A stretch of 64,000 nucleotides of DNA from NCBI RefSeq assembly GCF_008039565.1, contig NZ_VDUX01000001.1, positions 1-64,000 of the forward strand, read 5' to 3'. Shown here piece by piece: positions 1 to 64,000 of this stretch. A model generated the notes under the pieces. It saw nothing but the letters and a program-made list of their open reading frames with translations, made no database searches and was not told the origin of the DNA. Numbering within the stretch: the stretch's first letter is position 1; each line of letters starts with the position of its first letter. The DNA is from Aeromicrobium terrae (lineage in GTDB: Bacteria > Actinomycetota > Actinomycetes > Propionibacteriales > Nocardioidaceae). Position numbers and translations under genes: made by a program.

Positions 1-52
1 AACGATCAGAACGGCAAGTCGACGACGTCCCTCAGGCATCATCGGAGCATTA

Positions 53-125
53 ACGTGAGTCACGAGGACCTCCGGCGGAGTTGGTTGTGGTAACCCCTCC
101 AATACCGGAGGTCCTCGTCTCACGT
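53..125. repeat. imperfect inverted repeat (possible terminator or operator)
   Basis: The arms at 53-75 and 105-125 are complementary over 21 bases, with a two-base insertion in the left arm (bases 60-61). The 14 bases nearest the centre match perfectly and the outer 7 match perfectly. The 29-base loop contains no recognisable gene. It lies just beyond the stop of the ECF sigma gene, so it may end that transcript, although there is no T-tract. It could also be an operator or the end of an element lying outside the window. Bases 1-52 hold nothing I can name. Confidence 0.45.
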
Positions 126-156
126 CACCTGTTCACAACCTCGTGGGGAACTACAC

Positions 157-1416
157 CTAGCGCTGGTTCTCCTCCGCACGGCGCAGGAGGACGGAGCGTT
201 CGCCCTCGTTGCGGGTGCGGCCGGCAGCCTCGCGGAACGAGGCCGCAGCGTCGGCGTGCAGACCCGCACGCTCGAGCAGGTCGCCACGTACGCTCGGGAT
301 GAGGGGCGAGTCGCCGAGCGCGTCGGGCGCGACCGCCTCGAGGACGGCCAGCCCGGTGCCGGCGTCGTACGCGCGACCGTGCGCGACGGCCCGGTTCACC
401 TCGACGACGGGCCCGGGCGCAGCCTGGGCCAGCACGTCGTAGTACGAGGCGATGCGGCGCCAGTCGGTGTCCTCGGCGCGCTCGGCGCGGGCGTGCTCGG
501 CCGCGATGCAGGCCTGGAGGAAGTAGCGACCGACCGGCCGGCCACGGGCGGCCAGCTCCTCCGCCTTCTCCAGCGCCGCGATGCCGCGCCTGATCAGCAG
601 CTGGTTCCAGCGGGACCGGTCCTGCGCCTCGAGCAGGACGGGCACGCCGTCGTCGTCGAGCCGTGCCGGGATGCGCGATCCCTGGATCTCCACGAGCGCC
701 TGCAGGCCGAGCACGTCCGGCTCGTCGGTCACCTGAGCCGCGAGCAGTCGGGCCAGACGCATGCCCTCCTCGGCCAGGTCGGGGCGCATCCAGTCGTCGC
801 CGGCGGTGGCCGAGTAGCCCTCGTTGAACACGAGGTAGATCACGGCCAGCACGTCGTCCAGCCGGCGCTCGCGGTCCTGGCCGGTGGGCAGCTCGAACTC
901 GGCCCGGGCGTCGGACAAGGTCTTCTTGGCCCGCGAGATGCGCTGCCGCATCGTGGACTCCGACGAGAGGAACGCCCGTGCGATCTCGTCGGTGGTGAGT
1001 CCGCCGACGAGCCGGAGCGTCAGGGCGGTGCGCGACTCCGGCGTGAGCGACGGGTGGCAGCACAGGAACATCAGCCGGAGGACGTCGTCCTCGATGTGGT
1101 CGACCTGGGAGTCGAGATCGGGCATGCCGTCCTCCTCCTCCAGGTCGTGCGCCAGGTCAGCCGTCTTGCGGCGGAGCGTGTCGGCGCGCCGGAACTCGTC
1201 GATGCCGCGACGCTTCGCGGCGGTCATCAGCCAGGCGGCCGGGTTGGACGGGATGCCGTTCTCGGGCCACTGCTCCATGGCCGCCACGAGGGCGTCCTGG
1301 GCGAGGTCCTCGGCCATCGCGACGTCGCGCGTCATGCGCGTGAGGGCGCCGACCAGGCGAGCCGACTCGGCGCGCCAGGTCGTGGTGATCGCCTCGGAGG
1401 TCGGCCCGGTCTGCAC
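157..1416 (-). CDS. ECF42-type RNA polymerase sigma factor with C-terminal extension
   Basis: A 419-residue ECF sigma factor. Sigma region 2 covers about residues 10-85 (MAEDLAQDALVAAMEQW, then the region around RGIDEFRRADT), and region 4 is near 125-175. A long C-terminal part follows that resembles the DUF6596/TPR-like extension of the ECF42 group. These factors lack a classical anti-sigma factor and are paired with DGPF/YciI proteins; the gene immediately upstream on the same strand is exactly such a protein. The GTG start is supported by a TAGTGT box (1423-1428) six bases before it, the leaderless geometry seen repeatedly in this window. The target regulon is unknown. Confidence 0.9.
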   Translation of the reverse strand: MQTGPTSEAITTTWRAESARLVGALTRMTRDVAMAEDLAQDALVAAMEQWPENGIPSNPAAWLMTAAKRRGIDEFRRADTLRRKTADLAHDLEEEDGMPDLDSQVDHIEDDVLRLMFLCCHPSLTPESRTALTLRLVGGLTTDEIARAFLSSESTMRQRISRAKKTLSDARAEFELPTGQDRERRLDDVLAVIYLVFNEGYSATAGDDWMRPDLAEEGMRLARLLAAQVTDEPDVLGLQALVEIQGSRIPARLDDDGVPVLLEAQDRSRWNQLLIRRGIAALEKAEELAARGRPVGRYFLQACIAAEHARAERAEDTDWRRIASYYDVLAQAAPGPVVEVNRAVAHGRAYDAGTGLAVLEAVAPDALGDSPLIPSVRGDLLERAGLHADAAASFREAAGRTRNEGERSVLLRRAEENQR

Positions 1417-1449
1417 ACGGCAACACTAGGCCGACCTCCCGACGGTCGA

Positions 1450-1824
1450 TCAGCTCTCCGGCTCCTCCGGACCCTCGGAGATCTGCCGCAGCGTGGAGAC
1501 GACCGTGACCTCCGGCCAGTGCTCCGCGTGCAGGTCGGCGAACGTCTGGGTGTCGGCGATCGCCTCCTCCAGCGTGTCGTACTGCAGGAGCGACCAGCCG
1601 CCCACGACCTCCTTGCCCTCGGCGTAGGGGCCGTCGACGCGGGTGACCTCACCGTTCTTCACGACGAAGTTCACGGCGTCCTCCGTGCCGTACAGCCCGC
1701 CGCCGTCGATGAACACGCCCGACGCGGCCCGCTCCCCGATGTAGACGTCCATCGCCTCGAACAGCGACTTCGGCGGCGTGCCGATGTTCTCTTCCATCCT
1801 CACGAAACCCATGAATCGAGGCAT
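1450..1824 (-). CDS. YciI/DGPF-family protein, partner of the ECF42 sigma factor
   Basis: A small cytosolic alpha-beta protein of 124 residues with the YCII fold. The region around residues 80-100 (DGPYAEGKEVVGGW) carries the DGPF-type signature that gives the family its name. An earlier in-frame start exists at 1944, but I chose the ATG at 1824 because a strong AAAGGAG ribosome binding site ends seven bases before it. The gene lies 33 bases upstream of the ECF42 sigma gene on the same strand. ECF42 factors commonly control DGPF genes, so regulation by the neighbour is likely. The biochemical role of DGPF proteins is not established. Confidence 0.88.
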   Translation of the reverse strand: MPRFMGFVRMEENIGTPPKSLFEAMDVYIGERAASGVFIDGGGLYGTEDAVNFVVKNGEVTRVDGPYAEGKEVVGGWSLLQYDTLEEAIADTQTFADLHAEHWPEVTVVSTLRQISEGPEEPES

Positions 1825-2007
1825 CGTCAGCTCCTTTGTCCTTGGTGGTGCGGCGCCGCTGCTCGGCGCCTCTCGCCCGTACGTCGAACGAAAGCACCGT
1901 GGTGCGACATCCCCTCCGAAACTTTTCTGGTGGTCCCGATCCAACCAGGTGACGAGCTGGTCCGATTTCCGCTAGATCCTGTCGGTGCCGGCCGTCAGGA
2001 TGGAGCC

Positions 2008-3462
2008 ATGACGACAGCCATGGTGGAGGACCACGACCGGTGCTACCGCGCCGTCCGGTCGCGCGACGCGCGCTTCGACGGCGTGTTCTACACCGGCGTC
2101 CGCACCACCGGCATCTACTGCCGGCCGTCGTGCCCCGCCCGCACGCCGCACCAGCACAACGTCGAGTTCTTCCCGTCCGCTGCCGCAGCGCAGGAGGCCG
2201 GATTCCGCGCCTGCCGCCGCTGCCGGCCCGACACCACGCCGGGCTCGCCGGAGTGGAACTTGCGGGCCGACGCGGTCGCCCGGGCGATGCGACTGATCGG
2301 CGACGGTCTCGTCGAGCGGGAGGGGGTCGACGGCCTCGCGTCCCGCCTCGGCTTCAGCACCCGTCACGTCAACCGCATGCTCACCGCCGAGCTCGGCGCC
2401 GGTCCGCTCGCCCTGGCGCGCAGCCGACGCTCCCAGGCGGCTCGGGTCCTGATCGAGACCACCGACATGGCGATGGCCGACATCGCGTTCGCCGCGGGGT
2501 TCGCCTCGATCCGGCAGTTCAACGACTCCATCCGCACCGTGTACGGGCTCACGCCCACGGAGATGCGGGGCCGCCGCGGCGGCAAGACGTCCGGACGCCT
2601 CGCCATCCGACTGGCGGTCCGCCGGCCGTTCGACCCCGACGGCCTCCTCACGTTCCTGGGCGACCGGGCGATCGCCGGCGTCGAGCACGTCGAGGGACGG
2701 GTCTACGCCCGAATCCTGCGGCTCCCCAACGGCCTGGGTGCCGTGCGGCTGACGCTCCACGACGATCGCGTCGAGGCCGAGCTCGAGCTCGCCGACCTCC
2801 GTGACACGGCGGTCGCCGTCGAGCGCTGCCGGCGCCTGCTCGACCTGGACGCCGACCCGGTAGCCATCGGCGACGTGCTCGCCGCCGACCCGCTGCTCGC
2901 TCCGTCCGTCGCGGAGGTGCCCGGCATCCGGCTGCCCGGCCAGGTCGACGGCTTCGAGGTGGTCGTGCGGGCGATCGTGGGCCAGCAGGTCTCCGTCGCC
3001 GGGGCGCGCACCATCCTCGGCCGCTTCGCCGCCGCGTACGGCACGCCCGCCACGTTCGACCTCGCCGCCGAGCACGGCCTCACCCACGCGTTCGCCACGG
3101 CCGAGGCCATGGCCGACGCCGACGACACGGCGCTGAGCATGCCACGATCCCGGGCCCAGGCACTGATCGGCGTCGCCCGGTCCGTCGCCGCCGGCGAGCT
3201 CGACCTCGAACCCGGCGCCGATCGCGACGCCACCCACAAGGCCCTGCTGGGCCACCGGGGCATCGGGCCGTGGACGGCCGACTACGTCGTGATGCGGGCG
3301 TTCGGCCACCCGGACGTGATGCTCGAGACCGACTTGATCATCAAGCGCATGCTCGACCGCTACGGCGTCGACGCCGCGCGCACGGCCACCTGGCAACCCT
3401 GGCGGTCCTACGCCGCCCTGCACCTCTGGCGACTCGCCAGCACCCCGAAGGAGACGGCATGA
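2008..3462 (+). CDS. Ada-AlkA fusion: DNA-3-methyladenine glycosylase with Ada-type regulatory domain
   Basis: A 484-residue protein for repair of alkylated DNA. The N-terminal Ada zinc domain has Cys38, Cys42, Cys69 and Cys72, numbered as in E. coli Ada, where one cysteine accepts methyl from phosphotriesters. An AraC-type helix-turn-helix follows (about 95-190), then an AlkA N-terminal domain, then the HhH-GPD glycosylase (about 305-480). The hairpin GIGPWTADYVVMR and the catalytic Asp in LETDLIIK align with AlkA. The start at 2008 gives the Ada numbering and has GGATGGAG upstream. The stop overlaps the ogt start (ATGA), so the two are co-translated. Methylation of the Ada part probably activates the operon, by analogy with the adaptive response. 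Confidence 0.93.
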   Translation: MTTAMVEDHDRCYRAVRSRDARFDGVFYTGVRTTGIYCRPSCPARTPHQHNVEFFPSAAAAQEAGFRACRRCRPDTTPGSPEWNLRADAVARAMRLIGDGLVEREGVDGLASRLGFSTRHVNRMLTAELGAGPLALARSRRSQAARVLIETTDMAMADIAFAAGFASIRQFNDSIRTVYGLTPTEMRGRRGGKTSGRLAIRLAVRRPFDPDGLLTFLGDRAIAGVEHVEGRVYARILRLPNGLGAVRLTLHDDRVEAELELADLRDTAVAVERCRRLLDLDADPVAIGDVLAADPLLAPSVAEVPGIRLPGQVDGFEVVVRAIVGQQVSVAGARTILGRFAAAYGTPATFDLAAEHGLTHAFATAEAMADADDTALSMPRSRAQALIGVARSVAAGELDLEPGADRDATHKALLGHRGIGPWTADYVVMRAFGHPDVMLETDLIIKRMLDRYGVDAARTATWQPWRSYAALHLWRLASTPKETA

Positions 3463-3920
3463 CCACACGATGGATGGACTCGCCGATCGGCGGCCTGCGG
3501 ATCCACGCGCACGCCGGGCTGATCACCGCGATCGACTTCGACGCGCGGGTCCGCGGCACCCGGGCGGCCGACCCGCTGCTCGACGAGGCCGAGCGGCAGC
3601 TCACCGAGTACTTCACCGGCGCGCGGGAGGACTTCGACCTCCCGCTGGCCAGCGACGGGACCGAGTTCCAGAAGAAGGTATGGGCCGAGCTCCAGCACAT
3701 CCCGTTCGGCGAGACCGCCAGCTACGGCGACATCGCCCGCCGTCTCGGCTACGAGCCGGTGATCTCGCGAGCGGTCGGAGCGGCCAACGGCGCCAACCCG
3801 ATCCCGATCGTCGTGCCGTGCCACCGCGTCATCGGCGCCGACGGCACGCTGACCGGCTACGGCGGAGGGCTGGACAAGAAGCGGATCCTGCTCGCCCTCG
3901 AGCAGCCGGGGCTGTTCTGA
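3459..3920 (+). CDS. ogt: methylated-DNA--protein-cysteine methyltransferase
   Basis: A 153-residue suicide enzyme that removes methyl or alkyl groups from O6-guanine onto its own cysteine. The acceptor Cys121 lies in IVVPCHRVIG. The helix-turn-helix DNA-binding part (FGETASYGDIA) and the asparagine hinge (AVGAANGANP) are present. The start overlaps the stop of the Ada-AlkA gene by four bases, and AAGGAG lies upstream. Base excision (AlkA), phosphotriester sensing (Ada) and direct reversal (Ogt) are thus produced from one transcript. The length is normal for the family. Confidence 0.95.
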   Translation: MTTRWMDSPIGGLRIHAHAGLITAIDFDARVRGTRAADPLLDEAERQLTEYFTGAREDFDLPLASDGTEFQKKVWAELQHIPFGETASYGDIARRLGYEPVISRAVGAANGANPIPIVVPCHRVIGADGTLTGYGGGLDKKRILLALEQPGLF

Positions 3921-3999
3921 TCGAACGTTGACCTGACGTTCACACGGCTGTCATGTTCCGGGGTCACGCTGGACGTGAGCCACCACCCCGGAGGACACC

Positions 4000-4197
4000 A
4001 TGTCAGCTCAGCTCGCCATCGTCCCGGCCTACCAGCCCCGCCCGCCGAGCATCGGCGCGCGCCTCCTGCTCGCCAGCCTGTCCCGAGCGTTCGTGGTCCT
4101 GCGTCTCGCTCCGCCGCCGCACACGCCGGGGGAGCACCCGCTCGACCACGTCGCGCGACCCGAGCTCCCGCGGCTGGACGTCGCGGCGTCTGGCTAG
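4000..4197 (+). CDS. small hypothetical protein, 65 residues
   Basis: I do not recognise this protein. It is short, rich in Pro, Ala, Leu and Arg, and has no predicted membrane segment or known motif. In favour of a real gene are a GGAGG ribosome binding site seven bases before the ATG, coding that runs up to the convergent SDR stop (the two stops overlap), and a possible TTGACC box at 3928 with a poor -10. Nothing in the sequence indicates a function. Confidence 0.5.
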   Translation: MSAQLAIVPAYQPRPPSIGARLLLASLSRAFVVLRLAPPPHTPGEHPLDHVARPELPRLDVAASG

Positions 4198-4937
4198 TCG
4201 CGCGGCGCGTCCACGTGGGTGACGAGGTTGATCCCGCCGTCCACGTGGATGACCTCGCCGGTCACGAACGGGGCGTTGATCAGCCCCAGCACCATCGCGG
4301 CGACGTCGGACGGCTCCCCGAGCCGGCCGAGCGGCGTCATCGCGCTGGTCCGCGCCGCCCGTGCCGACAGGGTCTCGGAGGTGAGCCGGGTCTCGACCGG
4401 CCCCGGGGCGATCGCGTTGACCCGCACGTCGGGACCGATGGCCTTGGCGAGCAGCCGGGTCAGGTGGTCGACCGCCGCCTTGCTGACCGCATAGGGGATC
4501 GAGCTCCCCAGCGGACGAGAGCCGCCCACCGAGGTGATGTTGATGATCTGTCCGCCCGGCTCCATCGCCTTGACCGCGGCCACGGAGACCTGCCAGGTGC
4601 CCACGACGTTGACGCCGAGGATCCGGTCCCAGTCGTCGCGGGTGACGGCGTCGAGGTCGCCGTGCGGCGTAGGCCGCGCCACCCCGGCGTTGTTCACCAG
4701 GACGTCGAGGCGGCCGTGCCGCTCGACGGTGGTCTCCACGAGTCGCACGGCGTCGGCGGGATCGGCGACGTCGGCCTGGACGTAGCTGGCGTCCGGCAGC
4801 TCGGCCGCGAGCTTCTCACCGGCCTCCACGGACGTCGCGGAGTTGACGACCACGGTGAACCCGTCCGCCGCCAACGCGCGCGCGATGCCCTCGCCGATGC
4901 CGGAGCTGGACCCCGTGACGATCGCGACGCGGGTCAC
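4194..4937 (-). CDS. SDR-family NAD(P)-dependent oxidoreductase
   Basis: A classical short-chain dehydrogenase/reductase of 247 residues. The cofactor motif TGSSSGIG sits at residues 8-15 and NNAG at 82-85. The catalytic residues are Ser136, Tyr149 and Lys153, followed by the PG motif (IAPGPVETR). It has the usual FabG-like length. The GTG start overlaps the stop of the upstream aldolase gene (GTGA), placing it last in the minus-strand operon ATPase-permease-aldolase-SDR. In this context it probably oxidises or reduces a hydroxy or oxo intermediate of the island's substrate. The actual substrate cannot be inferred. Confidence 0.9.
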   Translation of the reverse strand: MTRVAIVTGSSSGIGEGIARALAADGFTVVVNSATSVEAGEKLAAELPDASYVQADVADPADAVRLVETTVERHGRLDVLVNNAGVARPTPHGDLDAVTRDDWDRILGVNVVGTWQVSVAAVKAMEPGGQIINITSVGGSRPLGSSIPYAVSKAAVDHLTRLLAKAIGPDVRVNAIAPGPVETRLTSETLSARAARTSAMTPLGRLGEPSDVAAMVLGLINAPFVTGEVIHVDGGINLVTHVDAPRD

Positions 4938-5704
4938 GGCGCGACCCGCTCGGCCACCGGCGCGTGCACGGCGTTCACGATCGCCCGTCCTCCGCTCGCG
5001 AGGATCGAGGTGTCGTTGCTGACGACCACGTAGTCGTACCCGCGGCCGAGCGCCACCCGTGCTTGCTCGGCGGTCGCCGACGCGGTGCCGATCGGAAGGC
5101 CGGCCGTGCGTGCTGCGTCGAGGGCGGACGTGACGAGTGCGCCCACCGCGTCGCTGTCGGCGGTCACGCCCATCGACATCGACAGGTCCGCCGTGCCGAC
5201 GAACGCGGCACCGACGCCGTCGACCGCCAGGATCTCCGGCGCGTTCTCGATCGCCTCCTGGCTCTCGAGCTGCACGACGCACAGGACGTCCTCGTTCCCG
5301 TGACGGAGGTAGTCGGCCCGGGGGAGCAGTCCCCAACGACCGGCCCGGCTCGTGCCTCCGGAGCCACGGTCGCCTCGCGGCGGGAAGCAGGTCGACCGCA
5401 CGACGGCGCGCGCCTGCTCGGCGGTGTCGACGTGTGGCACGACCACGCCGGCCGCGCCGGCGTCGAGGACGCGCTGGATCACGCTGTGGCCGTGGTCCGG
5501 CACGCGGACGAGCGGATCCACCCCGAGCGCGCGGGCCGTCGCGATGTGCGTGGACGCCGCGGAGAGGTCCAGCGTCGTGTGCTCGAGGTCGACGACCACG
5601 AAGTCGAAGCCGGCGAACGCCATGATCTCGGTGCTCTCCGGGCTGGAGAGCTTGACCCACGTCCCGAGCGTGCCGCCGTTGATGCCGTCGCGCGATCGTG
5701 CCAC
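4934..5704 (-). CDS. HpcH/HpaI aldolase family protein
   Basis: A 256-residue TIM-barrel protein of the HpcH/HpaI class II aldolase/citrate lyase family, which cleaves or forms C-C bonds in 2-oxo-4-hydroxy acids using a divalent metal. The early VVVDLEHT motif holds the acid-His pair. VVPHVDTAEQAR is typical of the family. The metal ligands are expected in VVQLESQEAIEN (Glu) and FVGTADLSMSMG (Asp). It lies between the permease and SDR genes on the minus strand and overlaps the SDR start. A role in cleaving a catabolic intermediate to pyruvate or an aldehyde fits, and the aldehyde dehydrogenase of the plus-strand operon could take the product. This is inference. Confidence 0.88.
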   Translation of the reverse strand: MARSRDGINGGTLGTWVKLSSPESTEIMAFAGFDFVVVDLEHTTLDLSAASTHIATARALGVDPLVRVPDHGHSVIQRVLDAGAAGVVVPHVDTAEQARAVVRSTCFPPRGDRGSGGTSRAGRWGLLPRADYLRHGNEDVLCVVQLESQEAIENAPEILAVDGVGAAFVGTADLSMSMGVTADSDAVGALVTSALDAARTAGLPIGTASATAEQARVALGRGYDYVVVSNDTSILASGGRAIVNAVHAPVAERVAP

Positions 5705-5707
5705 GGA

Positions 5708-6592
5708 TCAGACCTCGTTCGTGGTGTCCGGCGTGGCGGTCCAGAAGACCAGCCACTTGCCGAGCTGCACGACGACCGCGTGGAGGGCGATGCCGATCGC
5801 CGACAGCACCACGATCACCGCGAACGTCCGGGCCACGTCGAGGGTGAAGTTGCTCGCCTGGATCAGGTAGCCGAGGCCCTCGGAGCTGCCGACGAACTCC
5901 GCCACGACGGCGCCGGTGACGGACAGGATCACCGCGACCTCCAGGCCCGCGAAGATGTGCGGGAGCGCCGACGGCACCTGCAGGTGTCGCATGACCTGCA
6001 TGCGCGAGGCGCCGAACGACCGCAGCATCTCGACCTGCTCGTGCGCGGCGGACCGGAATCCCAGGATCGCGTTGATGAGCAGCGGGAAGAAGGCGATCAG
6101 GGCCACGGTCAGCACCTTGGAGCTGATCCCGATGCCGAACCACACGATCAGCAGCGGCGCCATGGCGACCTTCGGGATCGTCTGCGTGAGGATCAGCAGG
6201 GGGAAGAGGACTCGCTCCACGGTCCGGAACTGGGTGATCAGCACCGCCGAGAGCAGGGCTGAGCCGACCGCGAGGCCGAAGCCGATGAGGATCTCCTTCA
6301 GGGTCACGATGGAGTTGTCGACGAGCGAGCCGTCCTGGAACCCGTCGATCAGGGACTCGACGACCGCCGTGGGCGCCGGCACGAGGATGTTCGAGACGTC
6401 GAAGATCTTGACCACGAGCTGCCAGATCACGAGCAGGCCGAGGAACACCAGGACGCTGTAGGTGATCTCCGGGACGTGCCGGCGGCGGCGCTTGGGGGGA
6501 GCCGGGGTCTGGGGCGGCGCTGCCGTGACGGGCGCGTCCAGGTCGGCAGGCGCCGCGCGATGGGTCGCCGGGGGCTGGGTGTTGGTGGACAT
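5708..6592 (-). CDS. ABC transporter permease (SsuC/TauC/NMT1-associated type)
   Basis: A 294-residue inner-membrane permease. A cytosolic Pro-rich and basic N-terminus (KRRRRH at 34-39) precedes about six membrane helices. The EAA loop is visible around residues 185-220 (EQVEMLRSFGAS, then the VPSALPHIFAGL stretch) and contacts the ATPase. The start at 6592 has AGGAGG four bases upstream. The gene follows the ATPase gene directly and precedes the aldolase gene. It should work with that ATPase and the two NMT1-type binding proteins on the opposite strand. The family takes up sulfonates, pyrimidine precursors, aromatic acids and similar small organics. Confidence 0.93.
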   Translation of the reverse strand: MSTNTQPPATHRAAPADLDAPVTAAPPQTPAPPKRRRRHVPEITYSVLVFLGLLVIWQLVVKIFDVSNILVPAPTAVVESLIDGFQDGSLVDNSIVTLKEILIGFGLAVGSALLSAVLITQFRTVERVLFPLLILTQTIPKVAMAPLLIVWFGIGISSKVLTVALIAFFPLLINAILGFRSAAHEQVEMLRSFGASRMQVMRHLQVPSALPHIFAGLEVAVILSVTGAVVAEFVGSSEGLGYLIQASNFTLDVARTFAVIVVLSAIGIALHAVVVQLGKWLVFWTATPDTTNEV

Positions 6593-6600
6593 CAGGCCTC

Positions 6601-7395
6601 CTAGTGGGCGCTGTGCTCGGAGTCGAGGAGCTTGCGGATGTGCGCGACGATCTCGCCGAACTCCGGGGTGTTGATGTTCTCGAGCCGCCGGGGACGAGGG
6701 AGCGAGACGTCGACGACGTCCGCCAGCCGGCCGGGGCGCGGAGTCATGACGACGACGCGGTCCGCGAGCAGCACCGCCTCGGGGATGCTGTGCGTCACGA
6801 ACAGCACGGTCTTGCGGTCCTGGTCCCAGATCTCCAGGAGGTCCAGGCCCATCTGGTCTCGGGTCATCGCGTCGAGGGCGCCGAACGGCTCGTCCATGAG
6901 CAGGATCCGCGGATCGTGCATCAGAGCGCGGCCGATGCCCACGCGCTGCTGCATGCCGCCGGACAGCTCGTTGGGGTAGCGGTCGCCGAACTCCTCGAGC
7001 CCGAGCATCACCAGGAGCGACTCGGCCTTCTCGAGCGTCGCCGCGTCGCGGGTGTGGTGCAGGTCCGGGGAGATCATCAGGTTCTTCCGCACGGTGCGCC
7101 ACGGCAGCAGCAGCGGCTGCTGGAAGACCATCCCGAGCTGGTTGCGGTGGGTCTCCTCGGACGACCCGAACGTCACCGTCCCGGACGTCTGGCGGGACAG
7201 GCCCATGATGATCCGCAGCAGGGTGCTCTTGCCGCAGCCGCTGGGGCCGACGATCGAGATGAACTCACCGGATCGGACGCTCAGGGAGACGTCGTCGAGC
7301 GCCTGGACCGTCCCTCCGGACTTCGTCGGGTAGAGCATGGACAAGGAGTCCAAGCGGATGACGTCGGTGTCGGTGCTGGTTGGCATGTCTGACAT
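6601..7395 (-). CDS. ABC transporter ATP-binding protein (SsuB/TauB type)
   Basis: A 264-residue ATPase powering the adjacent permease. Walker A is GPSGCGKST, the Q-loop is FQQPLLLPW, the signature is LSGGMQQR, Walker B with the D-loop is LLMDEPFGALD, and the switch histidine is in THSIPEAV. It is complete and of normal length. Two starts are possible: ATG at 7395, or ATG at 7386 three codons later. The later one has a better-spaced AGGA. Its stop lies eight bases before the permease start. It is the first structural gene after the IclR regulator on the minus strand. Confidence 0.94.
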   Translation of the reverse strand: MSDMPTSTDTDVIRLDSLSMLYPTKSGGTVQALDDVSLSVRSGEFISIVGPSGCGKSTLLRIIMGLSRQTSGTVTFGSSEETHRNQLGMVFQQPLLLPWRTVRKNLMISPDLHHTRDAATLEKAESLLVMLGLEEFGDRYPNELSGGMQQRVGIGRALMHDPRILLMDEPFGALDAMTRDQMGLDLLEIWDQDRKTVLFVTHSIPEAVLLADRVVVMTPRPGRLADVVDVSLPRPRRLENINTPEFGEIVAHIRKLLDSEHSAH

Positions 7396-7451
7396 TCCTC
7401 ACCTGGTTCGGGCGCGGGCCTCCCGCGCCTCGGTCGTGGAGCGGTACGGGT

Positions 7452-8228
7452 TCAGCTGTCCTCGGGCCACGTGCCGCCCATCTCCTTGGTCAGCCGTTGG
7501 CAGGCGTCCTTCAGCGCCAAGGCCTCGCGGGAGTCGAGGGCGGCCGGGAGCATCCGCTCGGTGCCGACGGCCGCGATGGTGGCGCAGATGCCGTTCGCCG
7601 CGAAGACCGGAGCCGCGAGGATGCAGATGCCGCGGTGGTTCACGTCGCTGCTGATGCCGGCCTCCCGCACCGCCTGGATGCGGTTCCGAGTCTCGGTGCG
7701 CTGCGGCTCGGGCAGGCTGCCGGTCATCCGGTCGGCGTGGAACTGGTCGGGGAGGAAGGCCAGGAAGACCTTCGCCTGCGACGAGTTGAGCGCCAGCTGC
7801 GAACCCACCCGGACCGTCACGAGGGTCGGGTGGTCAGCCTCCTCGACGAGCGAGACGACCGGCCCGGAGATGCCCCACAGCGAGAGGACCGTGCTGACCT
7901 TGATGTCGAGTGCGAGCTCGCGCATGTACGCCGGCGCCAACTGCATGATGCGCTGCTGACCGAGCGCGAAGCTGCCGAGCTGGAGAACGGCCCGGCCGGG
8001 TCGGACGAGAGGGGAGTCGTCGACGCGCTCGAGCAGACCGGAGCTGATCATCGAGCTGAAGTAGCGGTGCACCGTGGTCCGGTTGAGGCCGAGCCGCTTG
8101 GTGGCCTCCGCCACGGACAGCTCCGGGGTCTCGGGCGCGAACAGGCCGAGGATCTGCGCGGTCCGGCTCACCGCCTGGATGTCCTGCTCACGAGCGGTGC
8201 TCGGCTGCTCGCTCTCACCCTCGGCCAT
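7452..8228 (-). CDS. IclR-family transcriptional regulator of the catabolic island
   Basis: A 258-residue regulator. A winged helix-turn-helix at about residues 18-80 (ELSVAEATKRLGLNRTTVHR is the recognition region) is followed by the IclR effector domain at about 85-250. It sits between the two arms of the island, upstream of the minus-strand transport operon and divergent from the plus-strand enzymes. It therefore probably controls both in response to the substrate or an intermediate. A perfect eight-base inverted repeat in the intergenic region (8332-8354) is a candidate operator. Whether it activates or represses is not visible. Confidence 0.9.
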   Translation of the reverse strand: MAEGESEQPSTAREQDIQAVSRTAQILGLFAPETPELSVAEATKRLGLNRTTVHRYFSSMISSGLLERVDDSPLVRPGRAVLQLGSFALGQQRIMQLAPAYMRELALDIKVSTVLSLWGISGPVVSLVEEADHPTLVTVRVGSQLALNSSQAKVFLAFLPDQFHADRMTGSLPEPQRTETRNRIQAVREAGISSDVNHRGICILAAPVFAANGICATIAAVGTERMLPAALDSREALALKDACQRLTKEMGGTWPEDS

Positions 8229-8331
8229 CGGCTCTGCTCCTGTCGTCGATGGTGCTCAAAATCGGTATGTGAAGTTCGCACTACGGACGCAGAGTAAACA
8301 GGTTGAGCTCGGACGTGCAAGGAAATCTCGC

Positions 8332-8354
8332 GGAAACTTCTCGGAAAAGTTTCC
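8332..8354. promoter_or_regulatory. candidate IclR operator: perfect inverted repeat
   Basis: GGAAACTT at 8332-8339 and AAGTTTCC at 8347-8354 form a perfect eight-base inverted repeat with a seven-base spacer. Its A/T-richness stands out from the surrounding GC-rich DNA. It lies between the divergent IclR gene and the enzyme operon, just upstream of a consensus -35 box. Binding by the island's IclR protein is inference. Confidence 0.55.
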
Positions 8355-8366
8355 TGCGTCACACTC

Positions 8367-8396
8367 TTGACAGACCGGACTGTGAACGAGCAGTCT
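8367..8396 (+). promoter_or_regulatory. candidate promoter of the enzyme operon
   Basis: A perfect consensus -35 box TTGACA lies at 8367-8372. Eighteen bases later CAGTCT (8391-8396) is a weak -10. The spacer also carries an inverted repeat, GACTG (8378-8382) and CAGTC (8391-8395), which may be a second operator half-site pair. The operon's first start codon, GTG, is at 8429. A perfect -35 with a poor -10 would suit an activated promoter. Confidence 0.5.
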
Positions 8397-8428
8397 GACA
8401 TGCGAACACCAACGACCCTGGAGACTCT

Positions 8429-9319
8429 GTGACCGAATCGCTCGCCATCACCAAGCTGCTGCACGGCTGCGTCGACCTGCACTGCCACTCGGGCCCGAAT
8501 CCGTTCCCGCGTCGCATCGACCACGCCGAGGCCGGCAAGGACGGCGAGCGGCTCGCCATGCGGGGCGTGCTGGTGAAGTCGCACCACCACAACACCGTGA
8601 TGGACCTGCTGTCGATGAAGGACCGGCTCGCGACGATCAAGACCCCCGTCTTCGGGGGGATCACGCTGAACAGCATGGTCGGCGGCATCAACCCGCACGC
8701 GGTGGCGATGTCCCTGCGGATGGGCGGCAAGGCCGTGTGGTTCCCGACGTTCTCCGCCGGCCGCCACATCGACTGTCACCCGGAGGGCGTCGGGTTCCCG
8801 ACCGCGAGCGTGGAGGTGCCCTCGTCCCGCGTGGAGATCCACGGCGAGGACGGCGAGCTGATCCCACAGGTGCACGAGGTGCTCGACCTGGTCAAGGAGA
8901 CCGGCGCGATGGTCACCGGCGGCCACATGGAGACCGAGTCCATCAAGCAGCTGTTCGCCGCGGCCAAGGACAAGGGCATCTCCCGGATGCTGCTCAACCA
9001 CCCCGACTACGTCATCGGGGCGGACGAGGCGACGTGCCGCGAGCTCGTCGGCTACGGCGCGTTCGTCGAGCACGAGACCGGCTTCTACGACCCCGAGGGC
9101 ACCAAGAAGTGGGACCCGAAGATCCTCCTGGACTGGATCGAGCGGATCGGCCCGGAGCACACGGTGATCGCCTCCGACCTCGGGCAGAAGGACCGCCCGC
9201 TGCCGGTCGACTCCTACATCCGGGTCGCCACCGCGCTGCTGGACCTCGGCCTCGACGAGAAGTCGCTGCGTCAGGTCTTCTGCGACAACCCGGCCTTCCT
9301 CCTCGGCCTCGACGACTGA
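8429..9319 (+). CDS. DUF6282-like amidohydrolase-fold protein
   Basis: A 296-residue protein resembling metal-dependent amidohydrolase/PHP-type barrels annotated as DUF6282. Likely metal ligands are Asp16, His18 and His20 in DLHCHSGP, the His cluster KSHHHNT near 52-56, His in TGGHME, His in LLNHPDY, and Asp in IASDLGQ near the C-terminus. This layout suits a hydrolase of a cyclic amide, lactone or similar bond, but no activity is established for the family. It is the first gene of the plus-strand operon, with a GTG start and GGAGA upstream. DUF6282 itself is a recollection of family naming and needs confirmation. Confidence 0.75.
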   Translation: MTESLAITKLLHGCVDLHCHSGPNPFPRRIDHAEAGKDGERLAMRGVLVKSHHHNTVMDLLSMKDRLATIKTPVFGGITLNSMVGGINPHAVAMSLRMGGKAVWFPTFSAGRHIDCHPEGVGFPTASVEVPSSRVEIHGEDGELIPQVHEVLDLVKETGAMVTGGHMETESIKQLFAAAKDKGISRMLLNHPDYVIGADEATCRELVGYGAFVEHETGFYDPEGTKKWDPKILLDWIERIGPEHTVIASDLGQKDRPLPVDSYIRVATALLDLGLDEKSLRQVFCDNPAFLLGLDD

Positions 9320-9344
9320 ACCTGCTCACCCGAAAGGACGGACG

Positions 9345-10229
9345 ATGACCACCCTGGCCACCCCACCCGACGTGGAGTTCACCGACCTCGCCACCGGCGA
9401 CCCCGACGAGACCACCGCCGCCGGCTCGTCGACGTGGTACTTCCGCGGGCACAACTTCGTGCTGGCATGGACGACGATGGTGGCCGGCGACGTGCTCGAG
9501 CGCGGTGACCAACCCGACGAGTACGTCGCGATCCTGCCGTACGAGTCGTGCAGCGTGGAGGTCCGGGCCGGCGAGGAGACCGAGCCGGTCTCGGGCAAGG
9601 CGGTGGTCATGGTGCCGCCCGGCAGCAGCGCGATCGTCGCCGTCGAGGACTGCGTCGTCGTGCGCCTCTTCAGCTCCCGCTCCACCGACCTGCTCGACAA
9701 GGCCCGCAACCGCGACGCGTACCGCGAGCCGCACCCGAACGTCGCGCCGTTCGCGCCCTGGCCGGACCCGCCGGAGGGCTTTCGCATCCGGGCCTACCGG
9801 CTGGCCGACCTCGAGGTCACCCAGGACGCCGTCCGGCCCGGGCAGATCGTCCGGTGCAGCACCTTCATGGTCAACTTCCTGGCGCCGCGCATCGGCCCGC
9901 GCGACCCCGACAATCTTTCGCCCCACGACCACGACGACTTCGAGCAGTGCTCGCTGGCCGTCGAGGGCGAGTACGTCCACCACCTGCGGACGCCTTGGTC
10001 GAAGAGGAGGAGCGAGTGGCGGGAGGACCGGCACCTCGAGTGCGGGAGCCCGTCGGTCGCCGTCATCCCGCCGCCGATGATCCACACCAGCGAGGCCGTC
10101 GGCGCCGGGGCCAACCAGCTGATCGACATCTTCTGCCCGCCGCGCCTGGACTTCTCCCAGACGCCGGGCCGAGTGCTCAACGAAGACACCTACCCCCTCC
10201 CCAACCAGCAAGGAAAGGTCCCATCGTGA
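9345..10229 (+). CDS. cupin-like protein
   Basis: A 294-residue protein with two beta-rich halves that look like a bicupin. The C-terminal half has PHDHDDFEQ followed by a Glu and a later PPPMIHTSE, the usual spacing of cupin motif 1 (His-x-His, Glu) and motif 2 (His) metal ligands. The N-terminal half lacks the histidines and is probably structural. AAAGGA precedes the ATG. It lies between the DUF6282-like gene and the first binding-protein gene, whose GTG overlaps its stop (GTGA). A dioxygenase, isomerase or sensing role is possible, and the sequence does not decide. Confidence 0.7.
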   Translation: MTTLATPPDVEFTDLATGDPDETTAAGSSTWYFRGHNFVLAWTTMVAGDVLERGDQPDEYVAILPYESCSVEVRAGEETEPVSGKAVVMVPPGSSAIVAVEDCVVVRLFSSRSTDLLDKARNRDAYREPHPNVAPFAPWPDPPEGFRIRAYRLADLEVTQDAVRPGQIVRCSTFMVNFLAPRIGPRDPDNLSPHDHDDFEQCSLAVEGEYVHHLRTPWSKRRSEWREDRHLECGSPSVAVIPPPMIHTSEAVGAGANQLIDIFCPPRLDFSQTPGRVLNEDTYPLPNQQGKVPS

Positions 10230-11317
10230 AGACGAGACGACTGATGAAGGTCGCGAGTGGTGCGGTCGCCGCACTGTGCGCGGCCGCGATGCTGAGCGCC
10301 TGTGGTTCCGACGACGGATCCGGCGACTCCGACAAGTCCGGCAAGCTGACCCCCGTCACGTTCGCGATGGCGTCGCCCAGCTGGAACGCGGGCTACGCGG
10401 TCATGGCCGTCGTGGAGGCCGAGGGCTTCTACGAGGAAGAGGGCCTGAAGGTCAAGACCAACCTGTTCCCGTCGGCCACGCAGGCCGCGCAGCAGGTCGC
10501 CGGCGGCGGCGCCGACCTCGGCCTCATGACCGTCGAGCCGGTGGCCATCGGCCACGACAAGGACCTGAACCTGGCGTACTTCGGCTCGTACTGGGCCAAG
10601 TGGATCTACAGCCTGCAGGTGCCGGACGGCTCGGACGTGAAGAGCATCAGCGACCTGAAGGGCAAGAAGATCGGCGTCTCGGCCGTGGCGAGCTCGGGCG
10701 CCACGTTCGCGCGGACGGCGATGAAGCTCAACGGCGTGGGGGAGAACGGGGCGAGCCTGGTGCCGATCGGCGCCGGCGCGCAGCAGATCCAGGCCATCAA
10801 GAGCGGCAAGGTCGACGCCCTCGCGCTCTGGGACATCCAGTACCAGATCGTGAAGAACGCCGGCGTCACGCTGACTCCGCTCCCCGTCGAGGAGACGGCC
10901 GACGCCTGGGGCGGCGGATTCGCGACCACGCGCAAGAACCTGGAGTCCAAGAAGGACGTCCTCGAGAAGTTCGGCCGCGCGGTGGCCAAGGCGTTCGTGT
11001 TCGCCAAGGCCAACCCTGAGGCCGCGGTCCGCGACCTGTGGAAGCTCCACCCGGAGACCCGCGGATCGGACCCGGAGGAGAAGGCGCTGGCCGACGGCGT
11101 CAAGGTGCTGCAGGTCCGCCTGGACGGCCAGGGCTTCGACGACAAGACGCTGGGCCGCATCGACGACGCGGCCTTCACCCGGGCGCTCGACTTCATGACG
11201 ACGGCCGGCTTGATCAAGAAGTTCCCGGCGAAGGAGATCTACACGGACGAGATGTTCGACTCCTTCAACGACTTCGACTACGACGAGGTCATCCAGAAGG
11301 CGAAGGAGGCCTCCTGA
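10226..11317 (+). CDS. ABC transporter substrate-binding lipoprotein (NMT1/SsuA type), copy 1
   Basis: A 363-residue lipoprotein with a type II signal peptide. A basic start is followed by a hydrophobic stretch and the lipobox Leu-Ser-Ala-Cys26, and a Gly/Ser/Asp linker anchors it outside the membrane. The rest is the NMT1/THI5-like binding fold (SPSWNAGYAVMAVVEAEGF; GGGADLGLMTVEPVA). The GTG start overlaps the cupin stop, and AGGAAAGG lies upstream. It should deliver substrate to the permease and ATPase encoded on the other strand. A second, strikingly similar copy lies one gene downstream. Shared stretches include LKGKKIGV, SGKVDALALWD and AAVRDLWKLHPETRG. Confidence 0.92.
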   Translation: MKTRRLMKVASGAVAALCAAAMLSACGSDDGSGDSDKSGKLTPVTFAMASPSWNAGYAVMAVVEAEGFYEEEGLKVKTNLFPSATQAAQQVAGGGADLGLMTVEPVAIGHDKDLNLAYFGSYWAKWIYSLQVPDGSDVKSISDLKGKKIGVSAVASSGATFARTAMKLNGVGENGASLVPIGAGAQQIQAIKSGKVDALALWDIQYQIVKNAGVTLTPLPVEETADAWGGGFATTRKNLESKKDVLEKFGRAVAKAFVFAKANPEAAVRDLWKLHPETRGSDPEEKALADGVKVLQVRLDGQGFDDKTLGRIDDAAFTRALDFMTTAGLIKKFPAKEIYTDEMFDSFNDFDYDEVIQKAKEAS

Positions 11318-12286
11318 ATGCGGCTGGGGGTCGCGCTTGACCTGAGCTCTGCGGAGCCGGTCCGCCCGCAGGTGGATCGCATGGTCACGATGCTCGCCCA
11401 CGCGGAGCAGCACGGGTTCGACTCCGCGTGGGTGGGGGAGAGCTATCACGCGACCCCCCAGCCGTTCCACCTTCCGTCCGTCCTGATGGTCCTGAGCCAT
11501 CTGGCCGGGCGGACGACCATGGCGCTCGGGACGGCGGTGCTGCTCCTGCGCGCCTATCGCCCCGAGAAGCTGGCCTACGAGGCCGCGCTGCTCGACCAGC
11601 TGTGCGAGGGCCGGCTCACCCTCGGACTCGGACTCGGCAACCCCGAGGTGGCTCGCCGGACCGGGCATCCTCCTACCGGTCCGGCGGGCAAGGCGTTCGA
11701 CGCCGCGCTCCGCCTGCTGCGCGAGGCCTGGTCCCCGCCGGGTGACTCGGGAGACGATCACCCGGTGGCGATCCCAGCCCCGGTGCAACCCGGCGGGCCG
11801 ACGATCCTGGTGGGCGGCCGCGTGGCCGCCTCGGCCCGACGCGCCGCGACGCTCGCCGACGGGTTCTACGGAGCCACCAACTACCGCGACGACCTGCTGC
11901 TCCAGCAAGCAGCGGCCTTCCGGTCGCACCGGGAGGACGGCGTCGTCGCGACCACGCGGTTCTGCGTCGTCCACGAGGACGCCGACACCGCGCAGGAGCT
12001 CGCGGCCCGCTACCTCAAGCCCGCGACCGACTACTACACCGCGCGCGACGCCTGGATGGGCCCGGACGGACCCGCGGACCCGGAGCTGCCAATGGTGGGC
12101 ACGCCCGAGCAGGTCCACGACGCGATCGGCCGGTACGCCCGGGCGGGCGTCACGTCCGTCCAGCTCCGCGTCGCTCCGGTCGGCACGCCGCCGGACGTCG
12201 CGCAGCACACGCTCGATCTCGTGGGGGCTCAGGTGCTCCCACACTGGCACGACACGACGACCCACGAGGGGGATGACGATCGATGA
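11318..12286 (+). CDS. LLM-class flavin/F420-dependent oxidoreductase
   Basis: A 322-residue luciferase-like TIM barrel. The N-terminus (MRLGVALDL), the segment HGFDSAWVGESYH, the core LGTAVLLLRAYRPEKLAYEAA and the glycine-rich LTLGLGLGNPEV are family hallmarks. The cofactor may be reduced FMN or F420; actinobacteria have both and the sequence does not settle it. The ATG directly follows the stop of binding-protein copy 1, and the stop overlaps the start of copy 2 (ATGA). Members include monooxygenases of sulfonates and heterocycles and F420 reductases, so an oxidative step on the imported compound is likely. Confidence 0.88.
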   Translation: MRLGVALDLSSAEPVRPQVDRMVTMLAHAEQHGFDSAWVGESYHATPQPFHLPSVLMVLSHLAGRTTMALGTAVLLLRAYRPEKLAYEAALLDQLCEGRLTLGLGLGNPEVARRTGHPPTGPAGKAFDAALRLLREAWSPPGDSGDDHPVAIPAPVQPGGPTILVGGRVAASARRAATLADGFYGATNYRDDLLLQQAAAFRSHREDGVVATTRFCVVHEDADTAQELAARYLKPATDYYTARDAWMGPDGPADPELPMVGTPEQVHDAIGRYARAGVTSVQLRVAPVGTPPDVAQHTLDLVGAQVLPHWHDTTTHEGDDDR

Positions 12287-13368
12287 CGACCAGACGTCTC
12301 AGGAAGGCTTCCGCGCTGGTGCTTGCCGGCGTGTGCGCCGTGGCGGCACTGAGTGCCTGCGGCTCGGAGGACGACGGGTCCGGCGACAAGGGCCTCGACA
12401 AGGTGACGTTCGCGCTGAGCGCCCCCAGCTGGAACTCCGGCTACACGACGCTGGTGGTCCCGGAGGCCGAGGGCTACTTCAAGGAGGAGGGTCTCGACGT
12501 CACGGTGCAGCTCTTCCCGTCCGGCACGCAGTCGGCCCAGCAGCTCGCCGGCGGCGGGGCGGACATCGGCCTGATGACGGGTGAGCCCGTCGCGATCGGC
12601 CACGCCAAGAACCTGGACCTGGTCTACTTCGCGTCGTACTACCCGCACTGGATCTACAGCCTCCAGCTGCCGCAGGGCTCGGACGTGAAGAGCATCGCGG
12701 ACCTGAAGGGCAAGAAGATCGGCGTCACGGCGGTGGCCAGCTCCGGCGGCACGTTCGCACGCACCGCGATGAAGCTCAACGGGATGAGCGAGGACGCCGC
12801 GAGCCTGGTGCCGATCGGCGCCGGTGCGCAGCAGATCAGCGCCGTCAAGAGCGGCAAGGTCGACGCCCTCGCGCTGTGGGACACGCAGTACGCCATCGTC
12901 GAGGACGCCGGCGTCCTGCTCACCCCGCTCGAGGTGCCGCAGACCGCCACGATCTGGGGCGGGGGGTTCGCCGCGACGCGCAAGACGCTCACCGAGAAGA
13001 AGGACGTGCTCAAGCGCTTCGGTCGCGCCATCGCCAAGGGCTTCGCGTTCGCCCAGGCCAACCCGGAGGCCGCGGTCCGCGACCTCTGGAAGCTGCACCC
13101 CGAGACGCGCGGCAGCGGTCCGGAGGACAAGGCGCTGGCGTCGCAGGTGAAGGTGCTCGAGGTACGGCTCGCCGGCCAGGGCGTCGAGGACGACAGCTGG
13201 GGCCGGATCGACCCGAAGGCCGCGACCGGGATGGTCGACTTCATGGCCTCCGCCGGGCTGGTGGCCAAGCCGTTCCCGGCCACGGACATCTACACGACCG
13301 ACCTCCTGGACGCCATCAACGACTTCTCGTACGACGACATCCGCCGGCAGGCGAAGGACGCCTCCTGA
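12283..13368 (+). CDS. ABC transporter substrate-binding lipoprotein (NMT1/SsuA type), copy 2
   Basis: A 361-residue lipoprotein and close paralogue of the protein encoded at 10226-11317. The lipobox is LSAC near residue 26. The binding fold begins at KVTFALSAPSWNSGY and retains GGGADIGLMTGEPVAIGH. Many segments are identical to copy 1 (SLVPIGAGAQQI; NPEAAVRDLWKLHPETRG), so the pair arose by duplication with the LLM gene in between. Only one permease and one ATPase are present. The two copies probably feed the same pore with related substrates, or one senses while the other transports. That division of labour is inference. Confidence 0.92.
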   Translation: MTTRRLRKASALVLAGVCAVAALSACGSEDDGSGDKGLDKVTFALSAPSWNSGYTTLVVPEAEGYFKEEGLDVTVQLFPSGTQSAQQLAGGGADIGLMTGEPVAIGHAKNLDLVYFASYYPHWIYSLQLPQGSDVKSIADLKGKKIGVTAVASSGGTFARTAMKLNGMSEDAASLVPIGAGAQQISAVKSGKVDALALWDTQYAIVEDAGVLLTPLEVPQTATIWGGGFAATRKTLTEKKDVLKRFGRAIAKGFAFAQANPEAAVRDLWKLHPETRGSGPEDKALASQVKVLEVRLAGQGVEDDSWGRIDPKAATGMVDFMASAGLVAKPFPATDIYTTDLLDAINDFSYDDIRRQAKDAS

Positions 13369-13396
13369 TCCGGAGGCAGGAAGAAGAGATCACCCG

Positions 13397-14590
13397 ATGA
13401 CCAGCTCATTCGTGTACGCGTCGGCCCGCACGCCCTTCGGGCGGTTCGGCGGCGCCTTGGCCGACACGAGGACCGATGACCTCGCCGCCATCGCACTGAA
13501 AGGACTGCTCGACCGCTCGCCGGGGCTCGACCCCGCCCTGGTCGAGGACGTGTTCTGGGGCAACGCCAACGGGGCCGGCGAGGACAACCGGAACGTGGGC
13601 CGGATGGCGGTCCTGCTGGCGGGTCTGCCCGTCTCGGTGAGCGCGACGACGGTGAACCGGCTCTGCGGCTCGTCGCTGGACGCCGCGATGATGGCGTCGC
13701 GGATGATCGAGGTCGGGGACGCCGACGTCGCGGTCGCCGGCGGCGTCGAGTCGATGACGCGAGCACCGTGGGTCCTGCCCAAGCCGTCGCGCCGGTACCC
13801 GGCCGGGGACGTCACCGCGGTGTCCACCACGTTGGGCTGGCGGCTGGTCAACGAGCGGATGCCCGCGGAGTGGACGGTCTCGCTGGGGGAGTGCAACGAG
13901 CAGCTGCAGGAGACGTTCTCCATCTCGCGCGAGCGCCAGGACGAGATGGGTGCTCGGTCGCACCGGCTCGCGGCGGAGGCGTGGGAGAAGGGCTTCTACG
14001 ACGATCTCGTCGTGCCGGTCCCCGGCGTCGAGCTGGCCCAGGACGAGAGCATCCGCCCCGACACGACGCTCGAGGGGTTGGCGAGGCTGAAGCCGGCGTT
14101 CCGCCCGAGCGGAACGATCACGGCCGGCAACTGCTCGCCGCTCAACGACGGCGCCAGCGCCGTCCTCCTCGGCTCGGAGAAGGCCGCGGCCACGATCGGC
14201 CGCGACCCGGTTGCACGGGTCGCCGGCCGCGGCTGGTCAGCGCTCGAGCCGCAGCAGTTCGGCTACGCCCCGGTCGAGGCGGCCAACGACGCCGTGGCCC
14301 GGGCGGGCATCACCTGGGCGGACGTCGGCGCGGTGGAGCTGAACGAGGCGTTCGCCGTCCAGTCGATCGCGTGCGTCGACGCCTGGCTCGAGCTCGGGCT
14401 GCGTGACGCCGAGGTCGTCAACGCCAAGGGCGGCGCGATCGCCATCGGACACCCGCTGGGTGCGTCCGGCGGACGCATCCTCGGCACCCTCGCGGCTCGC
14501 CTGGTGGAGTCCGGCGAGCGCTGGGGCGTGGCCGCCATCTGCATCGGCGTCGGGCAGGGCCTCGCGGTCGTGCTCGAGAACGTGTCATGA
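13397..14590 (+). CDS. thiolase (3-oxoadipyl-CoA/acetyl-CoA acyltransferase type)
   Basis: A 397-residue biosynthetic/degradative thiolase. Nucleophile Cys90 lies in VNRLCGSSLDA, His352 in AIAIGHPLGASGGR, and the second catalytic Cys382 in AAICIGVGQG, where the usual CIGGGQG has Val for Gly. The NEAFA motif is present. The N-terminus (RTPFGRFGGAL) resembles PcaF, which cleaves 3-oxoadipyl-CoA to succinyl-CoA and acetyl-CoA. It lies directly before two CoA-transferase subunit genes that overlap each other, the same pairing as pcaIJ-pcaF. The chain length of its true substrate is unknown. Confidence 0.92.
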   Translation: MTSSFVYASARTPFGRFGGALADTRTDDLAAIALKGLLDRSPGLDPALVEDVFWGNANGAGEDNRNVGRMAVLLAGLPVSVSATTVNRLCGSSLDAAMMASRMIEVGDADVAVAGGVESMTRAPWVLPKPSRRYPAGDVTAVSTTLGWRLVNERMPAEWTVSLGECNEQLQETFSISRERQDEMGARSHRLAAEAWEKGFYDDLVVPVPGVELAQDESIRPDTTLEGLARLKPAFRPSGTITAGNCSPLNDGASAVLLGSEKAAATIGRDPVARVAGRGWSALEPQQFGYAPVEAANDAVARAGITWADVGAVELNEAFAVQSIACVDAWLELGLRDAEVVNAKGGAIAIGHPLGASGGRILGTLAARLVESGERWGVAAICIGVGQGLAVVLENVS

Positions 14591-15249
14591 CGCAGCTCTG
14601 CGCCTCTGTCGACGACGCCGTCGCCGGGATCGCCGACGGCTCGACGGTCCTGGTCGGTGGCTTCGGCATCACCGGGATGCCGTTCGCGCTGATCGACGCG
14701 CTGATCCGTCAGGGTGCACAGGACCTCACCGTGGTCTCGAACAACGCGGGCAACGGCGACACCGGCCTGGCCGCGCTGCTCGCAGCCGGCCGGGTGCGCA
14801 AGGTCGTCTGCTCCTTCCCCCGGCAGACGGACTCGTGGGTCTTCGACGAGCTGTACCGCAGCGGCCGGATCGAGCTCGAGGTCGCTCCGCAGGGCAGCCT
14901 GGCCGAGCGGATGCGCGCCGCGGGCGCCGGCATCGGCGGCCTCTACACGCCGACGGGCGTGGGCACCCTGCTCGCCGAGGGCAAGGAGACCCGCGAGATC
15001 GGCGGACGCGAGTACGTCCTCGAGCTGCCCATCGCGGCCGACGTCGCGCTCATCGCGGCGCACGCCGCCGATCCGCTCGGCAACCTCGTCTATCGCAAGA
15101 CCGCACGCAACTTCGCGCCCGTCATGGCCACGGCGGCGACGACGACGATCGTGCAGGTCGCCCACGTCGTCGAGGTCGGGGACCTGGATCCCGAGGCCGT
15201 GGTCACGCCGGGCATCTACGTCGACCGGATCGTGCAGGTGGCGGCATGA
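14587..15249 (+). CDS. 3-oxoacid CoA-transferase subunit A
   Basis: A 220-residue alpha subunit of a family I CoA-transferase. GGFGITGMPFALIDAL near residues 24-39 is the glycine-rich CoA-binding region, and SNNAGNGDTGLA and the YTPTGVGTLLAEGKE segment are conserved in PcaI/ScoA. It starts inside the thiolase stop (ATGA) and its own stop overlaps subunit B. The complex moves CoA from succinyl-CoA to a 3-oxoacid so that the thiolase can cleave it. PcaI and ScoA cannot be separated by eye. Confidence 0.93.
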   Translation: MTQLCASVDDAVAGIADGSTVLVGGFGITGMPFALIDALIRQGAQDLTVVSNNAGNGDTGLAALLAAGRVRKVVCSFPRQTDSWVFDELYRSGRIELEVAPQGSLAERMRAAGAGIGGLYTPTGVGTLLAEGKETREIGGREYVLELPIAADVALIAAHAADPLGNLVYRKTARNFAPVMATAATTTIVQVAHVVEVGDLDPEAVVTPGIYVDRIVQVAA

Positions 15250-15929
15250 GCGTGACGTCCGTGCCCGCCCTCCAGCACACCGACCGCGGGCCGCTCAGCC
15301 GCGACGAGATGGCCCAGGCGCTCGCGCGCGACATTCCCCGCGGCGCGTACGTGAACCTCGGCATCGGGCAGCCCACGACCGTGGCGGACCACCTGCCCCC
15401 GGAGTCCGGCGTCATCTTCCACACGGAGAACGGGATGCTCGGCATGGGCCCCGCGGCCACCGGCGACGCGATCGATCCCGACCTCATCAACGCCGGCAAG
15501 CTGCCGGTCACCGAGCTGCCGGGAGCGTCGTACTTCCACCACGCGGACTCGTTCGCGATGATGCGCGGTGGTCACCTCGACCTGTGCGTTCTCGGCGCGT
15601 ACCAGGTGTCGGCGGCGGGAGATCTGGCCAACTGGCACACCGGCGACCCCGAGGCGATCCCGGCCGTCGGCGGTGCGATGGACCTGGCCGTCGGTGCGAA
15701 GCAGGTGTTCGTGCTGATGTCCCTGTTCACCAAGAGCGGCGAGTCGAAGCTCGTCGAGGCCTGCACGTACCCGATCACGGCGCTGCACTGCGTCGACCGG
15801 GTCTACACCGACGTCGCGACGTTCGACCTGACCACGGGGGAGGCGGTCGGCGTGCGGGAGACCTGGGGGATCTCGTTCGACGAGCTGAGCGCTCGCCTCG
15901 ACGTTCCCCTGACGTGGGCGGGATCGTGA
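15246..15929 (+). CDS. 3-oxoacid CoA-transferase subunit B
   Basis: A 227-residue beta subunit with the catalytic Glu61 in HTENGMLGMGP, which forms the glutamyl-CoA thioester in this enzyme family. NLGIGQPTTVADHL, the GGHLDLCVLGAYQV stretch and LMSLFTKSGESK are typical. The start overlaps the stop of subunit A (ATGA), so a 1:1 complex is expected. An in-frame upstream extension exists, but the overlap and family length fix the start at 15246. Confidence 0.93.
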   Translation: MSVTSVPALQHTDRGPLSRDEMAQALARDIPRGAYVNLGIGQPTTVADHLPPESGVIFHTENGMLGMGPAATGDAIDPDLINAGKLPVTELPGASYFHHADSFAMMRGGHLDLCVLGAYQVSAAGDLANWHTGDPEAIPAVGGAMDLAVGAKQVFVLMSLFTKSGESKLVEACTYPITALHCVDRVYTDVATFDLTTGEAVGVRETWGISFDELSARLDVPLTWAGS

Positions 15930-15954
15930 AGACTCCCGCCAGGAGGAGTGGCAG

Positions 15955-17382
15955 ATGAACGAGCAGCACCAGTTCTACGTCGGTGGCGCGTGGGTCGACC
16001 CGGCCGTGCCGCGCACCCTCGGCGTCCTCAACCCGGCCACCGAGGAGACGTTCGCCTCCATCAGCCTGGGCACGGAGGACGACGTCGACCAGGCGGTGAA
16101 GTCGGCCCGCGACGCGTTCGCCACGTACTCGCAGGTCAGCGTCGCCCAGCGGCTCGAGTACCTGGAACGCATCATCGCGGGGTTCCGAGCCCGGCTGCCC
16201 GAGATCGCCCGCACGATGACGCTGGAGATGGGCTCGCCGATCACGTTCTCGACCGAGCGGCAGGCCACCGTCGCACTGTTCCACTTCGAGGAGGCGGCGC
16301 GGGTCCTCGTGAACTACAACTTCGAAGAGGTGACGGGTGCGGGCATCGTCCGGCGCGAGCCGATCGGCGTCTGCGGCCTCATCACCCCCTGGAACTGGCC
16401 GCTGAACCAGGTCGCCTCCAAGGTGGCGCCGGCGCTCGCCACGGGCTGCACCGTCGTGCTCAAGCCGAGCGAGATCGCCCCGCTCAGCGCGATGCTGCTC
16501 GCCGAGATCATCCACGACGCGGACCTCCCGCCCGGCGTGTTCAACCTGGTCAACGGCGACGGGCCCACCGTCGGTGAGGCCATCGCGGCGCACCCGGACA
16601 TCGACATGGTGTCGCTCACCGGTTCCACCGGAGCCGGCATCCGGGTGTCGAAGCTGGCCGCGGACACGGTCAAGCGCGTCGCCCTCGAGCTGGGCGGCAA
16701 GTCGGCCAACATCGTCCTGCCGGACGCGGACCTCGAGTCCGCCGTCACCGCCGGCGTGCACTCCTGCTTCACCAACGGCGGGCAGAACTGCCAGTCGCCC
16801 ACCCGCATGCTGGTGCACCACTCGCAGCGCGACGAGGCGTACGCCATCGCGCGTCGCGCGGTCGAGACCGTCCGGCTGGGCGACCCGCTCGATCCCGACA
16901 CCACGATGGGACCGGTGGTGAACCAGACCCAGCTCGAGAAGGTGACCGGCCTCGTGCAGTCCGGGATCGACGAAGGAGCCACGCTCGTGATCGGCGGACC
17001 GGACCGACCGGACGGGCTCGACACCGGCTTCTACGTGCGCCCGACCGTGTTCGGCGACGTCACCCCGCAGATGCGGATCGCGCGCGAGGAGATCTTCGGC
17101 CCGGTGCTGTCGATCCTCCACTACGAGAGCGAGGACGAGGCGGTCGAGATCGCCAACGACACGCCCTACGGGCTGGCCGGCTTCGTGCAGTCGGGCGACC
17201 CCGACCACGCCCGCCGCGTCGCCAACCGGATCCGCGCCGGCCGGGTCTACCTCAACGGGGCCCCGTTCGACCGGAGCCTGCCGTTCGGCGGCTACAAGCA
17301 GTCGGGCAACGGCCGCGAGTTCGGCCGCTTCGGCTTCGAGGAGTATCTCGAGGTGAAGGCCGTGCTGGGGTACCCGCAATGA
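15955..17382 (+). CDS. NAD(P)-dependent aldehyde dehydrogenase
   Basis: A 475-residue aldehyde dehydrogenase with all catalytic residues: Asn147 in TPWNWPLNQ, Glu245 in VALELGGKS, and nucleophile Cys279 in GGQNCQSPTR. The Rossmann motif region (LTGSTGAGIRV) and the C-terminal PFGGYKQSGNGRE are intact. AGGAGTGG precedes the ATG. It sits between the CoA-transferase genes and the NTF2-like gene, whose start overlaps its stop (ATGA). A product of the HpcH-type aldolase or of the LLM enzyme could be its aldehyde. Substrate choice is not readable from sequence. Confidence 0.93.
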   Translation: MNEQHQFYVGGAWVDPAVPRTLGVLNPATEETFASISLGTEDDVDQAVKSARDAFATYSQVSVAQRLEYLERIIAGFRARLPEIARTMTLEMGSPITFSTERQATVALFHFEEAARVLVNYNFEEVTGAGIVRREPIGVCGLITPWNWPLNQVASKVAPALATGCTVVLKPSEIAPLSAMLLAEIIHDADLPPGVFNLVNGDGPTVGEAIAAHPDIDMVSLTGSTGAGIRVSKLAADTVKRVALELGGKSANIVLPDADLESAVTAGVHSCFTNGGQNCQSPTRMLVHHSQRDEAYAIARRAVETVRLGDPLDPDTTMGPVVNQTQLEKVTGLVQSGIDEGATLVIGGPDRPDGLDTGFYVRPTVFGDVTPQMRIAREEIFGPVLSILHYESEDEAVEIANDTPYGLAGFVQSGDPDHARRVANRIRAGRVYLNGAPFDRSLPFGGYKQSGNGREFGRFGFEEYLEVKAVLGYPQ

Positions 17383-18020
17383 CCGAGAGGACCACCACCG
17401 TGCCCGACACCACCGACCGCCTGGCCGAGCTGCTGGACCGCGAGGAGCTGTTCGACCTGGCTCGCCGGGAGCGGTTCGCCCGCGACCAGCGACGGTTCGA
17501 CGTGATGCGCGACTGCTTCCACGACGACGCCTACGTCCGCACCACCTGGTACGAGGGACGCGGCGGCGAGGCCTACGTCGAGGCCACGAAGGCGTGGATG
17601 GAGCGGACGGGCAACAGCAAGCACTGGGTCTTCCCGGCGTACGCCCAGGTCCGCGGCGACCGCGCCACCGTGGAGAGCCCGGCCAAGATCTTCAACCGCA
17701 CCACGGTCGAGGGCGTCGAGGTCGACTTCCACGCCTACTGCCGGTTCTTCTCCCGGGCCGTCCGCGCCGACGGCCGGTGGCGGCTGCTGAGCTTCGAGGC
17801 GCTGCTCGAGCGCGACGAGCTCCGCCCCGTCCACGCCGGCCAGGCCATCCCGGTCGACGTCGAACGGCTCGCCGGCCTTCGTCCGTCGTACCGGTTCCTC
17901 ACCTGGATCCAGTCGACCCGCGGGGTCACCGTGAGCCAGGACCTGCTGGGCGACGACCAGCCCGAGGAGCTGGCCGCGTTCCACCGGGGCGAGGACGCCT
18001 GGCTCGTCGAAGGGGAGTGA
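17379..18020 (+). CDS. SnoaL/NTF2-like protein
   Basis: A 213-residue protein with one SnoaL/NTF2-like cone domain at about residues 15-150. The pattern is a helix with RFARDQRRFDVMRDCFHDDAY followed by YEGRGGEAYVEATKAW. Enzymes of this fold act as dehydratases, isomerases or small dioxygenase subunits, and many members have no known activity. The C-terminal 60 residues contain a Trp/Arg-rich stretch and no motif I know. It is the last gene of the plus-strand island operon and converges, four bases apart, with the next regulator gene. Confidence 0.8.
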   Translation: MTERTTTVPDTTDRLAELLDREELFDLARRERFARDQRRFDVMRDCFHDDAYVRTTWYEGRGGEAYVEATKAWMERTGNSKHWVFPAYAQVRGDRATVESPAKIFNRTTVEGVEVDFHAYCRFFSRAVRADGRWRLLSFEALLERDELRPVHAGQAIPVDVERLAGLRPSYRFLTWIQSTRGVTVSQDLLGDDQPEELAAFHRGEDAWLVEGE

Positions 18021-18023
18021 GGG

Positions 18024-18749
18024 TCAGCGGCGCAGGCCCTGGCTGAGCCGCTCGGCGGCTGCGGCCACGGCGGGCGCGTGCATGCGGCCCGGCTGACGGG
18101 TGAGGCGCTCGAGCGGTCCCGACACCGAGACCGCCGCGACGACTTTGCCGGACGGTGAGCGCACCGGCGCGGACACCGATCCGACGCCGTTCTCGCGCTC
18201 GCCGACGCTCTGCGCCCAGCCGCGCCGGCGGACGGCGGACAGCTCGGCGGCGGAGAACGCCGACTTCAGCAGGCCCTTGTTCATGCGCTCCGGGTCTTCC
18301 CAGGCGAGGAGGACCTGGGCGGCGGAGCCGGCGTTCATCGTCAGCTGGCTGCCCACGGGGATCGAGTCGCGCAGGCCGGTGGGGCGGTCGGCGGCCGCGA
18401 CGCAGACACGGAAGTCGCCCTGGCGGCGGAACAGCTGGGCGGACTCGCCGGTGATGTCGCGCAGGCGCGCGAGCACGGGGCCGGCGGCGGCGAGGAGGCG
18501 GTCCTCGCCGGCGGCCGCGGCCAGCTCGCCGAGGCGCGGACCGAGGACGAAGCGGCCCTGCATGTCGCGGGCCACGAGACGATGGTGCTCGAGAGCGACC
18601 GCGAGACGATGGGCGGTGGGACGCGCGAGGCCGGTGGCGGCGACCAGCCCGGCGAGCGTGGCGGGGCCGGGCTCGAGAGCGGCGAGCACGAGGGCCGCCT
18701 TGTCGAGGACGCCGACGCCGCTGCCGGTGCTGGAGGAGCTGTTGTCCAT
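18024..18749 (-). CDS. IclR-family regulator, NdgR/LtbR type, of leucine biosynthesis
   Basis: A 241-residue IclR protein. The winged helix (ATLAGLVAATGLARPTAHRL) lies at about 30-50 and the effector domain at about 75-235. It is transcribed divergently from leuC with 51 bases between the starts. In Streptomyces (NdgR) and Corynebacterium (LtbR), IclR proteins in exactly this position control leuCD and other amino-acid genes. The same role is therefore very likely here, although the gene also abuts the catabolic island. The start was set at 18749, which gives the normal family length; a longer in-frame stretch upstream runs against leuC and is not coding. Confidence 0.92.
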   Translation of the reverse strand: MDNSSSSTGSGVGVLDKAALVLAALEPGPATLAGLVAATGLARPTAHRLAVALEHHRLVARDMQGRFVLGPRLGELAAAAGEDRLLAAAGPVLARLRDITGESAQLFRRQGDFRVCVAAADRPTGLRDSIPVGSQLTMNAGSAAQVLLAWEDPERMNKGLLKSAFSAAELSAVRRRGWAQSVGERENGVGSVSAPVRSPSGKVVAAVSVSGPLERLTRQPGRMHAPAVAAAAERLSQGLRR

Positions 18750-18754
18750 GTATT

Positions 18755-18785
18755 GATACTGCCGTATCGCATCTTGAGACGCAAG
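18755..18785. promoter_or_regulatory. leuC / regulator intergenic operator candidates
   Basis: Two inverted repeats lie in the 51-base divergent gap. GATAC and GTATC (18755-18759 and 18764-18768) are separated by four bases, and CTTG and CAAG (18773-18776 and 18782-18785) by five. They are plausible binding sites for the divergent IclR protein. A TAGCGT box at 18789-18794 lies six bases before the leuC ATG and would make the leuC message leaderless, which fits the lack of a ribosome binding site. Confidence 0.5.
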
Positions 18786-18800
18786 TGTTAGCGTAGCGAC

Positions 18801-20213
18801 ATGGGTAAGACGCTCGCCGAGAAGATCTGGGATGACCACGTGGTTCGCTCCGCCGAGGGCGAGCCCGACCTGCTGTACATCGACCTCCACCTCATCCACG
18901 AGGTGACGAGCCCGCAGGCGTTCGACGGGTTGCGGCTGTCCGGCCGCAGCGTCCGCCGTCCCGACCTGACGCTGGCCACCGAGGACCACAACATCCCCAC
19001 GACGGACCTCGACAAGCCCATCGCCGACCCCGTCTCGCGCAAGCAGGTCGAGACGCTGCGCGCCAATGCCGAGGAGTTCGGCGTCCGGCTGTACCCGATG
19101 GGCAACCTCGACCAGGGCATCGTCCACGTCGTCGGCCCGCAGCTCGGCCTGACGCAGCCCGGCATGACGATCGTGTGCGGCGACTCCCACACGTCGACGC
19201 ACGGGGCGTTCGGCGCCATCGCGTTCGGCATCGGCACCAGCGAGGTCGAGCACGTGCTGGCCACGCAGTCCCTGTCGCAGGCCAAGCCGAAGATGATGGC
19301 CGTCGAGGTGGAGGGCGAGCTGCCCGCCGACGCCACGGCGAAGGACCTGATCCTCGCCCTGATCGCGCAGGAGACCACCGGCGGCGGCCAGGGCTACATC
19401 GTCGAGTACCGCGGCGAGGCCATCAGGAAGCTGTCGATGGAAGCCCGCATGACGATCTGCAACATGTCGATCGAGTGGGGCGCCAAGGCCGGCCTCATCG
19501 CTCCCGACCAGACCACGTTCGACTACATCAAGGGCCGTCCGCACGCCCCGCAGGCCGAGGCCTGGGACGCGGCCGTCGCCTACTGGGAGAGCCTCGTCAC
19601 CGACGACGACGCCGAGTTCGACAAGGTCGTCACGATCGACGCCTCGACGATCGGCCCGTTCGTCACCTGGGGCACCAACCCCGGCCAGGGCGTACCGCTG
19701 ACCGCGTCGGTCCCGCACCCCGACGAGTTCGAGGACCCCAACGAGAAGGTCGCCGCCGAGCGCGCGCTGGAGTACATGGGCCTGACGGCCGGCACGCCGA
19801 TGCGCGAGATCGACGTCGACACGGTCTTCATCGGCTCCTGCACCAACGGCCGCATGGAGGACCTCCGCACGGCCGCCGAGATCATCAAGGGCCGCCAGGT
19901 CGCGGAGAACACCCGTGTGCTCGTCGTGCCCGGCTCGGTCCGCGTGCGACTGCAGGCCGAGGAGGAGGGCCTCGACGTCGTCTTCAAGGAGGCGGGCGCC
20001 GAGTGGCGCGGCGCGGGCTGCTCGATGTGCCTCGGCATGAACCCGGACCAGCTGACGCCGGGGGAGCGCAGCGCGTCGACCTCCAACCGCAACTTCGAGG
20101 GCCGCCAGGGCAAGGGCGGCCGCACCCACCTGGTGTCGCCCGAGGTGGCGGTGGCCACCGGCATCCTCGGCCACCTCGCCAGCCCTGCCGACCTGGAACC
20201 CCTGGAGGCCTGA
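18801..20213 (+). CDS. leuC: 3-isopropylmalate dehydratase large subunit
   Basis: A 470-residue aconitase-family enzyme of leucine biosynthesis that isomerises 2- to 3-isopropylmalate with LeuD. The three [4Fe-4S] cysteines are visible in [12 protein letters not shown] and in [24 protein letters not shown] and the N-terminal KIWDDHVV are family hallmarks. No ribosome binding site precedes the ATG; a -10-like TAGCGT six bases upstream suggests a leaderless transcript. leuD starts three bases after its stop. Confidence 0.98.
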
Positions 20214-20215
20214 CC

Positions 20216-20815
20216 ATGGAGAAGTTCACGACCCACACCGGCGTCGGCGCCCCGCTGAAGCGCAGCAACGTCGACACCGACCAGATCATCCCGGCGGTCT
20301 ACCTCAAGCGCGTCACGCGCACCGGCTTCGAGGACGGCCTGTTCGCCGCCTGGCGGAACGACCCGTCGTTCGTGCTGAACCAGGACGCGTACAAGAACGC
20401 CACGGTGCTGGTGGCCGGGCCGGACTTCGGCACCGGCTCGTCGCGCGAGCACGCCGTCTGGGCGCTTCAGAACTACGGCTTCAAGGTCGTCATCAGCTCG
20501 CGCTTCGGCGACATCTTCCGCGGCAACTCCGGCAAGGCCGGGCTGCTCGCCGCGCAGGTGGACGAGAAGGTCGTCCAACGCCTCTGGGACTACCTGGACG
20601 ACAACCCGGGTGCCAGCATCACCATCGACCTCGAGTCCCGCACGGTGAAGGCCGGTGACGGCATCGACGCGATCGAGGACTCGTTCACGATCGACGACTA
20701 CACCCGCTGGCGTCTCCTCGAGGGCCTGGACGACATCGCCATCACCCTCGGCCACGCCGACGCCATCGAGTCCTACGAGCAGGACCGCCTCGCCTTCAAG
20801 CCGACCACGGTCTAG
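20216..20815 (+). CDS. leuD: 3-isopropylmalate dehydratase small subunit
   Basis: A 199-residue swivel-domain partner of LeuC. The pattern [15 protein letters not shown] near the N-terminus and [17 protein letters not shown] at about 70 are diagnostic. GGAGG lies nine bases before the ATG, inside the end of leuC. It has the normal length and completes the leuCD operon, which ends at a strong hairpin 22 bases downstream. Confidence 0.98.
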
Positions 20816-20836
20816 CCCTGGTGCTCGTCGAGAGCA

Positions 20837-20891
20837 AAATGTGACGCGGAGGGCGTCATCCGACTCGGATGGCGCCCTCCGCGTCACATTT
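20837..20891. terminator. bidirectional intrinsic terminator
   Basis: A 27-base stem at 20837-20863 pairs with 20865-20891 around a single central base, with one G-T wobble the only imperfection. An A-run precedes the stem and a T-run follows it, so it can work on both strands. It lies between the convergent leuD and CocE-type hydrolase genes. Confidence 0.85.
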
Positions 20892-20907
20892 CGCGAAGTC
20901 CGGGGGT

Positions 20908-22638
20908 CTAGTTCAGGGCGGCGGGCAGGTTGCTCTCCGGGAGGACGGGGAGCAGGAGGCGCGAGCCGCTGGTGCCGCCGACGCGCACGGACGTGAGCCC
21001 GGGCAGCGTGGGCAGGGAGGCGAGCGACGCGCCCACGAGGTCGAGACGGATGCGGTGGCCGGCCTTGAACCGGTTGCCGACCGGCCAGAGCTCCACGTGG
21101 TAGAGCTTCGGTGTGAGCGACGCCAGGGGCGTCTTCCTGCTGAAGTCGCCGTACGGCTGGACGATCGTGCCGTTGCCGTCCTTGAGCGACTTCGACTCGT
21201 CGATGTCCGGGAACGACGTGAGCAGCCGCCCGACGGTCAGCGGGTGCGACGAGCCGTCCGGGGCGACGTCGGTGAGCACGGCCCAGATCGCGGTCTCCGG
21301 TGACGTGGAGGACAACCGGACGTCCAGCGCGGCCGGGCCGACGGCCAGCACGTCCTGCTTCAGCGGCCTGGTCGTGTAGCTGAGGCCGAGCGGCTCGGTC
21401 AGGTCCATCTGGCTGAGGAACGGCAGCGCGGTGGTGAGCTGGTTCAGTCCGAAGCCGCCGAGGATCGCCGTGTTCGGCGGGTCGCTGTTGAACGGGATCG
21501 TCGGGGCGGCGAGGTACGTCTGCAGCCCGGTCTTGCCCGGGGAGCCGAGCGTGAGCGAGCCGTCGTTGAGGGAGCGCGCCGACCCGCTCTTCGTGGCGTC
21601 GAGGCTGAGCGAGTGCCAGGTGGTGCCGGGCACGGGCCAGTCGGTGGCGTTCCGGCTGACGTACTGGCCGGCCAGCATGTCCTCGCGGTCGCCGTCGGAC
21701 AGCAGCATCTGCACGCGCGGGTGGTTCTCGACGCCGTTGTCGACGCCGCTCAGGTAGTGGTCGAACCACGCGTTCGTCTCCGCCGCGCCGCCGTCGGTGC
21801 CCTCTGGCGCGCCGTCGTGCGCGCCGACGACCAGGAGGTGGGCGCCGTCGTCACGGAGCTGCTGGTACCCCTGGAACGCACCGCGCGACTCGACGTCGAA
21901 GAACCCGTCGATCACGAGCACCGGCACGTGGTTGACGTCGCCGCGGAACCGGCGCTTCTTCCAGAAGTCGTCCAGCGTCGGGTGCAGGAGGCCGGCGTTG
22001 AGGCCGGCGAGGAACAACCCGGACAGCACGTCGAGGGACGACGCCGGGTTCCGCTCGAGCCGCTCGGCGCCCTGCAGCAGGGCCGGGGCGCCGATCAGCA
22101 GGATCACGCCGGCGCCCGGGACGATGTTGGAGACGCCGCCGGGCACGAGCAGGTCGCGGTAGAGCTCGAACGTGCCGGACTTGAGCACCATCGCCTTCAC
22201 GCAGGGCAGCTGCTGGTGCATCGAGTTGTAGATGATGATCGCGCTGGCCGAGAACCCGTTGATGCCGAGCGAGCCGTTGCTCCACGGCTGCTCGCAGGCC
22301 CACTGGAGCACCTCGGGGACGTCGGCCTGGTTGCGCGGGCCGAGGGCGTCGAACTGGCCGTCGCTGCTGCCGGTGCCGCGGATCTGCACCAGCAGGACGT
22401 TCGTGCCGGCACTGGGCGTCACCGTCTGGCTGTTGTTGCCGTAGGGGCTGAACTCGACGACCGTCGGGCGGGGCACGGACGGGTCCGAGCTGAACAGCGT
22501 GGTCTGCAGCGAGACGCCGTCGGACGTGGTGAACCGGATCGACTGTGCCGTGGGCTCCGGGTCCGCGGCGGCGGCCGGGGTCGCGGCGAGCCCGGCGGTG
22601 GTCAGCAGCAGGCCGGCGAGCGCGGCGACGAGACGCAT
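20908..22638 (-). CDS. secreted CocE/NonD-family (S15-type) hydrolase
   Basis: A 576-residue exported alpha/beta hydrolase. The signal peptide covers about residues 1-25 (Ala-rich end PAAAA, then DPEP). The N-terminal half carries the catalytic fold: nucleophile Ser130 in NGFSAS, Asp in LVIDGFFDV, and His in VVGAHDG. The C-terminal half is the jelly-roll X-Pro dipeptidyl-peptidase C domain (VELWPVGNRFKAGHRIRLDL). Such enzymes hydrolyse acyl esters or peptides outside the cell. The ATG is preceded by TAATAT with a six-base gap, indicating a leaderless message, and a palindrome overlaps the promoter. Confidence 0.88.
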   Translation of the reverse strand: MRLVAALAGLLLTTAGLAATPAAAADPEPTAQSIRFTTSDGVSLQTTLFSSDPSVPRPTVVEFSPYGNNSQTVTPSAGTNVLLVQIRGTGSSDGQFDALGPRNQADVPEVLQWACEQPWSNGSLGINGFSASAIIIYNSMHQQLPCVKAMVLKSGTFELYRDLLVPGGVSNIVPGAGVILLIGAPALLQGAERLERNPASSLDVLSGLFLAGLNAGLLHPTLDDFWKKRRFRGDVNHVPVLVIDGFFDVESRGAFQGYQQLRDDGAHLLVVGAHDGAPEGTDGGAAETNAWFDHYLSGVDNGVENHPRVQMLLSDGDREDMLAGQYVSRNATDWPVPGTTWHSLSLDATKSGSARSLNDGSLTLGSPGKTGLQTYLAAPTIPFNSDPPNTAILGGFGLNQLTTALPFLSQMDLTEPLGLSYTTRPLKQDVLAVGPAALDVRLSSTSPETAIWAVLTDVAPDGSSHPLTVGRLLTSFPDIDESKSLKDGNGTIVQPYGDFSRKTPLASLTPKLYHVELWPVGNRFKAGHRIRLDLVGASLASLPTLPGLTSVRVGGTSGSRLLLPVLPESNLPAALN

Positions 22639-22644
22639 CCGGGG

Positions 22645-22665
22645 ATATTAGTACGAACGTACCAA
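22645..22665 (-). promoter_or_regulatory. leaderless promoter with palindromic operator
   Basis: Read on the minus strand, TAATAT (22645-22650) stands six bases before the hydrolase ATG. Overlapping and just upstream is a palindrome (22648-22665): GTACG and CGTAC around two A/T bases, with matching TT...AA outer bases. Its form is that of a TetR-type operator. A repressor there would block the promoter. No TetR gene is in the window, so it would be encoded elsewhere. Confidence 0.6.
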
Positions 22666-22682
22666 CTTTGTCTGCCCCGAGA

Positions 22683-22973
22683 TCAGGCCTTCTTCCCCGC
22701 CCCCTTGACGACAGCGCTGTGGACCTCGTCGAGCTGGGCCGCCAGGCGGGGCAGGTCCTCGAGCAAGGCGAGCTGGCTCTGCAGCGACGTCAGCAGGTCG
22801 CGCACCTCGCCGAGGGTCGTCTTGGTCTCGGTCAGCGTCTTCTCGACGGTGGTCAGCGTGGTGCTGACGTCCGACAGCGTGCCGTCGACGCGCTCGAGCG
22901 TGCCGTCGACGGTGTTGAGCACCTTGTCGGCACGGTTGAGGACCTGGGCGGGGTTGGCAGGAATGAGTCCCAT
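22683..22973 (-). CDS. small coiled-coil protein of unknown function
   Basis: A 96-residue protein built almost entirely of heptad-like repeats. From about residue 10 to 90 hydrophobic residues recur every three to four positions (LNTVDGTLERVDGTLSDV and onward), predicting one long coiled coil. No signal peptide or membrane segment is seen. I placed the start at 22973 (MGLIPANPAQVL), because the longer frame runs through the next gene. It follows the OB-fold-like gene by ten bases and may share its transcript. I recognise no named family. Confidence 0.65.
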   Translation of the reverse strand: MGLIPANPAQVLNRADKVLNTVDGTLERVDGTLSDVSTTLTTVEKTLTETKTTLGEVRDLLTSLQSQLALLEDLPRLAAQLDEVHSAVVKGAGKKA

Positions 22974-22983
22974 GGCGGGTATC

Positions 22984-23166
22984 TCACCACAGACGGATGC
23001 CGGTGATGCCCTGTTCACCAGCATCGATGAACACGCGCTGCCCGATCCGCAGGTGCCGGATGTGCTCCGCGAGCGCCTCGCCGGGGAAGGCCATGCGCAG
23101 GCCGTCGTCGGTCAACAGGTCACCGGAACGGGAGACCGGGTCGTACGTCGCGACGGTTCCTTGCAC
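22984..23166 (-). CDS. small cold-shock-like (OB-fold) protein
   Basis: A 60-residue protein beginning MQGTVATYDPVSRSGDLLTD, the pattern of cold-shock-like proteins (a first strand with Gly-Thr-Val, then a turn with Asp-Asp-Gly). The aromatic RNP1/RNP2 motifs of true CspA are weak, so nucleic-acid binding is uncertain. The GTG start is supported by TACCCT six bases upstream, the leaderless geometry used elsewhere here. It diverges from recC with 46 bases between starts. Similar short proteins are common in actinobacteria. Confidence 0.7.
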   Translation of the reverse strand: MQGTVATYDPVSRSGDLLTDDGLRMAFPGEALAEHIRHLRIGQRVFIDAGEQGITGIRLW

Positions 23167-23212
23167 GTCCCCAGGGTATCCGTCGGCACGCCGTCGTAGA
23201 GTCGCGCTCACC

Positions 23213-26200
23213 GTGGCTCTCACCCTGCATCGCGCCCAGCGCGCCGACCTGCTCGCCGAGGCGCTCGCCGACGTCCTGCGGGAGCCGCAGGCCGACCCGT
23301 TCGCGCGCGAGCTCGTCATCGTCCCCGCGCGGGGCATCGAGCGCTGGCTGAGCCAGCGCCTGTCGCACCGGCTCGGCGCGGACGCCGGCGACGACGGCGT
23401 GTGCGCGGCGGTCGACTTCCGCACGCCGCGCTCGCTCGTGGCCGAGCTCACCGGCATCGGCGACGACGACCCGTGGTCGCCCGACGTCCTGGTCTGGACG
23501 GTGCTCGAGGTCATCGACTCGCACACCGGCGAATCGTGGATGGCCACGCTCGACGCCCACCTCGGCCGCACCCTGGAGGGCGAGGAGGCCGAGCTGCGAC
23601 ACGGCCGCCGCTACGCCGTGGCCCGTCGGCTGGCCGGACTGTTCGCCTCCTACGCCGTGCAACGTCCGTCCCTGCTCACCGCGTGGGCCGCGGGCCAGGA
23701 CGACGTCGATCCCGACCTCGCGTGGCAGCCGGAGCTCTGGCGCCACGTCCTTGACCTGGTGGACGCTCCGCCACCGGCAGAACGGCACGCGGCCACCCTC
23801 GAGGCGCTGGCCGCGGGCGAGGGCGCGGCCGACCTCCCGCCACGACTCTCGTTGTTCGGCCACACGCGCATCGCTGCCACCGAGGCCGAGCTCCTCGGCG
23901 CGCTGGGCCGCCACCGCGACGTCCACGTCTGGCTGCCGCACCCCTCGGAGGCCATGTGGACGGCGCTCTCCGGCCTCGGCGGCGCCGTGCCGCGCGACGA
24001 GGACCGCAGCCACGAGCGGGTCGGGCACCCGCTGCTGGCGTCGCTGGGGCGCGACGTCCGCGAGCTGCAGCGCACGCTGGAGCCCGTGGTCGATGTCGAC
24101 GAGGCCGTCGGCCCGCCGCCGCCCCGGCCGGGCACGCTGCTCGGGCTGCTCCAGTCCGACCTCGCCGCGTCGTCGCTCGCCGACGCCTCCGGACGGCAGC
24201 TCGAAGCCGGCGACCGCAGCGTCCAGGTGCACGCGTGCCACGGCCCGGCACGCCAGGTCGACGTCCTGCGCGAGGTGATCCTGGGCCTGCTCGCCGACGA
24301 CCCCAGCCTCGAGCCGCGCGACGTCCTCGTCATGTGTCCGGACATCGAGGCGTACGCGCCGCTGGTGGAGGCGGCGTTCGGGCTGGGCTCGGTCGCCGCG
24401 GCCACCGGCCACCACGGCTGGCACCCCGGGCACGCGCTCGAGGTGCGCCTGGCCGACCGCGCGCTCACGCGCACCAACCCGCTGCTGGCCGTCGTCGACG
24501 CGGTGCTGACCATCGCCGGCGGACGGGCCGAGGCCAGCGCGGTCCTCGACCTGTGCGCCACGGACCCGGTCCGGCGCCGGTTCGGCTTCAGCGACGACGA
24601 CCTCGACCGCATCGGCTCCTGGGTCGACGCCGCGGGCATCCGCTGGGCGTTCGACGCCGAGCACCGCCGGCCGTACGGGCTGGAGCGCTACGTCCACAAC
24701 ACCTGGCGGTTCGGGCTCGACCGCGTGCTCGCCGGCGTCGCGGTGTCCGACGACGCCAACCGCTGGATCGACACCACGCTGCCGCTCGACGACGTCGGGT
24801 CCACGTCGATCGACCTCGCCGGCCGCCTGGCCGAGCTCGTCGACCGCCTGCACGCCGTCACCGAACGGATGGTCGGGTCGCACCCGGTGACGCACTGGCT
24901 GGACGCGATGACCGAGGCCGTCGCCTCGCTGACGTCGGTGGCGTGGGGCGAGGAGTGGCAGACCGCGCAGGTGCAGCGCGAGATCGCCGCCCTCGGCGAC
25001 GCCGCCGGCGGGCGCACCGAGCTGCGGCTCCCGGACGTGCGGGCCCTGTTGGCCGAGCGCCTCGCGGGGCGTCCCACGCGGGCGAACTTCCGGAGCGGGT
25101 CGCTCACCGTCTGCACGATGGTGCCGATGCGCTCGGTGCCGCACCGGGTCGTGTGCCTGCTGGGGCTCGACGACGACGTGTTCCCGCGCAACACCATCGT
25201 CGACGGTGACGACGCCCTCGCGCGTCGGCCGGTCACCGGCGAGCGCGACCCGCGCAGCGAGGACCGCCAGCTCCTGCTCGACGCCGTCATGGCGGCCACC
25301 GAGCACCTCGTCGTCACCTACTCCGGGGCCCAGGAGACCACCGGCCAGACCCGGCCGCCGGCCGTCCCGCTGGGCGAGCTGCTCGACGCGCTCGACGCCA
25401 CGGTGGAAGGTGCCCGCCACCGGGTCGTCGTCCACCACCCCCTCCAGCCGTTCGACCAGCGCAACCTGGTCCCGGGGGTCCTGCAGACCGACCGGCCCTT
25501 CTCGTTCGACCCGGCCGCCCTGGCCGGTGCCCGTGCGGCCGCCGGCCCGCGCCGCCCGGTCGAGCCGTTCGTCGACCTTCCCGCCCTGCCGCCCGCCGAC
25601 GTCGACCTCGCCGACCTCGGCGCGTTCCTCCGCCACCCGGTCCGGGCGTTCCTGTCCCGCCGCATGGGCATCGCACTGCCCGAGGACGGCGAGGAGGTCG
25701 TCGACGTCCTGCCCCTCGAGATCGACAGCCTGGCCGGCTGGAGCGTGGGGGACCGGCTGCTCCGCGACGTCCTGGCCGGCACCGACCTCGACCTCGCCCG
25801 CCAGAAGGAGTGGCGGCGCGGGACGCTCCCGCCCGGCCGGCAGCTCGGCTGGCAGACGCTGACCGAGACGGCGGGAGCCGTCGCGCCGGTCGCCGCCGAG
25901 GCCATCGGCCTGCGCGGCGACGAGGCGGCCGCGTCCGTGGACGTGGACGTCGACCTCGGGGACGGCCGCCGGCTCCGCGGCACCGTCTCCGACGTCTACG
26001 GCAGCCGACGGGTCGAGGCCACCTACTCCAAGTGCGGGCCGCGCCACTACCTCGACGCCTGGCTGCCGCTGCTCGCGCTCTGCGCCACCCGACCGGACGT
26101 CGAGTGGCACTCCGGCGTCGTCGGGCGGGGGAGCCGCGACCAGGCCGTGTCGTCGATCGTGTTCGGGCCGGTCGAGGACGCCACCGAGATCCTCCGCCAG

Positions 26201-26515
26201 CTCGTCGCCCTCCACGACGCCGGCATGCGGGGCCCGGTGCCCTTGCCGCTGAGGACCGGCCACGCCTGGGCCACGAAGCAGCGCGACGTCACCTCGCGGG
26301 CGGCCGCGGCCAAGGAGTGGACCACCACGGACCCGAGCTGGACCAAGGAGGACCAGGACCCGCACCACGTCCGGGTGTGGGGCCGGCTCTCCTTCGACGA
26401 GCTGCTGGCCGCCACCCCGCGGCAGGGGGAGGGCTACGGCGACGAGACCACGCGACTCGGTGCCCTGTCCCGGCGCCTGTGGCAGCCGATCCTCGACCGG
26501 GCGGCGGTGCGCTGA
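23213..26515 (+). CDS. recC: exodeoxyribonuclease V subunit gamma (RecC)
   Basis: An 1100-residue inactive-helicase scaffold of the RecBCD complex, which processes double-strand breaks. VIVPARGIERWLSQRL near the N-terminus is the RecC hallmark. LVMCPDIEAYAPLVEA and MVPMRSVPHRVVCLLGLDD mark the helicase-like domains. The GTG at 23213 was chosen because the family begins at this point, and a TAGAGT box lies ten bases before it. The stop overlaps the recB ATG. Chi recognition is inferred from the family. Confidence 0.94.
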   Translation: MALTLHRAQRADLLAEALADVLREPQADPFARELVIVPARGIERWLSQRLSHRLGADAGDDGVCAAVDFRTPRSLVAELTGIGDDDPWSPDVLVWTVLEVIDSHTGESWMATLDAHLGRTLEGEEAELRHGRRYAVARRLAGLFASYAVQRPSLLTAWAAGQDDVDPDLAWQPELWRHVLDLVDAPPPAERHAATLEALAAGEGAADLPPRLSLFGHTRIAATEAELLGALGRHRDVHVWLPHPSEAMWTALSGLGGAVPRDEDRSHERVGHPLLASLGRDVRELQRTLEPVVDVDEAVGPPPPRPGTLLGLLQSDLAASSLADASGRQLEAGDRSVQVHACHGPARQVDVLREVILGLLADDPSLEPRDVLVMCPDIEAYAPLVEAAFGLGSVAAATGHHGWHPGHALEVRLADRALTRTNPLLAVVDAVLTIAGGRAEASAVLDLCATDPVRRRFGFSDDDLDRIGSWVDAAGIRWAFDAEHRRPYGLERYVHNTWRFGLDRVLAGVAVSDDANRWIDTTLPLDDVGSTSIDLAGRLAELVDRLHAVTERMVGSHPVTHWLDAMTEAVASLTSVAWGEEWQTAQVQREIAALGDAAGGRTELRLPDVRALLAERLAGRPTRANFRSGSLTVCTMVPMRSVPHRVVCLLGLDDDVFPRNTIVDGDDALARRPVTGERDPRSEDRQLLLDAVMAATEHLVVTYSGAQETTGQTRPPAVPLGELLDALDATVEGARHRVVVHHPLQPFDQRNLVPGVLQTDRPFSFDPAALAGARAAAGPRRPVEPFVDLPALPPADVDLADLGAFLRHPVRAFLSRRMGIALPEDGEEVVDVLPLEIDSLAGWSVGDRLLRDVLAGTDLDLARQKEWRRGTLPPGRQLGWQTLTETAGAVAPVAAEAIGLRGDEAAASVDVDVDLGDGRRLRGTVSDVYGSRRVEATYSKCGPRHYLDAWLPLLALCATRPDVEWHSGVVGRGSRDQAVSSIVFGPVEDATEILRQLVALHDAGMRGPVPLPLRTGHAWATKQRDVTSRAAAAKEWTTTDPSWTKEDQDPHHVRVWGRLSFDELLAATPRQGEGYGDETTRLGALSRRLWQPILDRAAVR

Positions 26516-29500
26516 TGGAGCGCTTCGACGTCCTCGGGCCGCTGCCCTCCGGCACCACCGTGCTGGAGGCCAGCGCCGGCACGGGCAAGACGTACACGGT
26601 CGGCGCGCTGGTCACCCGCTACGTCGCGGAAGGCGTGGCCACCCTCGACGAGATGCTCGTCATCACGTTCGGCCGGATGGCCAGCCAGGAGCTGCGCGAG
26701 CGCGTGCGTGAGCAGCTCTTGGAGGCTCAGCGAGCTCTGTCCGACCCCGCATCGGCCACCAGCCCGAGCGAGCTGATCACCTACCTCCGCACCGGGGACG
26801 ACGCCGAGGTCGCGGCCCGGCTCGACCGCCTGACGTCGGCGCTCGCCTCCTTCGACGCCGCCACCATCGCCACCACCCACCAGTTCTGCCAGCTCGTCCT
26901 GCGCTCGCTCGGCGTCGCCGGCGACTCCGACTCCGGCGTCGAGCTCGTGGAGGACCTCGACGAGCTCGTGGACGAGGTGGTGAACGACCTCTACGTCCGC
27001 ACCTACGCCGACGCCGACGACCCTGCACCGTTCAGCCCGCGTGAGGCGCGCGTGCTCGGCCGCGCCGCAGTGGGCGACCCTCAGGCGGCCCTCGCCCCCG
27101 AGGGCGCCGAGGCCGGCAGCGTCCAGGCCCACCGCGTCGCGTTCGCCGAGGGGGTGCGGGCCGAGGTCGAGCACCGCAAGCAGCGACGCGGCGTGCTCTC
27201 GTACGACGACCTGCTGAGCCGGCTCGCCACGGCGCTCGACGCCGACGACGCTCCCGCACGCCAGCGCATGCGGCAGCGCTGGCGCATCGTGCTCGTCGAC
27301 GAGTTCCAGGACACCGACCCGGTCCAGTGGCAGGTGCTCGACCGGGCCTTCACCGGCCACGCCACGCTCGTGCTCATCGGCGACCCCAAGCAGGCGATCT
27401 ACGGCTTCCGCGGCGGTGACGTCGTCACCTATCTCGAGGCCGCCGGCACCGCGGCCGAGTCCCGCACGCTCGCCACCAACCATCGCTCCGATGCCCCTCT
27501 CGTCGGCGCGCTGCAGGCGCTCACCCGGGGCGCCCGCCTCGGTGACGAGCGCATCACCGTCCACGAGGTCGAGGCCGCGCACGAGGGCACGCGCCTGGCC
27601 GGGATGCCGCACGAGGACCCGTTCCGCCTGCGGATCATCGCACCGGACGACACCGGCCGGTACCCCGGCATCGCGGCGCTGCGCTCGACCATCGCCGCGG
27701 ACCTTGCCGACGACGTCGCGGCGCTGCTGACGTCGGGCGCCACGTTCACCGACGCGTCCGGTCAGGCCCGTCCGGTGCAGCCGGGCGACGTCGCGATCCT
27801 GATGCGCACCCGCACCGGTGTCGACCTGTTCCGCTCGGCCCTGGCCGCGCGCGGCATCGCGAGCGTCGTCACCGGCGGCGACAGCGTGCTGCTCAGCCCG
27901 GCGGCCGAGGAGTGGCTCACGCTGCTGGAGGCGCTGGAGCGCCAGTCGTCGCGGCGGGTCCGCGCGGTCGCGCTGTCGTCGTTCGTCGGTGAGAGCCCGG
28001 CGTCCTTGGACGCGGGCGGCGAGGACCTCGCCGACACCGTCGCCGAGCAGGTCCGCCGGTGGTTGGACCTCTTCCGTGCCCGTGGCGTCGCGGCCGTGCA
28101 CGAGGCCGTCACGGCCGGGGGGCTGGCCGAGCGCGTGCTCGCGCAGCCCGGCGGCGAGCGGCACCTCACCGACCTGCACCACCTCGGCCAGATGCTGCAC
28201 GACGTCGCGCACCGAGAGCGGCTCGGCCTCCCCGCACTGCTGGAGTGGCTGCGGCGCGAGCGCCGTCGCGACCGGGGGAGCAGCGAGCGCCCCCGCCGCC
28301 TGGAGAGCGACGCCGCCGCCGTCCAGGTGGTCACCATCCACGGCAGCAAGGGCCTGCAGTACCCGGTCGTCTACCTGCCCACCCACTTCGACTGCTTCGT
28401 CCGCGACGAGGACGTCCCGCTCTTCCACCAGGGGAGCCGCCGGATGCGGTACGTCGGCGGCAAGGACCTTCCGACCGACGTCGCCGCCCAGGTCCGCGCC
28501 GAGGACGCGGCGGAGGAGCTTCGCCTCACGTATGTCGCGCTCACCCGGGCGCAGTCCCAGGTCGTGGCGTGGTGGGCCGGCAGCTACAACTCCGGGCCGT
28601 CGGGACTCACGCGGCTGCTGCTCGGCCGCGGGCCGGGCGAGAGCGACGTCCCGACGGTGGCCGACAAGCCGTCCTGGTCCGAGGCCCGAGAGCGGCTGCA
28701 GGCGTGGGAGGCGGCCGGGGCGGTCCGCGTCGAGGAGGTCGACGCGACGCCGTCGGTCGTCGTGCAGCCGACGCCGGCCGAGGTCCCAGCCCTGTCGATC
28801 AGTCGGCTCGACCGGCCCATCGACACCGACTGGCGGCGCACCTCGTACAGCGGGCTGATCCGCGCGGAGGAGGCCGTGGTCGCGCCGGTCACCGAGCCGG
28901 AGGAGCCGGGCACGGTCGACGAGGACCCGGTCGAGGAGGAGGGCCCCGTCCCCGAGCCGGAGGCCACGACTCCCGCGGAGGGTCCGGTGTCCCCGATGGC
29001 CGATCTCCCCGCGGGAGCGTCGTTCGGCTCGCTGGTGCACGCGGTCCTCGAGCACGCCGACGTCACCGTCGACGACGTCGAGGGTGAGCTGCTCCGGCAG
29101 GTCGTCGAGCAGCAGCGGTGGTGGCCGGTCGACGTGCCGGCCGAGGACCTCGCCGCCGCCCTCGTCCCGATGCAGCACACGTCGCTCGGTCCGCTCGCCG
29201 ACGGGCTGCGGCTGAGCGACCTGCCACCGTCCGACCGGCTGTCCGAGCTCGACTTCGAGGTGCCGCTGGCCGGCGGCGACCGGTCCGGCGCGCGGGCCTC
29301 GGTGCTCGGCGCCGTCGCCGACGCCGTGCGCCGCCACCTGCCGTCTGACGACCCCATGCGCGCCTACGCGGACCGGCTGGAGTCGCCGTCCCTCGGCGAG
29401 CAGGTGCTGCGCGGCTACCTCGGCGGCTCGATCGACGTCGTCCTCCGGGTGCCGCGAGGTGACGAGCACTCGTACCTCGTCGTCGACTACAAGACCAACT

Positions 29501-29826
29501 GGCTCGGCACCTCCGACGCTCAGCTGACGGCGCTCGACTACACGCCGGAGCGCATGGCGGAGGCGATGCTGCACTCGCACTACCCGCTGCAGGCGATGCT
29601 CTACTCCGTCGTGCTGCACCGGTACCTGCGCTGGCGCCAGCCCGGCTACGACCCCCAGCAGCACCTCGGCGGCATCCTCTACCTCTACGTGCGCGGCATG
29701 TGCGGGCCCGAGACGCCGGAGATCGACGGCAACCCGTGCGGCGTCTTCTCCTGGCGGCCGCCGGCGGCGCTGGTCACCGACCTGTCGAGCCTGCTCGCCG
29801 GACAGCCCGCGCAGGTGGCGTCATGA
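26515..29826 (+). CDS. recB: exodeoxyribonuclease V subunit beta (RecB)
   Basis: An 1103-residue UvrD-type helicase-nuclease. Walker A is ASAGTGKTYT at about 20-29, helicase motif II/III is VDEFQDTDPVQW, and GDPKQAIYGFRGGD and VTIHGSKGLQYPVVYLP follow. The C-terminal nuclease domain has the RecB-family motif GSIDVVLR and LVVDYKTNW, with the Asp and Lys catalytic residues. It overlaps both neighbours by a few bases, so RecC, RecB and RecD are produced together. An acidic Pro/Glu-rich linker near 795-830 joins the helicase and nuclease. Confidence 0.95.
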   Translation: MERFDVLGPLPSGTTVLEASAGTGKTYTVGALVTRYVAEGVATLDEMLVITFGRMASQELRERVREQLLEAQRALSDPASATSPSELITYLRTGDDAEVAARLDRLTSALASFDAATIATTHQFCQLVLRSLGVAGDSDSGVELVEDLDELVDEVVNDLYVRTYADADDPAPFSPREARVLGRAAVGDPQAALAPEGAEAGSVQAHRVAFAEGVRAEVEHRKQRRGVLSYDDLLSRLATALDADDAPARQRMRQRWRIVLVDEFQDTDPVQWQVLDRAFTGHATLVLIGDPKQAIYGFRGGDVVTYLEAAGTAAESRTLATNHRSDAPLVGALQALTRGARLGDERITVHEVEAAHEGTRLAGMPHEDPFRLRIIAPDDTGRYPGIAALRSTIAADLADDVAALLTSGATFTDASGQARPVQPGDVAILMRTRTGVDLFRSALAARGIASVVTGGDSVLLSPAAEEWLTLLEALERQSSRRVRAVALSSFVGESPASLDAGGEDLADTVAEQVRRWLDLFRARGVAAVHEAVTAGGLAERVLAQPGGERHLTDLHHLGQMLHDVAHRERLGLPALLEWLRRERRRDRGSSERPRRLESDAAAVQVVTIHGSKGLQYPVVYLPTHFDCFVRDEDVPLFHQGSRRMRYVGGKDLPTDVAAQVRAEDAAEELRLTYVALTRAQSQVVAWWAGSYNSGPSGLTRLLLGRGPGESDVPTVADKPSWSEARERLQAWEAAGAVRVEEVDATPSVVVQPTPAEVPALSISRLDRPIDTDWRRTSYSGLIRAEEAVVAPVTEPEEPGTVDEDPVEEEGPVPEPEATTPAEGPVSPMADLPAGASFGSLVHAVLEHADVTVDDVEGELLRQVVEQQRWWPVDVPAEDLAAALVPMQHTSLGPLADGLRLSDLPPSDRLSELDFEVPLAGGDRSGARASVLGAVADAVRRHLPSDDPMRAYADRLESPSLGEQVLRGYLGGSIDVVLRVPRGDEHSYLVVDYKTNWLGTSDAQLTALDYTPERMAEAMLHSHYPLQAMLYSVVLHRYLRWRQPGYDPQQHLGGILYLYVRGMCGPETPEIDGNPCGVFSWRPPAALVTDLSSLLAGQPAQVAS

Positions 29827-31595
29827 TCGACGACCGTCACGACCGCCGGGTCGCGCTCCGCGCCCAGGGCGTCCTGGCCACGTTCAACGCCGCCGACGTG
29901 CTCTCGGCGGCCGACGTGCACGTCGCCACCCGGCTCGCCGACGTCGTCGGGGAGTCGTCCGAGGACGTGCGCCTCGCCGTGGCCCTCGCCGTCCGCGCGG
30001 TGCGGCAGGGGTCGGTGTGCCTCGACCTCGCGCACGCCGCGGAGATCCCGCTCGACGACGAGGTCGTCCTCGACTGGCCGGAGCCGACCGCCTGGATCCG
30101 GGCCGTGGGCGCGAGCCCGCTGGTCGGTGAGGAGATCCTGCGGCTCGAGGGCTCGCGCCTCTACCTCGACCGCTACTGGCGCGAGGAGCGCGCGGTCTGC
30201 GACGACATCCTGGGCCGACTCGAGCACGACGCGCCCGTCGTCGACGCGGACGCGCTGGCCGCCGGTCTCGAGCGGCTGTTCGGCGAGGCCACCTACGCCG
30301 AGCAGCGGGCCGTCGCCGAGAGCGCCGTGCGGCGCTGGACGTCGGTGCTCACCGGCGGACCCGGCACCGGCAAGACCACCACGGTGGCCCGGCTGCTGGC
30401 CCTGGTGGCCGAGCAGCACGAGCTCGCCGACGGCGTCGCGCCGCGCATCGCCCTGTGCGCGCCCACGGCCAAGGCCGCGGCCCGGCTGCAGGACGCCACC
30501 GTCGCGGCTGCCGATCAGCTCCCGGACGAGGACCGGGCCCGGCTGGGCGACCTGCGCGCGTCCACCCTGCACCGCCTGCTCGGGTGGCGAGGCAGCAACG
30601 TCAGGTTCCGGCACGACGCGCGCCACCGGCTCCCGCACGACGTGGTCATCGTCGACGAGACCTCGATGGTGTCGCTCACGCACATGGCTCGGCTGCTGGA
30701 GGCCGTGCGCCCGGACGCCCGGCTGGTGCTGGTGGGCGACGCCGACCAGCTCGCGTCCGTCGAGGCGGGCGCCGTCCTGGCCGACCTCGTCGACGGGCTC
30801 GCCCAGCACCCGGCCGCGCCGGTGTCCCGGCTGCGCACGTCGCACCGCTTCGGCGAGGAGATCGGCGCGCTGGCCGAGCTGGTGCGATCCGGCGACGCCG
30901 AGGGCGCGGTCGACCTGCTCCGCCACGGCGGGGAGACGATCGAGCTCGTCGACCCCGAGGACCAGGCGGCCATCGAGGTGCTCCGGGTGCGGCTGCGAGA
31001 CGCCGGGATGGCCCTGCGCCGCGCGGGCGAGACCTTCGACGCGGCCGCCGCCATCGCGACGCTCGACGACCACCGCCTGCTGTGCGCCCACCGCGAGGGC
31101 CGGTTCGGCGTCCAGGGCTGGAACCGGGAGGTCGAGCGCATGGTCTCGGACGCCACCGGCGTCACGCACTACGAGACCTGGTACCCCGGCCGTCCGGTCC
31201 TCGTCACGGCCAACGACCGCGAGCTGGACGTCTACAACGGCGACGTCGGCGTCACGCTCCGCCGCCCCGACGGCGGGCTCGTCGTCGCGCTCGCTCGCGG
31301 CACGCACGAGCCGCGACTGCTCGCGCCCACCCGGCTGCCCGACGCCGACACGATGCACGCCATGACGGTGCACAAGTCGCAGGGGTCCCAGGCGCGGGAG
31401 GTCACCGTGATCATGCCGCCGCCGGACTCGCGACTGCTCACGCGCGAGCTGTTCTACACCGCCATCACCCGCGCTCAGGACCGCGTGCGCATCGTCGGCA
31501 CCGAGCAGGCCGTCCACGACGCGATCGGCCGCCAGGTGCAACGCGCGTCCGGCCTGGCCGACCGACTCCGCGGTACCGCGACCCACGGCGGCTAG
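29823..31595 (+). CDS. recD: exodeoxyribonuclease V subunit alpha (RecD)
   Basis: A 590-residue SF1B 5'-3' helicase. Walker A is LTGGPGTGKTTTVARL at about 176-191, Walker B is VVIVDETSMVS, and motif III is LVGDADQLASV. The C-terminal UvrD-like part has HAMTVHKSQGSQ and ELFYTAITRAQ. The ATG overlaps the recB stop (ATGA). The order recC-recB-recD is the usual actinobacterial order. It ends ten bases before plsC, which carries its own promoter box. Confidence 0.95.
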   Translation: MIDDRHDRRVALRAQGVLATFNAADVLSAADVHVATRLADVVGESSEDVRLAVALAVRAVRQGSVCLDLAHAAEIPLDDEVVLDWPEPTAWIRAVGASPLVGEEILRLEGSRLYLDRYWREERAVCDDILGRLEHDAPVVDADALAAGLERLFGEATYAEQRAVAESAVRRWTSVLTGGPGTGKTTTVARLLALVAEQHELADGVAPRIALCAPTAKAAARLQDATVAAADQLPDEDRARLGDLRASTLHRLLGWRGSNVRFRHDARHRLPHDVVIVDETSMVSLTHMARLLEAVRPDARLVLVGDADQLASVEAGAVLADLVDGLAQHPAAPVSRLRTSHRFGEEIGALAELVRSGDAEGAVDLLRHGGETIELVDPEDQAAIEVLRVRLRDAGMALRRAGETFDAAAAIATLDDHRLLCAHREGRFGVQGWNREVERMVSDATGVTHYETWYPGRPVLVTANDRELDVYNGDVGVTLRRPDGGLVVALARGTHEPRLLAPTRLPDADTMHAMTVHKSQGSQAREVTVIMPPPDSRLLTRELFYTAITRAQDRVRIVGTEQAVHDAIGRQVQRASGLADRLRGTATHGG

Positions 31596-31604
31596 GCTCG
31601 GCGC

Positions 31605-32396
31605 ATGGCTCGCCGCAGCTTCCTCCCACGCACCACGAGGGTCGTCGTCGCCATCCTTCGACCGCCGCTGATGGTGCTCACGAAGCGTGACTGGCAGGGC
31701 GCCGAGAAGCTGCCGCGCGACGGCGGGTACGTCCTCGCGCCGAACCACCTGTCGCATCTCGACCCGATCCTCATCTCGCACTTCATGGTCGACCACGGCG
31801 TCACGCCGCGGTTCCTGGCCAAGGACACGCTGATGACGGTCAAGGGGCTCGGCTACATCATGCGCACGGCCGAGCAGATCCCCGTCTACCGCAGCTCGGC
31901 GGGCGCTGCGGAGTCGCTGCGCGCCGCGGAGGCGGCCGTGCTGGCCGGCAACGTGGTGACCATCTATCCCGAGGGCACCATCACGCGCGACCCCGCCGCC
32001 TGGCCGATGAGCGGCCGCACCGGCGCCGTCCGCGTCGCCCTCGCCACCGGCCGCCCGCTCGTGCCGGTCATGCAGTGGGGCCCGCAGGAGATCCTCTGGC
32101 CGTACACCAAGCGGCCCAAGTTCTTCCCGCGCAAGACCATCCACGTGCGCGTCGGCGACCCCCTCGACCTGTCGGACTTCGAGGGCCAGGAGCTCACCGA
32201 GAAGGTGCTGCACGAGGCCACGGATCGCCTGATGGACACCTTGACCGCCATGATGGCCGAGGTGCGCGGGGAGCTGCCGTCGACTCCGAGGATCGACGTC
32301 CACACGCTCGGCAAGTCCAAGACCAACTACCGGCCCGAGCTCGACAGCGGCGGAGGTTCGGGGCCGCGGGCCGATGATGAGCAGAGGGAGAAGTGA
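31605..32396 (+). CDS. plsC: 1-acyl-sn-glycerol-3-phosphate acyltransferase
   Basis: A 263-residue PlsC-fold acyltransferase of phospholipid synthesis. The catalytic HX4D is NHLSHLD at about 47-53, followed by FLAKDTLM, the region VYRSSAGA, and the substrate motif YPEGTIT. A basic, hydrophobic N-terminus suggests peripheral membrane attachment. TAGGCT lies six bases before the ATG, so translation is probably leaderless and independent of recD. The stop overlaps the gpsA start, linking acyl transfer to the supply of glycerol-3-phosphate. The exact acyl acceptor is inferred. Confidence 0.92.
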
Positions 32397-33397
32397 TGGC
32401 GATCACCACCGTGATGGGGGCCGGGTCGTGGGGCACGGCGTTCGCCATCGTGCTCGCCGACGCGGGCAACGACGTCCGGCTCTGGGGCCGGCGCGCCGAG
32501 CTCTGCGACACGATCAACGAGACCCACGAGAACGCCGACTACCTCCCGGGGATCGAGCTGCCGGACACGATCCGCGCCTTCTCCGACCCGGCCGAGGCGC
32601 TCCAGGACGCCGAGGTCGTCGTGCTTGCCGTCCCGTCGCAGCAGCTGCGCACCAACCTGGAGTCCTGGGGCTCGGCGATCGGGCCCGACGCGATCCTGGT
32701 CAGCCTGATGAAGGGCATCGAGCTCGGCACCCACTACCGGATGAGTCAGGTCATCGCCGAGCTCACCGGGGCCGGTCCCGACCGCATCGCCGTCGTCAGC
32801 GGCCCGAACCTCGCGCGCGAGATCGCGCTGCGCGAGCCGGCCGCGAGCGTCGTGGCCTGCGAGGACGTCGCCGTCGCCGAGCGGCTGCAGAAGCTGTTCC
32901 ACACCGGCTCGTTCCGTCCGTACACCAACACCGACGTCATCGGCTGTGAGCTCGGCGGCACGACGAAGAACATCATCGGCCTGGCCGTCGGCGTCTGCAT
33001 CGGCCTGGGCTTCGGCGACAACACCAAGGCGTCGGTCATCACCCGCGGGCTGGCCGAGACCGCCCGTCTCGGCGCCGCCATCGGCGCCGACCCGCAGACG
33101 TTCTCCGGACTGGCCGGCATGGGCGACCTGGTGGCCACCTGCTCGTCGCCGCTGTCCCGCAACCGCACGTTCGGCGAGAAGCTCGGTCAGGGCATGAGCG
33201 TCGACGAGGTCGCCGCCCAGACCCGCCAGATCGCCGAGGGGGTCAAGTCGTGCACGTCGGTGAGCGAGCTGGCCGCCATGCACGACGTCGAGATGCCCAT
33301 CGTCGAGCACGTGGCCGCGTTGATCGACGGACGGATGGACCCCAAGGAGCTGGTGAAGGCCCTCATCTCCCGCGAGGCCAAGCCCGAGATCCACTGA
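32396..33397 (+). CDS. gpsA: glycerol-3-phosphate dehydrogenase [NAD(P)+]
   Basis: A 333-residue soluble enzyme that makes sn-glycerol-3-phosphate from dihydroxyacetone phosphate. The nucleotide motif GAGSWGTA lies at the N-terminus, the catalytic Lys is in [17 protein letters not shown], and [14 protein letters not shown] and [11 protein letters not shown] are conserved. Two adjacent starts exist, GTG at 32393 and ATG at 32396. GGGAGAAGTG favours the ATG. It overlaps plsC by one base. Its 3' end overlaps the convergent PLP-enzyme gene by 35 bases. Confidence 0.96.
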
Positions 33398-34466
33398 TCC
33401 CGGTCGAGACGAGCAGCGCCTGCTCGATGTCGGCCCACAGGTCGTCGACGTCCTCGAGGCCCACGGACAGCCGGATCAGGCCCTCGGGCACCGTGGTCGG
33501 CTCCTGGGCGTGGCGACGTCGCCGCTCCCAGGTGGTCTCGACGCCGCCGAGGCTGGTGGCGTAGACCACCACCTGGCTCTGCTCGGTGGCCTTCTGGGCC
33601 GCGTCGGCGCCGCCGACGACCTCGAACGCCACCACCGTGCCGAAGCCGGGGTAGCGCGAGTACTGCACGGCGGGCGACGCGGACAACCGGCGGTGCAGCT
33701 CGGCGGCGTTGGCCTCCGCGCGGTCGAGCCGGACGTGCAAGGTGCGGATGCCGCGCGCGGCCAGCCAGCACTCCAGCGCGCCGGGGATGGCTCCCATGGT
33801 GCTCCGGCGAGCGGCGATGGCCCGGTGGGCGCGCTCGCTGTTCATCACGACGGCGCCGAGCACGACGTCGCTGTGCCCGGAGAGCAGCTTCGACGCCGAG
33901 TGCACGACGAAGTCGGCGCCCATCTGCAGCGGCCGCTGGCGCAGAGGAGTGGCGAACGTGTTGTCGACCGCCACCGCGGTGCCGGTCTGCCCGGCGGCGC
34001 GGCCGATCGCCTCGATGTCGGCGACCTCCAGCGTCGGGTTGGTGGGCGACTCCAGCCACACCAGGGCGGCGTCGGCGGCGGCTCGGTTGACCGCCTCGGT
34101 GTCAGTGATGTCGACGAGCCGCAGCTCGATCAGGCCGCGGCGTTCACGTTCGCGCAGCTGGGCGAGGGTCCCCGAGTAGGCGGTGCGCGGTGCGACCACC
34201 GCGGCTCCGGACGGCACGAGGTCGAAGACGGCCGTGGCGGCGGCGATCCCGGAGGAGAAGGCGAGTGCGTCGCCACCCTCCAGCTCGCCGAGCACGGTCT
34301 CGAAGGCATCCCAGGCCGGGTTGCCATGACGGCCGTACTCCGAGCCCGCTCCGGGCACGAGGGCACTGGCCAAGGTGATGGGTGCGTTCAGGGGCGCGCC
34401 GGGAATGCGCTCCGGACGGCCGGCACCGACGGCGATCGTCGCGGGGGAGAGGCCGAGTCCTTCCAT
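33363..34466 (-). CDS. cystathionine gamma-synthase/lyase-type PLP enzyme
   Basis: A 367-residue fold-type I enzyme of the Cys/Met metabolism family. The PLP lysine is in [14 protein letters not shown], and the family motifs [24 protein letters not shown] and [12 protein letters not shown] are intact. The family performs gamma- or beta-elimination and replacement on homoserine esters, cystathionine or methionine, and which reaction applies here is not clear. The start at 34466 begins the conserved region; a longer in-frame frame upstream enters the divergent ddl promoter. The C-terminal codons run 35 bases into gpsA on the other strand. Confidence 0.9.
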
Positions 34467-34536
34467 GGGGACATTCTGCACTGCCGGTAATGTGCCCCGA
34501 AATGGGTACAGCAACGAGCACTGCATCGAGTCCCAC

Positions 34537-35601
34537 GTGAACCGCCCGGGGAGCCATCGACCTCGACTCGCCGTCGTTTTCGGCGGTCGTTCCAGTGAGC
34601 ACGGCGTCTCGTGCCTGACCGCGGCGAACGTGCTGCGGGTGATCGACACCGACCGCTACGAGGTGGTCCCGGTGGGCATCACCACGGACGGCCAGTGGGT
34701 GCGCGAGACCGCGTCGTGGTCCGACCTCCCGGCCGGCACGTTGCCGTCGGTCGATCCGGGCCTCCCGCCCTTCGGGCTGGACGAGCTGCGCGAGGTCGAC
34801 GTCGTGCTGCCGCTGCTGCACGGTCCGTGGGGCGAGGACGGCACCGTCCAGGGCCTCTTCGAGATGGCCGGCGTCCGGTACGTCGGCGCCGGCGTGCTCG
34901 CCAGCTCGGTGGCCATGGACAAGCCGTTCACCAAGACGGTGTTCGCCGCCGGGGGCCTGCCGCAGATCCCGTACGTCGCCGTGCTGCCCGGTCAGTGGGA
35001 GGACGACCGCGAGCGCGTCGTGGCTCGCGTGCAGGCGCTCGGGCTGCCGGTGTTCGTGAAGCCGGCGCGGGCCGGGTCCAGCTCCGGGGTCGCGCAGGTC
35101 GAGTCGTGGGACGACCTCGAGTCCGCCATCGAGACGGCGCGTGAGTTCGACCCCAAGGTGCTCATCGAGGCCGCGGCGCAGGGCAAGCGCGAGCTCGAGT
35201 GCGGCGTCATCCAGCAGCCCGACGGGTCACCGGTGGCCAGCGTCGTGGGCGAGATCGTCGTGAAGCCCGACAGCGCGCACGAGTTCTACGACTTCGAGGC
35301 CAAGTACCTCGACGGCACCAGCACCAACGTCGTGCCGGCCGACATCTCCGAGGTGCTGAGCGAGCGGATCCGCGGCTACGCGGTGCAGGCGTTCGAGGCC
35401 ATCGGCTGCGAGGGCCTGGCTCGCGTCGACTTCTTCCTCACCGACGGCGGCGAGCTCGTGGTCAACGAGATCAACACGATGCCGGGCTTCACGCCCTACT
35501 CGATGTTCCCGCTGCTCTGGGAGGCGAGCGGCGTGCCCTACGCCGAGCTCGTCGACCGGCTGGTGCAGCTGGCGCTCAACCGGCCGCTCGGCCTGCGCTG
35601 A
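34537..35601 (+). CDS. ddl: D-alanine--D-alanine ligase
   Basis: A 354-residue ATP-grasp enzyme that makes the D-Ala-D-Ala end of peptidoglycan precursors. LAVVFGGRSSEHGVS lies at the N-terminus, with LPLLHGPWGEDGTVQG, the ATP-binding VFVKPARAGSSSGV, and the metal site VVNEINTMPGFT. I took the GTG at 34537 because it gives the usual N-terminus; its ribosome binding site is poor. The gene diverges from the PLP enzyme across 70 bases. Confidence 0.95.
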   Translation: MNRPGSHRPRLAVVFGGRSSEHGVSCLTAANVLRVIDTDRYEVVPVGITTDGQWVRETASWSDLPAGTLPSVDPGLPPFGLDELREVDVVLPLLHGPWGEDGTVQGLFEMAGVRYVGAGVLASSVAMDKPFTKTVFAAGGLPQIPYVAVLPGQWEDDRERVVARVQALGLPVFVKPARAGSSSGVAQVESWDDLESAIETAREFDPKVLIEAAAQGKRELECGVIQQPDGSPVASVVGEIVVKPDSAHEFYDFEAKYLDGTSTNVVPADISEVLSERIRGYAVQAFEAIGCEGLARVDFFLTDGGELVVNEINTMPGFTPYSMFPLLWEASGVPYAELVDRLVQLALNRPLGLR

Positions 35602-35610
35602 CCCGGCAGA

Positions 35611-36057
35611 TCAGGCACATGCCTGGACCTCCGGGTCGTGCCGGCCGATGACCTCGGCGAGGTCGGCGAGCGCGTCGGCGGCCGGGTCGTAGTCCTTCGG
35701 CACCTCGACGCTGACGAAGTACTTCCGGCCGATGCTGGTGAACAGGTAGCCGTCCGGCGTCTTCTCGGCGAACCAGCCGACGTCGCGCACGGGGAAGCAC
35801 GGCGAGGTCGGCTTCAGGGCCTTCGGCTTCTCGACGCCGCAGCGCAGGATGATCGGCGGGTCGCCCCAGGCGGACGCGACGTGGTCGGTGACGTCGCGGG
35901 CGTCCTGGCCGGCGACCGTGCGCGGTGTGTCGGCGAGCAGCGCCTTGCAGTCGACCGACGTACCCTTCGTCGTCGGGTACTCGTCGACGTCGAGGGTGCC
36001 GCAGCCGGCGAGGACGACGGCGGCGGTCGCCAGTGTCAGAGCGAGACGACGGGGCAC
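35611..36057 (-). CDS. DUF3515-family lipoprotein
   Basis: A 148-residue lipoprotein. The signal peptide ends in the lipobox Leu-Ala-Gly-Cys19, anchoring the mature protein outside the membrane. Pairs of cysteines (SVDCKALL, LRCGVEK, SPCFPV, VQACA) could form disulfides. DUF3515 genes commonly lie near ddl and thiL in actinobacteria, as here, but no function is known. Its first 22 bases overlap the end of the upstream AsnC-type gene, so the two are one transcription unit. Confidence 0.88.
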   Translation of the reverse strand: MPRRLALTLATAAVVLAGCGTLDVDEYPTTKGTSVDCKALLADTPRTVAGQDARDVTDHVASAWGDPPIILRCGVEKPKALKPTSPCFPVRDVGWFAEKTPDGYLFTSIGRKYFVSVEVPKDYDPAADALADLAEVIGRHDPEVQACA

Positions 36058-36272
36058 GTGAGCGTGCGGGTGATGCCGGGCACGGCCTGGATGCTGGACA
36101 CCACGAGCGTGCCGAGCTCGTCCACCGTGGGGCCCTCGGCGCGCACGATGACGTCGTAGGGGCCGGTGACGTCCTCGGCGAGGGTGACGCCCTTGATCGC
36201 GGCGATCGCCCGGGCGACGTCCGCAGCCTTGCCCACCTCGGTCTGGACGAGGATGTATGCCTGCACGGTCAT
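36036..36272 (-). CDS. stand-alone Lrp/AsnC ligand-binding (RAM) domain protein
   Basis: A 78-residue protein that is only the effector-binding half of an Lrp/AsnC regulator, with no helix-turn-helix. AYILVQTEVGKAADVARAI and GVTLAEDVTGPYDVIV are typical of the RAM fold, which binds amino acids and forms rings. AAGGAG lies eight bases before the ATG. It diverges from thiL and is co-transcribed with the DUF3515 gene. Such stand-alone RAM proteins may sense amino acids or oligomerise with full-length Lrp proteins. Confidence 0.88.
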   Translation of the reverse strand: MTVQAYILVQTEVGKAADVARAIAAIKGVTLAEDVTGPYDVIVRAEGPTVDELGTLVVSSIQAVPGITRTLTCPVVSL

Positions 36273-36340
36273 CTCGGGACTCCTTCGCCGGGTGGATGTG
36301 CGGAAACCGGAGGACACGCTACCTGACTGGTCAGATGCGT

Positions 36341-36355
36341 CGCCGCGCAGCGGCG
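36341..36355 (+). promoter_or_regulatory. inverted repeats upstream of thiL
   Basis: A six-base GC stem with a three-base loop (36341-36355) lies 11 bases before the thiL start. A palindrome CTGAC-TG-GTCAG at 36323-36334 lies a little further upstream, between the divergent thiL and AsnC-domain genes. The first may affect thiL translation and the second may be an operator. Neither resembles a TPP riboswitch, whose conserved blocks are absent. Confidence 0.35.
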
Positions 36356-36366
36356 ATGATGGACAC

Positions 36367-37329
36367 GTGCAGCCAGAACAGCAGACCGTCGCCGACGTGG
36401 GGGAGTTCGGGCTCGTCGACCTCGTGCGCGAGCGCAGCGGCACCAACCAGCAGACCCTGATCGGTCCGGGCGACGACGCCGCCCATGTGCAGACCCGCGA
36501 CGGGACGTTCGTCGTCTCCACCGACCTCCTGGTCGAGGGCCGCCACTTCCGCCGCGACTGGTCGTCGGCCGGCGAGATCGGCCGCAAGGCCGCCGCCGCG
36601 AACCTGTCCGACATCAACGCGATGGGCGGCGTCGCCACGGTTCTCACCGTCGGGCTCGGCCTGCCGGCGGGCCTGATGGCGTCCTGGGTCACCGACCTCG
36701 CCGACGGGTTCGAGACCGAGTGCGCCCTGGTCGGTGCGCACGTGGTGGGTGGCGACGTCACGGCCGCCGACCAGATCGTCATCGCCGTGACGGCGATGGG
36801 CGACACGGTCCGCCCGATCACCCGCGGTGGGGCGGCCCCCGGCGACGTCGTGGCCGTCGCCGGCACGCTCGGCCTGGCGGGCGCCGGGTTCGCGGCGCTG
36901 AGCCGCGGGTTCCGGTCGCCGAAGGCCGCCGTCGACGCGCACCGCGTCCCGAGCCCGCCGTACGCCGCCGGTCCGCGGGCCGCCGACGCAGGCGCGACCG
37001 CGATGATCGACGTGAGCGACGGCCTGCTCGCCGACGTCGGCCACGTCGCCCAGGCCAGCAACGTCGTGATCGACCTGGAGTCGGAGCTGTTCGAGGTGCC
37101 GGAGGCCGTGCGGACCGTGGCCGAGGCCCTCGGCGCCGATCCGCTGCAGTTCGTCCTCACCGGGGGCGACGACTACGCGCTCGTCGCGACCTTCAGTGCC
37201 GCGACGGACCTGCCGGACGGCTGGACCCGCATCGGGTCGGTTCGGGACGTGTCCGCCGGGGAGCAGCCGACGGTTCTCGTCGACGGAGTCCGGCCGGAGG
37301 GCCCCACGGGCCACCGGCACTGGGTCTGA
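36367..37329 (+). CDS. thiL: thiamine-monophosphate kinase
   Basis: A 320-residue PurM/AIR-synthase-fold kinase that makes thiamine diphosphate from the monophosphate. The N-terminal GPGDDAAHV, STDLLVEGRHFRRDW and KAAAANLSDINAMGG, and the C-terminal DVSDGLLAD and LTGGDDYAL, are the family motifs with metal and phosphate ligands. The GTG at 36367 gives the normal N-terminus, although its ribosome binding site is weak. The gene is followed within three bases by the convergent amidase gene. Confidence 0.94.
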   Translation: MQPEQQTVADVGEFGLVDLVRERSGTNQQTLIGPGDDAAHVQTRDGTFVVSTDLLVEGRHFRRDWSSAGEIGRKAAAANLSDINAMGGVATVLTVGLGLPAGLMASWVTDLADGFETECALVGAHVVGGDVTAADQIVIAVTAMGDTVRPITRGGAAPGDVVAVAGTLGLAGAGFAALSRGFRSPKAAVDAHRVPSPPYAAGPRAADAGATAMIDVSDGLLADVGHVAQASNVVIDLESELFEVPEAVRTVAEALGADPLQFVLTGGDDYALVATFSAATDLPDGWTRIGSVRDVSAGEQPTVLVDGVRPEGPTGHRHWV

Positions 37330-37331
37330 CG

Positions 37332-38750
37332 TCAGTCCTGGATGCGTGCGAAGGGCGCGTCGGCCTCGAGCTCGAAGGCGAGCTCGAGCAGGGTGCGCTC
37401 GTCGCCGTGCTGTCCGGAGAAGTGCACGCCGATCGGCCGCCCGTCGGCGGTGCGCCCGAGCGGCAGGGAGACGGCGGGGGCGCCGGCGGTGTTGTTCAGC
37501 GGGGTGAACGCGGCGTAGGCGACCAGGCGCTCGAACATCTCCGGGAACTCGACGGCAGGAGAGAGATAGCCGATCTCGGGCGTCGTGTACCCGACGGTGG
37601 GCGACAGCACGACGTCGACACCCTCGGCGGCGAACGAGTCGCGGTAGACCTTCTCCGACCGCTTGAGGTTGCGGATGGTCATCGGGGTGCGCCAGGCCTG
37701 GCGGAGGAACCGGCCGGCAAGGAACTGGGTGAGCGGGTCGGTCTTCGAGGAGTCGAAGTCGGGGTGCATGACCCGTCGGCCGAACCGCTGCGTGGCGAAG
37801 GCGAGCAGGGCCCAGTAGTGCTGGAAGTCGCGCTTGAACGTCTCGCCGACGGGCAGCGGCACCGGGACGATCGTGTGGCCGAGCTTCTCCAGCCGGCGGG
37901 CGGTGGCCTCCACCGCGGCACGGGTCTCGTCGTCGGTGGGCGTCCCGGTGACCGAGTCGAGGATCAGCCCGACGCGCAGACGCCGGTCGGACGGTCCCTC
38001 GACGAGCCCGACGGGGGGCAGGCCCTTCGCGGGCTGGTGCGCCTCGGCGCCGGCAAGGAAGTGGGCGGTGTCGCGCACCGAGCGGGTGACGACGCCGTTG
38101 CTGACGATGTTCACCGGCATCGTCTTCGCCTCGACGGCGTCGACGACCCGACCTCGCGTGGGCTTCAGGCCGACGAGACCGCACGCGGCGGCCGGGATGC
38201 GGATGGACCCGCCGCCGTCGTTGGCATGGGCGATGGGCAGCGCGCCGGAGGCGACCAGCGCGGCGGCGCCACCTGACGAGGCGCCGCTGGAGTAGGCGGT
38301 GTGCCAGGGGTTGCGCGTGGGCGGCAGCGTGGGGTGCTCCGTGGTGGCGTTGAAGCCGAACTCGGGCATCGTCGTCTTGCCGAGGGTCAGGAGCCCGGTG
38401 GAGAGCAGCTGCGTCGTGAACGGAGCGTCGGCGGTGGCCGGCGTGGCCGGGACGGCGAGCGAGCCCTGCCGGGAGGGCAGGCCCGCGACGTCGGTGTTGT
38501 CCTTCACCATGCTCGGGACGCCGGAGAACACGCCCGGAGCGGGGGAGTCGGACTGCTCGAGCGCCCGCTCGAAGTCGCGGACCACGACGGCGTTCAGCGC
38601 CGGGTCGACGCGCTCGATGCGCGCGATGGCGGCCTCGATGGCCTCCCGCGCGCTGATCTCGCCCGCAGCAATGGAAGCGGCGACCCCGACTGCGTCGAGG
38701 TCGCCGAGTGCGTCGTCGCCGAAGGCGTGGACGCGGCCGTGCTCGGTCAG
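37332..38750 (-). CDS. amidase-signature family hydrolase
   Basis: A hydrolase of the amidase-signature family, 472 residues if started at 38750. The Ser-cisSer-Lys triad is intact: Lys in [11 protein letters not shown], cis-Ser in [12 protein letters not shown], and nucleophile Ser in [13 protein letters not shown]. The start is odd. No ATG, GTG or TTG lies between the rpmB stop and the conserved region. A CTG overlapping the rpmB stop (CTGA at 38747-38750) would mimic the ATGA couplings common here. The only canonical alternative is a GTG at 38912 inside rpmB, which would add 54 residues of rpmB-shadow sequence. The substrate is unknown. Confidence 0.85.
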
Positions 38751-38932
38751 CGGGTGACCTTGCCGGCCTTGAGGCACGAGGTGCACACGTTCAGCCGCTT
38801 CGGGGTGCCCTCCACGACAGCGCGCACGCGCTGGATGTTGGGGTCGAAACGACGCTTGGTACGCCGGTGCGAGTGAGAGACGTTGTGGCCGAAGCCCGGT
38901 CCCTTGCCGCACACATCACAGACCGCTGCCAC
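38747..38932 (-). CDS. rpmB: 50S ribosomal protein L28
   Basis: A 61-residue bL28. [20 protein letters not shown] and the basic [12 protein letters not shown] are diagnostic. It has two CxxC pairs (Cys5/Cys8 and Cys50/Cys53), so it is the zinc-binding form. GTG at 38932 has AGGAG eight bases upstream. A TATTCT box at 39009-39014 is a candidate -10, giving a leader of about 70 bases. The amidase gene follows with overlap. Confidence 0.95.
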
Positions 38933-39008
38933 AGCGACCACTCCTGAGAAATTCGTCCGGAACGTTTGAGGCGCCCGACCTGGCCGACGGCCGGCGGGCA
39001 ACCGCTCA

Positions 39009-39014
39009 AGAATA
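39009..39014 (-). promoter_or_regulatory. candidate -10 box for rpmB
   Basis: TATTCT read on the minus strand is the best -10 match between the HNH gene and rpmB. The expected transcript start is near 39002, some 70 bases before the rpmB GTG. No convincing -35 accompanies it. Confidence 0.4.
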
Positions 39015-39043
39015 GCCGACGCCACGGCCGCAGTGCTAATCGG

Positions 39044-40297
39044 TCAGGTTCTGAGCGGGACGGGTTCTCGGCGTTCTCGTCGGGTGCGGATCTCGTGGGC
39101 GATGCGTCGGATCTCGTTGGTCTCGCGATACGCGGCGAGTCGCCGCTTGTACGCCTCGCGTCCTGGGCGTGGGTCTCGGCCGTGGACCTCGTAGGCACCG
39201 GGCACGTCGGTGGCCTTGATCTGGAGGAGGCCGCGGTGGTGCAGATGATGACATCGGACGCAGTAGCCGATCAGGTCGTCGAGGTCGGTCTTGCCGTTCT
39301 CTGACCACGGCTTGACGTGATGGATCTCAAGATGCGTGTGACGGCATCCAGGTCCGGCACAGATGCCGCGCTGGCGAGCGATCACGGCGCGGCGTTGCTT
39401 CAGCGTGGCCAGCCGGTGGCTGCGACCGACGTTCAGGACGCGGGCTTGCGGGAGGGCCCCGTCGGTGAGGATGCCGGTGACGTCGGCACCGCACTTGAGG
39501 TAGTCGAGCAGCTGCGGGCCGATGGAGCCGAAGCCCTTGAGCTGGGCCGGGCGGTCGGCCTCGACGATCACGGAGATGTGGGGGCGGACGCCCTTGTCGG
39601 CCGGCAGGCCGGACTCCAGCAGCTTCGTGCAGAGCTCATCCAGTGCGGCGACGCGCCGCTGGGCGCCGGTACGGTCGTCGTCCTTGTCCTTGGGCGCGCT
39701 GAGCACGTCGTGGATGGCCTTGAGCTTGGCTCCGGTGATCGTGCCCAGGAAGCCGTTGAGGTGCCACCCGTCGGGCACGGCGTTGATCTGGATGTCCTCG
39801 CGGTCCATGCCCTCGGCCCACTTCTTGTCGAGCGAGTCGGGATAGATCGCCTCCCGCAGGTCGCGGATGATCGAGCGCAAAGTGGCCGGCTCGCTCGTCC
39901 GTGCGACGTCGAGCAGCCACGGCTCGGAGTCGCGCAGGATCTGCGGTCCGATGTGCTTGAGGCCGTAGGTGAAGGCCTCGACGTGCTTCAGGCGGATGCG
40001 TCCCGATCGGGCATCGGAGTCCACACCGTCGAGCATGCGCAGCGTCTGTCCGGCTCGTGCAAGTCGACGCGCCTCGCCGGCGTCGAGCCGCAGGTGGTTG
40101 CGCGACCAGGTGGAGATGGACGAGGCGCCGTCTGCCTCGAAGTCCCGGGTGCAGTCGAGCGTGGCCATGGCGTCGGCCTTGACGGCATCCAGTGCGTCCT
40201 GGGCCCGCTGTGCAGCCTTGAGGATCTCGGACGGATCACCCGACGACAGCGCGTGCGATGCCTCGCGCAGGGCCGCGATGGTGGGTGCCGGATCCAT
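39044..40297 (-). CDS. HNH endonuclease, DUF222 / 13E12-repeat family
   Basis: A 417-residue protein with a helical DUF222 domain (about 1-300) and a C-terminal HNH nuclease (about 335-390). The HNH core is CAGPGCRHTH, EIHHVKPWSENG, then the segment ending YCVRCHHLHH, so the zinc cysteines and catalytic His are present. The usual Asn of the motif (TDLDN) is Asp here. The start at 40297 was preferred to the upstream ATG at 40318 because TATGCT stands six bases before it, with a LexA-like box just upstream. This family is multicopy in actinobacteria, and its cellular role is unknown. Confidence 0.88.
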   Translation of the reverse strand: MDPAPTIAALREASHALSSGDPSEILKAAQRAQDALDAVKADAMATLDCTRDFEADGASSISTWSRNHLRLDAGEARRLARAGQTLRMLDGVDSDARSGRIRLKHVEAFTYGLKHIGPQILRDSEPWLLDVARTSEPATLRSIIRDLREAIYPDSLDKKWAEGMDREDIQINAVPDGWHLNGFLGTITGAKLKAIHDVLSAPKDKDDDRTGAQRRVAALDELCTKLLESGLPADKGVRPHISVIVEADRPAQLKGFGSIGPQLLDYLKCGADVTGILTDGALPQARVLNVGRSHRLATLKQRRAVIARQRGICAGPGCRHTHLEIHHVKPWSENGKTDLDDLIGYCVRCHHLHHRGLLQIKATDVPGAYEVHGRDPRPGREAYKRRLAAYRETNEIRRIAHEIRTRRERREPVPLRT

Positions 40298-40303
40298 GTC
40301 TCC

Positions 40304-40326
40304 AGCATACTCGAACATACGATCGA
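40304..40326 (-). promoter_or_regulatory. LexA (SOS)-like box and -10 of the HNH gene
   Basis: TCGAAC-ATAC-GATCGA at 40311-40326 matches the actinobacterial SOS box TCGAAC(N4)GTTCGA at 11 of 12 fixed positions. Read on the minus strand it lies directly upstream of TATGCT (40304-40309), itself six bases before the ATG at 40297. LexA bound there would block the promoter. In M. tuberculosis several 13E12-family genes are known to be LexA-controlled, which fits. Confidence 0.7.
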
Positions 40327-40364
40327 AAACCAGTGGAAAACCCTGTGGATTCAGCGAATTTCGG

Positions 40365-40506
40365 TCACCGGTAGTCCCTGCCTCGCTCGTCGAGGAGGGC
40401 CTCGGTCTTCTGCTGGTCGGTGGCCAGCGCGATCTCCTGGGCGACTGCTGCGCACGGAGGCCAGCGCTCGCAGGGTGTGCTCGGCGACCGCGACACGGAG
40501 TTCCAT
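40365..40506 (-). pseudogene. possible frameshifted small gene
   Basis: An ATG at 40506 opens MELRVAVAEHTLRALASVR, and one base out of frame the reading continues VAQEIALATDQQKTEALLDE and ends at 40365. Joined by a single-base shift near 40448 this gives about 46 residues of charged, helical composition unlike a random frame. It may be a broken gene, a sequencing error, or chance. I recognise no family. Apart from this and two promoter boxes, 40298-40544 holds nothing else. Confidence 0.25.
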
Positions 40507-40544
40507 CCAGAACCGCGTGCCTGATCGGCGGATAACCTCCAGGC

Positions 40545-42134
40545 ATGGCCCTGACGCTGCGCGCCGACGCGTTCCGCGACTGGACCAGGCTGTGCGTCGA
40601 CGCCCTGTCCTCGGCTCGCGCGGAGATCGACGCCCTCAACGTCTTCCCGGTGCCCGACAGCGACACCGGCACCAACGCCTACCTCACGTTCGTCGCCGGG
40701 ATCGACGCCTTGGAGCCGCTCGGTCCGGAGGCCGGCCTGGCCGAGCTGGTGAAGGAGTACACCGACGGTCTGCTGCGCGGAGCGAAGGGCAATTGCGGCG
40801 TCATCCTCAGCCAGCTGGTCCGGGCGGTGTTCCGCGACCTGAGCCTCTCCGAGGAGGTCTCCGCGGACGCGGTGGCGCACTCGTTCCGGGCGGCGTCCGA
40901 CGCCGCGTACGCCGCGGTCGGCCGCCCCGTCGAGGGCACGATCCTCACCGTCGCCGCGGCCGCGGCAGCAGGTGCCGAGACCGCGGTCCAGGTCGGTGTC
41001 GCCGCACGCGAGGTGTTCGCCCGCGCGGCGCTCGCCGCCCGCGAGGCCCTGGCCCGCACGCCGATGCAGCTGGAGCGCCTCGCCAAGGCCGGAGTGGTCG
41101 ACGCCGGCGGTCGCGCCCTCGTGGTCGTGCTCGACGCCACGGAGCAGGCGTTCACCGGCCGCGCCCCCGACCCCGTCGCCCACCAGGTGCCCGTGCCCAC
41201 GGTCGCCGGCGAGGACCTCGTCGAGGGCGGACCCGGCTACGAGGTGATGTACCTCCTGGAGGCCGACGACGACCGCATCCCGGCGCTCCGGACGCTGCTC
41301 GACGGTCTGGGCGACTCGCTCGTCGTGGTCGGCGGCGAGCGGCTCTGGAACGTGCACGTCCACGTCGACGACGTCGGCGCCGCGATCGAGGCCGGTCTCG
41401 CGGCCGGCCGTCCGTACCGGATCGCCGTCACCCACTTCGCCGACCAGATCGCCCGGCAGCGCACGGTCCGCCGGACCCGCGCGGTCGTCGCCGCCACCAC
41501 GGGACCGGGTCTCGGGGCCCTGTGCCGCGAGGCCGGCGCCCACGTGCTCGAGTTCACCCGGGCCGAGCCCATCGGCGTCGACCGCATGGTCTCCGTTCTC
41601 CACGACGCCGGCGCGGACGAGGTCGTCGTCCTGCCCAACAACCCGCGGTTCGTCGGGCTGTTCGAGGCGGCCGCCACCCAGGCGCGCCAGGACGGGATTC
41701 GAGTCGCGGTCATCCCCACCACGGCACAGGTGCAGGGACTGGCGGCCCTCGCCGTCCACGACCCCGGCCTCGACTTCGACGCGGACGTCGTCGCCATGTC
41801 CAGTGCCGCGGCGCACACCCAGCACGGCGCCGTCACGATCGCCCTCGAGCCCGGCATGACGATGGCCGGGCCCTGCGAGGCGGGTGACGTGCTCGGCGTG
41901 GTGTCCGGCGACTTCGCGTTCGTCGGGCAGGACCTCGCCGCGGTCGCCGGCGACGTCGTCGACCGCCTCCTGACGCCCGGCGTCGAGATGCTCACCATCG
42001 TCACGGGCGCCGATGCCGATCCCGAGCTGGCCGAGGACCTCACCCGCCGGGTCAAGGACGCCCGCGTCGACGTCGACGTGGTCGTCTACGACGGGGGCCA
42101 GGAGCACTACCCGCTGTTCGTCGCGGTGGAGTGA
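40545..42134 (+). CDS. DAK2-domain protein (YloV/FakA-like kinase)
   Basis: A 529-residue protein of the FakA/YloV type. The N-terminal DAK2 (dihydroxyacetone-kinase L) domain has LNVFPVPDSDTGTNAYLT, with the Asp residues that bind Mg-ATP, and GAKGNCGVILSQ. The C-terminal half is the DegV-interacting domain with a conserved His pair (WNVHVHVDD). In Firmicutes FakA phosphorylates fatty acids held by FakB/DegV proteins. Whether that holds in actinobacteria is unproven, and no DegV gene is in the window. TAACCT six bases before the ATG implies a leaderless start. It precedes recG and overlaps it. Confidence 0.88.
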   Translation: MALTLRADAFRDWTRLCVDALSSARAEIDALNVFPVPDSDTGTNAYLTFVAGIDALEPLGPEAGLAELVKEYTDGLLRGAKGNCGVILSQLVRAVFRDLSLSEEVSADAVAHSFRAASDAAYAAVGRPVEGTILTVAAAAAAGAETAVQVGVAAREVFARAALAAREALARTPMQLERLAKAGVVDAGGRALVVVLDATEQAFTGRAPDPVAHQVPVPTVAGEDLVEGGPGYEVMYLLEADDDRIPALRTLLDGLGDSLVVVGGERLWNVHVHVDDVGAAIEAGLAAGRPYRIAVTHFADQIARQRTVRRTRAVVAATTGPGLGALCREAGAHVLEFTRAEPIGVDRMVSVLHDAGADEVVVLPNNPRFVGLFEAAATQARQDGIRVAVIPTTAQVQGLAALAVHDPGLDFDADVVAMSSAAAHTQHGAVTIALEPGMTMAGPCEAGDVLGVVSGDFAFVGQDLAAVAGDVVDRLLTPGVEMLTIVTGADADPELAEDLTRRVKDARVDVDVVVYDGGQEHYPLFVAVE

Positions 42135-44272
42135 TGGTCGACCTCAGCACCCGGCTCCGCTCCGTCGTCGGCGACAAGACCGCCAAGGCCCTCGAGACGG
42201 CGTTCGGCATGGTCACGGTCGACGACCTGCTGCGGCACTACCCGCGCCGGTACGTCGGCGTGGGCGAGCTGAGTGACCTGTCGACCCTGCGGCCCGGGCA
42301 GTACGCCACGATCCTCGCCCGCGTGGTGTCGGCCAAGAACTACTCGTTCGGGCCGGGCGGCAAGCGGACGCGCACCGAGGTGATCGTGACCGACGGCACC
42401 GGCCGCCTGACGCTGACGTTCTTCCAGCAGGCCTGGCGGCTGAAGACCCTTGCCGAGGGGACGGTCGGCTTGTTCGCCGGCGAGGTGGGCGAGTTCCGCG
42501 GCACGCCGCAGCTCACGCACCCGATCTTCGAGCCCGTCAGCGACGAGGACGGCCCGAGCGAGGACTCCCGCCTGGCGCGGGGGATCATCCCGATCTACCC
42601 CGCCAGCGCGAAGGTGACCTCCTTCAGCCTGGAGCGGTCCGTGGCGCAGGCCCTCGCCGTCGTCGACCTCGGCGAGGACCCGCTCCCTGCGGAGGTGCGC
42701 GCCGCCCGCGGGCTGGCCGACCAGGCGGAGGCGTTCGAGCACATTCACCGCCCACGGGCGAAGGAGCAGTGGCAGCGCGCTCGCGACCGCTTCCGGTTCG
42801 AGGAGGCGTTCGTGCTGCAGAGCGTGTTCGCCCAGCGTCGCCACGTCGTCGAGCACGACCGCGCCACCGCCCGCGAGCAGGTGCCGGACGGCTTGCGCGA
42901 GCGGTTCGCCGAGCGGCTGCCGTTCACGCTCACGAGAGGCCAGCGCGAGGTGGCCGACGTGATCGCGGCGGACCTGGCCAGGACCCACCCGATGCACCGG
43001 CTGCTGCAGGGCGAGGTCGGCTCCGGCAAGACGGTCGTCGCCCTGCTCGCGATGCTGCAGGTCGTCGACGCCGGCGGCCAGGCGGCGCTGCTGGCCCCCA
43101 CCGAGGTGCTCGCCGCCCAGCACCACCGGGCCATCTCCACACTCCTCGGCGACCTCGCGCAGGGCGGCATGCTGGGGGGCGCGGACCGGGCCACCCGGGT
43201 GCAGCTGCTCACCGGCTCGCTCGGCGCCAAGGCCCGTCGCGAGGCGCTCGACGACGCCGCGTCGGGCGAGGCCGGCATCGTCGTCGGTACCCACGCGCTC
43301 ATCCAGGAGGGTGTCGAGTTCGCCGACCTCGGCCTCCTCGTCGTCGACGAGCAGCACCGCTTCGGTGTGGAGCAGCGGTCGGCGCTCGTCGACCGGTCGG
43401 AGGTCAAGCCGCACGTCCTCGTCATGACGGCCACTCCGATCCCGCGCACCGTGGCGATGACCGTGTTCGGCGACCTCGAGACGTCCACGCTGCGCGAGCT
43501 GCCGGCCGGCCGACAGCCGGTGCAGACCACCGTCGTGCCCGCGGCCGAGCGCCCTGAGTGGCTGGCCCGCGCCTGGGAGCGCGTCCGCGAGGAGGTCGCC
43601 AAGGGTCGGCAGGCGTACGTCGTCGTCTCGCGCATCGGGACCGGTGGAGGCGACGAGGACAAGGACACGACGTCCCTGGTGGACCTGCACGACGAGCTCG
43701 TCGGCGGTCCACTGAGCGGGCTCCGCCTGGCGATGCTGCACGGCCAGCTCCCGGCCGACGAGAAGGACGCGGTCATGCGGTCGTTCGCTGCCGGGGAGAT
43801 CGACGTGCTGGTCGCCACCACGGTGGTCGAGGTCGGCGTCGACGTCCCGAACGCCACCGTCATGGTCGTGATGGACGCCGACCGGTTCGGCCTCTCGCAG
43901 CTGCACCAGCTGCGCGGCCGCGTCGGTCGCGGCTCCGAGCCCGGGCTCTGCCTCCTCGTCACGAACAGCGAGGTGGAGACCTCCCGCGAGCGCCTCGCCG
44001 CCGTCGCCGCCACCAGCGACGGCTTCGAGCTCTCGCAGCTCGACGTCGAGCTGCGGCACGAGGGCGACGTCCTCGGCTCGCGGCAGTCCGGCGTGCGCTC
44101 GAGCCTGCGTCTGCTGTCGGTGGTGCGCCACGAGGACGTCATCGTCGACGCCCGCGACGCCGCGCAGGCCGTCGTGGAGTCCGACCCGACGCTCGCCGAG
44201 CACCCCGCGCTGGCCGCCGCGATCCGCGCGCTCGAGGAGACCGAGCAGGCCGACTACCTGGAACGGACATGA
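42134..44272 (+). CDS. recG: ATP-dependent DNA helicase RecG
   Basis: A 712-residue helicase that reverses stalled forks and branch-migrates junctions. The N-terminal OB wedge domain covers about 1-250. Walker A is LLQGEVGSGKTVVAL, the DEQH box is VVDEQHRFGVEQR, and MTATPIPRTVAM and the C-terminal QLHQLRGRVGRGSE follow. The ATG at 42134 overlaps the stop of the DAK2 gene by one base; a GTG one codon earlier is possible. The stop overlaps rsmD (ATGA). Confidence 0.96.
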   Translation: MVDLSTRLRSVVGDKTAKALETAFGMVTVDDLLRHYPRRYVGVGELSDLSTLRPGQYATILARVVSAKNYSFGPGGKRTRTEVIVTDGTGRLTLTFFQQAWRLKTLAEGTVGLFAGEVGEFRGTPQLTHPIFEPVSDEDGPSEDSRLARGIIPIYPASAKVTSFSLERSVAQALAVVDLGEDPLPAEVRAARGLADQAEAFEHIHRPRAKEQWQRARDRFRFEEAFVLQSVFAQRRHVVEHDRATAREQVPDGLRERFAERLPFTLTRGQREVADVIAADLARTHPMHRLLQGEVGSGKTVVALLAMLQVVDAGGQAALLAPTEVLAAQHHRAISTLLGDLAQGGMLGGADRATRVQLLTGSLGAKARREALDDAASGEAGIVVGTHALIQEGVEFADLGLLVVDEQHRFGVEQRSALVDRSEVKPHVLVMTATPIPRTVAMTVFGDLETSTLRELPAGRQPVQTTVVPAAERPEWLARAWERVREEVAKGRQAYVVVSRIGTGGGDEDKDTTSLVDLHDELVGGPLSGLRLAMLHGQLPADEKDAVMRSFAAGEIDVLVATTVVEVGVDVPNATVMVVMDADRFGLSQLHQLRGRVGRGSEPGLCLLVTNSEVETSRERLAAVAATSDGFELSQLDVELRHEGDVLGSRQSGVRSSLRLLSVVRHEDVIVDARDAAQAVVESDPTLAEHPALAAAIRALEETEQADYLERT

Positions 44273-44814
44273 CGCGCATCGTCTCCGGGCGCTGGGGCGG
44301 CCGGCGCCTCCGGACGCCCAAGGGCGACGGCACCCGGCCAACCTCGGACCGGGTCCGGGAGGCGATGTTCTCGTCCCTGGAGTCGATGCTCGGGGGTTTC
44401 GAGGACGTGCGCGTTCTCGACCTGTTCGCCGGCTCGGGGGCACTGGCTCTGGAGGCGCTGTCACGAGGGGCCCTGGGTGCCGATCTCGTCGAGTCGGACC
44501 GCCGTGCTGCGGCAGTCGTCGCTGCGAACATCCGAGAGCTCAGCGCCGACGCGCGGCTGCACCGGACGACCGCTCAGCGATTCGTCGCCGGAGAGGAGAC
44601 GAACGAGTACGACCTCGTCTTCCTCGACCCGCCCTACGCGACGACGACCGACGAGATCCACGAGCTCCTGCGCACGCTGCGGCGCCAGGACTGTCTGACC
44701 CACGGGCTGGCCGTCGTCGAGCGGTCCTCGCGGACCCCGTTCACCTGGCCGGACGGCTTCGAAGCCGTCCGCGACAAGGCCTATGGGGAGACGCACCTTT
44801 GGTACGGTCGCTGA
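44269..44814 (+). CDS. rsmD: 16S rRNA (guanine(966)-N(2))-methyltransferase
   Basis: A 181-residue SAM-dependent methyltransferase of G966 in 16S rRNA. The SAM motif is VLDLFAGSGALALEALSRGA at about 45-64, and the catalytic FLDPPYA motif is at about 120. The N-terminal MTRIVSGRWGGRRLRTPKG is typical. It starts within the recG stop and ends one base before coaD, a conserved recG-rsmD-coaD order. Confidence 0.95.
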   Translation: MTRIVSGRWGGRRLRTPKGDGTRPTSDRVREAMFSSLESMLGGFEDVRVLDLFAGSGALALEALSRGALGADLVESDRRAAAVVAANIRELSADARLHRTTAQRFVAGEETNEYDLVFLDPPYATTTDEIHELLRTLRRQDCLTHGLAVVERSSRTPFTWPDGFEAVRDKAYGETHLWYGR

Positions 44815-44815
44815 C

Positions 44816-45295
44816 ATGACGAAGGTCGTGTGCCCCGGCTCGTTCGACCCGGTCACCAACGGTCATCTCGACATCGTCGGCCGCGCCTCCCGTCTGTTCG
44901 ACGAGGTCGTCGTCGCGGTCCTGGTGAACGAGAAGAAGTCCTCGCTGTTCTCCATCGACGAGCGCATCGACATGCTGGGCCGCGCCACCACGGAGCTGCC
45001 CAACGTCACCGTCGCGTCGTTCACCGGCCTGCTCGTGGACTTCTGCACCGAGAACGACGTCTCGGCCATCGTCAAGGGCCTGCGCGCCGTCTCCGACTTC
45101 GACTACGAGCTGCAGATGGCCCAGATGAACAGCAGCCTCACCGACGTCGACACGATCTTCATCCCCACCAGCCCGGAGTACTCCTACCTGGCGTCCAGCC
45201 TGGTCAAGGAGGTCGCCAAGGGGGGCGGCGACGTCAGCCGGCTCGTGCCCGACTTCGTGCTGGAGCAGATGACCCAGCGCTTCGCCGAGAGCTAG
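44816..45295 (+). CDS. coaD: phosphopantetheine adenylyltransferase
   Basis: A 159-residue hexameric enzyme for the penultimate step of coenzyme A synthesis. VCPGSFDPVTNGHLDIV at the N-terminus is the nucleotidyltransferase motif. KGLRAVSDFDYELQMAQMN and the segment SSLVKEVAKGGGDVS are conserved. The start at 44816 matches the family and is seven bases after TACGGT, suggesting its own leaderless promoter inside the end of rsmD. The stop overlaps the convergent dinB stop. Confidence 0.97.
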   Translation: MTKVVCPGSFDPVTNGHLDIVGRASRLFDEVVVAVLVNEKKSSLFSIDERIDMLGRATTELPNVTVASFTGLLVDFCTENDVSAIVKGLRAVSDFDYELQMAQMNSSLTDVDTIFIPTSPEYSYLASSLVKEVAKGGGDVSRLVPDFVLEQMTQRFAES

Positions 45296-46494
45296 TCCGG
45301 GAGGATCGGCATCGGCGCGCGCTCGGAGCGCCCGATCTGCGCGGCCCGCCGCACGGCCTTGGAGCCGTACTTGTCGCGGACGGCATCGACGGCCCCTTCC
45401 AGTGCTGCACTGTCGAGTGCCCGGCCGCTGGACGCGGTGAACGGGAGCACGAGCTGGGCCGGGTGGTCGTCGAGACCGTTCACCGAGATGCCGACCAGGG
45501 TGCAGCCGCGGTCGGCGATCTCGTCGGCGCGGGATCGCATCAGCTGACGCGCGGTCTGCAGCACGGTCTCGGTGCTGGACGTGGGTCGCGGCAGGGTGCG
45601 CGACGACGTGGACCGGGTGAAGTCGTCGAACCGCAGGCGCAGAGTGACCGTGCTGCCCACCCGGCCGGCGGCACGCAGGCGGCGAGTGACGCGGTCGACC
45701 AGGCCGATCAGGACCACGTCGAGCTCCGCGGGGGAGTGCGGGCCGCGGCCGACGGCGTGTTGCGACCCCATCGAGCGGCGACGCCGGCCGGTCTCGACGC
45801 GGCGCGGGTCGCGGTTGTGAGCGAGGGCATGCAGGTGGTGCGCCGCGGCCGGCCCGAGCAGCTGCACCAGCTCGGAGAGCCCGAACGCCGCCACCTGGCC
45901 CACCGTGTGGAGGCGAGCGGAGTGCAGCTTCTCCGACGTCTTCGGCCCGACGCCCCACAGCCGCTCGACCGGCAGCGCGTGCAGGAACCGCAGCTCGTCC
46001 TCGACGTGCACGACGAGCAGCCCGTCCGGCTTCGACATGGCGCTGGCCACCTTGGCGAGGTACTTGGTGCGCGCCACCCCGACCGAGATCGGCAGGCCCA
46101 CCCGGTCGCGGACGTCCACCCGCAGCTGGGCGGCGATGGTGGACGGCTGCCCGCGGATGCGGCGCAGGCCGCCGACCTCCAGGAACGCCTCGTCGATGGA
46201 GATCCCCTCGACGAGCGGCGTGGTGTCGCGGAAGACCTCGAAGACCGCCTTGCTGGCGGCCGAGTAGGCGTCCATGCGCGGCGGCACCACCACGGCCTCC
46301 GGGCACAGCCGCTGGGCCTGGCGGCCGCCCATCGCCGTGCGGACGCCGCGGGCCTTCGCCTCGTAGCTGCACGCCATGACGACGCCCGCGCCGACGATCA
46401 CGGGCCGGCCCAGCAGAGACGGGTCGTCGCGCTGCTCGACCGATGCGAAGAACGAGTCCAGGTCGGCGTGCAGCACGGTGCCCTCGGTGGCCAT
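45292..46494 (-). CDS. dinB: DNA polymerase IV (Y family)
   Basis: A 400-residue translesion polymerase. The catalytic acids lie in HADLDSFFASVEQ and GISIDEAFLEV. The thumb has helix-hairpin-helix sequence (LWGVGPKTSEKL), the little finger follows, and QLVLPF near the C-terminus is a beta-clamp-binding motif. The start at 46494 begins at the conserved N-terminus, and a longer in-frame start exists at 46545. No LexA-like box is visible upstream, so SOS control is not indicated. It converges with coaD. Confidence 0.93.
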   Translation of the reverse strand: MATEGTVLHADLDSFFASVEQRDDPSLLGRPVIVGAGVVMACSYEAKARGVRTAMGGRQAQRLCPEAVVVPPRMDAYSAASKAVFEVFRDTTPLVEGISIDEAFLEVGGLRRIRGQPSTIAAQLRVDVRDRVGLPISVGVARTKYLAKVASAMSKPDGLLVVHVEDELRFLHALPVERLWGVGPKTSEKLHSARLHTVGQVAAFGLSELVQLLGPAAAHHLHALAHNRDPRRVETGRRRRSMGSQHAVGRGPHSPAELDVVLIGLVDRVTRRLRAAGRVGSTVTLRLRFDDFTRSTSSRTLPRPTSSTETVLQTARQLMRSRADEIADRGCTLVGISVNGLDDHPAQLVLPFTASSGRALDSAALEGAVDAVRDKYGSKAVRRAAQIGRSERAPMPILPD

Positions 46495-46610
46495 GACTGC
46501 AGGCTCCCACCGGCCTGTGACCAATTGGCTCAGGTGTATGGACACCCGGTACGATGATCAACGGCCTGCGTGCAGGCCGATGTGTCGTGTACGTCGATGG
46601 ATGGACGAAC

Positions 46611-47132
46611 GTGCTGTCAGGACCTCTGGTCGTCGATACCCAGGAGCTGGGGCGCCGACCGGGCAATGAACGCTCGCTCGACCTCTCCGTCGCCGCACCG
46701 GCCGACCTGGGCAGCGACGTCTACGGCGTGCCCGAGGGTTCGGACATCGCCATCGAGCTTCGGCTCGAGGCGGTCATGGACGGGGTCCTGGCAACGGGAA
46801 CCGCCTCGGCGCAGGCCACCGGAGAATGCGTGCGGTGCCTGGTGGGCCTCGATGACGAGATCGTCGTGGACTTCCAGGAGCTCTACCTCTACGCGGACGC
46901 CGGCGAGGAGGAGCTGTCACTCGAGGGCGACCTGCTCGACCTCGAACCCGTCCTGCGGGACGCGGTGGTGCTGGCACTGCCGCAGAACCCCGTGTGCGGC
47001 CCGGAGTGTCCGGGACTGTGCCCCGAGTGCGGAGCACGGCTCGCGGATGATCCAGACCACACACACGGCGACGCGATCGACCCCCGGTGGGCGGCGCTGA
47101 GCCGGATGACCGAGACAGACAACAAGGAGTAA
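46611..47132 (+). CDS. DUF177 (YceD-like) protein
   Basis: A protein of about 173 residues of the DUF177/YceD family, linked to 23S rRNA processing and ribosome assembly and found next to rpmF in most bacteria. [15 protein letters not shown] is the N-terminal hallmark. Cysteines in GECVRCLV and in the pair [13 protein letters not shown] suggest zinc binding. The start is uncertain: ATG at 46554 and GTG at 46587 or 46611 are in frame. A TACGAT box at 46550-46555 would put transcription start after the ATG, so I prefer the GTG closest to the conserved region. Confidence 0.88.
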
Positions 47133-47134
47133 TC

Positions 47135-47320
47135 GTGGCCGTTCCGAAGCGGAAGATGTCGCGCAGCAACACGCGTCACCGCCGGTCGCAGTGGAAGGCC
47201 CAGGCCCCCACGCTCGTCGACTGTGCCAACCCCGCGTGCGACTCCAAGGTCGTGCCGCACCGCGTGTGCCCCGAGTGCGGCCAGTACGGCGCGCGCGGCG
47301 AGCGTCGTCAGGTCCTCTGA
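47135..47320 (+). CDS. rpmF: 50S ribosomal protein L32
   Basis: A 61-residue bL32. [20 protein letters not shown] is diagnostic. The C-terminal half has four cysteines ([15 protein letters not shown] plus an earlier Cys), so this is the zinc-binding form, like the L28 in this window. AAGGAG lies six bases before the GTG. It sits two bases after DUF177 and 16 bases before rnc. Confidence 0.96.
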
Positions 47321-47336
47321 CCGGGCCGTTCGCCCG

Positions 47337-48038
47337 ATGGAGGAGCTGGCTCAGGTCCTCGGGGTCCCCGATCTCGACCCCGCGTTGCTGCAGCACGCCC
47401 TCACACACCGGTCGTTCGCGTACGAGAACGGGAACGTCCCCAACAACGAGCGCTTGGAGTTCCTGGGTGACTCTGTGCTCGGCGTCGTCGTCACCGACAC
47501 GCTCTTCACCAACCACCCGGAGCTGCCCGAGGGCCAGCTCGCGAAGCTGAGAGCCGCCGTCGTCAGTGCCAAGGCCCTCGCCGCCGTGGCCCGCACGCTG
47601 GGCGTCGGCGACCATGTCCGGCTCGGACGCGGCGAGGAGACTACTGGCGGCCGCGACAAGGCGTCGATCCTGTCCGACACCGTCGAGGCGCTGATCGGCG
47701 CCATCTACGTGCAGTTCGGCATCGAGCGCGCGGCACAGGTCATCCACACGATCTTCGACCCCGTCATCGAAAAGGCCTCCGAGCTCGGCGCGGGGCTCGA
47801 CTGGAAGACGTCCTTGCAGGAGGTCGCGGCCACCGAGGAGCTCGGCGTCCCCCGCTACGTGCTGCAGAGCGAGGGCCCCGACCACGACAAGACGTTCACC
47901 GCCGAGGTGCACGTCGGCGTGCAGGTCTTCACCGGTGGCACCGGCCGCTCCAAGAAGGAGGCCGAGCAGGAGGTCGCCGAGATCGCCTGGCGGGCCATCA
48001 CCGGCACGACCGACGCCACCTCACCCGCCAGTGCCTGA
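47337..48038 (+). CDS. rnc: ribonuclease III
   Basis: A 233-residue double-strand-specific RNase. The signature [16 protein letters not shown] at about 40-55 carries the catalytic Glu and Asp, and the second acidic site is in [15 protein letters not shown]-terminal dsRNA-binding domain (about 160-230) ends with [14 protein letters not shown]. The start at 47337 matches the family, and the longer frame overlaps rpmF. The stop lies eight bases inside mutM. Confidence 0.95.
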
Positions 48039-48882
48039 GCTCCCCGAGGTCGAGGTCGTCCGCATGGGGCTGGCCGAGCACGTCGTCGGCCGGCGGATCG
48101 AGCGGGTCACGGTGCACCACCCGCGCCCCGTCCGTCGCCACGAGGCCGGGCCGCAGGACTTCGCCGACCGGCTGACCGGTGTCACGATCGCCGGTGCCGA
48201 GCGACGCGGCAAGTACCTGTGGCTGCCGCTCGAGGGTGGCGACGCCGTGCTGGCGCACCTCGGGATGAGCGGGCAGTTCCTGATCCTGGACGCCGGCGCC
48301 GACGACCCGCGGCACCTGCGCATCGCCTTCGACCTCGACGACGGCCGCCGCCTGCTCTTCGCCGACCAGCGGATGTTCGGCGGCATGTCGTACAGCGAGG
48401 GCGGGGCGGAGCTCCCCCCGGAGATCGCGCACATCGCCCGCGACCCGCTGGACGCGCTGTTCGACCCGTCGGAGTTCCGCGCCCGGCTGAAGCGGCGCGA
48501 GACCGGCGTCAAGCGCGCGCTGCTCGACCAGACCCTCATCTCCGGTGTCGGCAACATCTACGCCGACGAGGCGCTGTGGCGCACCCCGCTGCACTACGCG
48601 CGGAACACGCGGCACCTGCGCACCCGGGAGGTCGACGACCTCCTGCACCACGTCAACGCCGTCATGCTCGAGGCACTGGGCCAGGGCGGCACGTCGTTCG
48701 ACACCCTCTACGTGAACGTCAACGGTCAGAGCGGCTACTTCGACCGCTCGCTCGCGGCCTACGGGCAGGAGGGTGAGCCGTGTCCGCGATGTGGCACCCC
48801 GATCCGTCGCGACGCCTTCATGAACCGCTCGTCGTTCACCTGCCCGCGCTGCCAGCCGCGCCCGCGCCACGGCAAGTGGTGA
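48031..48882 (+). CDS. mutM: formamidopyrimidine-DNA glycosylase
   Basis: A 283-residue glycosylase-lyase that removes 8-oxoguanine and formamidopyrimidines. Pro2 and Glu3 in PELPEVE are the catalytic N-terminus. [12 protein letters not shown] and [14 protein letters not shown] (H2TH) follow, and a C-terminal zinc finger has CPRCGTPI and FTCPRCQ. The GTG start is needed to expose Pro2. It overlaps rnc by eight bases, the usual rpmF-rnc-mutM order. Confidence 0.96.
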
Positions 48883-48886
48883 GTCG

Positions 48887-49474
48887 CTAGGCCGGAAACT
48901 GGAAGGGGTTGTCGTCGAGCTCGCGGAGCGTGTCGACGAGGTCCGCCAGGAACACGCCGAGGACGACGACGCAAGCGGCTCGCAGCGTCCAGGCCAGCGC
49001 GTTCGGCCACCGGATCACCGCGTCCGGGCCGAGCCACCGGTCCCCGAGCGCCGCGACCACGACGGTGAAGAGGAACGGCACGGCCAGGGTGAGCGTGACG
49101 GCGAGCCACTGCGGGTCGAGCACCCGGAAGTCGATCCCGTCGCTGTGCACCAGCATCGAGCCGACCGCTACGGTCGCGCCGACCGGAAGGCTGATCCATC
49201 GGAACCAGGCGGGGCCGAACCGCAGGTCACGCAGCACCAGGTACACGAGCCCGCCGATGATCCCGATGACCGTGGTCACCACCAGCAGGTTCAGCGTCCC
49301 GCTGACGGTGAACTGGCCCATCTCGAAGCCGTCGTCGGTGTCGCGTCCGTGCTCCTCCGGATTCATGCGGGCGAGCACGAACATGAACAGCCGTCCGCCG
49401 AGGCCGCCGACCACGAGACCACCGATCGCGCCCGCCAGGACGCTCGCTCCGAGAGATCGCACGCCGCAGATCAT
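48887..49474 (-). CDS. predicted four-to-five-helix membrane protein
   Basis: I do not recognise a family. The 195 residues hold hydrophobic segments at about 8-36, 60-82, 90-110, 122-142 and 160-180. A charged loop (PEEHGRDTDDGFEMGQF, about 39-55) lies after the first helix. The glycine-rich first segment (GAIGGLVVGGLGGRLF) suggests tight helix packing. It converges with mutM four bases apart and diverges from dgt across 48 bases. Confidence 0.75.
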   Translation of the reverse strand: MICGVRSLGASVLAGAIGGLVVGGLGGRLFMFVLARMNPEEHGRDTDDGFEMGQFTVSGTLNLLVVTTVIGIIGGLVYLVLRDLRFGPAWFRWISLPVGATVAVGSMLVHSDGIDFRVLDPQWLAVTLTLAVPFLFTVVVAALGDRWLGPDAVIRWPNALAWTLRAACVVVLGVFLADLVDTLRELDDNPFQFPA

Positions 49475-49522
49475 CACACGGGATCGGCCGCACGTCCGCG
49501 GGATCGGGATAACCTGCGAGCG

Positions 49523-50752
49523 ATGGACGACCCCTACGGCATCGAGGCGCGCGCCCGCTTCGTCGCTGAGCCGCCGAAGCGCGCGGGGCGGACGCCGTTC
49601 GAGCGCGACCGGGCCCGGGTCGTGCACTCCTCGGCCCTGCGCCGATTGTCCGCCAAGACCCAGGTCCTCGGCGCCGGCACCGACGACTTCGTCCGCAACC
49701 GGCTGACCCACTCGCTCGAGGTCGCGCAGGTGGCGCGCGAGCTTGGGGCGTCGCTCGGCTGCGACCCCGACATCGTCGACTCCGCAGCCCTGGCCCACGA
49801 CCTCGGCCACCCGCCGTTCGGCCACAACGGCGAGATCGCGCTCGACGCGGCCGCCGAGGCGTGCGGCGGCTTCGAGGGCAACGCCCAGACGCTCCGGCTG
49901 CTCACCCGCCTCGAGGGCAAGACGTTCGCGCCCGACGGCCGCAGCGTCGGGCTCAACCTCACCCGCGCCACGCTCGCGGCCTGCGTGAAGTACCCGTGGG
50001 GGCGGGGCGAGGTCGCCGAGGCCGGCGGCAAGTTCGGCGTCTACCCCGACGACCGGGAGATCTTCGACTGGGCCCGGGAGGACGCCGAGCCGCTCCGCCG
50101 GCCGATCGAGGCGCAGGTGATGGACCTTGCCGACGACGTCGCGTACTCGGTGCACGACGTCGAGGACGGCGTGGTCAGCGGCTGGTTCACGCTGCAGCTC
50201 GCGTCGCTCGACGAGACGGCCGTCTACGCGGTGGCCCGCGACTGGTACGACGCCGGGATCGACGACGGCCGGCTGTCGGCCGCGCTCGGCCGCCTGGAGG
50301 ACATGCCCGAGTGGCCGCAGGAGCCGCTCGACGAGAGCCGGGCGTCCCGCGCCGTGCTGAAGAGCCTGACCAGCGCGCTCATCGGCCGGTTCGTCACCGC
50401 GGTCCAGTCCGCGACCGTCGAGCGCTGGGGGAGCGGCCCGCTCGTCCGGTACGGCGCCGACCTCGAGGTGCCCGTCGCGACCAAGGACGAGATCACCGTC
50501 CTGAAGGCGGTGGCCGCGCACTACGTCATGCGCTCGGAGGACCGCACGAAGCAGCTCACCCAGCAGCGCGAGCTGCTCACCGGACTGGTCGAGCAGCTGG
50601 TCGCCAACGAGGGCCGTGACCTGGAGCCGGACCTGCGCGCCGACCACGACGCCGCGACCGACGACGCCGGCCGGCTGCGCGCCGTCGTCGACCAGGTCGC
50701 CAGCCTCACGGACATCTCCGCACCGGTCTGGGCGGACCGGGTCGGGCTGTAG
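49523..50752 (+). CDS. dgt: deoxyguanosinetriphosphate triphosphohydrolase-like protein
   Basis: A 409-residue HD-domain enzyme that hydrolyses dNTPs to deoxynucleoside and triphosphate. The metal ligands lie in NRLTHSLEVAQ, AHDLGHPPFGHNGE and LADDVAYSVHDVEDG. RRLSAKTQVLGAGT near the N-terminus is typical of dGTPases. The longer upstream frame is not coding; ATG at 49523 is seven bases after TAACCT, a leaderless arrangement. dnaG follows 24 bases downstream with its own box. This dgt-dnaG pair is common in actinobacteria. Confidence 0.94.
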   Translation: MDDPYGIEARARFVAEPPKRAGRTPFERDRARVVHSSALRRLSAKTQVLGAGTDDFVRNRLTHSLEVAQVARELGASLGCDPDIVDSAALAHDLGHPPFGHNGEIALDAAAEACGGFEGNAQTLRLLTRLEGKTFAPDGRSVGLNLTRATLAACVKYPWGRGEVAEAGGKFGVYPDDREIFDWAREDAEPLRRPIEAQVMDLADDVAYSVHDVEDGVVSGWFTLQLASLDETAVYAVARDWYDAGIDDGRLSAALGRLEDMPEWPQEPLDESRASRAVLKSLTSALIGRFVTAVQSATVERWGSGPLVRYGADLEVPVATKDEITVLKAVAAHYVMRSEDRTKQLTQQRELLTGLVEQLVANEGRDLEPDLRADHDAATDDAGRLRAVVDQVASLTDISAPVWADRVGL

Positions 50753-50776
50753 GCGGCAACGCCTAAGATTCCGACC

Positions 50777-52648
50777 ATGGCAGGGCTCATCAAGGACGAG
50801 GACATCCAGCTCGTCCGTGAGCGCGCCAAGATCGACGAGGTCGTGGAGCAGTACGTCACGCTCCGCAACGCCGGCGGCGGGTCCCGCAAGGGCCTGTGCC
50901 CGTTCCACGACGAGAAGTCGCCGTCGTTCAACGTCCGCCCTGCTCAGGGCTACTACCACTGCTTCGGCTGCGGCGTCGGTGGCGACTCCATCAAGTTCCT
51001 CCAGGAGATCGAGGGGCTGACGTTCGTCGAGGCCGTGGAGCGGCTGGCCGGCAAGTACGGCATCCAGCTGCGCTACGAGGAGGGCAACGCGCCCTCCGGT
51101 CCACGGCGCGACCCCCGCCAGCGCCAGCGGCTGCTCGAGGCGCACCGGCTGGCCGGCGAGTTCTACGCCACCACGCTCACGTCGTCGCCCGACGCGCAGG
51201 TGGGCCGCCAGTTCGTCACCGACCGCGGCTTCGACCAGTCGGCCGCCGAGACGTTCGGCATGGGCTTCGCACCCCGCGGCGGCGAGGCGCTCGTGGCTCA
51301 CCTCAAGGGCAAGGGGTTCACCGACGAGGAGCTGATCGTCGGCGGTCTTGCCTCCCGCGGCCAGCGCGGCCTGTACGACCGGTTCCGGGGCCGCCTGCTG
51401 TGGCCCATCCGCGAGCTGACCGGCGAGATCATCGGGTTCGGCGCCCGCCGGATGTTCGACGACGACCGCGTCGAGGCCAAGTACCTCAACACCTCCGAGA
51501 CGCCCATCTACAAGAAGAGCCAGGTCCTGTACGGCCTCGACCTCGCCCGGCGCCAGATCTCCTCGGAGAGCCGGGCCGTCGTCGTCGAGGGCTACACCGA
51601 CGTCATGGCGTGCCACCAGGCCGGTGTCCGCACCGCGGTGGCCACCTGCGGCACGGCGTTCGGCGAGGAGCACGCCAAGGTGCTGCGCCGCGTCCTCCTG
51701 GACCACGACGCCCTCCGCGGCGAGATCATCTTCACGTTCGACGGTGACGAGGCCGGCCAGCGTGCCGCCATGAAGACGTTCAGCAGCGACCAGCAGTTCG
51801 TGGCGCAGACCTACGTCGCGGTCGAGCCCCGCGGCATGGACCCGTGCGACCTCCGCCTGGCCGACGGCGACGCCGCGGTCCGCGACCTGGTCGCCTCTCG
51901 CGTCCCGCTGTACCGCTTCGTGCTGGAGAACACGCTCGCCCGCTACGACCTCGACCGCGGCGACCAGCGCATCGATGCCGTCCGCGAGTCGGTGCGGCTC
52001 GCCTCTGCGATCCGCGACAAGAGCAAGGTCGAGGAGTTCCTGCGCGAGGTGGCCACGAAGGTCGGCCTCGACGTCGACCAGGTGCGCGCGGAGCACCGCC
52101 GCAGCAAGAGCGCGCCGCAGCAGCAGCCGCGCCGGCCCGTGGCCGAGGAGGAGCCGGCCGCGGAGCCGGCGCCGTTCGCGAGCTTCGGCGCCCCGGAGTT
52201 CGCTGACGAGCGCGAGGCGCTCAAGGTCTTCGCCCAGTACCCACACCTCGCGGGTCCGCTGGTCGACGACGTCGCGGAGAACGACTTCACCCACCCGGTG
52301 GCCCAGGAGCTGTGGCGGCACTTCAGCGCCCAGGGCTGGCCGGACCAGCCGGACCCGTCCTGGGTCCCGCGCATCTCCGACGCCCTGCCGTCCGACGACC
52401 TCCGCCGCGTGCTGTCGGTCGCCGCGGTCGAGCCGCTGCGCATGCGCGGCGACTCGCCGGCCGTCATCGCGTCGATCATCGCCCAGCTGCAGGCGCTCAC
52501 GCTTGCGCGCCGCATCACCGAGCTGAAGTCCAAGCTGCAGCGCACCAACCCGGTGGAGCAGACCGAGAGCTACAACCGGATGTTCGGCGAGCTGATCGCG
52601 CTGGAGCAGCAGCACCGCACCCTGCGCGACCGCGCCATCGGCGCCTGA
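50777..52648 (+). CDS. dnaG: DNA primase
   Basis: A 623-residue primase. The CHC2 zinc finger (GLCPFHDEKSPSF and YHCFGCGVGGD) covers about residues 35-65. The catalytic core has the TOPRIM motif VVVEGYTDVMACHQAG and metal acids in FTFDGDEAGQ. A helical C-terminal part (about 470-620) should bind the DnaB helicase. TAAGAT seven bases before the ATG suggests leaderless transcription. It is followed by a sigma-like gene, as in the rpsU-dnaG-rpoD operons of other bacteria. Confidence 0.97.
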   Translation: MAGLIKDEDIQLVRERAKIDEVVEQYVTLRNAGGGSRKGLCPFHDEKSPSFNVRPAQGYYHCFGCGVGGDSIKFLQEIEGLTFVEAVERLAGKYGIQLRYEEGNAPSGPRRDPRQRQRLLEAHRLAGEFYATTLTSSPDAQVGRQFVTDRGFDQSAAETFGMGFAPRGGEALVAHLKGKGFTDEELIVGGLASRGQRGLYDRFRGRLLWPIRELTGEIIGFGARRMFDDDRVEAKYLNTSETPIYKKSQVLYGLDLARRQISSESRAVVVEGYTDVMACHQAGVRTAVATCGTAFGEEHAKVLRRVLLDHDALRGEIIFTFDGDEAGQRAAMKTFSSDQQFVAQTYVAVEPRGMDPCDLRLADGDAAVRDLVASRVPLYRFVLENTLARYDLDRGDQRIDAVRESVRLASAIRDKSKVEEFLREVATKVGLDVDQVRAEHRRSKSAPQQQPRRPVAEEEPAAEPAPFASFGAPEFADEREALKVFAQYPHLAGPLVDDVAENDFTHPVAQELWRHFSAQGWPDQPDPSWVPRISDALPSDDLRRVLSVAAVEPLRMRGDSPAVIASIIAQLQALTLARRITELKSKLQRTNPVEQTESYNRMFGELIALEQQHRTLRDRAIGA

Positions 52649-52726
52649 CCGTCCCCAGGCCTCGCGGCGTCCACAGGGTCGCGCGGAGGCCGTCCGATCG
52701 GCGTTCGTGCCGGTCAGGCTGGGGTC

Positions 52727-53329
52727 GTGGACAGGGTGCTGGCGTTGCTGATGCAGAGACCTGCGATGGACGCGGAGCGCGAGCACCGGCTCGCCGTTGC
52801 CGCGCGCGCCGGTGACGCCGTGGCCCGGCGACAGCTCGTCGAGGACAGCCTGCGCCTCGTCGTGCTGCGGGCGCAGAGCCTCGGCCACCGCGGCGACGCG
52901 CTCCACGAGGCCATCCAGGAGGGGACCCTCGCCTTGATGGCCGCCGTCGACCGGTTCGACCCCGATCGCGGGTGCCGCCTGGCCACGTACGCCTGGCCGT
53001 GGATCACGCACGCCATGCAGCCCCGGAGCCGGCCGGAGTCGCCGTCGGAACGGCTCGACGAGGCGCCGTCGCCAGCCCCTCCGGAGCCCGCCGAGGACCT
53101 CCGTTCCCTGCTCGCCGTGCTGCCCCGCGACCTCGTGGAGGTGGTGACCGTGCGGTTCCGGATCGGCGAGCCGGGCGGCATCCCTCGGTCACGCCGAAAG
53201 GTCGGCGAGATGCTCGATCTCACCGAGGCTCAGGTGCGCGTCCGAGAGGCCCGGGCGATGCGGTACTTGCGAGGTCACCTTGCTAAGGTGTGTGACCGTG
53301 CTCCTCGACGAGGAGTCGATCCCCTGTAG
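52727..53329 (+). CDS. reduced sigma-70-family protein lacking region 3
   Basis: A 200-residue protein with sigma-70 character. Residues about 15-100 resemble region 1.2-2 of housekeeping sigmas (ARRQLVEDSLRLVVLRAQSL, then EAIQEGTLALMAAVDRFDP and LATYAWPWITHAM). A short Pro/Ser/Glu linker (about 104-122) replaces region 3. Residues about 150-190 (KVGEMLDLTEAQVRVREARA) fit a region 4.2 helix-turn-helix. The position after dnaG recalls rpoD/hrd genes. It may be an alternative sigma factor or a degenerate copy. The GTG start is uncertain (ATGs at codons 10 and 14). Its last ten bases lie inside tRNA-Asn. Confidence 0.75.
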   Translation: MDRVLALLMQRPAMDAEREHRLAVAARAGDAVARRQLVEDSLRLVVLRAQSLGHRGDALHEAIQEGTLALMAAVDRFDPDRGCRLATYAWPWITHAMQPRSRPESPSERLDEAPSPAPPEPAEDLRSLLAVLPRDLVEVVTVRFRIGEPGGIPRSRRKVGEMLDLTEAQVRVREARAMRYLRGHLAKVCDRAPRRGVDPL

Positions 53330-53392
53330 CTCAATTGGCAGAGCATTCGGCTGTTAACCGGAGGGTTGTTGGTTCGAGTCCAACCGGGGGAG
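53320..53392 (+). tRNA. tRNA-Asn (GTT)
   Basis: A 73-base tRNA. The seven-base acceptor stem (TCCCCTG with CGGGGGA, one G-T pair), the D-arm TAGCTCAATTGGCAGAGCA, the anticodon stem around CTGTTAA and the T-arm GTTGG-TTCGAGT-CCAAC all pair. CCA is not encoded. TAAGGT at 53284-53289 is a possible -10. A perfect seven-base stem (53301-53315) lies just upstream. Confidence 0.97.
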
Positions 53393-53394
53393 CT

Positions 53395-54015
53395 TCACCA
53401 GGCTCGCCGGCGCCAGGCGCTCGGAGCCGACCACCCGCGGCGCACGGCCAGCAGCCGCCAGACCAGGCAGAGCGCGGCGGCCAGCAGGTAGAGCGGAGCC
53501 GGTCCGTCGGCCTCCTCCACCACGGCGCTGACGAGTGCCCCCAGCAGTGCGGGCAGGGCGTACAGCTCGCCACGGAAGATCAGCGGGACCTCGGCCGTCA
53601 GCACGTCGCGGATGACGCCGCCGCCGACGGCCGTCACCGCACCGAGCGCCGTGGCCGCGCCGACCGACAGGCCCGCGTGGGCCGCTGCCACCGTGCCGCT
53701 CACGCAGAACACGGACAGCCCGATGCTGTCGAGGAGCAGGATCGACCGGCCGAGCCGCTGCACCGGTCCGTGCAGGAAGTACACGACGACCGCCGCGGCC
53801 GTGGCGGTGGCCGGGAGCGGCCAGTCCTCCAGCGCGTGCGGCGGGACGTGCCCGATCAGCAGGTCACGGACGATGCCGCCGCCGAGCCCGGTCACGAGCG
53901 CCAGCACGAGGATGCCGAGCACGTCGAGGTCCTTGCGCACCCCCACCAGCGCACCGGTGAGGGCGAAGGTGAAGACGCCGGACAGCTCCAGGACGTCGAG
54001 CAGGACGTCGGTCAC
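53395..54015 (-). CDS. TRIC/UPF0126-family membrane protein
   Basis: A 206-residue integral membrane protein of about seven helices with the duplicated UPF0126 pattern. The first half contains FAFALTGALVG-like sequence and LGGGIVRDLLIG. The second half repeats VGGGVIRDVLTAEVP. Bacterial relatives form trimeric cation channels. The stop is two bases from the tRNA-Asn end, convergent. It begins nine bases after the stop of the deacetylase gene and probably shares its transcript. Confidence 0.9.
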   Translation of the reverse strand: MTDVLLDVLELSGVFTFALTGALVGVRKDLDVLGILVLALVTGLGGGIVRDLLIGHVPPHALEDWPLPATATAAAVVVYFLHGPVQRLGRSILLLDSIGLSVFCVSGTVAAAHAGLSVGAATALGAVTAVGGGVIRDVLTAEVPLIFRGELYALPALLGALVSAVVEEADGPAPLYLLAAALCLVWRLLAVRRGWSAPSAWRRRAW

Positions 54016-54024
54016 GGCCGGTGG

Positions 54025-54765
54025 TCACTCGCCCCAGACGCGGGAGAAGACCTCGAACGGCGTGCCGTACGTGACGCCGAGCCGGCTGCCCGCCGGGCGC
54101 GACGTGCCCTCCAGGAACTCGGCCGGGTCGAAGTGCTCCCAGCCCAGACCCTCGATGTAGGCCCGGTGCGCCTTGAGCGACTCGACCCCGCGGTCGAACG
54201 TCTCGGTGGTGTCGACGCCGTGCCGGGAGTCGGGCGAGCCGGCCGCCCAGACCTGCTTCGTGTCGCCCCACGGCTCGAGCCCGTCGACGAGCTGCTCGGC
54301 GAAGATCCAGCGGTTCCCGGCGTCGCCCGTGGCGTCGAGCGCGGCCCGGCCGACGGCGATGTGGTCGGGCTGGTTCGGCATGCTGCCGCCCCAGTTCTCC
54401 CGGAAGTTGTTGGTGATGACGATGTCCGGCTTGTGCTTGCGGATGACCGCGGCGATCTCACGACGCAGTGGCACCCCGTACTCGATGACGCCGTCCGGGA
54501 GGCCGAGGAAGTCGACCGTGTCGACGCCGACGATGCGCGCCGACTCGACCTGCTCGGCCTCGCGCACCCGGCGTGCCTCGTCCGGGTCCATCCCGTCGAT
54601 CCCGGCTTCGCCGCTGGTCACCATGCAGTAGACGACGGTCTTGCCCTGGTCGGTCCAGCGGGCGATCGCGGCGGCGGCACCGAACTCCACGTCGTCGGGA
54701 TGGGCGACCACCACCAGCGCGCGCTCCCACAACTCGTCCACGGGCTCCAGGGGTGTCGGCTCCAT
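54025..54765 (-). CDS. PIG-L/LmbE-type deacetylase
   Basis: A 246-residue zinc-dependent N-deacetylase. VVVAHPDDVEFGAAA gives the zinc motif HPDD, the third ligand is expected in QPDHIAVGRAAL, and TSGEAGIDGMDPDEARRVRE is a family segment. The fold includes mycothiol MshB and Mca and GlcNAc deacetylases. Being actinobacterial it could belong to mycothiol metabolism, but the sequence alone does not separate these. TAGCCT lies six bases before the ATG (leaderless). It precedes the TRIC-type gene. Confidence 0.88.
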   Translation of the reverse strand: MEPTPLEPVDELWERALVVVAHPDDVEFGAAAAIARWTDQGKTVVYCMVTSGEAGIDGMDPDEARRVREAEQVESARIVGVDTVDFLGLPDGVIEYGVPLRREIAAVIRKHKPDIVITNNFRENWGGSMPNQPDHIAVGRAALDATGDAGNRWIFAEQLVDGLEPWGDTKQVWAAGSPDSRHGVDTTETFDRGVESLKAHRAYIEGLGWEHFDPAEFLEGTSRPAGSRLGVTYGTPFEVFSRVWGE

Positions 54766-54789
54766 CCGGCTAGGCTAACGCCGCGACGC

Positions 54790-54863
54790 GGGGAGGTAGC
54801 TCAGCCGGTCAGAGCAGAGGACTCATAATCCTTCGGTCGTGGGTTCGAGCCCCACCCTCCCCA
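54790..54863 (+). tRNA. tRNA with CAT anticodon (Ile2 or elongator Met)
   Basis: A 74-base tRNA. Acceptor GGGGAGG pairs with CCTCCCC, T-arm GTGGG-TTCGAGC-CCCAC is perfect, and the anticodon loop is CTCATAA. A CAT anticodon may read Met codons or, after lysidine modification, AUA for Ile. The loop is shared by both types, so I leave it open. It is not an initiator, because the first acceptor pair G-C is intact. CCA is not encoded. Confidence 0.95.
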
Positions 54864-54864
54864 C

Positions 54865-55287
54865 ATGGATGCAGTCATCGCCGACCTCGACGGCACGCTG
54901 TGCGACGTGACGTCGATCCTCCATCACGTCGAGGGCGAGGACCGCGATTTCTCGGCGTTCCACGCGGCGTCGGCGGACTGCCCGCCGCGGGCCGACGTCC
55001 TGGAGGCGGTCCGCGCGGCGAAGGACGCCGGCAAGGCGGTCCTCGTGGTCACGTCACGCGAGTTCGTGTGGCGGGACCTCAGCCTCGACTGGCTCGTGGC
55101 GCACGACATCCCCTACGACGCGCTCGTGATGCGCGTGGTCGGCGACTACCGGCCGGACCACGTGGTGAAGGCCGAGATGCTCGACCAGATCCTGGCCGAC
55201 GGCTACGCGGTGACGGAGGCGTGGGAGGACAGCGCCGACATCGTGGAGCTGTGGGAGTCGCGCGGGATCACCGTGCACGCTGTGTGA
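54865..55287 (+). CDS. HAD-superfamily phosphatase (polynucleotide kinase 3'-phosphatase-like)
   Basis: A 140-residue HAD protein. Motif I is IADLDGTLCDV with the nucleophile Asp, motif II is LVVTSREFVWR, and EAWEDSADIVELW supplies the C-terminal acids. The layout resembles the phosphatase half of T4 polynucleotide kinase and related stand-alone enzymes. The ATG follows the tRNA by only one base, so its message may be released by tRNA 3' processing. Its 3' end overlaps the convergent GNAT gene by 20 bases. Substrates are unknown. Confidence 0.85.
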   Translation: MDAVIADLDGTLCDVTSILHHVEGEDRDFSAFHAASADCPPRADVLEAVRAAKDAGKAVLVVTSREFVWRDLSLDWLVAHDIPYDALVMRVVGDYRPDHVVKAEMLDQILADGYAVTEAWEDSADIVELWESRGITVHAV

Positions 55288-55594
55288 CGTCGAGGCCGAA
55301 CGTTCCGCGCTCGTCCTCCGGCACCAGGTCGATGAGCTCCGGGTGGTCGCGCATCACCTTCGGCACGAACGGGCAGTACGGCAGCACCGTGCCGCCGCGC
55401 TCCCGGATGGTCTCCAGGGCCGAGACGACGAGCTCCGAGCCGATGCCGCGACCCTCGAACTGGGTGAGGACCCGGGTGTGCGGCAGCGCGTACTCGCCCT
55501 GGTGCTCCCGGTAGTCCAGATAGCCGGCGAGCTCCCCGTCGACGGTGATCTCGAAGCGCGATGCGGCGTCGTTGTCCGTGACGGTGTTCCCCAT
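55268..55594 (-). CDS. GNAT-family N-acetyltransferase (YjdJ-like)
   Basis: A 108-residue mini-GNAT. RVLTQFEGRGIGSELVVSAL carries the acetyl-CoA pyrophosphate loop (Gly-x-Gly), and GTVLPYCPFVPKVMRDHPE is the C-terminal signature of the small YjdJ/NATD1-like group, which often lacks a known substrate. The start at 55594 gives the family length. It converges with the HAD gene, and 165 bases separate it from DUF3145. Confidence 0.88.
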   Translation of the reverse strand: MGNTVTDNDAASRFEITVDGELAGYLDYREHQGEYALPHTRVLTQFEGRGIGSELVVSALETIRERGGTVLPYCPFVPKVMRDHPELIDLVPEDERGTFGLDVTQRAR

Positions 55595-55759
55595 GGCTCC
55601 ATCTTCCCAAGCGCCGGCAAACACCGCATCACCAGCGTGTTTGCCAGACGCTTGGTGGAGGTGGTGCCCATGGGGCAGAATGTGAGTGCGCGAGCGGAAC
55701 GCTCGGTGCTCAGCTCGAGAGACGTTGGGGAAGACGGGTTCTCGAGACCAGGAGGCACC

Positions 55760-56260
55760 ATGAGCATCCCGACCCGTGGCGTCTTGTACGTCCACTCCGC
55801 GCCCTCTGCGCTGTGCCCGCACGTCGAGTGGGCGGCCGCCGGCGTGCTCGGCGGCACCGTCGACGTCGACTGGGTGCCGCAGCCCGCCGAGACCGGCACC
55901 TACCGCACGGAGCTGTCCTGGCAGGCCGACGTCGGCAGCGCCGCGGCGCTCGCCTCCACGCTGCGCGGCTGGGAGATGCTGCGCTTCGAGGTCACCGAGG
56001 AGCCGACCGCCTCCAGCGAGGGCGCCCGGTACAGCTACACGCCCACGCTTGGCATCTTCCACGCCATGACCGGCCTGCACGGCGACGTGCTGATCCCGGA
56101 GGACCGGATCAAGGCCTTCCGGGTGAAGGCCGCACTCGGCGAGATCACGATGGACCAGGCGCTCGACGGCCTCCTCGGTGTCGCCTGGGACGCTGAGCTC
56201 GAGCCGTTCCGGCACGCCGGCTCCGGCGCCCCGGTGCGCTGGCTGCACCAGGTCATCTGA
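55760..56260 (+). CDS. DUF3145 family protein
   Basis: A 166-residue actinobacterial protein of unknown function, recognised by its N-terminus (TRGVLYVHSAPSALCPHVEW) and by the RYSYTPTLGIFHA core. GGAGG lies before the ATG. In Streptomyces this gene sits beside the fatty-acid synthase genes fabD-fabH-acpP-fabF downstream of aceE. Here only an acyl-carrier fusion remains between it and aceE. No catalytic motif is visible. Confidence 0.92.
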   Translation: MSIPTRGVLYVHSAPSALCPHVEWAAAGVLGGTVDVDWVPQPAETGTYRTELSWQADVGSAAALASTLRGWEMLRFEVTEEPTASSEGARYSYTPTLGIFHAMTGLHGDVLIPEDRIKAFRVKAALGEITMDQALDGLLGVAWDAELEPFRHAGSGAPVRWLHQVI

Positions 56261-56363
56261 GGCGCACCGAGCGCGCTCGGCGCGCGAGCGTGCGGCCAGG
56301 TCGAGCGACTGCGCCGAAGGCGCCCATCTGACGAGACCCGGTGAGGAGTCAGGCTCGGGCGAC

Positions 56364-56415
56364 GTGGTCTCGATACACCTCCAGCTCGCTGGCGCTCGCG
56401 GAGGCACTCGACCAC
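56364..56415. repeat. REP-like palindromic element
   Basis: Outer arms GTGGTCTCGA (56364-56373) and TCGACCAC (56408-56415) and inner arms CCTCC (56378-56382) and GGAGG (56400-56404) form a folded element around a GC-rich centre. I recall similar sequences (TGGTCTCGATAC...CTCGACCACC) as dispersed extragenic repeats in Nocardioides-type genomes. Only one copy is seen here, between convergent genes. It may also help terminate transcription. Confidence 0.5.
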
Positions 56416-56424
56416 CGGTAAGGC

Positions 56425-57246
56425 TCAGCCGATCTGCACCGTCACCGACGGGGTCTCGAGGTTCGCGTCCTTCTGGACGACGCGGAAGTCGCGCTCGCCG
56501 GTGCGCGACGTGTAGATCTCGGTGCGGTACTTGCCGCTGCCGTCGCGGACCTTGGTGGTGACGGGGAAGTCGTCCCAGTCCTCGCCCTTGTCCCGGACCT
56601 GGACCTGGAGCTCGACGCCGCGGTCGAGCGTCGGGAAGCGGCCCTCCAGCGCGAACCGCTGGCCGGGGGACACCTGGGTGTCGGAGATGACGAGCGTCGG
56701 GTCCGGCTCGGCCGTGGAGTCCGGCTCGGGCTCGGGAGTGGCGGTCTCCGTGGGCGTCGGGGTGGGGGCCGGGGTCGTGGGCTGCGCGATGGGCGGCAGG
56801 TCGGTGGACCCGAGGCCAGTGGCGCTCACCAGGGCGGCGCCGCCGAGGCCGAGCACGATGCCGACCGCGGCGCCCGTGACGGCGAACCAGCCGGCGAATC
56901 GGCGTAGCGCCCGGCGGCGCTCGGGATCGGCGCTGATCCGCTGGGTGGGCGTGGGCGTCGCGCCCGCGTCGGCGAATCCCGCCGCGACGGGCGCGGGAGC
57001 CGCGCTCCCGGCGTGGTGCACGACCGCGGAGATCGCGTCTCCCACCGTGTGGAGCTCGTTGACGGTGTCGTCCTCGAGGTACAGGTCGAAGCGCCGGCCG
57101 AGCTCGTCAGCGATCTCCACGACGGCCAGCGAGTCGACGCCCAGGGCTTTCAGGCGCGCCTGGTCCTCGACGTCCTCGGGGTCGCACCCGACGACCGACA
57201 CGATGATGTCGGTCAGGACGGGGCGGACGTCGTCGGCGGAGGGCAC
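56425..57246 (-). CDS. acyl carrier protein fused to a transmembrane helix and extracellular beta domain
   Basis: A 273-residue protein of unusual design. Residues 5-78 are an acyl-carrier domain with the phosphopantetheine serine Ser39 in LGVDSLAVVEIADEL. A flexible linker leads to a basic stretch (PERRRALRRF) and one membrane helix (about 119-143). The far side has a Pro/Thr/Glu linker (151-184) and a beta-rich, Ig-like domain (about 185-273). Topology predicts the carrier domain in the cytosol and the beta domain outside. The GTG is preceded by TAGAAT with a six-base gap. It sits where acpP lies in the Streptomyces aceE-DUF3145 region. Function unknown. Confidence 0.85.
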   Translation of the reverse strand: MPSADDVRPVLTDIIVSVVGCDPEDVEDQARLKALGVDSLAVVEIADELGRRFDLYLEDDTVNELHTVGDAISAVVHHAGSAAPAPVAAGFADAGATPTPTQRISADPERRRALRRFAGWFAVTGAAVGIVLGLGGAALVSATGLGSTDLPPIAQPTTPAPTPTPTETATPEPEPDSTAEPDPTLVISDTQVSPGQRFALEGRFPTLDRGVELQVQVRDKGEDWDDFPVTTKVRDGSGKYRTEIYTSRTGERDFRVVQKDANLETPSVTVQIG

Positions 57247-57255
57247 CTGGTGATT

Positions 57256-58305
57256 CTACTGAGCGCCGGCGGGGACGGGCTCGGGATCGAGGTCGTCCTC
57301 GAGCCCGCGACGTCTGCGTCTGCCCCGGTTGCCGGTGGCCCAGGCGCCCAGTGAGACGGACATCCAGCCGATGACCGCGCCTGCGACGTCGTCGGCGATG
57401 TAGTGCCAGCCGAAGTAGATGGTGGCCGTCACGGTGATGCCGAGGAAGACCCACGCGAAGATCTGCAGGGCGGCGCGCTGACCCGTGCGGGACATGAACA
57501 GGGCGGCCGTCACGACCACGGAGACGTGCAGGGACGCGAAGCCCGCGATGCCGTAGATGGGGCCGTTCGCCGGGTCTGCTTTGGACTCCACCCCGTGCGA
57601 GAACAAGCTCTGCTGCAACGCCGTGACGCCGGTCTCCGGCAGGTCGGCGAAGGACTGCGGCTGCGCGAAGGCCGGGCCGAGCGTCGGCAGGGCGTAGTAG
57701 CTGATGACGCCGAGCACCCAGTTGAGGCTCACGGCCGTGGCGTACCAGGCCCCGACGGACAGGTTCCGGTCGAGGACGAGGACCGCACCGAGGGAGATCG
57801 GCACGAGGGTGAGGTAGCTGATGTAGGAGAACGCCAGGAAGTCCGCGACGATCCCGGTGCCGAGCAGGTCGTGCAGGAGGCTCGCCGGGTTGTGGCCGAA
57901 CATCAGCCAGTGGTCGAGGCGCAGCAGGTCGACGTCGAACAGCACGTCCTTGCGGATGACCGGGAGGAAGCTCTTCAGGTTCCGGTAGCTGACGTAGCAG
58001 GCGTAGAAGCTCAGCAGGCCGGTCGCGATGTAGATGACCCGCTTCCAGGTCCACTCCTCGCGGACGATCTCCCGGATGCCGGGGAACATCCGACGGAGCC
58101 CGTACCGCTTGATCGCCGGAGGGATGATGCCCGCGGCGAAGAACAGCAGGCCGAGCGCGGGGAGGCGGACGTACGCCGGGCCGAGGAAGCCCTCGGGGTC
58201 GCGCAGCGGCAGGTCCAGGGTCTGCGAGTAGACGATCGCCGTGACCGAGATGGCGACGGACACGAACACCACGAAGGTGTAGGGCCATCGACGCATGACC
58301 CACAT
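57256..58305 (-). CDS. PAP2-superfamily membrane protein
   Basis: A 349-residue integral membrane protein with about six to seven helices. The C-terminal half carries PAP2 motifs: GFASLHVSVVV (the SxH motif) and WHYIADDVAGAVIG (His-x-x-x-Asp). The N-terminal half (about 1-130) is extra. The pattern matches the PAP2 type found in inositol-phosphoceramide synthases and mycobacterial lipid phosphatases. It may dephosphorylate or transfer lipid head groups. It lies nine bases upstream of the acyl-carrier fusion, and the two may act together on lipids (inference). Confidence 0.87.
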   Translation of the reverse strand: MWVMRRWPYTFVVFVSVAISVTAIVYSQTLDLPLRDPEGFLGPAYVRLPALGLLFFAAGIIPPAIKRYGLRRMFPGIREIVREEWTWKRVIYIATGLLSFYACYVSYRNLKSFLPVIRKDVLFDVDLLRLDHWLMFGHNPASLLHDLLGTGIVADFLAFSYISYLTLVPISLGAVLVLDRNLSVGAWYATAVSLNWVLGVISYYALPTLGPAFAQPQSFADLPETGVTALQQSLFSHGVESKADPANGPIYGIAGFASLHVSVVVTAALFMSRTGQRAALQIFAWVFLGITVTATIYFGWHYIADDVAGAVIGWMSVSLGAWATGNRGRRRRRGLEDDLDPEPVPAGAQ

Positions 58306-58366
58306 CCTAGGAGGTACGACTGAGGGTTCCCTGAACTGGTGAGACGCCGTGACGAACCTGACAGTG

Positions 58367-61126
58367 TCAGGCGTCGCCGCCCTCCTGCGCGATGCCCGCG
58401 GTGGCGGTGGGATCGTCGATCTTCAGGTCCGTGAACGCCTGGCGCACGACGGACGGCTCGACGTGCGAGTGCTGCGCGAGCGTCTGCAGCACCGCGACGA
58501 CGATCGACTCCGCGTCGACCTGGAACGCGCGGCGGGCGGCCGCGCGCGTGTCGGCGAAGCCGAAGCCGTCGGTGCCGAGCGACTGCCACGGACCGGGAAC
58601 CCAGCGAGCGATCTGGTCGGGCACGGCGCGCATGTAGTCGCTCACGGCGACGGTGGCGGCGCTGCGATCCATCAGGGCCGTGGTGATCCACGGGACCTGC
58701 GTGTACTCGCCCGGGTGGTTCAGGTTCCACCGCTCGGCGTTGACGGCGTCGCGGGCGATCTCGTTCCACGACGTCACCGACCACACGTCGGCAGCGACGT
58801 CGTAGTTCTCCGCCAGCATCTCCTGAGCCTTGAGCGCCCACGGCACCGCGACGCCGGACGCCATGATCCGGGCGTTGATCGTGCCACCGGTCGCCTTCCG
58901 GAACAGGTAGGCGCCCTTGAGCAGGCTCTCGACGTCGAGCTCGTCCGGCTCCACCGGCTGGCTGATCGGCTCGTTGTAGACGGTGAGGTAGTAGATGACG
59001 TCCTCGCCGTGCGGGTGCTCGTCGGACGAGCCGTACATGCGACGCAGGCCGTCCTTGACGATGTGGCTGATCTCGAAGCCGTAGGCCGGGTCGTAGTGGA
59101 CGACCGCCGGGTTGGTCTGCGCGATCAGCGGCGAGTGTCCGTCGGCGTGCTGCAGACCCTCGCCGGTGAGCGTGGTGCGGCCGGCGGTGGCGCCGATGAG
59201 GAACCCGCGCGCGAGCTGGTCGGCCATCGCCCAGATCGAGTCGGCCGTCCGCTGGAAGCCGAACATCGAGTAGAAGAGGTAGACCGGGATCATCGGCTCG
59301 TCGTGGGTGGCGTACGCGCTGCCGGCAGCGATCGCCGACGCCATGGCGCCGGCCTCGCTGATGCCCTCGTGCAGCAGCTGGCCCTCCGTGGACTCCTTGT
59401 ACGCCAGCAGCAGCTTGCGGTCGACCGAGTCGTACGTCTGGCCGTGCGGGCTGTAGATCTTCGCCGACGGGAACATCGAGTCCATGCCGAACGTGCGGTA
59501 CTCGTCCGGCGCGATGGGCACGATGCGCGGGCCGACCTCCGGGTCCTTCATGAGGTCGCGGAGCAGGCGGACGAACGCCATCGTCGTGGCGATCTGCTGC
59601 TTGCCCGAGCCCTGCTTGAGGGCGGAGTACACGTCGTCTCCCGGCAGCTTCACCGGAGTCGGGTCGACCTTGCGCCGGGGGATCGATCCGCCGAGGGCGT
59701 CCCGGCGCGCCTTCATGTACTGGATCTCCTCGCTGTCGTTGCCCGGGTTGTAGAAGGGCGCGAGGTCGTCGCCGTCGATCTGCTCGTCGGAGATCGGGAT
59801 GTACAGGCGGTCGCGGAAGCCCTTGAGGTCGTCCTTGGTGAGCTTCTTCATCTGGTGCGTGGCGTTGCGGCCCTGGAACGACTCCAGCAGCCAGCCCTTG
59901 ATCGTGTGCGCGAGGATCACGGTCGGCTGGCCGGTGTGCTTCACGGCGGCGTCGAAGGCCGAGTAGACCTTCCGGTAGTCGTGGCCGCCGCGGGGGAGGC
60001 GCTCGATCTGCTCGTCGGTGAGGTGCTCGACCATCTTCGTGAGCCGCGGGTCCGGCCCGAAGAAGTGCTCGCGGTTGTAGGCGCCGGACTCCACGGACAG
60101 CGTCTGGAACTCGCCGTCGGGGGTGCGGTTCATCTGGTTGACGAGGACGCCGTCGGTGTCGCGGGCGAGCAGGTCGTCCCACTCGCGGCCCCAGACCACC
60201 TTGATGACGTTCCAGCCGGCGCCGCGGAAGAACGACTCCAGCTCCTGGATGATCTTGCCGTTGCCGCGGACGGGTCCGTCGAGCTGCTGCAGGTTGCAGT
60301 TGATGACGAACGTGAGGTTGTCGAGCTCCTCGCGCGCGGCCAGACCGATGGCGCCGAGCGACTCCGGCTCACCCATCTCGCCGTCGCCGAGGAACGCCCA
60401 GACGCGCTGCTCGCTGGTGTCCTTGATGCCACGGGCGTGGAGGTACCGGTTGAACCGCGCCTGGTAGATCGAGTTGATGGCGGCCAGGCCCATCGAGACC
60501 GTGGGGAACTCCCAGTAGTCGGGCATCAGCCGCGGGTGCGGGTACGACGACAGACCCTCGCCGGCACCGTGCGAGCGCTCCTGGCGGAACCGGTCGAGCT
60601 GCTGCTCGGTGAGGCGGCCCTCGAGGTACGAGCGGGCGTAGATGCCGGGAGCCGCGTGGCCCTGGAAGTAGATCTGGTCGCCACCGCCGGGGTGGCTCCG
60701 GCCGCGGAAGAAGTGGTTGAAGCCGACCTCGTACAGGCTGGCGGCCGACTGGTAGGTGGCGATGTGGCCGCCGACGCCCAGGCCGGGCCGGTTGGCGCGC
60801 GACACCATGACGGCGGCGTTCCACCGGATGAACGCCCGGATGCGGCGCTCGATGGCCTCGTTGCCGGGGAACCACGGCTCGCGCTCCGGGGGGATCGTGT
60901 TGATGAAGTCCGTGCTGCGGAGCGCCGGGACGCCGACGTTCTGCTCACGGGCCCGCTCGAGCAGCCTCAGCATCACGTAGCGCGCACGGGCTCGTCCGCG
61001 CTCGTCGACCATCTCGTCGAGCGAGCCGACCCATTCGGCCGTCTCCTCGGGATCGATGTCGGGGAGCTGCGTAGGCAGTCCCTCGTGGATGACTGATGGG
61101 CGATCGCCGCTCGAGCCTGTGGGCAT
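58367..61126 (-). CDS. aceE: pyruvate dehydrogenase E1 component (homodimeric type)
   Basis: A 919-residue thiamine-diphosphate enzyme that decarboxylates pyruvate to feed acetyl-CoA synthesis. The TPP motif is [10 protein letters not shown]...[19 protein letters not shown] lies a few bases before the ATG at 61126; a longer in-frame start at 61168 is less likely. The length fits homodimeric AceE. In Streptomyces aceE is followed by fatty-acid synthase genes. Here the minus-strand neighbours downstream are the PAP2 protein and the acyl-carrier fusion, with no fabD, fabH or fabF. Confidence 0.97.
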
Positions 61127-61247
61127 GGTGACTCCTGACGCGTCTTGTGGACTCCTCCATACTTCCACGTGGCATTCGCTACTGTGAGACCGGCAACAGC
61201 GCAGCCGAGGCTACTTTTCGGTAGCCACGACACCACGAGGAGGACCG

Positions 61248-61634
61248 TTGGACGCCGGCCGGTTGGGCTTTCGCCCCGACACCGTCATCCAGGAGCTCGG
61301 CTGGGACGAGGACGTCGACGACGAGCTCCGCACGGCCATCGAGACCACCTGCGGGAACACCCTCGTCGACGGGGACGTCGGTGACGTCGTCGACGGCGTG
61401 ATCCTCTGGTGGCGCGACGGCGACGGTGACCTCGTGGACGCGCTCGTCGACTCCCTGCAGGACCTCGCCGAGGGCGGGTCCGTGTGGCTGTTCACCCCGA
61501 AGGTGGGCCGCGACGGGTACGTCTCCGGCGCCGACATCGCCGAGGCCGCTCCGGTCGCCGGGCTGTCCACCACCACGACGTCGTCGGCGTCGGACGAGTG
61601 GTCGGCCACCAAGCTCACCGCTCATCGCCGATGA
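61248..61634 (+). CDS. DUF3052 family protein
   Basis: A 128-residue actinobacterial protein of unknown function. LGFRPDTVIQELGWDEDVDD and the WLFTPKVGRDGYV segment are typical. The start is TTG, supported by GAGGAGG at good spacing and by the family N-terminus. It diverges from aceE across 121 bases and overlaps the peroxiredoxin start (ATGA). The DUF3052-peroxiredoxin pair beside aceE is recurrent in actinobacteria. Confidence 0.9.
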   Translation: MDAGRLGFRPDTVIQELGWDEDVDDELRTAIETTCGNTLVDGDVGDVVDGVILWWRDGDGDLVDALVDSLQDLAEGGSVWLFTPKVGRDGYVSGADIAEAAPVAGLSTTTTSSASDEWSATKLTAHRR

Positions 61635-62089
61635 CGGACGTCGGCGACGTCGCTCCGGACTTCACGCTCCGCAACCAGCACGGGCAGGACGTCACGCTCT
61701 CGTCGTTCCGCGGCGAGAAGATCGTGGTGCTGGTGTTCTTCCCGTTCGCGTTCAGTGGCATCTGCACCGGCGAGCTCTGCGAGATCCGCGACAACCTGTC
61801 CGGCTTCGAGGCCGACGGGGTCGAGGTCGTCGCCGTCTCGTGCGACCACATGTTCTCGAACCGGGCCTTCGCGGACCAGGAGGGTCTCACCTTCTCCGTG
61901 CTCAGCGACTTCTGGCCGCACGGCGAGGTGGCTCGCGCCTACGGCATCTTCAACGAGCAGGCCGGAGCCGCCGAGCGGGGCACGTACATCGTCGACCGGG
62001 ACGGGATCGTGCGCTGGAAGGTTGCACACGGCATCGGTGAAGCCCGGGACTTTGTGGCGTACAGCACTGCCCTCGCGGAAATCGCCTGA
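61631..62089 (+). CDS. AhpE-type peroxiredoxin
   Basis: A 152-residue thiol peroxidase of the AhpE group. The peroxidatic cysteine is in AFSGICTGELCEIRD, and a second cysteine lies four residues later, which is not usual for one-cysteine AhpE. FSVLSDFWPHGEVA and the YIVDRDGIVRW strand are conserved. It removes H2O2 and organic peroxides, probably with mycothiol or mycoredoxin as reductant. The start overlaps the DUF3052 stop. Confidence 0.92.
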   Translation: MTDVGDVAPDFTLRNQHGQDVTLSSFRGEKIVVLVFFPFAFSGICTGELCEIRDNLSGFEADGVEVVAVSCDHMFSNRAFADQEGLTFSVLSDFWPHGEVARAYGIFNEQAGAAERGTYIVDRDGIVRWKVAHGIGEARDFVAYSTALAEIA

Positions 62090-62152
62090 ACTCGGCTGAA
62101 GGTTTCTGCAAAATCACGCGACTGCCCCGGCGGATGCGCTTTGATAAGCCTG

Positions 62153-62197
62153 CCGCGACCGCCCGGGACCCGAGACCCTGGCGGTCGCGGTCTTTCT
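62153..62197 (+). terminator. intrinsic terminator of the peroxiredoxin operon
   Basis: An 11-base perfect stem, CCGCGACCGCC (62153-62163) with GGCGGTCGCGG (62180-62190), has a 16-base loop and is followed by TCTTTCT. It lies 63 bases after the peroxiredoxin stop and 49 bases before tRNA-Val. Confidence 0.85.
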
Positions 62198-62245
62198 GCG
62201 TGGGGTTCCGGGCCGTGGGGCTGCGGTAGGGTTCCCTGGTTCCTG

Positions 62246-62319
62246 GGGCGAATAGCTCAGCTGGTCAGAGCATCCGGTTTACACCCGGAAGGTCGGCGGT
62301 TCGAACCCGTCTTCGCCCA
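62246..62319 (+). tRNA. tRNA-Val (TAC)
   Basis: A 74-base tRNA. Acceptor GGGCGAA pairs with TTCGCCC, anticodon stem TCCGG/CCGGA encloses TTTACAC with anticodon TAC, and T-arm GGCGG-TTCGAAC-CCGTC has one G-T pair. CCA is not encoded. It stands alone between the peroxiredoxin terminator and the surface-protein gene. Confidence 0.97.
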
Positions 62320-62363
62320 CCGCTGCAGACAAGAGGGGCGGCTGTCGCCTAGATTTGGTTGCC

Positions 62364-63416
62364 ATGCGCATCGAATCTCGGGGGGTCCTGGCCGCGGTCC
62401 TGACGGTGTTCACCCTGGTGGGGGCGGGTCTCCTCGCCGTCGCCTCGCCCGCAGGAGCCGCCACCGCGAACATCTCGGCGGAGTGCACGCCCGACGGGAA
62501 CAAGCTGACGGTCGAGCTGTCCGGCTACAACAGCGGGAACCCCAGCACGGTCGTGCTCTACATCAACGACTCGGTCTTCATCGCCGCGGGCTTCTTCGAG
62601 GGCTTCAGCGGGTCGTACTCCGCCGACCCGACCATCGACGTCACGTGGAAGGTGCAGGTCACCTCGTCGGACGACCCCGACGGCACCACGGGTGCCACGT
62701 TCACCAAGACCATCTCGGTGGATGCGTGCGTCTCCTCCGTGACGCCCCAGGACCCGACCGTGACCCAGGCGCAGTGTTCCGGGCCCGGTGAGCACTCGGA
62801 CCCGGTCGTGACCTTCGCGACCGGCCCCGACCACGTCACCTACGACTACGACGACGCGACGCATCTGGTCACCGCGACGGCCGTCGCCACGAGCGACATG
62901 ACGTACCGCTTCGACACCGTCCCCGCGGGGTGGACCAAGGTCGACGACACGCACGCGACGTTCGAGGTCACGCTGACCGACCCGGGCACGTGCATCGTGG
63001 AGGTGACACCGACGCCTCCGACCGTCGTCCCGGCGCAGACCTGTGGCGACGACGTGCTCAACGTCCCGGCCGACACCGCTGGGATCACGTACACCCGGGC
63101 CGACGACGGGTCGTCGGTGACGGCGACCGCCGGGACGGGATACGAGCTTCCGGGCGGCGCCAGGAGCCAGACTTGGACGAACCGCGTCGACTACGAGTAC
63201 GACACCGTCGCCAACGGCGGCGCCGAGGCGTGTCCCGACCCGCCGGGGGACCCCGACGACCCCGGAGTGTCCGACAGCAGCGGGCCGGCGGCCGACATCT
63301 CCGACAGCAGCGGGGTTCTGCCGGACACCGGCTCGTCGATGACGCCCGTCGTTCTCGGGATTGCTCTCGCGCTGCTGGTCGGGGGTTGCCTCGTCGTCCG
63401 TCGACGCCTGACCTGA
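62364..63416 (+). CDS. LPDTG-anchored secreted surface protein
   Basis: A 350-residue secreted protein. The signal peptide is about 1-32 (AAVLTVFTLVGAGLLAV, then an Ala-rich cleavage region). The mature part is beta-rich and Thr/Asp-rich with scattered cysteines. It ends in a Ser/Pro/Asp-rich stalk, the sortase motif LPDTG, a hydrophobic helix and a basic tail (RRRLT). It should be covalently attached to the cell wall by a sortase encoded elsewhere. TAGATT lies eight bases before the ATG. The function is unknown; adhesion or envelope structure are possibilities. Confidence 0.87.
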   Translation: MRIESRGVLAAVLTVFTLVGAGLLAVASPAGAATANISAECTPDGNKLTVELSGYNSGNPSTVVLYINDSVFIAAGFFEGFSGSYSADPTIDVTWKVQVTSSDDPDGTTGATFTKTISVDACVSSVTPQDPTVTQAQCSGPGEHSDPVVTFATGPDHVTYDYDDATHLVTATAVATSDMTYRFDTVPAGWTKVDDTHATFEVTLTDPGTCIVEVTPTPPTVVPAQTCGDDVLNVPADTAGITYTRADDGSSVTATAGTGYELPGGARSQTWTNRVDYEYDTVANGGAEACPDPPGDPDDPGVSDSSGPAADISDSSGVLPDTGSSMTPVVLGIALALLVGGCLVVRRRLT

Positions 63417-63429
63417 GTACGGTCGGGCC

Positions 63430-64000
63430 ATGCTCCTCGAGCGGCTCGGCGTCGACGTCCCCGTCGTCCAGGCGGGCATGGGTGGCGGTGTCGTCGGACC
63501 GGAGCTGGCCGCGGCCGTCTCGGAGGCCGGCGGACTCGGCACCCTGGCGACGACCGCACCGGAGGTGCTCGAGCGTGGCCTCGCCGAAGTCCGGCGGCTG
63601 ACGAGGCGACCGATCGCGGTCAATCTTCTGCTGCCGTTCGCGCGGCGGGCCCACTGGCGGGCCGCAAGCGGTGCCGACCTGGTCGTCACGTTCTGGGGCC
63701 GGCCACGTCGTCGCACCGACGGGCCGTGGATGCACCAGTGCGGGAGCGTCGACGAGGCACGGGCGGCCCACGCGGCGGGCGCCGACGGGGTCATGGTGCA
63801 GGGGGTGGAGGCCGGCGGGCACGTCCGCGGGGCGACCCCGGCGCTCGAGCTGTTCGACCAGGTCCGGGCAGCATTGCCCGACGGCTACCCGCTGTTCCTC
63901 GCCGGCGGGATCGCGGACCGCGCCGACGTGCAGGGCGCACTCGAGGCCGGAGCAGTGGCGGCGGTGCTCGGGACGCGCTTCCTGATGTCGGAGGAGTCGG
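63430..64000 (+). CDS. nitronate monooxygenase-like protein (partial, runs off the window)
   Basis: The first 190 residues of an NPD/2-nitropropane dioxygenase-type flavin enzyme. VVQAGMGGGVVGPELAAAV is the N-terminal FMN-barrel motif, and DGVMVQGVEAGGHVRG holds the active-site His. FLAGGIADRADVQGALE follows, and the frame is open at the last base. Members oxidise nitronates or act as FMN-dependent reductases. TACGGT six bases before the ATG marks another leaderless start. The start is safe; the end lies outside the window. Confidence 0.88.
   Translation, partial: MLLERLGVDVPVVQAGMGGGVVGPELAAAVSEAGGLGTLATTAPEVLERGLAEVRRLTRRPIAVNLLLPFARRAHWRAASGADLVVTFWGRPRRRTDGPWMHQCGSVDEARAAHAAGADGVMVQGVEAGGHVRGATPALELFDQVRAALPDGYPLFLAGGIADRADVQGALEAGAVAAVLGTRFLMSEES

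Follow-up and report, generated by a model that had tools for sequence, protein, structure and literature searches.

The window, by which we mean the whole stretch of 64,000 nt of Aeromicrobium terrae DNA analysed here, carries on its reverse strand an open reading frame of 273 aa with a GTG start (57246..56425), which joins an acyl carrier protein (ACP), a basic linker, a membrane helix, a Pro/Thr/Glu-rich linker and an Ig-like beta domain in one gene (56425..57246). Upstream of it, on the same strand, lie a PAP2_3 membrane enzyme recognized by a profile match (57256..58305) and then aceE (58367..61168), the two neighbours that a first-pass annotation of this DNA had reported. On the other side, on the forward strand, lies a DUF3145 gene (55760..56260), which was placed by tblastn with its start set by eye and is named after a PF11343 match in its orthologue at locus L085 rather than in the window gene. 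Both aceE and DUF3145 mark boundaries of a FAS-II gene cluster in related genera. Farther along the window (62355–63416, forward strand), a 353-aa protein looks secreted and, by eye, ends in sortase-anchored style, with LPDTG, a hydrophobic stretch and an arginine end.

Architecture of the fused carrier

The acyl-carrier domain (residues 1–78; 57013..57246, reverse strand) matches the PF00550 PP-binding profile over residues 11–72 (41.6 bits; cut-off 20.8), and the expected phosphopantetheine site, Ser39 (codon TCG; 57130..57132, reverse strand), sits within a GVDSL motif. An AlphaFold2 model built from 20 aligned sequences had a mean pLDDT of 81.9, with ten-residue blocks at 89–97 over residues 1–80 and at 94–97 from residue 181 on. 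The first of these parts is helical, and its structural matches in Foldseek included the ACP of Bacillus subtilis (2x2b; TMt 0.90, 39% identity) and the ACP of an AcpS complex (1f80; TMt 0.89). The second, the beta domain (residues 183–273; 56428..56700, reverse strand), has no Pfam match above cut-off and gave Ig-like matches with TMt of about 0.4–0.6.

Between the two the model places a helix with a basic N-terminal end (residues 108–142; 56821..56925, reverse strand), flanked by linkers that mostly fall below a pLDDT of 65, including the Pro/Thr/Glu-rich one (residues 143–182; 56701..56820, reverse strand); with a pTM of 0.41, the model does not define the relative placing of ACP, helix and beta parts. 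The helix contains the only hydrophobic stretch of the protein (residues 121–141, mean hydropathy 1.95); the 15 residues preceding it contain five Lys or Arg, the 15 that follow none. This excess before the helix recurs in all 32 fused sequences, so by the charge rule the topology is predicted to be N-in/C-out, with the ACP facing the cytoplasm, where phosphopantetheinyl transferases act, and the second linker and beta domain outside. The earlier description of an acyl-carrier domain with an intact serine, joined through a basic segment and one membrane helix to a beta domain predicted to lie outside, thus holds at each point, on profile score, hydropathy, charge and the AlphaFold2 model. The complete architecture recurs in 32 fused loci and is therefore not a product of chance.

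The carrier resembles AcpP, as known from B. subtilis (2x2b) and C. acnes (8yg0), in its ACP fold, in the Asp-Ser-Leu site and in standing at the acpP position of the genome. It departs from AcpP in being fused to a helix and beta domain, in standing apart from any FAS-II cluster and in an NCBIfam score below cut-off. Its helix II surface has also changed: residues 51 and 52 are Arg, each in 28 of the 32 fused rows, whereas Glu-Lys stands there in three acpP sequences from the family, which is in line with a new partner.

Distribution and history of the locus

Homologues were searched for in 118 genomes, among them the window's own and 48 others of Aeromicrobium, and 105 gave a match. A scan of contigs with two short patterns returned 20 loci, 17 labelled Aeromicrobium and three labelled with a higher group only; it is no census, having missed some of the relatives found by the 118-genome search. 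Sixty loci were compared by tblastn mapping. Fifty loci were classified, as 32 fused (31 Aeromicrobium, window included, and G062), three split, 13 without ACP and two outgroups (L083, L086).

Outside Aeromicrobium, five loci from genera of the same family (L083, L085, L087, L095, L096) have a FAS-II cluster in the interval between DUF3145 and aceE, comprising a carboxyltransferase gene, fabF, acpP, fabH, fabD and a regulator of PucR type, as named by Pfam in L085. Three of these loci (L083, L085, L087) also encode, between this cluster and DUF3145, a stand-alone membrane protein resembling the C-terminal half of the fusion. No fabD, fabH or fabF match was found by tblastn in the fetched 8–19 kb of the 31 fused Aeromicrobium loci, window included. 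Aeromicrobium loci retain the beta protein, and one clade also retains the ACP, the two forming a single gene; in the ACP-less relatives, as in some FAS-II genera, the beta domain is part of a stand-alone membrane protein.

The distribution of the type I synthase complements this picture. A 600-aa FAS-I probe matched 47 of the 49 Aeromicrobium genomes (the two misses are 58% and 88% complete) and also G052, G062, G067 and G068, and it found no match in the FAS-II-cluster genomes G049, G053, G056, G060 and G063. The window genome encodes its FAS-I as one 3,029-aa ORF with an AcpS gene adjoining. Two FAS-I-like matches were seen in G062 (65% and 67%) and three in G026 (one at 47%), both draft assemblies with 8% contamination.

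The locus of G068 (L086), from another genus, is ordered beta protein, separate 91-aa ACP, PucR regulator, hydrolase, PAP2, aceE, and by this gene order it is an intermediate between the FAS-II cluster locus and the fused locus. Its ACP reads GMDAV, Ala replacing the attachment serine. The first-pass annotation had proposed that homologues losing the serine while keeping the rest would speak against its reading; all 35 fused or re-split copies keep the serine, and the loss occurs only in this separate, decayed homologue. Taken together, the fusion most likely arose while a FAS-II cluster was collapsing in a lineage with FAS-I; the direction of change is read from the outgroups. Its place near aceE would then follow from the ancestral cluster, which adjoins aceE in related genera.

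Descent of the fused carrier from acpP, which we infer, rests mainly on position: it lies between DUF3145 and aceE, as acpP does in FAS-II genera, and its best NCBIfam acyl carrier protein equivalog gives 38.9 bits against a cut-off of 84, a model with which the acpP of L085 scores 128. That same acpP is its closest pairwise match outside the fusion family (39%, 56.6 bits). An ACP tree of 80 columns, with long branches and three acpP rows, did not resolve descent and is excluded from the evidence. The AcpM model NF040636 gave 35.4 bits, below its cut-off of 146. The AcpP equivalog, moreover, describes a stand-alone soluble protein, and here the helix at residues 108–142 belongs to the same ORF; within Aeromicrobium, a stand-alone ACP occurs only in the three re-split genomes.

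A tree of aceE (53 rows; L080 was excluded because its row was too short) united the 13 ACP-less genomes in one clade (support 99) and placed fused and split genomes together (support 94, drawn open). The split ACPs (G012 with G030; G003) are read as secondary fissions, because two changes are needed inside the fused group. The ACP-less beta proteins have N-termini like those of the FAS-II genera in length, which suggests that they were never fused.

Selection, AcpS and a proposed role

Ser39 and Asp38 are invariant in the 32 fused sequences, and the serine is also present in the three split ACPs. Pooled dN/dS was 0.17 for the ACP, 0.19 for the helix, 0.22 for the beta domain and 0.32 and 0.30 for the linkers, the former value belonging to the linker that adjoins the ACP; the pooling covers 14 hand-picked close pairs that are not mutually independent. 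Of the five segments it is the ACP that ranks highest in mean pairwise identity and lowest in pooled dN/dS, and judged by these substitution patterns the domain is under purifying selection.

An enzyme that may modify the carrier has a largely matching distribution. A gene for AcpS stands beside nnrD, in the order glmS-acpS-nnrD, in 30 of the 32 genomes with a fusion-type ACP and in none of the 13 without one. This count leaves out G017, whose locus lies at a contig end (glmS–nnrD gap 6 nt), G015, which is 58% complete with its locus not found (acpS is beside nnrD there), and G031 and G046, which have no nnrD match; across the genus, PPTases (PF01648) were found in 46 and nnrD (PF03853) in 47 of the 49 genomes. 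In 11 of the 13 ACP-less genomes glmS and nnrD are separated by 6–8 nt, and in the other two (G009, G032) by 285 nt with no AcpS match. The two exceptions among the fused genomes, G005 (L140) and G029 (L141), keep the ACP, with acpS absent between glmS and nnrD (gaps of 105 and 128 nt), and have four and three other PPTase matches, respectively. The close relative G040 retains acpS. In the window genome, the AcpS at nnrD matches NCBIfam NF000832 best, as against NF000831 for the one beside FAS-I.

Since the ACP-less genomes form one clade, the contrast of 30/32 with 0/13 represents one co-loss rather than 13, and for the same reason a Fisher value for ACP against acpS is not used. The genes for ACP and AcpS are unlinked, and on that one occasion they may have been lost together by coincidence. 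The pattern nonetheless supports a functional pair of ACP and nnrD-linked acpS, by the presence and absence of genes and not by weight of numbers.

We consider it reasonably probable, taking the composite as a whole, that a FAS-II ACP was retained and turned into a membrane-tethered holo-carrier for an acyl-transfer step at the membrane, and we hold the acyl-transfer part less firmly than that. An Aeromicrobium lineage with FAS-I would have lost fabD, fabH and fabF beside aceE; the ACP of the lost FAS-II would have survived in one clade and fused to a single-pass membrane protein encoded at the other side of the cluster. Ser39 would still be made holo, with the AcpS retained at glmS-acpS-nnrD as the most likely enzyme, and the holo-ACP would sit on the cytoplasmic side of the membrane. 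Its most likely task at this site would be to deliver acyl or other thioester-bound groups to a putative membrane-bound acyltransferase or ligase, or to receive them from it, while the Ig-like domain outside may keep an older, independent envelope role. Anchoring would not be strictly required, because the re-split copies (G012 with G030; G003) free the ACP from the helix. Put forward more tentatively, and in our view well short of probable, is that the ACP and its own AcpS were recruited into a new membrane-bound carrier system in which cytoplasmic acyl thioesters are coupled to the extracytoplasmic Ig-like domain; if true, the two would form an envelope acyl-transfer device of an undescribed kind.

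Could the ACP half instead be a neutral leftover, decaying while selection on the beta-domain membrane protein carries it along? The 13 genomes of a sister clade do without the ACP, the G068 homologue has no serine, and none of the ACP-using enzymes that we looked for (see below) turned up as a partner. Decay is nevertheless hard to reconcile with a serine present in 35 of 35 copies, re-split ACPs included, with an ACP that is the best conserved of the five segments and has the lowest dN/dS, and with an acpS kept in 30 of 32 ACP-bearing genomes; we regard the leftover reading as unlikely.

Neighbours, candidate partners and known carrier systems

A single chain predicted to cross the membrane, conserved in its inner as in its outer domain, also invites the idea of a transmembrane sensor, in which the Ig-like domain outside reads the acylation state of the ACP inside, or the reverse; AcpP–SpoT is a known case of an ACP reporting fatty-acid supply. 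Yet the re-split copies break the covalent link, the linkers are less conserved and modelled with low confidence, and ACP-less genomes have the outside protein by itself, all of which makes signalling through the fusion distinctly improbable.

The first-pass annotation had grouped the gene with PAP2 and aceE as a lipid-modification or lipid-sensing unit. In the window the ACP start follows the PAP2 stop by 9 nt on the same strand, which makes co-translation plausible there. That annotation had asked whether the two always lie side by side; they are direct neighbours in only three of the 32 fused loci. In the other 29 the ACP start lies 965–1,099 nt from the PAP2 stop, and an alpha/beta hydrolase gene on the opposite strand fills the gap in every case. 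Of the 50 loci, 47 have such a hydrolase separating PAP2 from the beta protein; it is absent in the window, G010 and G038, from which we infer that the window's 9-nt spacing came about by loss of the hydrolase gene. PAP2 is present in all 50 classified loci, and the 13 without ACP have both PAP2 and aceE. Among the FAS-II genera the position of PAP2 varies: it adjoins aceE in L083 and L087, lies elsewhere in L085 and has no tblastn match in the L095 and L096 loci. We therefore give the lipid unit little credence, and the earlier interpretation as a whole is partly supported.

The usual users of free ACP include FabH, PlsX, acyl-ACP desaturase and LipB. Neither PlsX nor acyl-ACP desaturase was found in any of the 49 Aeromicrobium genomes. 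The FabH domain PF08541 gave matches in nine of the 49, four of them above cut-off: G003, G012 and G030, all split, and G035, a fused close relative. FabH was rejected as a partner, as the proteins scanned in G030 (L158, 5009–6621) and G003 (L161, 5237–6322) match chalcone/stilbene synthase domains better; judged by these domains they are type III PKS, enzymes that use CoA thioesters. In G030 the PKS gene is followed by one for an ICMT-family methyltransferase. Least credible of all is an octanoyl donor for lipoate synthesis via LipB. Such a role would account for the nearness to aceE and fits the presence of LipB in 48 of the 49 genomes, window genome included; we dropped it since LipB is also kept, without the ACP, in all 13 ACP-less genomes.

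Carriers that serve membrane acyltransferases, DltC among them, are soluble. By analogy with these, the carrier proposed here would hand its load to a membrane enzyme; unlike them, it would be covalently anchored, through its predicted helix. In the open-access literature, outside which most subscription journals fall, we found no membrane-anchored, -bound or -tethered or transmembrane acyl carrier (the phrase 'membrane-associated acyl carrier' does occur), and in the open-access literature searched there was nothing on the subject of fatty acid synthase and acyl carrier protein in Aeromicrobium.

Two other actinobacterial systems offer a comparison. For mycobacteria, the gene table consulted lists acpM (Rv2244) with kasA, kasB and fabD under FAS-II, and also includes acpS (Rv2523c) and fas-I (Rv2524c) (PMC8733736). 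As far as that table goes, AcpM, like the Aeromicrobium ACP, is a FAS-II-type ACP in a FAS-I organism; it stands with a FAS-II gene set, whereas the Aeromicrobium locus is without fab genes. The sections of the same paper used here describe Corynebacterium as having FAS-I, with acpS proximal to fas, no FAS-II genes and no AcpM in any of the strains it examined (PMC8733736). On that description Corynebacterium is like Aeromicrobium in having FAS-I, in the absence of FAS-II genes and in an acpS near fas, and differs in that a clade of Aeromicrobium keeps a fused ACP and a second AcpS.

Once FAS-I has replaced FAS-II, neither a free ACP nor a second AcpS should be of any use. Three outcomes are seen: absence of both genes (13 genomes), a decayed ACP whose serine is gone (G068), and fusion with the serine retained and AcpS present in 30 of 32 genomes. 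The last points to a task for the ACP outside fatty-acid synthesis. It seems that a small fatty-acid carrier outlived its enzyme set and, keeping an intact active site, became part of a membrane protein encoded nearby; the joined carrier probably serves a new purpose at the cell membrane.

Across Aeromicrobium, PF00550 matches 37 of the 49 genomes and gives no match in 12. In the window genome the fusion ACP, again above cut-off in the whole-genome search, is one of two places matched. A PF00550 protein of NRPS size (about 1,300 aa) occurs in many ACP-bearing genomes and was set aside as a general partner, the window genome being without it. In eight genomes the fusion ACP is the sole PF00550 match, that is, the only detected carrier, as the profile misses divergent ones; in these a clean genetic test should be possible. 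One such divergent carrier is an 82-aa protein of G041 (L130, 3670–7287; PF00550 17.2 bits, below cut-off), a genome without the membrane ACP, and it lies near a gene that by eye is asparagine-synthetase-like and near a PPTase match. In the window genome itself, locus L002 (C6:20757-20885; ORF 553..2997, reverse strand) encodes an 814-aa protein in which an AMP-binding ligase, a carrier domain and a membrane part of several helices can be read by eye, and PF00550 matches in frames of 852–900 aa in five other Aeromicrobium genomes may be of this kind.
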